DNA of 20,082 bases, taken from IMG/VR virus record IMGVR_UViG_3300045996_000314, positions 1 to 20,082 of that record. One strand, 5' to 3'. The DNA comes from a virus. Below, piece by piece: positions 1 to 20,082 of the stretch (its first letter is position 1; each line of letters starts with the position of its first letter). The notes beneath the pieces were generated by a model. That model was given only the letters and a program-made list of their open reading frames with translations. It made no database searches and was not told the origin of the DNA. The position numbers and the translations under genes were made by a program.

Positions 1-1478
1 GTGAACGTCTCTTTGGGGTGTCGCTTGCGCCGGTTCTGCCGTGCCGGCAGGATCACATGCGTCTCAGGCGAAAACACTTCGCTGATGACCGTGCCGCTGA
101 ACGGGACGCCGGACGCGAACGTGCCCTGCGCCGCCGTGCCGTAATAGAGTTTCCCGTCGACCTCCGTCTCGACCTCGACGGCGACGATAAACGGCCGGTT
201 GAACGGGAAGGCAAAGGTGCGGAACGTCGTGTCCAGCCGGTCGGTGACGCGCCCGATGATCCGCTCGCTCTTGTCGCGGAGCGCCGTGCCCACATCGCGC
301 ACGGAGTACACGTAGGCGCGCCACAGGGCGTTGTTTGCCGCCTGCGCGTGTGTCAGGTCCAGATAGGTGCTATCGGCGCTCAGCGAGGCGTTGAACGGCG
401 TAGGGGCCACGGCGCCGGTGTAGGAGATCGTGAAGGTCCGGGTGACGGTCGCGCTCTGACCGCTCGCCTTGCGAACGAAGAACGTTGCCGTATAGACGCC
501 GCCGTTGGTGAAGATCAGCCGCGCCGGATGCGCCTGCCGGTCGGTTTCCTTCCCTCGCGTATCTCGCAGCGGCACGTCGCGCGCGTTCGGGTTGCTGCCG
601 TCCGTGGCCCACAGATAGATGCCCGCGCCGCCCGCGTCGACGTAATAGATCTCCTGGTAGTCGACGGGGTCCACGTCCTCGAGCGCGTTCGTGACGGTCC
701 AGTAAAAGATCGGGCGTAGGTCGTCGATCACCTGCGCGGCGGTCGGTGTCTGGACCGTCAGGCTGAGCGTATTGCTCACCCAGAACGTCGCCATCTCGGA
801 GAGTTCGGCGTAGCGGAAGAGATTTGCACCGCCGCTATAGAGGGCGTTGACGTTGTCATAGGCGGTCGCCGCCCAGGCGTAACGACCGTTGTATTGGCTC
901 TCGACCAGCGGCACGCTGCCGACCGGCGTGGTCAGCGCCGCCGCCGTCACCGTGACCGCCGTCCCGGCCGCGTTCTTGAGGGTTTTCGTGTTCAACTCGT
1001 ACGTAAAGCGCGACCGATCATTGCCGGTCGGAAGGATCTTGAGCCCGCTCATGTCGCCAATAAAGGTCACCTCGACAAACTGGCCAATGAACGACCCGGT
1101 GACGTCGACGTTGCCCGGGCCCACGTCGGGCAGCGCCTCGATTGCCTCCCTGATCCCATCCGCGTCGGCATCCCACGGAATCGGCACCGTCAACACGTCG
1201 AAGAGACTGAACTGCAGCGAGCCGCTGGCCGGTACGTCGCCGAGGGTGAAGTCCGTCGTCTGGTTGGTCGAGTTGGGCGCGACTGGCTGAAACGTCCAGG
1301 TCGTGCCGGTCGTGTTGGTCATGGCGTTGACGGAGAGGACTTGCCCGCCCGCCGTCATCAGGACGGCGTAGACCTCCTGGTTCGCCATCGCCGGCACCGT
1401 CGCCGTGAGCAGCGGCAGCGATGTCGATGTCACGTCGTCGCGCGGGCTGATGATCGTCGGAACCGCCGGGACTGGCAT
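1..1478 (-). CDS. Ig-like tail protein after the tape measure (3' end outside window)
   Basis: An open frame from ATG 1478 to the window edge, 492 residues visible and no stop. TAGAGGAGCAACG precedes the ATG, giving a strong SD just after the tape measure stop. The sequence begins MPVPAVPTIISPRDDVTSTS and is almost wholly beta-rich, with several sandwich-like segments: VYAVLMTAGGQVLSVNAMTN, LTVQTPTAAQVIDDLRPIFY followed by WTVTNALED, and GVYTATFFVRKASGQSATVT. These resemble Ig-like or fibronectin III-like domains of tail proteins. Its position fits a distal tail or tail-tip/fibre structural protein; the exact type cannot be settled without the missing C-terminus. Confidence 0.82.
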   Translation of the reverse strand, partial: MPVPAVPTIISPRDDVTSTSLPLLTATVPAMANQEVYAVLMTAGGQVLSVNAMTNTTGTTWTFQPVAPNSTNQTTDFTLGDVPASGSLQFSLFDVLTVPIPWDADADGIREAIEALPDVGPGNVDVTGSFIGQFVEVTFIGDMSGLKILPTGNDRSRFTYELNTKTLKNAAGTAVTVTAAALTTPVGSVPLVESQYNGRYAWAATAYDNVNALYSGGANLFRYAELSEMATFWVSNTLSLTVQTPTAAQVIDDLRPIFYWTVTNALEDVDPVDYQEIYYVDAGGAGIYLWATDGSNPNARDVPLRDTRGKETDRQAHPARLIFTNGGVYTATFFVRKASGQSATVTRTFTISYTGAVAPTPFNASLSADSTYLDLTHAQAANNALWRAYVYSVRDVGTALRDKSERIIGRVTDRLDTTFRTFAFPFNRPFIVAVEVETEVDGKLYYGTAAQGTFASGVPFSGTVISEVFSPETHVILPARQNRRKRHPKETF

Positions 1479-1488
1479 CGTTGCTCCT

Positions 1489-4400
1489 CTAGCGCAGCGT
1501 CGAGCCGAGCCGCGTGCTCGTCGCCCGTCGCGCCGGCTTCACATCCTCGAGCACGTCGGCGGCACCCGCACCGCGGCGGGCGTCGTGGTCGATGCGGTCG
1601 TACTCGCTCGGCGTCGGTGTAATCACCGTCTGGTAGATCGTCGTCTGGCTGCCGCCACCACCGCTGCGGGTCGGCACGTCGTAGCGCGGTTGGTTCGGCG
1701 TGACGGCAAGGGCACTGCGCGAGAATGTCGTCTCGAACCCGCTCATATAGCCGAGCGACGATTGCCGACCCAGTTCTTCAAACACACGCGATGGCGAGTG
1801 GATGCCGAGGCCCGACCGGGCTCCACTTGTCACCCCGGACGCGAACGCCGACCCTGCCGTCCGGCCGAGCCGGCTGTAGAAGTCCGGATTCACGTAGGTA
1901 TTGTCTTCGGCCAGGATGCCTTTGCGGACGACGCCGGTATTGACGCTCTTCCAGAAACCATCGGCGAGGCGCTGCCAACCGTTGATGATCGTCGGCGCGC
2001 CTGATCGGATGCGCGCCCGGACCATGTCGGTGACCGACGTTGCGGACATAACACGGCGCGCCGCATTGACCGCAGCTTGTGCGACAGACACGGCCGCGTT
2101 GACCACGAGCGGCATACCGTCGCGGATGCCCCTTGCCAGCCCCTCGTCCATGTTGATGCCGACCGGGACCATCCTCTTCGCCGGGGAGGAGATACCGGCC
2201 GCCTGCTTCGCGGCGCTGATCGCATTGGTGACGACCGCGACCGCCGTACCCGTTACTCGCGGCTGCCCGGCGCGCAGGCCACCGGAAAGCCCGGCCGCCA
2301 TTTGGACACCGAAGTCTGTCCAGACCTTCGATGGCGAGCTAATCAACGCGGTAACGGCGGCGCCGACGTTGGCGGCAGCCATCAGTGCCGACGCCGCCGA
2401 CGAGACAGCACCGATCTGCGACCGGAGCCCGCCGGCGAGCCCCGCTCCGGCGGCACGGCCGATCGCGGCCATTGTGCCGGGAAGCTGGCTGAATGCGCCG
2501 ACGATTGAGCTGGCCGCGGCCTGCGCGGCGCTGACCGCGCTAGAGAAGCCCGACTCTATCCCATTGGCAAAGGCGTCTCCTGCCCGCTGCCCATCGTTGG
2601 CGATCTTGCCGGCGAGCGCTCCGATGATATTGCTGATCCGCTGCGCGGCATTGGTCGCGGCCTGCGCCGCCCGGTTCATGCCGCCGGAGATGGCTACAAC
2701 GACCCCGGACATGCCAATCGCCACTCTCGTCGCGATGCTGTTCATCGCCGTCCCGATGGTGGCGGACAGGGATGCGAACACCGTCGCGACCCCCGTCTGA
2801 AGATTCGCGAGGGCCGATGCCGCCCTCGTCACCATCGTCGTGAATCCGGTCCCGACCGCCGTGTTCAGGGTCGCCATCGCCACTGTTGCCGACGTGGCAA
2901 TTGTCGTGAAGGCCAGGGCGACGCCGGTCTGCAGGTTGAACATGGCGAGCCCGACCTGTGCCACCATGATCGTGAAGGCGGTTGTCACGGCCGTACTCAG
3001 AGTGGGCATCGCCGTTGAGACAGCGAGTCCGATATTTCCAAAGGTCGTCGTGATGCCGGTTTGCAGGTTGAACATGGCCAGGCCAACCTGCGCGACCATC
3101 GTCGTGACTCCCGTGCTGAGCGTTGTGCCCCACAGGGCGACTTCGGTCTGAATCGTCGTGTTCACAGATGCGAGTTCTGTCTGGACTTGCGTCGCCAGAC
3201 CGGCAAACATGCCGCTGCCCGCGTCTTCTGGGATGAAGTCGCCCTTGTAGCCGAGTGGCGAGGCGCCGCCGTCACCGCCGCCGCCGAATTGGAAGTCCAG
3301 ACTGATCGGCACCGGCACAGTGATTGGCCCCATGATGGAGATCGCGGCCTTCGCGGCGGCAATGATGTCCTCCATGCTCGGCGTATTCACTTTGCCGATC
3401 GTCATGTCGAAAATCACCTTCATGGGGACTTCGGGCGCAGCATCGCCGAGCGCGATTTGCTGTTGAATCGCGTCCTTGATTGCACCCAACGCAGGCAGAA
3501 CGACGTCGCCTATCTCCGCAAGCAAGTCGATCGTCGCCTTGACCTGTGATCCGGCGAAATACTGGTCGATGCGATTGTTGATCGTGGAAAGCGCGCTCCC
3601 GGCGCTGAAGTCGACGTTGCCGATTCGAGCGATAAGGTTGAATACCGCCTCGACCTTCGTGCCGGCGAAGAATTGCGAGACACGATTCTGGATGACGCTC
3701 GCCATATTGCCCCAACTCTCGACGAGCTTGGGCGCGGCAACATTCAGCGTCCAGCTTCCAAGGTCGGCAACAATCGGGCCTATGCGCCTCTTGATCGTTT
3801 CGGCCATGTTGCCCCAGCTCTCGAGGATCTTGGGCGCGCCGACATCGAGCGTCCAGTTGGCAAGATCAACGATAGTATTCGCCAGTCGACCTTTGATGAA
3901 TTGATTGATTTGCGCGCCGAGGCCGCCGCCACCACCGCCGCCGCCCATTGCGCGACCAAAGCCGGAGCCAAAGGTGCCGCCGCCGCCGCCGCCAAATTGA
4001 ATGCGCGGCGCGACGAGATTGAGCACCCATTGGACGCCATCGGTCACGTAAGGCGCTCCTGCCATGACTTTCTCATTGATCGCCTGGGCGATGCTCTTTC
4101 CTGCGGTGATCGACCAGTCTCGAATGGTGACGCCGACGCTTGGAATCGGCACGTCGCCAGTGCCGCCCATCGCCCGGCTGAATCCTGAGCCAAAGGTTCC
4201 GCCGCTCGTGGCCCCGCCAAGCACAAAGTCACGGATCGCGCTGCCGATGCTCTTCGCCGCGCTGATGATCCATCCGGCGATGTTGACAGCGACACTGGGA
4301 TGGGTGATTGCTCCGGTGCCGATCATTGCTCGGGCAAAGCCTGTTCCAAAGGTGCCACCCGACCCACCGCCGAGCACGAAGTCAACGATGGCACTGCGGA

Positions 4401-6798
4401 GACTCTGGAGTGCCGAGACGATCCAACCGCCGATCAGGACCGCGACAGTCCCGATATTGACACCCTGGCCACCTCCGCCCCCTAGAGCGGCGATGTCGCC
4501 GGCGGCGCCGCTTGCTCCTGCCATGCCGCGGCCTGCGACCCATTCCTGGATCGCGCCCCAGAGACTCTTGGCGGCGCTGATAATCCAACCGCCGATCAGG
4601 ACCGCGATCGTCCCGAGGTTGATCCCCGCGCCGCCGGTACCGCCACCGAGCGCGGCGAGGTCACCGGCGGCACCGCTCTGCCCAGCGGGCCCCTGGCCGA
4701 GTACCCATTCTTTGATGGCGCTCCAGACGCTCTTGGCGGCACTGATCAGCCAGCCACCGATCGTGAGGGCGATACTGCCGATGTTCTGGGCAGCCGCACC
4801 TGCGGCGGGAAGAGCGGTGCCTGTGACCCAGTCGGCGATGGCACCGCCGACATCCACCGCAGCGCTAACAAGCCAGCCGCCAATACGGAGGGCAACCGCT
4901 GGGATGTCGAGCGCGTCGACGAGTTGGGTGAACCCCTCCCATACTCGCTGAAGGCCACGGCCTGCGTCACCCAACTCTTCCGGCAGGCGATCCCAGAGCG
5001 CCGACCATCCGCCCTCCTGGAACGCGGAGATCAAGTCGCTCACGCTGTCGCTGACGAGGCGGAAGCCGGAGACGAGAGATTTCAAGGGGCCGGCAGCTGC
5101 GGCCCAGCGGGGATTCGAGAGGTCGAGCAGACGGCCAAACGCGGTGATCGAGTCAATGACTCGATCGGTGCCACGAGCCAGGCCCTCAAACCATCCGCCG
5201 AGATCATTGAGTCCGATATTCCGCAGGCCCGCACCGACACCAAAGAGCACCGCCGACAGCGGATCTGTAACTTGGTTGAGCGCCTTGAACCTCGGCACGA
5301 ACTTGGCCACAAAGTCGTCGGCGATGTCACCGATGCCGAGGAAGTTCGTTTTATAGGCGAAATACAGCGCGGTCGCCGCTAGGCCTATCACGCCGAACGC
5401 CCGTGCTCCGATAGCGGCGAAGCGCCCGAACCGGCCCAGGCCACGACTGAACTTGCCGAGGATGCCCGGCGCGGTCTGGAGCGTCGCCAGCGCTGCCCGC
5501 GTCTCAAGGATGCGCGGCAGCATAATCAGGAACGCGCCCGCCGCCAGCAGGGCGGCTCCACCGATGCCGAGCACCGCCGCCGCAACGATGCGCAGCGGTC
5601 GCGGTATCCCAATCATGCTCTCGGTGATCCGGGCGATCAGGTCCGCGAAGAGCGTCAGACCCGGCACCGCCTCGGCCATGATCGTGCCAAGCAGCGTGCT
5701 AACGCCCTCCGTCGCCCGCTGCCAGGCGCCCTTGAGCGTGTCGAGCCGCTTCGCTGCCTGCTCCGCCGCGATCCCGCTCTGGCTCATCTCGCCGGTCATG
5801 GCGCGGATGTCGTCGCCGCCGGTGAGCGCGGCGAGCCCCATCACGTCGATCGCCTCCGCGCCGAAGATCGTGCCGAGCGTGAGCGCCTTCTGTTCGTCGG
5901 TCGCCCCGGCTAGCGCGGTACTGAGTTGATCGAAGAGCGGCGGAAAGCCGATGAAGTTGCCTTGCGCGTCGAAGGCGTCGATGCCGAGCCGCTCCATCTC
6001 CGCCGATGCGTCGGACGTCGGATCGACGAGATTCTGGATACCACGCGCAAGGCTCACGCCCGCGTCGGCACCCTTGAGGCCGTACCCGGTAAAGACGGCA
6101 ACCGACGCCGCCGCCTCATCGAAGCCGACGCCGAACGACGCCGCCACGGGCCCGATGTTCCGCATACCCATAATGATGTCGCCGACGCCGGCACTTGATT
6201 CGTTCGCGGCCACAGTGAGGATGTCCGCCGCCCGGCTTGCGTCGGTCATGGCGATGTCCGAATCGACGATCGCCGGACTCCAGGTATTCATTGCCTGCGT
6301 GACGCCGGTTAGGGCCACCGGCAACGTCTCGCCGGTGGCGGATGCCAGGTCGACGACGGCTTGCGTCGCGCCGTGCGGGCCGAGCGCCTGCTCGGCATCG
6401 ATACCGGCCTTGAGCAGCGCATCCATCAGGGCCGAAACTTCCGGCGCGCTGTATTGGCTATTGACGCCGATGCGCCGCGTCTCGTCGGCAATCCGCCCCA
6501 TCAGATCGGGCGTTGCGCCGCGCCCCAGCGTGGCTTCGATATTGGCCAGTCCCTGTTCGAGATCCGCTGCCGCCTTGATGCCGGCACCGAAGGTGGCGAT
6601 CATGGCCCCACCGAGCACGGCGAACCCGCGCCCGGTGTCGTTCATTGCCCGCTCGTTTCGTGACGCCCAGTCGGTCAGACCACGGTTGGCGCCGCCCGCC
6701 TGACCGAGCCGACCCATCGCCGACTCGGCCCGCGCCGCGTTCGCCATGAAGCGGTCGATCTCGAGGTCAATGACGGCTGTCGCTGTGCCGAGTAGCAC
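1489..6798 (-). CDS. Tape measure protein (TP901 type)
   Basis: A 1769-residue protein that sets tail length and helps DNA delivery. Residues about 75-390 match the TP901-type core (for example GVNSQYSAPEVSALMDALLK, then GPVAASFGVGFDEAAASVAV and ALTLGTIFGAEAIDV). Two hydrophobic segments follow, about 401-427 and 459-482. Then come tandem repeats containing IGGWIISAAKS, Gly-rich linkers, WGNMA repeats, and AQVGLAMFNLQTG repeats. Near the C-terminus, SSPSKVW, SSPAKRM and HSPSRVF are repeated SPS motifs usual in tape measures. No peptidase or transglycosylase motif was seen. GTG start with GGGAG nine bases upstream. It follows the chaperones, as expected. Confidence 0.96.
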   Translation of the reverse strand: MLLGTATAVIDLEIDRFMANAARAESAMGRLGQAGGANRGLTDWASRNERAMNDTGRGFAVLGGAMIATFGAGIKAAADLEQGLANIEATLGRGATPDLMGRIADETRRIGVNSQYSAPEVSALMDALLKAGIDAEQALGPHGATQAVVDLASATGETLPVALTGVTQAMNTWSPAIVDSDIAMTDASRAADILTVAANESSAGVGDIIMGMRNIGPVAASFGVGFDEAAASVAVFTGYGLKGADAGVSLARGIQNLVDPTSDASAEMERLGIDAFDAQGNFIGFPPLFDQLSTALAGATDEQKALTLGTIFGAEAIDVMGLAALTGGDDIRAMTGEMSQSGIAAEQAAKRLDTLKGAWQRATEGVSTLLGTIMAEAVPGLTLFADLIARITESMIGIPRPLRIVAAAVLGIGGAALLAAGAFLIMLPRILETRAALATLQTAPGILGKFSRGLGRFGRFAAIGARAFGVIGLAATALYFAYKTNFLGIGDIADDFVAKFVPRFKALNQVTDPLSAVLFGVGAGLRNIGLNDLGGWFEGLARGTDRVIDSITAFGRLLDLSNPRWAAAAGPLKSLVSGFRLVSDSVSDLISAFQEGGWSALWDRLPEELGDAGRGLQRVWEGFTQLVDALDIPAVALRIGGWLVSAAVDVGGAIADWVTGTALPAAGAAAQNIGSIALTIGGWLISAAKSVWSAIKEWVLGQGPAGQSGAAGDLAALGGGTGGAGINLGTIAVLIGGWIISAAKSLWGAIQEWVAGRGMAGASGAAGDIAALGGGGGQGVNIGTVAVLIGGWIVSALQSLRSAIVDFVLGGGSGGTFGTGFARAMIGTGAITHPSVAVNIAGWIISAAKSIGSAIRDFVLGGATSGGTFGSGFSRAMGGTGDVPIPSVGVTIRDWSITAGKSIAQAINEKVMAGAPYVTDGVQWVLNLVAPRIQFGGGGGGTFGSGFGRAMGGGGGGGGLGAQINQFIKGRLANTIVDLANWTLDVGAPKILESWGNMAETIKRRIGPIVADLGSWTLNVAAPKLVESWGNMASVIQNRVSQFFAGTKVEAVFNLIARIGNVDFSAGSALSTINNRIDQYFAGSQVKATIDLLAEIGDVVLPALGAIKDAIQQQIALGDAAPEVPMKVIFDMTIGKVNTPSMEDIIAAAKAAISIMGPITVPVPISLDFQFGGGGDGGASPLGYKGDFIPEDAGSGMFAGLATQVQTELASVNTTIQTEVALWGTTLSTGVTTMVAQVGLAMFNLQTGITTTFGNIGLAVSTAMPTLSTAVTTAFTIMVAQVGLAMFNLQTGVALAFTTIATSATVAMATLNTAVGTGFTTMVTRAASALANLQTGVATVFASLSATIGTAMNSIATRVAIGMSGVVVAISGGMNRAAQAATNAAQRISNIIGALAGKIANDGQRAGDAFANGIESGFSSAVSAAQAAASSIVGAFSQLPGTMAAIGRAAGAGLAGGLRSQIGAVSSAASALMAAANVGAAVTALISSPSKVWTDFGVQMAAGLSGGLRAGQPRVTGTAVAVVTNAISAAKQAAGISSPAKRMVPVGINMDEGLARGIRDGMPLVVNAAVSVAQAAVNAARRVMSATSVTDMVRARIRSGAPTIINGWQRLADGFWKSVNTGVVRKGILAEDNTYVNPDFYSRLGRTAGSAFASGVTSGARSGLGIHSPSRVFEELGRQSSLGYMSGFETTFSRSALAVTPNQPRYDVPTRSGGGGSQTTIYQTVITPTPSEYDRIDHDARRGAGAADVLEDVKPARRATSTRLGSTLR
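2791..3110 (-). repeat. Coding tandem repeat in tape measure, AMFNLQTG units
   Basis: Units starting near 2791, 2923 and 3055 are spaced exactly 132 bases (44 residues) apart. The last two both encode MVAQVGLAMFNLQTG and differ at few bases; the 2791 unit is more diverged (RAASALANLQTG). The regular 132-base period suggests unequal recombination that changes tape measure length in frame. Confidence 0.82.
3701..3867 (-). repeat. Coding direct repeat in tape measure, WGNMA pair
   Basis: Two similar blocks, 3701-3765 and 3803-3867, 102 bases apart. Both encode a version of WTLDVGAPKILESWGNMA (the other reads WTLNVAAPKLVESWGNMA). This is a recent-looking internal duplication of 34 residues. Confidence 0.8.
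4066..4906 (-). repeat. Coding tandem repeat in tape measure, six IGGW units
   Basis: Six diverged units, each with an IGGWIISAAKS-like block followed by an SAIxEWVLG-like block and a Gly/Ala-rich linker. The IGGW codons are near 4880, 4749, 4584, 4421, 4268 and 4110, so most units are about 150-165 bases (51-55 residues); the first interval is about 131. The two middle units are the most alike at DNA level. The last unit (TIRDWSITAGKS) has lost the motif. The units look like hydrophobic helical hairpins joined by flexible linkers. Confidence 0.8.
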
Positions 6799-6816
6799 CG
6801 GCGTTGCTCCCGCGTC

Positions 6817-7179
6817 CTAGATCAGCGGGCCAATCCCGCCATCGGTGAACATGCTGAACAGCGCGTCCATGTCCACGTCGTCGAACTCCGTGTCGTCGTG
6901 GGCGACGCCCTCACCGTCAGTGGCCCCGTAGAGCGCCAGGATGGCCTCGACGGTCTTGTACTTCGGTGCCCATACCTGACCCCTGCTGAGCTCCTCGGCC
7001 TTGCTCTGACGCGCTTTGACGCGCTCTTCGCGTGTGCGTTCGTACCAGTCCCAGAAGTCGACGACGGCGAAGTCGAAGTCGAGACACGTCGCGGCGCTAG
7101 AGCTCGTCTGGTCCAACCGCAATATGTCGGACGGCCTCTGCGGCCACTGGCTCAGGCGCGCGAGCCGGTACAGGTTGTG
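6817..7179 (-). CDS. Tail assembly chaperone, second frame (gpT-like), reached by probable +1 frameshift
   Basis: This frame reads HNLYRLARLSQWPQRPSDIL, continuing RLDQTSSSAATCLDFDF and AVVDFWDWYERTREERVK. The NLYRLARLSxWP and DF-A-V-DFW parts look like real chaperone second-frame sequence. The frame is +1 relative to the upstream frame and overlaps its last 28 codons, so a single forward slip would give a fusion of about 288 residues. Candidate sites are CCC-G (7183-7180) and TTT-C (7195-7192). A TTG at 7122 could be read as a start but has no SD and would cut off the conserved NLYRLARL part. The coordinates given start just after the CCC-G candidate. Confidence 0.8.
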   Translation of the reverse strand, partial: HNLYRLARLSQWPQRPSDILRLDQTSSSAATCLDFDFAVVDFWDWYERTREERVKARQSKAEELSRGQVWAPKYKTVEAILALYGATDGEGVAHDDTEFDDVDMDALFSMFTDGGIGPLI

Positions 7180-7684
7180 CGGGTTCGACCAGAAACGGCT
7201 GCAGCCGCTTCGCCGCCTCCTCTTCGTTGCCGATGCAGCGCAGCAGGAAGCGCTTGCGCTCCCGTTCGCTCAGGTCCGTGACCAACATGCAGTAGGGTTC
7301 GTCCTCGTCGATGTCCTCTTCCCGCAGGACCAACTTCGGCAGGACAAACCCGTAGACGCAGAGCAGGTCGGCGAGCTTTTGATTCTTGGAGAGATTCTGT
7401 TTGAACTCGCCGAGCGTCACGTTGCGCGGCCGGTTGCCCTGCCCCGACTCAACCTGCATCGCCTTGTGAACTTCCCGCTGGATCGTGTCGGGCATCAGGT
7501 CGAGTTCGGCCCGCTTCGTGATGTCGGGAATCCGAACGTGCGCCTCCCCACCCGTGTCGTGCAGCGGGAACCAGAAGCCGATCTCCTCCTGTCGCCGCGC
7601 TCGGCGGGCATCGGCCCGCGTCGGGATGCGGTGCTCTTCGACCGCATCCGTGACGATCGTGTCCTGGGATCCGTTCTCGCTCAT
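7097..7684 (-). CDS. Tail assembly chaperone, upstream frame (gpG-like)
   Basis: A 195-residue product made in the unshifted frame; such chaperones coat the tape measure during tube assembly and are absent from the virion. It has a polar N-terminus, then LMPDTIQREVHKAMQVESGQ, LGEFKQNLSKNQKLADLLCV and a helical SERERKRFLLRCIGNEEEAA region. Its position between tube and tape measure genes is diagnostic. GGAG lies upstream of the ATG. The last 28 codons overlap a second open frame, see the next feature. Confidence 0.88.
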   Translation of the reverse strand: MSENGSQDTIVTDAVEEHRIPTRADARRARRQEEIGFWFPLHDTGGEAHVRIPDITKRAELDLMPDTIQREVHKAMQVESGQGNRPRNVTLGEFKQNLSKNQKLADLLCVYGFVLPKLVLREEDIDEDEPYCMLVTDLSERERKRFLLRCIGNEEEAAKRLQPFLVEPAQPVPARAPEPVAAEAVRHIAVGPDEL

Positions 7685-7742
7685 CGTGTCTCCGTTCCTC
7701 TCCTGTCGCCCGCATGGGCCTGGCGAGAGATCGCTAAGCTGC

Positions 7743-8288
7743 TTACAGCGTGACCGGGATGACGTTGCCGGTGAAGACGGGCGCCGTCTCCATCAGTTCG
7801 TAGATGATCATGGCGTTGATTGCGGAGTCGGCGACGAAGCTCAGGTCCGCCGTCCACTCCGCCCACGACTCCTGCTCGAACGAGGCGCTCACCGGCGCGA
7901 TGGATGCGGCGGGAAGCACGAGCCGCAAGCCGGCGCGCGTGGTGTCGTTGGGGTCCACGTCTTTGATCCAGGCCGCCAGGATGACGGTCGGCTGTGACGT
8001 GGTACCCGGCTGGATGTAGCGGTCGACGATGTTCGGCGTCGTTCCGCTCGTGCTGTACGTGCCACCGTTGATGATGGCGAAGTTGGTGATCTGCGTAACG
8101 CCGAACCCCAGTTCGCCCTCGCCCTCCGGCGCGCTGTTGGCGATCGCGTACGTCTTGCCGTCCGCCTTGAACACATCCTGGTCGGACGTGATGCTGGCGT
8201 TCAGCGTGGTCGCGGCCGGCACGTCAAGGTACGTCGGCGAGCCGGTCTTCGTCGCGACTTGGACGTGATCGAGGTTGTACCCAATCAT
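7743..8288 (-). CDS. Major tail (tube) protein
   Basis: A 181-residue protein that would polymerise into hexameric rings forming the tail tube. It is beta-rich (YLDVPAATTLNASITSDQDV, FGVTQITNFAIINGGTYST, QPTVILAAWIKDVDPNDTTR), with ASFEQESWAEWTADLSFVAD near the end, which is typical of actinophage-type tube proteins. It carries one of the strongest SDs in the window (AAGGAG about eight bases before the ATG), fitting high expression. It lies directly before the tail assembly chaperones. Its N-terminal GYNLDHVQV also occurs in the 62-aa gene at 16891-17079. Confidence 0.88.
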   Translation of the reverse strand: MIGYNLDHVQVATKTGSPTYLDVPAATTLNASITSDQDVFKADGKTYAIANSAPEGEGELGFGVTQITNFAIINGGTYSTSGTTPNIVDRYIQPGTTSQPTVILAAWIKDVDPNDTTRAGLRLVLPAASIAPVSASFEQESWAEWTADLSFVADSAINAMIIYELMETAPVFTGNVIPVTL

Positions 8289-8479
8289 TCGGTTGTCTCC
8301 TTGCCGGACTCGACCGGCTCATACCGTGGTGTTTGCTCTTCCATCGTGCGGAAGTCCCACACATGGATCGTTTTGAATCCGCGGCGCTGGTCAGGACACC
8401 GTTTGTCAGTGCAGCGGATCGTCAGGAGTTGCCCGTCGACCCGCCAGGCGTGTGTTCGCGCCGCACAGCGGAACGGCAC
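8285..8479 (-). CDS. Small Cys-containing protein, 64 aa
   Basis: Starts with GTG sharing one base with the preceding TAG, and its TGA overlaps the next ATG as ATGA. Cys5, Cys23 and Cys28 with nearby His10 and His39 (TIRCTDKRCPDQRRGFKTIH) could form a small zinc site. The C-terminus is acidic and disordered. The SD is weak (GGCTAG far upstream), so translation is probably coupled. In-frame GTG codons further upstream would give longer versions overlapping the 236-aa gene. Function unknown. Confidence 0.62.
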   Translation of the reverse strand: MPFRCAARTHAWRVDGQLLTIRCTDKRCPDQRRGFKTIHVWDFRTMEEQTPRYEPVESGKETTE

Positions 8480-9189
8480 TACCGCGTGACTAGCCACTGC
8501 GGCTTTCGCTCTTGGTCGCGCTGGAATGCCCCAACGTCGTTCCAGTCGTGCATCTCGTACCGCTCCTTGACGGGCGGTGCGTAGGATCGTGGCTCGACCA
8601 ACGGCCCGACCCGATCGACGTCGCGGAATTGCAGGTAGTCCGGCCACGCCGGCGGGCGTGACCGCATCCGAAAGGCGGCGATCAGCGTGCGTACCGCCGT
8701 GCCGACGTCCATGTCGCCCGGCCGCTTGCTGAGCAGGATCGCGGCGTCGGCGTCGTCCACCTGCTGCGTCCAGTTGGTCGCCTTGCTCCAGACGTAGGTC
8801 TGTTTGAGCCCCACCGGCGCGACGAGCGTCATCCGATTGATGCCGTGCTTACGTCCACTCTGGAACGCCTCACGCTGCACGCCGGCCGCGTCGTCACCCT
8901 CAAGGGCAATGCCGCTGTCGATGGGAAACTTCTCGATGGTGTGCTTCCACTGATCGGGCAGGTAGGGCCAGGCCGGGATGCCCGGCAGGTCCGCGCTGCA
9001 GACGTCCGCGCCGAACCGAATCACGGTCAACGTGTCGTTGCGCGGTCGGCGCAGCATCAGGATCGCGCGCACGAAGCGGCTCACCTGCATGTCGTCCCAG
9101 TCCGGCGCCTGCTCTTTGAGCCGCGCCCGAAAGGCGTGGATGTTCTCAAAGGGATTCGGCCCGCCCGTGTACTCGATCGTCCGCACCAT
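8479..9189 (-). CDS. Unknown protein, 236 aa
   Basis: A mid-sized protein starting MVRTIEYTGGPNPFENIHAF. Features: a helix around QAPDWDDMQVSRFVRAILML, an Arg-rich stretch, a region NRMTLVAPVGLKQTYVWSKA, and a helix VDDADAAILLSKRPGD. It has one Cys and no membrane segment. I do not recognise its family. Phages seldom have a gene this size between tail terminator and major tail tube, so it may be a lineage-specific virion protein or an accessory gene. AAGGGA precedes the ATG; the stop overlaps the next GTG as TAGTG. Confidence 0.75.
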   Translation of the reverse strand: MVRTIEYTGGPNPFENIHAFRARLKEQAPDWDDMQVSRFVRAILMLRRPRNDTLTVIRFGADVCSADLPGIPAWPYLPDQWKHTIEKFPIDSGIALEGDDAAGVQREAFQSGRKHGINRMTLVAPVGLKQTYVWSKATNWTQQVDDADAAILLSKRPGDMDVGTAVRTLIAAFRMRSRPPAWPDYLQFRDVDRVGPLVEPRSYAPPVKERYEMHDWNDVGAFQRDQERKPQWLVTR

Positions 9190-9199
9190 CGAAGATCCC

Positions 9200-9451
9200 T
9201 TAGCCCTTGACGACCCGGACCTGGCCGGCCCAGTGGACGTTGTAGGCGAACTGGAAGGTCGGCCGATCGCCGCCCTCGAAGAGATACCGGAGCGCCGCGT
9301 TGCGCTGCGCCTCGGTCGCGTCGGACAGTTCGAGCCCGCCGTTCAGTTCATCCGGCGCGAACCGGACGGCCTGTACCGGCGACGGCGCGGTCACGTTGTC
9401 GTCCGCGACCTGTGCCTGCGCCTCTTCCTGTTGCTGATCGTTCTTCGCCAT
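9200..9451 (-). CDS. Hypothetical protein, 83 aa
   Basis: A Gln/Asp-rich disordered N-terminus (MAKNDQQQEEAQAQVADDNV) followed by a small domain ending FQFAYNVHWAGQVRVVKG. AAGGG lies upstream of the ATG. No family is recognised. It sits between tail terminator and major tail protein together with the 236-aa and 64-aa genes, so a tail-related role is possible. Confidence 0.72.
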   Translation of the reverse strand: MAKNDQQQEEAQAQVADDNVTAPSPVQAVRFAPDELNGGLELSDATEAQRNAALRYLFEGGDRPTFQFAYNVHWAGQVRVVKG

Positions 9452-9465
9452 CTCGTGCCCTTTCG

Positions 9466-9912
9466 TTAGACCGTGACGCCGGCGTACATGCCGACAACGC
9501 GGAATCTGAGCCGATCCATCACCGCGTCCGGGTCGGCGTCGTCGCTCTGCTCGCCGAGCCGGTCGGCACGGACCATCCGCGCCCGCGTCGTCGGCTCGTG
9601 CCAGTTATGCAGGAGCACCGTGCTCCGCTCGATGAGGTTGCGCACCGCCGTCCGCCCGTTCGTCGTGCGCGGCCCGAAGGCCCACACGAAGACGTACTCG
9701 CCGTACGCGCCGTTCGGCCCGAACGGGTCCGCGCTGCCGCCGGTGTCGTCCACCATCAGGAGCGGTCGCAGCAGCCCGGTCGATTCGTAGGCGTTCGGCG
9801 TCTCACCCATGCCGAGCGGCCGGATGTCGCGGTCATAGACCCCGCCCGGCGCGAAGCCCTGAATGAGCAGGTCGCCGCTGAGCCGGCTATGGATAGACGG
9901 GATGAGCGCCAT
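9466..9912 (-). CDS. Probable tail terminator protein
   Basis: A 148-residue protein right after the gp10-like gene, where tail terminators (lambda gpU-like role, capping the tube) lie. It starts with a helix (MALIPSIHSRLSGDLLIQGF), has a variable middle, then YGEYVFVWAFGPRTTNGRTA (strand and turn) and a C-terminal strand RLRFRVVGMYAGVTV. This alpha-beta order fits tail terminators, but no exact signature is recognised. GGGAGG eight bases before the ATG is a good SD. Confidence 0.65.
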   Translation of the reverse strand: MALIPSIHSRLSGDLLIQGFAPGGVYDRDIRPLGMGETPNAYESTGLLRPLLMVDDTGGSADPFGPNGAYGEYVFVWAFGPRTTNGRTAVRNLIERSTVLLHNWHEPTTRARMVRADRLGEQSDDADPDAVMDRLRFRVVGMYAGVTV

Positions 9913-9915
9913 CGC

Positions 9916-10293
9916 CTAGCCTCCCATGATCCGGCTCACGGCTTCCGCCGCGTCGGCCACGACCTCGCCTTCGATCTGCTGCATGGTCGGCAGGACGATG
10001 GCTCGCGGCGCCATCTTGTACGTGCCGAGCTCCAGGTAGATGCCGTAGTCCATCGTGTGATAGAGCTGGATCTGGCTGTTACGCCCCTGCCGAACGGCCG
10101 TCCCGGTCAGCCCCTGGCGGGCGTTCGTGGTCTGGTCGTTCCAGGGCGCGCCGCTCTTCATCGCGCTCTCGCCTTTGCTGGCCCCGTTCTGCGCCACGGC
10201 GAAGACGGCATCGCCGGCCCGGTTGGCGCGCGTGCGGATGTTCTGCCCGATGCGCGACGGGTTGGTTTTCCAGTAGATGCGCGTGCCTGCCAT
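9916..10293 (-). CDS. Tail completion protein, HK97 gp10-like
   Basis: A 125-residue protein with an N-terminal helix containing many Arg (RIGQNIRTRANRAGDAVFAV), then GLTGTAVRQG, and the conserved DYGIYLELGTYKMAPRAIV region followed by a C-terminal helix. YxxYLExGT-x-x-MxPRPxI is the hallmark of the HK97 gp10 family, which joins the tail tube to the head. The ATG at 10293 was chosen because it starts four bases after the previous stop; the much longer frame to 10572 is antisense-like, low-complexity sequence over the head-closure gene. AGGGC lies upstream. Confidence 0.9.
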   Translation of the reverse strand: MAGTRIYWKTNPSRIGQNIRTRANRAGDAVFAVAQNGASKGESAMKSGAPWNDQTTNARQGLTGTAVRQGRNSQIQLYHTMDYGIYLELGTYKMAPRAIVLPTMQQIEGEVVADAAEAVSRIMGG

Positions 10294-10297
10294 CGCC

Positions 10298-10669
10298 CTA
10301 GCCCTGCATCTCGAAGCGGACGGTGATGACGCCGAACCGCTCCGACTCGATGAGCCGGACGACGCACGGCCGCCCGCCCCAGCTGAACCGATCACCGATC
10401 TGTCCCACGAACGGCGCGAACGTCGTGATCTCGCCGCCGAGGACTGTCCGCACGCTGCCCGTGTTCGCGCCGACGACCTGCTCCTGCCGGTCGGCCAGTT
10501 GGACGCTGATCGGCGTGAACGCCGGTTGCGCGGTCGGTAGCCCGGTATCCGGGTGGATGCGCTGCAACACAATCGGCTCGTGGTTGTTGACGACCTGCGT
10601 CGTGGCGTAGCCGTCGCGGATCACCGGACGGAGCGCCGCCATCTGCGCCTCACTAATGAAGGCCGGCAT
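10298..10669 (-). CDS. Head closure (stopper) protein
   Basis: A 123-residue neck protein that would seal the portal channel after packaging. It starts with a short helix (ISEAQMAALRPVIRDGY) and then is mostly beta strands: EPIVLQRIHPDTG, FTPISVQLADRQEQ, and the end RFSWGGRPCVVRLIESERFG followed by VITVRFEMQG. Ending with an 'effect of field' style RPxxVxxV strand is characteristic of head-closure proteins of the SPP1 gp16 / HK97 gp7-like class. It is located directly before the gp10-like protein. Family assignment is by pattern and order. Confidence 0.75.
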   Translation of the reverse strand: MPAFISEAQMAALRPVIRDGYATTQVVNNHEPIVLQRIHPDTGLPTAQPAFTPISVQLADRQEQVVGANTGSVRTVLGGEITTFAPFVGQIGDRFSWGGRPCVVRLIESERFGVITVRFEMQG

Positions 10670-10881
10670 CAGCCCTTCGTCCTCTCTGCTTCATGGGCGT
10701 GTGGCCATGTCTGGCGCTCGAATTGCGCCCACGCTTCCGCTCCGAACAGGGCGATGATCGCCCCCCTGACCGCCTCGGCGACGATGTCGATGCCCAGACT
10801 GGCACGCGTGTCGGCGTAGCGCTCGGCAAGGTCTGGCGCGAAGATCGGCATTCCGTTTGCGTCAATCACCATGTCTGGCAT
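10669..10881 (-). CDS. Hypothetical protein, 70 aa
   Basis: Short protein beginning MPDMVIDANGMPIFAPDLAE, with a helix DIVAEAVRGAIIALFGAEAW in the middle and a basic end. TGATG overlaps join it to the genes on both sides, which supports coupled translation. No family is recognised. It lies between the probable connector and head-closure genes. Confidence 0.72.
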   Translation of the reverse strand: MPDMVIDANGMPIFAPDLAERYADTRASLGIDIVAEAVRGAIIALFGAEAWAQFERQTWPHAHEAERTKG

Positions 10882-11279
10882 CAGACCGCCTCCGTCAGCG
10901 ATGTCGTGAGCCCAATGGACGTGATGCCCATCCGGCCGCCGCCGCTGGTGAGCACGTTCGCCGTGCCGACCGCGAACGCCGCCGCCCGGTCAACGCAGTG
11001 CGCGTAGACCTGTTCACGGCTGAACCGCATCCCGCCCTCAAGCGAGATCGTGAAGTCGCCGCTGACCTTGTTCGCCTTCCACTGCCAGCCGAGCGAGGCC
11101 GTCCGGTTCAGGTCGCGTCCGGTGTAGACGGTCGCCGGCGGCGTGTCCGTCGTGAGGCTCGCCGCCATGTCGAGGAGCGCGCTGATCTCCGTGCTCGTCA
11201 GGCCGGGTAGCACGGCGGCCGCCGTGGCCTGCTCGAGCAGATAGCGCGCTTCACTGGCGCTGGTCAGCGGGTCAGCCAC
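10881..11279 (-). CDS. Probable head-tail connector (adaptor) protein
   Basis: A 132-residue protein placed two genes before the head-closure protein, where the adaptor that binds under the portal normally lies. The N-terminal helices (SASEARYLLEQATAAAVLPG, then LTSTEISALLDMAAS) resemble the opening of gp6/gp15-type connectors (start near a LTxxEI-type helix). It continues through a WKANKVSGDFTISLEGGMRF strand region and a helix. The assignment rests on position and general pattern. GTG start with GAGGGTGG upstream; the stop overlaps the next ATG as TGATG. Confidence 0.6.
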   Translation of the reverse strand: MADPLTSASEARYLLEQATAAAVLPGLTSTEISALLDMAASLTTDTPPATVYTGRDLNRTASLGWQWKANKVSGDFTISLEGGMRFSREQVYAHCVDRAAAFAVGTANVLTSGGGRMGITSIGLTTSLTEAV

Positions 11280-11548
11280 TACAGACCACCCTCACGCGCG
11301 AGCTTGCGCTGATGCGCGAAGACCTCTTCGGCCAGCTTGTCGTCCGTCTCCGGCGTCGGCAGGTCGTTGCCGCGGAGCGTGTAGTTCTCGTCGGGCGTCG
11401 GGTCGCTCGTCACGCCGAAGTAGCCCTTTTCGTTGGCTTCATCGAACTGGCTTTGCACCTGTTCGCGCCCGGAATCGGCGTTCTCGACGTTGCCGCCATC
11501 AGTTGACGCGGCCTGCTTTTGACTCTGCTTCGTCTCTTTGTCCGACAT
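11279..11548 (-). CDS. Hypothetical acidic protein, 89 aa
   Basis: A low-complexity, highly polar N-terminus (MSDKETKQSQKQAASTDGGN) leads into an acidic middle and a basic helix near the end (DDKLAEEVFAHQRKLAREGG). It is probably largely disordered. AAGGAAGG precedes the ATG; the stop overlaps the next GTG as TAGTG. No family is recognised. It sits between decoration and connector genes. Confidence 0.7.
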   Translation of the reverse strand: MSDKETKQSQKQAASTDGGNVENADSGREQVQSQFDEANEKGYFGVTSDPTPDENYTLRGNDLPTPETDDKLAEEVFAHQRKLAREGGL

Positions 11549-11705
11549 CTGGGCCTTCCTTCTGAAACTCGTAGATCGGCCGGTATCGCTCCGTCAGTGC
11601 CGCCCGGGCGACCGGATCACCGGCGACCGCCACGTCAAGCGCCGCCTGGTACGCCGTGCGTGCCGCGTGCTGCGCTGTGTTGGCGACGATCTCCGGATCG
11701 GTCAT
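11499..11705 (-). CDS. Hypothetical protein, 68 aa
   Basis: Begins three bases after the preceding stop, with GGAG eight bases before the ATG. The sequence MTDPEIVANTAQHAARTAYQ continues as AALDVAVAGDPVARAALTER, which is Ala-rich and helical. The C-terminus is polar and overlaps the start of the next gene by 50 bases. No family is recognised. Small helical proteins here may assist connector assembly, but that is a guess. Confidence 0.7.
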   Translation of the reverse strand: MTDPEIVANTAQHAARTAYQAALDVAVAGDPVARAALTERYRPIYEFQKEGPDVGQRDEAESKAGRVN

Positions 11706-11708
11706 CCG

Positions 11709-12113
11709 TTAGCTCCGGGCGATGCTGACGGACACGAGTCCGCCCGGATCGGCGATACCAGTGGCAACCGCGTCACTGAACCATTCGAGGATGTCGCCCT
11801 CGGCGACCACCAGATCAGCCGGTGTTGCGCTCAGGGTGAGGCTGACCTCATCGAACGCCGCCGCGTTGACGCCGGCGTTGAATTGCAGATCGGCGATCAC
11901 GGTCGTGCCGACGCCCGTCTGTCCGCGGTTCCGCAACGCAACGCGGCGCGTGTTCGTGTTGACGCCGGTGATGGCCGCGTCGGGCGTGTAGGTGACGGCG
12001 GTGACGGTGCCCGCGAACGGAACCTCGCCCACGACCGTCGAGTCGTCCGTGCCCGCCGTCGCCATTCCCGGGACTTGCTGCCGAAAGACCGGCGTAATGC
12101 TGCGATCACTCAT
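11709..12113 (-). CDS. Probable capsid decoration protein
   Basis: A 134-residue, beta-rich protein (AGTVTAVTYTPDAAITGV, RRVALRNRGQTGVGTTVIAD, EVSLTLSATPADLVVAEGD) with almost no Cys. It is encoded 24 bases after the major capsid gene. Genes in this position often encode head-stabilising or decoration proteins, and the soluble single beta-domain composition agrees. No specific family signature was recognised. An alternative is a short head fibre base or neck protein. The SD is weak (GGTGA seven bases from ATG). Confidence 0.6.
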   Translation of the reverse strand: MSDRSITPVFRQQVPGMATAGTDDSTVVGEVPFAGTVTAVTYTPDAAITGVNTNTRRVALRNRGQTGVGTTVIADLQFNAGVNAAAFDEVSLTLSATPADLVVAEGDILEWFSDAVATGIADPGGLVSVSIARS

Positions 12114-12137
12114 GGCGAATCACCATTCCTTTCAGGG

Positions 12138-13079
12138 TTACGGCGTTCGCATGACTGCCGCTGGGTAGCGGTTCGCTTCGACCGCTTGGTCGTAGTTGAT
12201 CGGGTTCACCACCTGCCAGCCGGCGCGGAACACGATGCGCAGCGCGCTCATGTCCTGCTGCATGAGGTTGTAGACAACCAGCCCGGCCGCGTCGGTGATC
12301 ACGCCCTCGTTGTGGATCGTGACGGTGACGTCCTGGCGAACGCCGAGCACGAAGTTCTCGCGCTGCAAGGCGATGAGCTCCGCGACGGTCGATCCGGATG
12401 GCCACATGCCCGCCATTGGATAGACGGTCGGCACGCCCCAGATGTTGCTCACGCCACCCTGGACATCCATCAGCGGTTGACCGTTGGCGTCGCGAGCAGA
12501 GCGCAACCGGGCACGAAGGGTGCTATTGGCGACGAAGCCGGTCGGCGCGTAGCCGTCCGCCTCCATCGTGCCGATCAGCTGGTTCACGTCCTCGGCGATG
12601 CCGCCCAGTGCGGTCGTTGCCGTGCCGCGTGCCCGTACGTTGCCGGCGGCCACGGCGGCGGCGACGATGTCGGTCGGCCACGCGGACGGTTTGTTTGTGC
12701 CGAAGAAAATGGCCGCGTCGAGCGTCCGCGCAATCGCGTTCTCGAGCAGCGGCCGCACACTGCCGAAGATGTCGAAGCCGGCATCGTCCAACACCGCATC
12801 CGGCACCGGGACGATGGCCGCGATCTCTTCGACGTCGAGGTACTTGTTCGCCCAGTTGGCTTCCGTGGTCTGCTTGACGCCCGTGTCGCCGGTCACGAAG
12901 TACGCGGTCGGCAGGGCACTCAGGACCGGAAAGCGCGTCTGGTTGGTCGGCACGTTGAGCCGCGTAAACAGGTTCAGCGCGCCGGATGCGTTCTCGAGGC
13001 CCTGGAGCATGATCGAAGAGACTTGCTCTTGGATCAACGCCTGAACCTCGGCGCGGCTCACGATGTTGTTGTAAGGCAT
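12138..13079 (-). CDS. Major capsid protein, HK97 fold
   Basis: A 313-residue shell protein. The N-terminal arm MPYNNIVSRAEVQALIQEQV is followed by FPVLSALPTAYFVTGDTGVK and by KYLDVEEIAAIVPVPDAVLDD, matching the N-arm, E-loop and spine-helix order of the Phage_capsid (HK97-like) family. A-domain features include GFVANSTLRARLRSARDANG and GVPTVYPMAGMWPSGS. The end, IVFRAGWQVVNPINYDQA, is the usual C-terminal P-domain strand. The length is compact, close to processed HK97 gp5, so no fused protease or delta domain is present. An AGGA element lies seven bases before the ATG. It follows the scaffold by 24 bases. Confidence 0.95.
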   Translation of the reverse strand: MPYNNIVSRAEVQALIQEQVSSIMLQGLENASGALNLFTRLNVPTNQTRFPVLSALPTAYFVTGDTGVKQTTEANWANKYLDVEEIAAIVPVPDAVLDDAGFDIFGSVRPLLENAIARTLDAAIFFGTNKPSAWPTDIVAAAVAAGNVRARGTATTALGGIAEDVNQLIGTMEADGYAPTGFVANSTLRARLRSARDANGQPLMDVQGGVSNIWGVPTVYPMAGMWPSGSTVAELIALQRENFVLGVRQDVTVTIHNEGVITDAAGLVVYNLMQQDMSALRIVFRAGWQVVNPINYDQAVEANRYPAAVMRTP

Positions 13080-13103
13080 GGCGTTGTCCTACCTGCTAGG
13101 TCG

Positions 13104-13676
13104 TTAGGCCCGCCCCGCCGCTTGACGGATAAGGCTGTTGATGTCTTGTCCGCTTGCCGGCTTGCCGCGATCCCCGCCGTTCGCGCTGCCCCGTGCCGCA
13201 GGAAAGAGATTCGGATCGTCCTGTTTGGCCTTCGCGACAACGGCCTTGACGTTGGTCGGCTCGCCGTCGTCGTCAAACTCCAGGTCGTCCTTGATTGAGA
13301 GCCAGACGGCCCGCTTACTCACCACCGTGTCGTCGAGCGCGTCATAGACGGCGACCCGTCCGGCGGTGGTGCGAGCGCGCTGTTCGGCGGCAGTCCATTT
13401 GCTCTCCGCGTCCTCTGCCCGCTTGATGGCTTTCTCAAGTTCCGACTTTCCGGCGTTCTCGAGTTGCTGGAATTGGTCAAGGAGGGCGGAGACGGTAATG
13501 CCGCGGCTCTCGGCAAACTCTTTGATGCGACGGTTGGCGGTATCGGTTGCCGGCTTGGGAGTCGGCGTGTCGCTCGATCCTTGGGCAGCCCCGGCGGCCT
13601 GGCTCTGCGACGTGTCAGTAGGCGACGCCCCGGCGTCGTTCGCGCTCGGTGCCCCGGCACCGTTCTCGTCGGGCAT
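13104..13676 (-). CDS. Capsid scaffolding protein
   Basis: A 190-residue protein that would template procapsid assembly and then leave the head. It has the usual make-up of scaffolds: an Ala/Pro/Ser/Thr-rich, acidic, disordered N-terminus (about 1-55), a helical coiled-coil-like centre (ALLDQFQQLENAGKSELEKA, then IKRAEDAESKWTAAEQRA), and a short basic C-terminus ending DINSLIRQAAGRA that would bind the capsid protein. It directly precedes the major capsid gene. The ATG at 13676 is preferred because GGAGGGG lies upstream; a frame 11 residues longer lacks this. It is the first gene after the terminator. Confidence 0.9.
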   Translation of the reverse strand: MPDENGAGAPSANDAGASPTDTSQSQAAGAAQGSSDTPTPKPATDTANRRIKEFAESRGITVSALLDQFQQLENAGKSELEKAIKRAEDAESKWTAAEQRARTTAGRVAVYDALDDTVVSKRAVWLSIKDDLEFDDDGEPTNVKAVVAKAKQDDPNLFPAARGSANGGDRGKPASGQDINSLIRQAAGRA

Positions 13677-13707
13677 TTGCCCCTCCACCACCCGGCCCCG
13701 ACCGGGC

Positions 13708-13743
13708 AAAACAAAACGCCCGCTCCCGAAGGGAACGAGCGTT
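13708..13743 (-). terminator. Intrinsic terminator between packaging/accessory genes and scaffold
   Basis: On the minus strand the arm AACGCTCGTTCCC (13743-13731) pairs with GGGAGCGGGCGTT (13727-13715) over 13 positions, including two G-T wobbles, around the loop TTC. It is followed by TTTTGTTTTG. On the plus strand no T tract follows, so it acts leftward. It would limit transcription from the packaging genes into the scaffold and capsid genes, unless it is read through or a promoter lies close by. I see no convincing promoter hexamers here. Confidence 0.88.
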
Positions 13744-13770
13744 GCCGGTGGCTCCCAACAAGAGCGGGCG
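13715..13770 (-). promoter_or_regulatory. Possible antiterminator pairing overlapping the terminator
   Basis: The transcript segment CGCCCGCTC (13770-13762) is perfectly complementary over 9 bases to GAGCGGGCG (13725-13717), which is the 3' arm of the terminator. The two structures exclude each other. A further GGGAGC (13756-13751) can pair with GTTCCC (13736-13731) of the 5' arm. This layout is that of an attenuator or a regulated terminator, but GC-rich inverted segments also arise by chance, and no ligand domain or leader peptide is recognised. Confidence 0.45.
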
Positions 13771-13806
13771 GGACGATGAATCGTGCGGCCCTCTTGAGTT
13801 ATGTCG

Positions 13807-14025
13807 CTAGTCTAGCACGCCTCCGCCTGTCCGCTCTGCTTCGTGCGGATGGATCGCCTGTTCGTCGATGATGTTGGCCACATGGTCAACACGCACAGCG
13901 ATGACGGGGTCAGTGTTGAATCGTCGCCAGTCATCCGCCGCATTTCGCAATTGATTGCGCACGAGCCACCATTCGCGAAGCGTGAGCGTGACTGTTACCG
14001 GCGTGTCTCGTACGTCGTCTGTCAC
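13807..14025 (-). CDS. Hypothetical protein, 72 aa, last gene before the terminator
   Basis: GTG start in a GTGA overlap, with AAGAGG six bases upstream. The sequence begins MTDDVRDTPVTVTLTLREWW and continues as VRNQLRNAADDWRRF, a beta strand followed by an amphipathic helix, with the acidic segment NIIDEQAIHPHEAE later. No family is recognised. It ends the accessory block; the intrinsic terminator begins about 60 bases after its TAG. Confidence 0.72.
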   Translation of the reverse strand: MTDDVRDTPVTVTLTLREWWLVRNQLRNAADDWRRFNTDPVIAVRVDHVANIIDEQAIHPHEAERTGGGVLD

Positions 14026-14123
14026 AGATACCTCTTCTCCAGATACCGCAGGATCATCGACAGCGCCCGGTGCAGCACGCGGGCAAAGTCACGCATCTCT
14101 TCCGAGGTTGCGTGCTCGCTCAT
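14022..14123 (-). CDS. 33-aa peptide, partial copy of the preceding gene's start
   Basis: Begins MSEHATSEEMRDFARVLHRA and ends ILRYLEKRYL, so it is predicted to be one amphipathic helix. The N-terminal ATSEEMR repeats that of the 88-aa zinc-finger gene upstream. ATGA joins it to that gene, and GTGA joins it to the next. It could be a genuine micro-protein, or a translated remnant left by a duplication of the gene start. No function can be assigned. Confidence 0.58.
   Translation of the reverse strand: MSEHATSEEMRDFARVLHRALSMILRYLEKRYL
14092..14108 (-). repeat. Start-region repeat, copy B2 (partner 14343-14359)
   Basis: Exact partner of B1. Together with the shared ATGAGCGAGCA start, it makes the beginning of the 33-aa ORF a shortened copy of the C2H2 gene's beginning. 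Confidence 0.9.
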
Positions 14124-14386
14124 TCTGGCAACCTCGCCCAATAGCTTTGTGGCGCAAGCGTCCTCAGCACGTCTTGTCGCAGCGAATGATTCTTGCCGTC
14201 GCGTCGATAGAGCAGGTCGCAGACATGGATAGGATGATCGGCGTGCCCAAGTTCGCCAGCGACCTGATGCGGGCACGGTCGATGCCGAAAGAACGTCCGT
14301 GGCCGAGCGTAGGCACGCCCACACCGCTCGCACCGGAGTTGCCGCATCTCTTCCGAGGTCGCCGTCTCTGGCCGCTGCTCGCTCAT
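14120..14386 (-). CDS. Small protein with a C2H2-type zinc finger, 88 aa
   Basis: The segment beginning C19-ER-C22-GRAY and ending H35-RPCP-H40 has the spacing C-X2-C-X12-H-X4-H of a classical zinc finger. Tyr and Phe sit at the usual hydrophobic core positions, and CG follows the second Cys side as in many C2H2 fingers. A second cluster with H48, H51, H54 and C56 could bind another metal. The first residues, MSEQRPETATSEEMR, resemble those of the next gene (MSEHATSEEMR), with a 17-base exact DNA repeat. Both ends are ATGA overlaps. The finger suggests nucleic-acid or protein binding; its target is unknown. Confidence 0.77.
   Translation of the reverse strand: MSEQRPETATSEEMRQLRCERCGRAYARPRTFFRHRPCPHQVAGELGHADHPIHVCDLLYRRDGKNHSLRQDVLRTLAPQSYWARLPE
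14343..14359 (-). repeat. Start-region repeat, copy B1 (partner 14092-14108)
   Basis: A 17-base exact repeat encoding the TSEEMR part near the N-terminus of the C2H2 gene. The partner lies at the same place in the following 33-aa ORF. Confidence 0.9.
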
Positions 14387-14394
14387 CGCTTGCC
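14373..14394 (-). repeat. Gene-junction repeat, copy A1 (partner 14645-14666)
   Basis: A 22-base segment covering the SD, the overlapping stop/start (GGCAAGCGATGA) and the first codons of the C2H2 gene. It matches 14645-14666 at 21 of 22 positions. It encodes GKR-stop for the upstream gene and M(S/I)EQR for the downstream gene. Confidence 0.88.
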
Positions 14395-14658
14395 TCGCTC
14401 AGCCGACACCCATCCCTCGCCGTAGCAATACGGGCAGCGCATGCGCCCGCGCTGGATCTGGATTGCGACATGAACGCCGGTCACAATCTGTCGGATGCGC
14501 GTCTGCGTGACGCCCTCGCGTCGTGCGAGTTCCGTGTAGGGTGTTTGCCTGGCTATGTGCTCGACAAACAATGACCATGCGCGATCGTTCGCCTTTTTTG
14601 GTCGCTCTGGAATCGCAGGATACCGCTTCTGGATGTCCGTCATGCGCTGCTCGATCAT
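14383..14658 (-). CDS. Helix-turn-helix protein resembling sigma-70 region 4, with a CxxCxGxG motif
   Basis: A 91-residue putative DNA-binding protein. Residues about 40-62, TPYTELARREGVTQTRIRQI, match the pattern of sigma-70 region 4.2 and related helix-turn-helix domains (first helix TELARREG, turn GVT, recognition helix QTRIRQIV). This is followed by RCPYCYGEGW, one copy of the CxxCxGxG zinc-type motif known from DnaJ. The N-terminus, with PERPKKANDRAWSLFVEHI, is basic and helical. No sigma region 2 is present, so a complete sigma factor is unlikely; a late-gene regulator or nucleic-acid-binding accessory protein is more plausible. GAGGGCAAGCG precedes the ATG, and both ends are ATGA overlaps. 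Confidence 0.8.
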   Translation of the reverse strand: MIEQRMTDIQKRYPAIPERPKKANDRAWSLFVEHIARQTPYTELARREGVTQTRIRQIVTGVHVAIQIQRGRMRCPYCYGEGWVSAERGKR

Positions 14659-14666
14659 CGCTTGCC
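14645..14666 (-). repeat. Gene-junction repeat, copy A2 (partner 14373-14394)
   Basis: Same junction element at the start of the helix-turn-helix gene, 272 bases upstream in transcription. One base differs, changing Ser to Ile at codon 2. Confidence 0.88.
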
Positions 14667-14915
14667 CTCGTTTTCGAGTTCGCCGGGGTCCAAAAACAGA
14701 TTCCGCAGCACTTCGTACGATGCCGCCGGGTCGTCACGCGGCACGATCTCGTCAATCACTGCGCGCCGATCATGGAGGCCATTCACGAGCACAATGGGCA
14801 TAGTGGCCGGCGTGTCGAGGAAGAGCCGGCCACCGTCCCACCGGGCGACCGCGCCCCGCTCCAACGCTCGACGGAGCAGGGTGCGTGCGGCGGCGACGTC
14901 CGGCGAGTGGATCAT
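14655..14915 (-). CDS. Hypothetical protein, 86 aa
   Basis: Starts MIHSPDVAAARTLLRRALER and includes a compact beta-like stretch (AVARWDGGRLFLDTPATMPIVLV is the centre). It ends ELENEGKR. No family is recognised. ATGA overlaps join it to the genes on both sides, and the GAGGCGGC sequence just before the start serves as SD. Its last codons, encoding GKR, belong to a junction repeat that recurs at the end of the next gene. Confidence 0.72.
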   Translation of the reverse strand: MIHSPDVAAARTLLRRALERGAVARWDGGRLFLDTPATMPIVLVNGLHDRRAVIDEIVPRDDPAASYEVLRNLFLDPGELENEGKR

Positions 14916-15214
14916 GCCGCCTCATCCTTCGTGCCCGTATGCCGGTCAATGGCGTTGATCAGCTCCCGCACGGCTGCCCGCTGGTCCTCAGTCATGTGGT
15001 CCGTCAGTGGCGCCCAGCAGCGCACCACGCCCCGCGCTGCCTCGACGAGTCGCCGGTTCTGCGCCGGCGTCCACGGGCGCGCCTGGTGCCGCTCAGTGGC
15101 GCACGCCTCGCACGTCATCGACCGCGCCGTTGTGCGGTAGCCGAGGCCAAACGAGTCGATCGGCAACTGGTGCCCGCAGACGTTACAGATGCGCGTCGGT
15201 CGTGGTGCGATCAT
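14912..15214 (-). CDS. Small zinc-ribbon protein, 100 aa
   Basis: Two CxxC pairs, C10-NV-C13 and C35-EA-C38, about 21 residues apart, are the layout of a zinc ribbon. The spacing and the following basic residues resemble the N-terminal ribbons that precede HNH or endonuclease VII domains in phages, but no HNH motif follows. The C-terminal half (about 48-93) is helical. ATG 15214 is preferred to the adjacent GTG 15217 because GGAGG is six bases from ATG but only three from GTG. The end encodes DEAA and supplies GATGAGG as SD for the next gene, with an ATGA overlap. A nucleic-acid-binding role is inferred. Confidence 0.78.
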   Translation of the reverse strand: MIAPRPTRICNVCGHQLPIDSFGLGYRTTARSMTCEACATERHQARPWTPAQNRRLVEAARGVVRCWAPLTDHMTEDQRAAVRELINAIDRHTGTKDEAA

Positions 15215-15443
15215 CACACGCCTCCGTGCCTTCGATCATCCGCTTCCATGTCGCCAAATCGAGCATGAATCTCGCCACGACGGCATCTTCGTATGGTGAG
15301 TCCAGGCCCAACGCCTCCGCCGCCTCAATCAAGCGGTAGGATGGCATCGACTTCAGGGTCGTGTTGAGTGATTGCAGCATGGCGCGTGCAAATGCTGTCG
15401 TCTCCGCGATGCGTGAACTGCGCGGCGGTCGTGGTGCGATCAT
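15183..15443 (-). CDS. Hypothetical protein, 86 aa
   Basis: ATGA overlap with the preceding gene and GGAGGA six bases before the ATG. Apart from its basic N-terminus MIAPRPPRSSR, the protein looks helical (FARAMLQSLNTTLKSM, YRLIEAAEALGL, ARFMLDLATWKRMI). No domain is recognised. Its first 25 bases, start codon included, match the first 25 bases of the next gene (start 15214) at 24 positions. It overlaps that gene by 32 bases. Confidence 0.75.
   Translation of the reverse strand: MIAPRPPRSSRIAETTAFARAMLQSLNTTLKSMPSYRLIEAAEALGLDSPYEDAVVARFMLDLATWKRMIEGTEACDDRTTTDAHL
15190..15214 (-). repeat. Start-region repeat, copy C2 (partner 15419-15443)
   Basis: The first 25 bases of the zinc-ribbon gene, 229 bases downstream of copy C1 with a single mismatch. 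Similarity stops sharply after codon 8. Confidence 0.92.
15419..15443 (-). repeat. Start-region repeat, copy C1 (partner 15190-15214)
   Basis: The first 25 bases of the 86-aa gene, ATG included. They match the first 25 bases of the zinc-ribbon gene at 24 positions and encode MIAPRPxR in both. Confidence 0.92.
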
Positions 15444-15760
15444 GCATTCCTCCGGCGAAGCCAATACGCAAAGCCTTCTGCCGTCACCGCCTCGCTGCTG
15501 TACAACGCGGCTCGGAGCTCGTATTCCCCATAGCCATCGAGCGTGAGCTTCGCGGCCTCTTTGATCCGATCGACCCCGTATCCGTCTCCGATCCATTCGA
15601 GAACGGTCGCTGTGCTAATAGCGACCGGTATGGCAATATCGTCGGCAAGGCGGAAGGCAGCTTCCGGGGAGACATGAAGGCGTTGCGCTGCTATTTCCGC
15701 AAGGCGCGTGCAGTCGAAGTTCCCGCCAATCATGAACGGTCCTGTATCCCGCTCAGTCAC
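15440..15760 (-). CDS. Hypothetical protein, 106 aa
   Basis: The GTG start overlaps the stop of the head morphogenesis gene (GTGA) and has GGAGGGG upstream. The protein begins MTERDTGPFMIGGNFDCTRL and is mainly helical, with a central segment ADDIAIPVAISTATVLEWIGDGYG and the end AEGFAYWLRRRNA. No family is recognised. A longer reading to 15835 overlaps the head gene deeply and has no better SD, so the GTG at 15760 is preferred. It is the first of eight small overlapping ORFs before the terminator at 13708-13743. Confidence 0.75.
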   Translation of the reverse strand: MTERDTGPFMIGGNFDCTRLAEIAAQRLHVSPEAAFRLADDIAIPVAISTATVLEWIGDGYGVDRIKEAAKLTLDGYGEYELRAALYSSEAVTAEGFAYWLRRRNA

Positions 15761-16788
15761 GCCGCCCCTCCATACTGTGCCACGATCAGGTCCAACGTCT
15801 CTCGACGGCTCATGTGCGCGTGCGCCAGCGTGCATAAGTCCATCGGATGGCTCGGGTAGCGCGGCACTTCGTTCGGCAGGTAAACGCCCCGTTCCATCCC
15901 CTCGCTACTGCGCCGCGCCTTGTCGTCGCATTCGTCGGGCTTTGGATGCCGTGCGCTCAGCATCCAGCGGACACCGACAACACCGGGAATGGTCCTGGCG
16001 CTCTCAATCGTCGCCTGTCCGTGGACGCGGGTGATCTCCGTGCGTGCCAGCCGTCGCGCCGCGCTCGAGCCATGCCCGCCACGCGGCTCCAATGTGAACA
16101 CGCCCTTGCGCTGGTCGAGGATGATCCGTCCGCTTGCCTCATAGCGCAGCGGCGCGTAGCGCGGGTCGAGGTACTGTTCGATGTCACGCGCCACCTTGAT
16201 CGCATCCTCACCACGCCGGATCGCCAGCCGCAGCCGTTCGTCGATGGCCCGCCGGTGTTCCCGCCCGATCTTCCAGACGCGATCACTCAGCCGGTAGCCG
16301 TCCGTCTGCACCCATCGCCGCTGTGGGTCGAACATGCGCGACCGTGCCAAACGTTCCGTGTCGACGTGCGGCCCGGTCAGCATCCGCACCACACGAAGGA
16401 ACGGGTCGGATTCACCGCCGCCGAACATCGCTCGAAACGTCACGCGCTGCCAGAGCATCGGGTCGCGCCGCTCGACGATGCTACGGACGCGCTGGATGGC
16501 GCGCAGGAACGGCCCCTCAGCCGCCGGTCCCGTCGCGCCGACGATGGCCAGGAAGAGCCGCGAGGTGAGCGCTGCCCGCTGCGTCAGGCCGAAGAAGCGG
16601 CCAAGCACACGGTCGAACAGGCGACGAACGCCGATGCGCCACTCCCACGTCAACGGCCTAGCGTCAAGCAGCGCGAACAGGCGCGCCACCTCGCCGGACA
16701 GGTCGCGGTAGACACCGTCGACGGCGGCGATGCCCCGCCGCACGAGGGCCGCGTGCTCGCGCTGCTCAGGCGTCAGGCGTGGCATCAT
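15757..16788 (-). CDS. Head morphogenesis / minor head protein (Mu gpF, SPP1 gp7 type)
   Basis: A 343-residue minor capsid protein that associates with the portal during head assembly. The C-terminal third carries the family signature: ARRLARTEITRVHGQA (about 245-260), then ARTIPGVVGVRWMLSARHPKPDECD and, near the end, GVYLPNEVPRYPSHPMDLC, with the His/Asp/Cys pattern typical of the Mu F-like domain. The N-terminal two thirds are helical and Arg-rich. Two consecutive ATGs occur; AAAAGGGG is four bases from the first (16788) and seven from the second (16785), so the second may be the real start. It follows the portal with only two tiny genes between, and its stop overlaps the next start as GTGA. 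Confidence 0.92.
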   Translation of the reverse strand: MMPRLTPEQREHAALVRRGIAAVDGVYRDLSGEVARLFALLDARPLTWEWRIGVRRLFDRVLGRFFGLTQRAALTSRLFLAIVGATGPAAEGPFLRAIQRVRSIVERRDPMLWQRVTFRAMFGGGESDPFLRVVRMLTGPHVDTERLARSRMFDPQRRWVQTDGYRLSDRVWKIGREHRRAIDERLRLAIRRGEDAIKVARDIEQYLDPRYAPLRYEASGRIILDQRKGVFTLEPRGGHGSSAARRLARTEITRVHGQATIESARTIPGVVGVRWMLSARHPKPDECDDKARRSSEGMERGVYLPNEVPRYPSHPMDLCTLAHAHMSRRETLDLIVAQYGGAA

Positions 16789-16890
16789 TCAACCCCTTTT
16801 GTGCTCGGTCAACGCCGCCCACCACACCACGCCATTAGCGGCAACGAGCACAACGACGATGACAAACGCCAGCCAATCAGGTAGCCCCAT
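16789..16890 (-). CDS. 33-aa single-span membrane peptide
   Basis: The peptide starts MGLPDWLAFVIVVVLVAANG and continues VVWWAALTEHKRG. Residues about 6-27 form one strongly hydrophobic, Val/Ala-rich segment flanked by Asp5 and a basic C-terminus, so a single transmembrane helix is predicted. ATG directly follows the TAG of the 62-aa gene, with GAGGAGG as SD eight bases upstream, and its TGA directly abuts the ATG of the head morphogenesis gene. A membrane peptide in the head operon could be a small holin-like or superinfection-related protein, but its size and lack of family features leave this open. Confidence 0.62.
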   Translation of the reverse strand: MGLPDWLAFVIVVVLVAANGVVWWAALTEHKRG

Positions 16891-16918
16891 CTATGCCGCC
16901 TCCTCGTCCTCGCCCTCG
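16891..16918 (-). repeat. Gene-end repeat, copy D1 (partner 17080-17107)
   Basis: End of the 62-aa gene, coding for EGEDEEAA-stop and containing GAGGAGG, the SD of the next gene. About 24 of 28 bases match the portal end. Confidence 0.8.
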
Positions 16919-17079
16919 ATCTCCATCGTTCCACGAAGCATCTTGGAGTACACGGGGCGAATCTTAGGAATCGGCAGGTTGTCCCATTCGGACGGCGCTG
17001 GCCGGAAGTCAAACGAACGCACGCCGGTCAACTCCCTGCCGTTGACCTGAACATGATCGGGGTTATAGCCCGTTGCCAT
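16891..17079 (-). CDS. 62-aa protein sharing its N-terminal motif with the major tail protein
   Basis: Small acidic protein beginning MATGYNPDHVQV and ending EGEDEEAA. The N-terminal GYNPDHVQV closely matches GYNLDHVQV at the start of the major tail protein (7743-8288), although the two genes are about 8.8 kb apart. The C-terminal EGEDEEAA repeats the end of the portal upstream. The ATG directly follows the portal TAG stop, and GAGGAGG eight bases upstream is a strong SD. No domain is recognised. Its position between portal and head morphogenesis protein suggests a head-related or accessory role, but nothing in the sequence proves that. Confidence 0.8.
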   Translation of the reverse strand: MATGYNPDHVQVNGRELTGVRSFDFRPAPSEWDNLPIPKIRPVYSKMLRGTMEIEGEDEEAA

Positions 17080-17107
17080 CTACGCCGCCTCCTCATCTTC
17101 GCCTTCG
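17080..17107 (-). repeat. Gene-end repeat, copy D2 (partner 16891-16918)
   Basis: End of the portal gene, coding for the same acidic tail and supplying the SD of the 62-aa gene. The two copies flank the 62-aa gene as direct repeats about 189 bases apart, exactly one gene length. Confidence 0.8.
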
Positions 17108-18483
17108 CCCTCGTCAGGCGACTCGAACGTGCTCACCATGCGCAGTGCCGCTTCCGTCTCGCGGCTCTTCTCGGCCAGGATCATCTTCACCTGATCGGTT
17201 TCGTAGCCCATCTCCCGGATAATCGCCTCGAACGGCATCCCGGCCCGCAGCTTGACCTCGGCGAGATCCCACTTGTCTTCTTCGGACATCGGCGCGGCCG
17301 GCTCCCAGTTGGTCCGCAGCTTGCCCGGCTCGACGGGCTGCCCCTGCAAGCGCAGTCCGTAGCTGACGGCCTCGCTCCACGTCCAGCCGAACGCCCGCTG
17401 CCGGTCGACGATCTTCGCGACGAACGGCGCCTCTGCCGTCCTGAGCGCCCGCCCGCTTGGGAAACCGCCGCTCATCTCGAGGTAATGCACCGGCACCTTC
17501 GAAACCCTGGCGACGCATTTGTCGATGAAGTCGGCGACGGTGATGTACTTCGCAATATCCGCCGCCGCGAACTCGCCGAACGTCGGCGTCTTGTCTTCGC
17601 CCGGCCGACTGAAGAGCAGCATGATCCGGTCGATGCCGGCCTGCACCCGTTGCAGCGACACTTCGCTCAGCGGGTCGGACATGTCCGCGTCGGTGATGAC
17701 CTTCTGCGGGAACGCCGCGAACTCGTTGGCGAGGAGCATGTTGATATAGGTCTGATTGAGCGCGTTCTGGAGCGGGATCACGTCGCGCAGTTCGCTCCGC
17801 CCGTACTGGCCCGTGCGCGCATTGTTGCCGAAGTGGAACACGGGCACCGTGTCAGGGACGGCGAGTGGAATCGACCAACTCTGCTCACCGTCCTCGGTGT
17901 ACTGCTCAAAGGCATTCGGCGTCGTCGGCATGCCGCTCGGCGCCCGGTTGCGCGTGATGTATTTCTCGATGCGATTGGGCCAGTAGAGGTTCAGCCGCAG
18001 ATAGTCGTCGTCGATCTTCCATGCCTTTGCGGCGAGCTCGCGCTGCCCCGGCCGCTCGGTCGAGTAGCGCACGCGGATGTGCCGCGCCTCGTTCGGCCAG
18101 ACGTTGATGCGTCCGGTGAGTGGATCCGTCTCGACGATCACGTAGCCATCGCCGATGCCCATCGCCTCGGCCTCGACCTCGCCTTCGCGCACGTCCAGCT
18201 GATTCCCGTCCCACAAGTCCTGCGCCTGTTGGCTCAGGGCGTCGCTGTCCGCGCCGAACCCGGCCACCTGCAGGCGGTCGGTGTGCGCGTCAACGACAGA
18301 GCCGCAGCGGTTGTAGGCGAAGGCGGCGAAGGTCGCGCCGAACGTGCTCTCGAACTTCGGCGTCGCGAAGGCGAGTTGATGGACGCCACTGACGTAGCGA
18401 TCATACAGGTCGTACCGCTGCGCCTGGATCGTGTCACGAAAGGAGGTGACGGCCCACTTGAGCGGATCAAACGTTGGCGGCAT
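17080..18483 (-). CDS. Portal protein (SPP1 gp6-like)
   Basis: Forms the dodecameric ring at the capsid vertex through which DNA is packaged and ejected, and it docks the terminase. The 467-residue length fits SPP1/HK97-type portals. The stretch around YGRSELRDVIPLQNALNQ (middle of the protein), followed by INMLLANEFAAFPQKVI, is the stem/clip-preceding region typical of the Gp6-like portal family. The protein ends in an acidic tail, EGEGEDEEAA. The ATG at 18483 was chosen over a longer frame because CAGGAGAG lies six bases upstream and the longer version (35 extra residues, Cys/Arg rich) reads as shadow sequence. The codons of the acidic tail form the GAGGAGG SD of the next gene. It lies between terminase and head morphogenesis protein, the standard order. 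Confidence 0.95.
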   Translation of the reverse strand: MPPTFDPLKWAVTSFRDTIQAQRYDLYDRYVSGVHQLAFATPKFESTFGATFAAFAYNRCGSVVDAHTDRLQVAGFGADSDALSQQAQDLWDGNQLDVREGEVEAEAMGIGDGYVIVETDPLTGRINVWPNEARHIRVRYSTERPGQRELAAKAWKIDDDYLRLNLYWPNRIEKYITRNRAPSGMPTTPNAFEQYTEDGEQSWSIPLAVPDTVPVFHFGNNARTGQYGRSELRDVIPLQNALNQTYINMLLANEFAAFPQKVITDADMSDPLSEVSLQRVQAGIDRIMLLFSRPGEDKTPTFGEFAAADIAKYITVADFIDKCVARVSKVPVHYLEMSGGFPSGRALRTAEAPFVAKIVDRQRAFGWTWSEAVSYGLRLQGQPVEPGKLRTNWEPAAPMSEEDKWDLAEVKLRAGMPFEAIIREMGYETDQVKMILAEKSRETEAALRMVSTFESPDEGEGEDEEAA

Positions 18484-18832
18484 GTGCTTCTCTCCTGAGT
18501 CTACGCACCGTCCGCCACGCCTCAAAGCGATACGCCAGTCGCACCAACCACGGCACGCGGTATCGACGCCAAATGCGCTCACGCTCAACGTCTGTGAGCG
18601 TAGGATTCCGGTAGGATTCTTTGAGCAATCCTTCTCGCAGATACTCAGCCCGTCGGTCCGGCGTCACAGCGCCTTTCTCCAGCAAGAGCGCAAGCAGCCC
18701 GTCCATGTATGGCTGGCCGGAGCGATAAGCCTTCTCGGCAATCTCAACTTGCTCACGAAGCACCATAAGCGGGTAGCCATCGCCACGCTTCGGAAGCGGC
18801 ACCATCTCGGTCCGCTCTAAGGTTGGCGGCAT
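18467..18832 (-). CDS. Hypothetical protein, 121 aa
   Basis: A charged, apparently helical protein with a basic C-terminal third rich in Arg (RIWRRYRVPWLVRLAYRFEA and RTVRRLRREA). No family is recognised. AAGGAG nine bases before the ATG is a strong SD. The 3' end overlaps the portal gene by 17 bases. The first codons, ATGCCGCCAAC, are identical to those of the downstream portal gene, so both proteins start MPPT. Its place between large terminase and portal is one where phages often carry extra small genes. The coding call is firm from context; the role is unknown. Confidence 0.75.
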   Translation of the reverse strand: MPPTLERTEMVPLPKRGDGYPLMVLREQVEIAEKAYRSGQPYMDGLLALLLEKGAVTPDRRAEYLREGLLKESYRNPTLTDVERERIWRRYRVPWLVRLAYRFEAWRTVRRLRREAHAANV

Positions 18833-18922
18833 CTACGTCGTCTCCTTACGCGGCGCCAGAATGGTGTACTGAAAACACGCTGCAAGAGTTACGGCATCCA
18901 CCCGCTCCACGTGATGATTCAT
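18833..18922 (-). CDS. 29-residue hypothetical ORF between terminase and the next gene
   Basis: A very short ORF starting MNHHVERVDAV and ending APRKETT. Its ATG overlaps the terminase stop as ATGA and is preceded by GGTGAGGAG six bases upstream, a good SD. Its TAG stop directly abuts the ATG of the 121-aa gene, and the SD of that gene (AAGGAG) lies inside it. The exact fit into the 90-base space argues for translation, either as a peptide or as a coupling leader. No domain is recognised, and a function cannot be assigned. A single sequence cannot exclude that it is spacer. Confidence 0.5.
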   Translation of the reverse strand: MNHHVERVDAVTLAACFQYTILAPRKETT

Positions 18923-20082
18923 CACAGACTCCTCACCAGACCGCCCCGCTGCGGCGGCGTGGCGAGCCGCATCACCGCGTAGCGCAACGGGTCCATTGCG
19001 TGGTCGTGTTCCTTCTTCGGTAAGTCGCTCACCGTGGGATTCTTCGGATATGCATAGGACTCGAACTCGTTGATCGTGTTCTTGCAGCCGGGGTCGATGG
19101 TGAGCAAGCACCGTCGCAACACGTCGCGCACGCGGGCGATGCCCTCCGGCACCCGCGCCGCCTCCGCCTTCTCCGCACGAAAGCCGAGCCGCTTCCAGTC
19201 CTTGATGTAGTCCGCCGCCGATGGGTCAACAACCACCGTCTGTCCCGGTTCAAGTTCGTGGGCAACGGTGTTCACGATCTCGGTTGACGACAACTCCGGT
19301 CGATACAGTTCGCGCTCGACATGGATCCTGTCGCCAGCATATCGGATGGTCAAAACGCATGTTGGGTTGCTCGAGCCGACGTCCACACCTGCCAACTTGC
19401 CCCACCCCGTCGTGTCTACGCGCATAACGTGGAGCTCACGGCTGAACTCCTTGTACACCGCACCCTCGACCGACGCCCACTTGCCCTCGAAGAGCCGCTC
19501 GTACTGCGCGCCACTGAGATCCGCAAGAACGCCCTGCACATAGGCACGGCCCGCGCCGGTCCAGTCGCCGCGCCGGTAGTCCCACATCTCCGGGTTATCG
19601 ACGTGCCGACTGAGCAGGCGCACACGTCGTTCGGTGGCCTCATCAGCGGGCGGAAAGCGGAGATTGAGCCAGTGGGCGCTTGGGCCGGGGTTGCAGTCGC
19701 CGAGGATTTGATGGAATGGCAGCTTGCCGTTGCGCAGCCGCGACGTGAGCGTTTCCCAATCGGCTTCAGTCAGGTCGGTTGCCTCGTTGACGTAGACGAG
19801 GTCGTACTGACCCGACAGCACCTTGCTCTCGCTGTCCATGCCGCCGGTGACGATCACGCTGCCGGTATCCAGGTACCGAAACTCGTGCGCACTCATCGCC
19901 GAGCCGCCGTGTGGCTTGACCCTGAAGTCACCGCTCTTCAGCACGCGGTCGGTGTACGTGACCATCGCCGTTGCGACGAGATCCGTGTTGCGCTTGCGGA
20001 GCATGAGCAGACGCGCATCGTGGTAGTCCAAGGCGAGGGAGTGTAGCCGCCAGAGACAGGCAAGTGTCTTGCCCGTACCAGC
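18922..20082 (-). CDS. Phage terminase large subunit (5' end outside window)
   Basis: ATP-driven DNA-packaging motor and headful or cos nuclease. The frame is open to the window edge, so the N-terminus is missing; 386 residues are visible. The first visible residues are AGTGKT, a Walker A P-loop. A Walker B-like LVYVNEA lies near visible residues 95-101, with Asn before the catalytic-type Glu. GDCNPGPSAHWL near 128-139 fits the ATPase coupling region. The RNase H-like nuclease follows, with acidic residues in LAGVDVG (D234), VVVDPSAADY (D286) and HDHAMDPLRYA (D360, D364). This order matches the PBSX/Terminase_3-6 type. The TGA stop overlaps the ATG of the next ORF (ATGA). No small terminase is in the window; it should lie upstream, beyond 20082. 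An apparent TTG start at 20031 is only an internal Leu codon, because the P-loop lies upstream of it in frame. Confidence 0.96.
   Translation of the reverse strand, partial: AGTGKTLACLWRLHSLALDYHDARLLMLRKRNTDLVATAMVTYTDRVLKSGDFRVKPHGGSAMSAHEFRYLDTGSVIVTGGMDSESKVLSGQYDLVYVNEATDLTEADWETLTSRLRNGKLPFHQILGDCNPGPSAHWLNLRFPPADEATERRVRLLSRHVDNPEMWDYRRGDWTGAGRAYVQGVLADLSGAQYERLFEGKWASVEGAVYKEFSRELHVMRVDTTGWGKLAGVDVGSSNPTCVLTIRYAGDRIHVERELYRPELSSTEIVNTVAHELEPGQTVVVDPSAADYIKDWKRLGFRAEKAEAARVPEGIARVRDVLRRCLLTIDPGCKNTINEFESYAYPKNPTVSDLPKKEHDHAMDPLRYAVMRLATPPQRGGLVRSL

What the first reader, a model, noticed from the sequence alone, without database searches (positions are those of the whole stretch)
14092..14666. 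Ladder of duplicated gene-start junctions across three adjacent tiny genes
Seen directly: 14645-14666 and 14373-14394 match at 21/22 bases and span SD, ATGA stop/start overlap and first codons. The second gene's next codons are then copied exactly (17/17) in a third gene (14343-14359 and 14092-14108). The gene bodies are unrelated; similarity covers only the translation start. This resembles in concept the start-associated sequences of Cluster K mycobacteriophages, but here the repeat includes the start codon and coding bases. Inference: a junction module (end of gene n, SD, start of gene n+1) is copied, and new small genes are gained or swapped by recombination at these short homologies.
Basis: partly seen in the sequence, partly recalled or inferred. 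Interest (0 to 1): 0.72.

Follow-up and report, generated by a model that had tools for sequence, protein, structure and literature searches.

The report
Copied gene-start junctions flanking phage genes
In a chain of very small virus genes, the stretch of DNA where one gene ends and the next begins has been copied between neighbouring genes four times, and related viruses show that whole genes are gained or lost exactly between such copies, so this is a real footprint of how phages swap small genes, though the general principle was already known.

Summary
The window carries four junction duplications, every one between adjacent genes: 17079/16890, 15443/15214, 14658/14386 and 14386/14123. Apart from tape-measure and GC-rich repeats, the longest exact same-strand repeats in 20 kb sit at these gene starts. 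In 107 related, non-redundant loci, start similarity is concentrated in neighbouring genes (14/1845 adjacent vs 15/20921 other pairs, p=1e-8; p=6.5e-5 without the window and L003). No close relative of this block was found, so an empty site cannot be shown for the window itself. Relatives do show it: a capsid-family pair differs by a 94-aa gene between 9-nt start repeats, and Cluster F1 mycobacteriophages Mozy and Kimberlium differ twice by one small gene between 21-nt repeats spanning the start codon and first codons. One correction: the third gene's TSEEMR belongs to a conserved small-protein family, so the middle gene (14120-14386) looks like a chimera, not a simple start-signal copy. The repeats are not SAS elements. 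Closest precedent: Island3/Brujita (PMC3029335).

The parts
17076..17112 (-). Rung 1, copy A: 3' end of portal gene (..EDEEAA), TAG stop, start of 62-aa gene
   Evidence: 37 nt, 84% identical to copy B; start-anchored score 16
16887..16923 (-). Rung 1, copy B: 3' end of 62-aa gene (..EDEEAA), TAG stop, start of 33-aa gene
   Evidence: last 10 residues 9/10 identical to portal's
15419..15443 (-). Rung 2, copy A: start of 86-aa gene, ATGATCGCACCACGACCGCCGCGCA
   Evidence: 18 nt exact, 24/25 overall
15190..15214 (-). Rung 2, copy B: start of 100-aa zinc-ribbon-like gene; also read in another frame as the C-terminus of the 86-aa gene
   Evidence: sequence
14645..14666 (-). Rung 3, copy A: end of 86-aa gene 14655-14915, ATGA overlap, start of 91-aa gene
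   Evidence: 21/22 to copy B
14373..14394 (-). Rung 3, copy B: end of 91-aa gene, ATGA overlap, start of 88-aa gene
   Evidence: 21/22
14343..14386 (-). Rung 4, copy A: N-terminus of 88-aa gene, MSEQRPETATSEEMR
   Evidence: 11 nt + 17 nt exact matches to copy B around a 12-nt indel
14092..14123 (-). Rung 4, copy B: N-terminus of 33-aa gene, MSEHATSEEMR
   Evidence: conserved family in L005, L082-L092
16891..17079 (-). 62-aa gene lying between the two rung-1 copies
   Evidence: no relative at 1e-3 in the loci
15183..15443 (-). 86-aa gene lying between the two rung-2 copies
14912..15214 (-). 100-aa gene, weak zinc-ribbon / endonuclease VII-like matches
   Evidence: below curated cut-offs
14383..14658 (-). 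91-aa gene lying between the two rung-3 copies
   Evidence: no relatives in viral contigs
14120..14386 (-). 88-aa gene between the rung-4 copies: borrowed N-terminus plus C2H2-like body; most atypical codon usage in the window
14022..14123 (-). 33-aa gene of a conserved small-protein family (EMRDF..VL..AL.MI.RYLEKRY)
   Evidence: no Pfam or PHROG family

Best explanation
The duplicated junctions are recombination scars of single-gene turnover in a tightly packed, ATGA-linked operon. When a small gene is gained (or when a gene is duplicated and one copy's body is then replaced), the crossover falls at the gene boundary, and a short stretch around the stop, ribosome-binding site, start codon and first codons ends up on both sides of the new gene. 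The two copies are direct repeats in register with translation, so recombination between them can delete exactly one gene and leave its neighbours intact. Shown: the repeats, their restriction to adjacent gene starts or ends, their excess over controls, and empty/filled pairs of the same form in relatives. Inferred: that the window's four rungs arose this way, the recombinase used, and the order of events. For rung 4 the best reading is duplication of the 33-aa gene followed by replacement of one copy's body, giving a chimera.
For: Rungs real and non-random. Within-locus start pairs with score >=16: 7/22766, vs 6/300000 between loci and 0/111715 at internal codons. Adjacent-gene excess 10.6-fold at score >=12, 6.8-fold without window and L003. 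The closest long relative L003 has a 21-nt exact repeat AGGCATTGACGGCATGAGCGA at two adjacent starts. Filled/empty pairs: L148/L161 (9-nt CTGATGGCC), L085/L087, L074/L078, L154/L151. F1 phages: Mozy has a 110-aa gene between 21-nt GGAGGAAGC(A/G)TGAGCAGCGA repeats, Kimberlium one hybrid copy; a second Mozy gene lies between 21-nt repeats encoding MCGGCE. 16 of 23 clustered indels lie within 15 nt of an annotated start (2.3 expected). Cutting the window between copies preserves both neighbouring products at all four rungs. Small genes, above all the 88-aa one, have less adapted codon usage than the structural genes. The L005 relative carries TSAEMREF in the 33-aa family member.
Against: No empty site is known for the window's own genes; no other copy of the rung-3 sequence in IMG/VR. 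Most F1 boundary indels have little or no repeat (16 of 23 clusters under 8 nt), so long repeats are not needed for gene turnover and could be by-products. Boundary breakpoints are also expected from random recombination plus selection against broken genes. Repeats of 18-25 nt are below the ~30 bp quoted for RecA/Red recombination (PMC2327257). Frame preservation follows largely from anchoring at the start codon.
Confidence: 0.62

Rival explanations
1. Functional constraint or convergence: efficient coupled translation starts (GGAGG, ATGA, early-codon bias, MS(D/E) N-termini) look alike, so similar starts are expected without copying.
For: Between-locus start pairs are about 6-fold more alike than internal codons at score >=12; several L003 and F1 genes begin ATGAGCGA.
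Against: Between-phage start pairs share the same constraint but reach score >=16 in only 6/300000 cases; the excess is concentrated in adjacent genes, which constraint does not predict. Matches include identical synonymous codons (ATGATCGCACCACGACCG) and, in rung 1, the 3' coding end of the upstream gene.
Confidence: 0.12
2. Plain tandem gene duplication followed by divergence of the bodies.
For: Pairs are always adjacent; rung 4 shares a conserved N-terminal coding segment.
Against: Shared stretches are 84-100% identical and stop abruptly; blastp finds no similarity beyond them. Gradual divergence would not spare only the first 6-8 codons. Duplication plus body replacement remains possible and is included in the best explanation.
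Confidence: 0.1
3. A regulatory element of the Start-Associated Sequence type, bound by an RNA or protein factor that controls translation of a gene set.
For: Position over the ribosome-binding site and start codon, as in Cluster K (PMC3203893).
Against: Four different sequences, each in two copies only; they extend into coding bases or the upstream gene's 3' end; none contains the SAS consensus.
Confidence: 0.05
4. Random illegitimate recombination with selection for intact genes; the repeats are chance microhomologies with no role.
For: Most F1 boundary indels carry under 8 nt of repeat; this is the standard model for mycobacteriophage mosaicism (PMC3029335).
Against: Does not give 18-25 nt near-identical pairs at several of 30 adjacent junctions; shuffles give none.
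Confidence: 0.11

Closest known systems
Island3 gene 68 insertion relative to Brujita (Cluster I mycobacteriophages; Pope et al. 2011, PMC3029335)
   Same: One orphan small gene present or absent, bounded by a short direct repeat at a gene boundary, with one hybrid copy in the empty genome; very like rung 1 here, where the 62-aa gene repeats the portal's C-terminal residues.
   Different: There the repeat is about 50-60 bp at gene 3' ends and single; here 18-37 nt, mostly at gene starts, and four in one 20-kb contig, with no empty relative.
Conserved boundary sequences in phage mosaicism (model cited in PMC3029335; the lambdoid/HK620 work itself was not read here)
   Same: Short conserved sequences at gene boundaries as crossover sites.
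   Different: There shared between phages at corresponding boundaries; here each rung's sequence is private to two neighbouring genes of one phage.
lambda ninR chain of ATGA-linked genes (Kroger and Hobom 1982, cited in PMC8022706)
   Same: Very tight small-gene operon with ATGA stop/start overlaps.
   Different: No evidence here of a ninR relationship; duplicated junctions are the feature, not the overlap itself.
Start-Associated Sequences of Cluster K mycobacteriophages (PMC3203893)
   Same: Short repeats over translation starts of small genes; the authors also suggested they could be recombination targets.
   Different: One 13-bp sequence at 11-19 starts, upstream of the start codon; here four different two-copy sequences that include codons.
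PeSL mobile regulatory cassettes of T4-like phages (Arbiol et al. 2010; known by title via PMC4503421, paper not held)
   Same: Repeated short elements proposed to mediate modular shuffling.
   Different: Promoter plus stem-loop in intergenic space (from my own knowledge); here the genes overlap or abut and the element is a translation start.

Membership tests
Start-Associated Sequences (Cluster K) | 13-bp consensus GGGATAGGAGCCC upstream of starts | tested here: not met
   Absent from the 30 start regions printed
Start-Associated Sequences (Cluster K) | Same sequence at many (11-19) starts in a genome | tested here: not met
   Two copies each even with 3 mismatches; genome incomplete at 20 kb
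Start-Associated Sequences (Cluster K) | Inverted repeats upstream (ESAS) | not tested
   Not examined at the individual starts
Boundary-repeat single-gene insertion (Island3/Brujita kind) | Direct repeat at gene boundaries flanking one small gene | tested here: met
   Rungs 1-4, each flanking one gene
Boundary-repeat single-gene insertion (Island3/Brujita kind) | Near relative lacks the gene and has one hybrid repeat copy | tested here: inconclusive
   Met in relatives (L148/L161, Mozy/Kimberlium); no close relative for the window
Boundary-repeat single-gene insertion (Island3/Brujita kind) | Bodies on either side unrelated | tested here: met
   blastp finds only the shared ends
ninR-type interlinked chain | Successive genes joined by ATGA stop/start overlaps | tested here: met
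   Junctions at 15443, 14915, 14658, 14386, 14123; the one at 15214 overlaps by 32 nt instead
PeSL regulatory cassette | Promoter and stem-loop in an intergenic space | tested here: not met
   No intergenic space at rungs 2-4 and direct stop-start abutment at rung 1
Plain gene duplication | Similarity through the gene bodies | tested here: not met

The most novel reading that the evidence does not exclude
Phages repeatedly build new small genes by placing a copied translation-start module (ribosome-binding site, start codon and first 6-15 codons of a neighbour) in front of an unrelated or unexpressed stretch of DNA, so that many orphan phage genes are chimeras with a borrowed N-terminus; the 88-aa gene here (borrowed N-terminus, least adapted codons) would be one caught early.
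Probability: 0.2. Interest if true: 0.75.

Novelty: new variant of a known kind. Interest (0 to 1): 0.5.

Why it matters
How phages gain and lose the many tiny orphan genes of their operons is an old question, argued between random illegitimate recombination and short boundary homologies. Start-junction repeats with coding bases are a simple, searchable signature that marks single genes as recently gained, predicts which gene can be deleted cleanly, and can be counted in thousands of sequenced phages. The adjacent-pair excess and the Mozy/Kimberlium cases show that the signature is not private to this contig.

Tried and rejected
SAS membership (different sequences, two copies each). Convergence of start signals (between-phage and internal-codon controls). 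Plain duplication. Searches for relatives of g91, g88 and g100 and of the rung-3 sequence in viral contigs found none; the portal scan also returned nothing, perhaps because the query began at an over-extended TTG start. No DNA match in annotated phages. The L003 nuclease gene found only L003 itself. Rfam gave nothing in the window. PHROG/Pfam matches of the small genes are below cut-offs and were not used for function. My first F1 indel count used self-called starts and gave 16/46; it was redone with annotated starts (48 sites) and with clustered events (23).

Full report
What the window is. It is an IMG/VR record of 20,082 bases, linear, without near DNA relatives among annotated phages. Genes run on the minus strand: large terminase, portal, a MuF-type head morphogenesis protein, a block of eight small genes, scaffold, capsid, tail genes and tape measure. 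The capsid is 69-85% identical to L002-L006, about 50% to Arthrobacter phage Eileen and 32-35% to Cluster F and K mycobacteriophages (cluster names partly from my own knowledge).

The observation. Both stated matches are exact as described. Two further rungs exist. Rung 2: ATGATCGCACCACGACCG at 15443 and 15214, with CGCGCA following after one mismatch. Rung 1: 37 nt at 84% covering the portal's last codons, its stop and the next start, repeated one gene further on. All four rungs join adjacent genes. Outside tape-measure and simple GC-rich repeats, no other exact same-strand repeat in 20 kb exceeds 15 nt.

More than chance. I wrote a small gene caller (it recovers 55 of 77 annotated starts of phage Lorde exactly) and applied it to 107 non-redundant loci with a related capsid or with the small 33-aa gene. 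Start regions (-20 to +30) were compared in register, leaving out pairs with similar bodies. Score >=16 (match +1, mismatch -2): 7 of 22,766 within-locus pairs, 6 of 300,000 between-locus pairs of similar G+C, 0 of 111,715 internal in-frame pairs. Score >=12: 14 of 1,845 adjacent pairs against 15 of 20,921 others; without window and L003, 9 of 1,792 against 15 of 20,211, p=6.5e-5. The window is extreme: 3 of 30 adjacent pairs score >=16, none of 435 others. Thresholds were chosen by me and loci share ancestry, so the p-values are guides.

Empty and filled sites. No relative of the window's own small genes g91, g88 or g100 was found. Among relatives by capsid, collinear pairs differing by a gene-sized insertion mostly break at gene starts: L148 has a 94-aa gene between two CTGATGGCC copies and L161 has one copy; L085/L087, L129/L127, L074/L078 and L154/L151 are similar with shorter or no repeats. 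In six Cluster F1 mycobacteriophages, 34 of 48 empty sites lie within 15 nt of an annotated start (5.6 expected); after clustering shared events, 16 of 23 against 2.3. Seven of 23 clusters carry repeats of 8 nt or more. Two are textbook cases: Mozy holds MSSEFWWG... (110 aa) before MSSEAQNL..., each with GGAGGAAGC(A/G)TGAGCAGCGA; Kimberlium has the left flank of the first joined to the right flank of the second. On the other strand Mozy has two genes starting MCGGCE with a 21-nt repeat and Kimberlium has one. The F1 start test also shows decay with distance: score >=12 in 4/390 adjacent pairs, 13/1500 two to five genes apart, 12/11092 further, 0/12982 internal (paralogous pairs not removed there).

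What the rung-4 pair is. The 33-aa gene belongs to a conserved small family found in 12 contigs, with (A/E/D)EMR(D/E)F in L005, L082 and L083. So TSEEMR is its own coding sequence, and the 88-aa gene carries the foreign copy: its N-terminus MSEQRPETATSEEMR resembles L005's MSVPAPERTETSAEMR in length, while its weakly C2H2-like body is unrelated. Its codon usage is the least adapted in the window (-0.21 per codon; structural genes +0.14 to +0.42). I infer duplication of the 33-aa gene and replacement of one body.

What the rung-2 pair shows. The second copy is also read in another frame as the last ten or so codons of the 86-aa gene, as if that gene had lost its own end when the copy was joined to it (sequence; inference). 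Removing the DNA between copies keeps both neighbours' products at all four rungs, which is consistent with, but not proof of, single-gene excision.

Mechanism and limits. The best account is gene turnover at operon junctions, leaving or using short direct repeats. Breakpoints at starts alone would also follow from selection for intact genes; the long repeats and their adjacency are the discriminating part. Whether the repeats drive recombination or are left by it is open; 18-25 nt is below the ~30 bp quoted for RecA and Red (PMC2327257).

Prior knowledge. Pope et al. 2011 described Island3 gene 68, bounded by a 3'-end repeat shared with gene 67 and absent from Brujita, and called it the first such event in mycobacteriophages (PMC3029335). 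SAS elements are a different thing (PMC3203893). I found no paper describing start-codon-spanning coding repeats between adjacent genes as a general signature, but my literature access was open-access full text and eight searches only.

Noticed in passing
window 13690-13830 (minus strand); L003:2800-2890 and 7290-7390; L005:2140-2250: A similar intergenic element (TAGACTAG-like box, then GC-rich hairpin and T-run) precedes the scaffold gene in the window, L003 and L005, and a second copy precedes the small terminase region in L003; possibly a promoter/leader/terminator unit. No Rfam match.
   Followed up: partly
window 14022-14123; L005:2023-2163; L082-L092: A conserved 33-46 aa family ending RALLMIVRYLEKRY occurs in 12 viral contigs, in no Pfam or PHROG family.
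   Followed up: partly
window 17079 and 8288: The 62-aa gene and the 181-aa tail-region gene share the N-terminus GYN(P/L)DHVQV (8/9 residues), another possible shared gene start at a distance.
   Followed up: no
window 14120-14386: The 88-aa gene has the least adapted codon usage of the window and was skipped by my gene caller, so it is not certain that it is a real expressed gene.
   Followed up: partly
L005:141-1820: The MuF protein is fused to a C-terminal extension (FHGTS...GVYLAENQ...) that looks by eye like an ADP-ribosyltransferase domain.
   Followed up: no
L171 (Mozy), L167 (Kimberlium), L172 (Lorde): The start module GGAGGAAGC(A/G)TGAGC recurs at 3-5 starts with different bodies (MSGEIN, MSDGKRC, MSSEAQ, MSDADT) in these Cluster F1 right arms; not described in the papers I read.
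   Followed up: partly
L170 (JalFarm20) 23888 and 24752: A 24-nt identical junction CTAGCCGAAAAGGACCAGCAATGA two genes apart, with an 864-bp segment absent from four relatives and a 47-55 nt repeat at its edges.
   Followed up: partly
window 4077-4895: Six diverged tandem copies of about 160 nt inside the tape measure gene.
   Followed up: no
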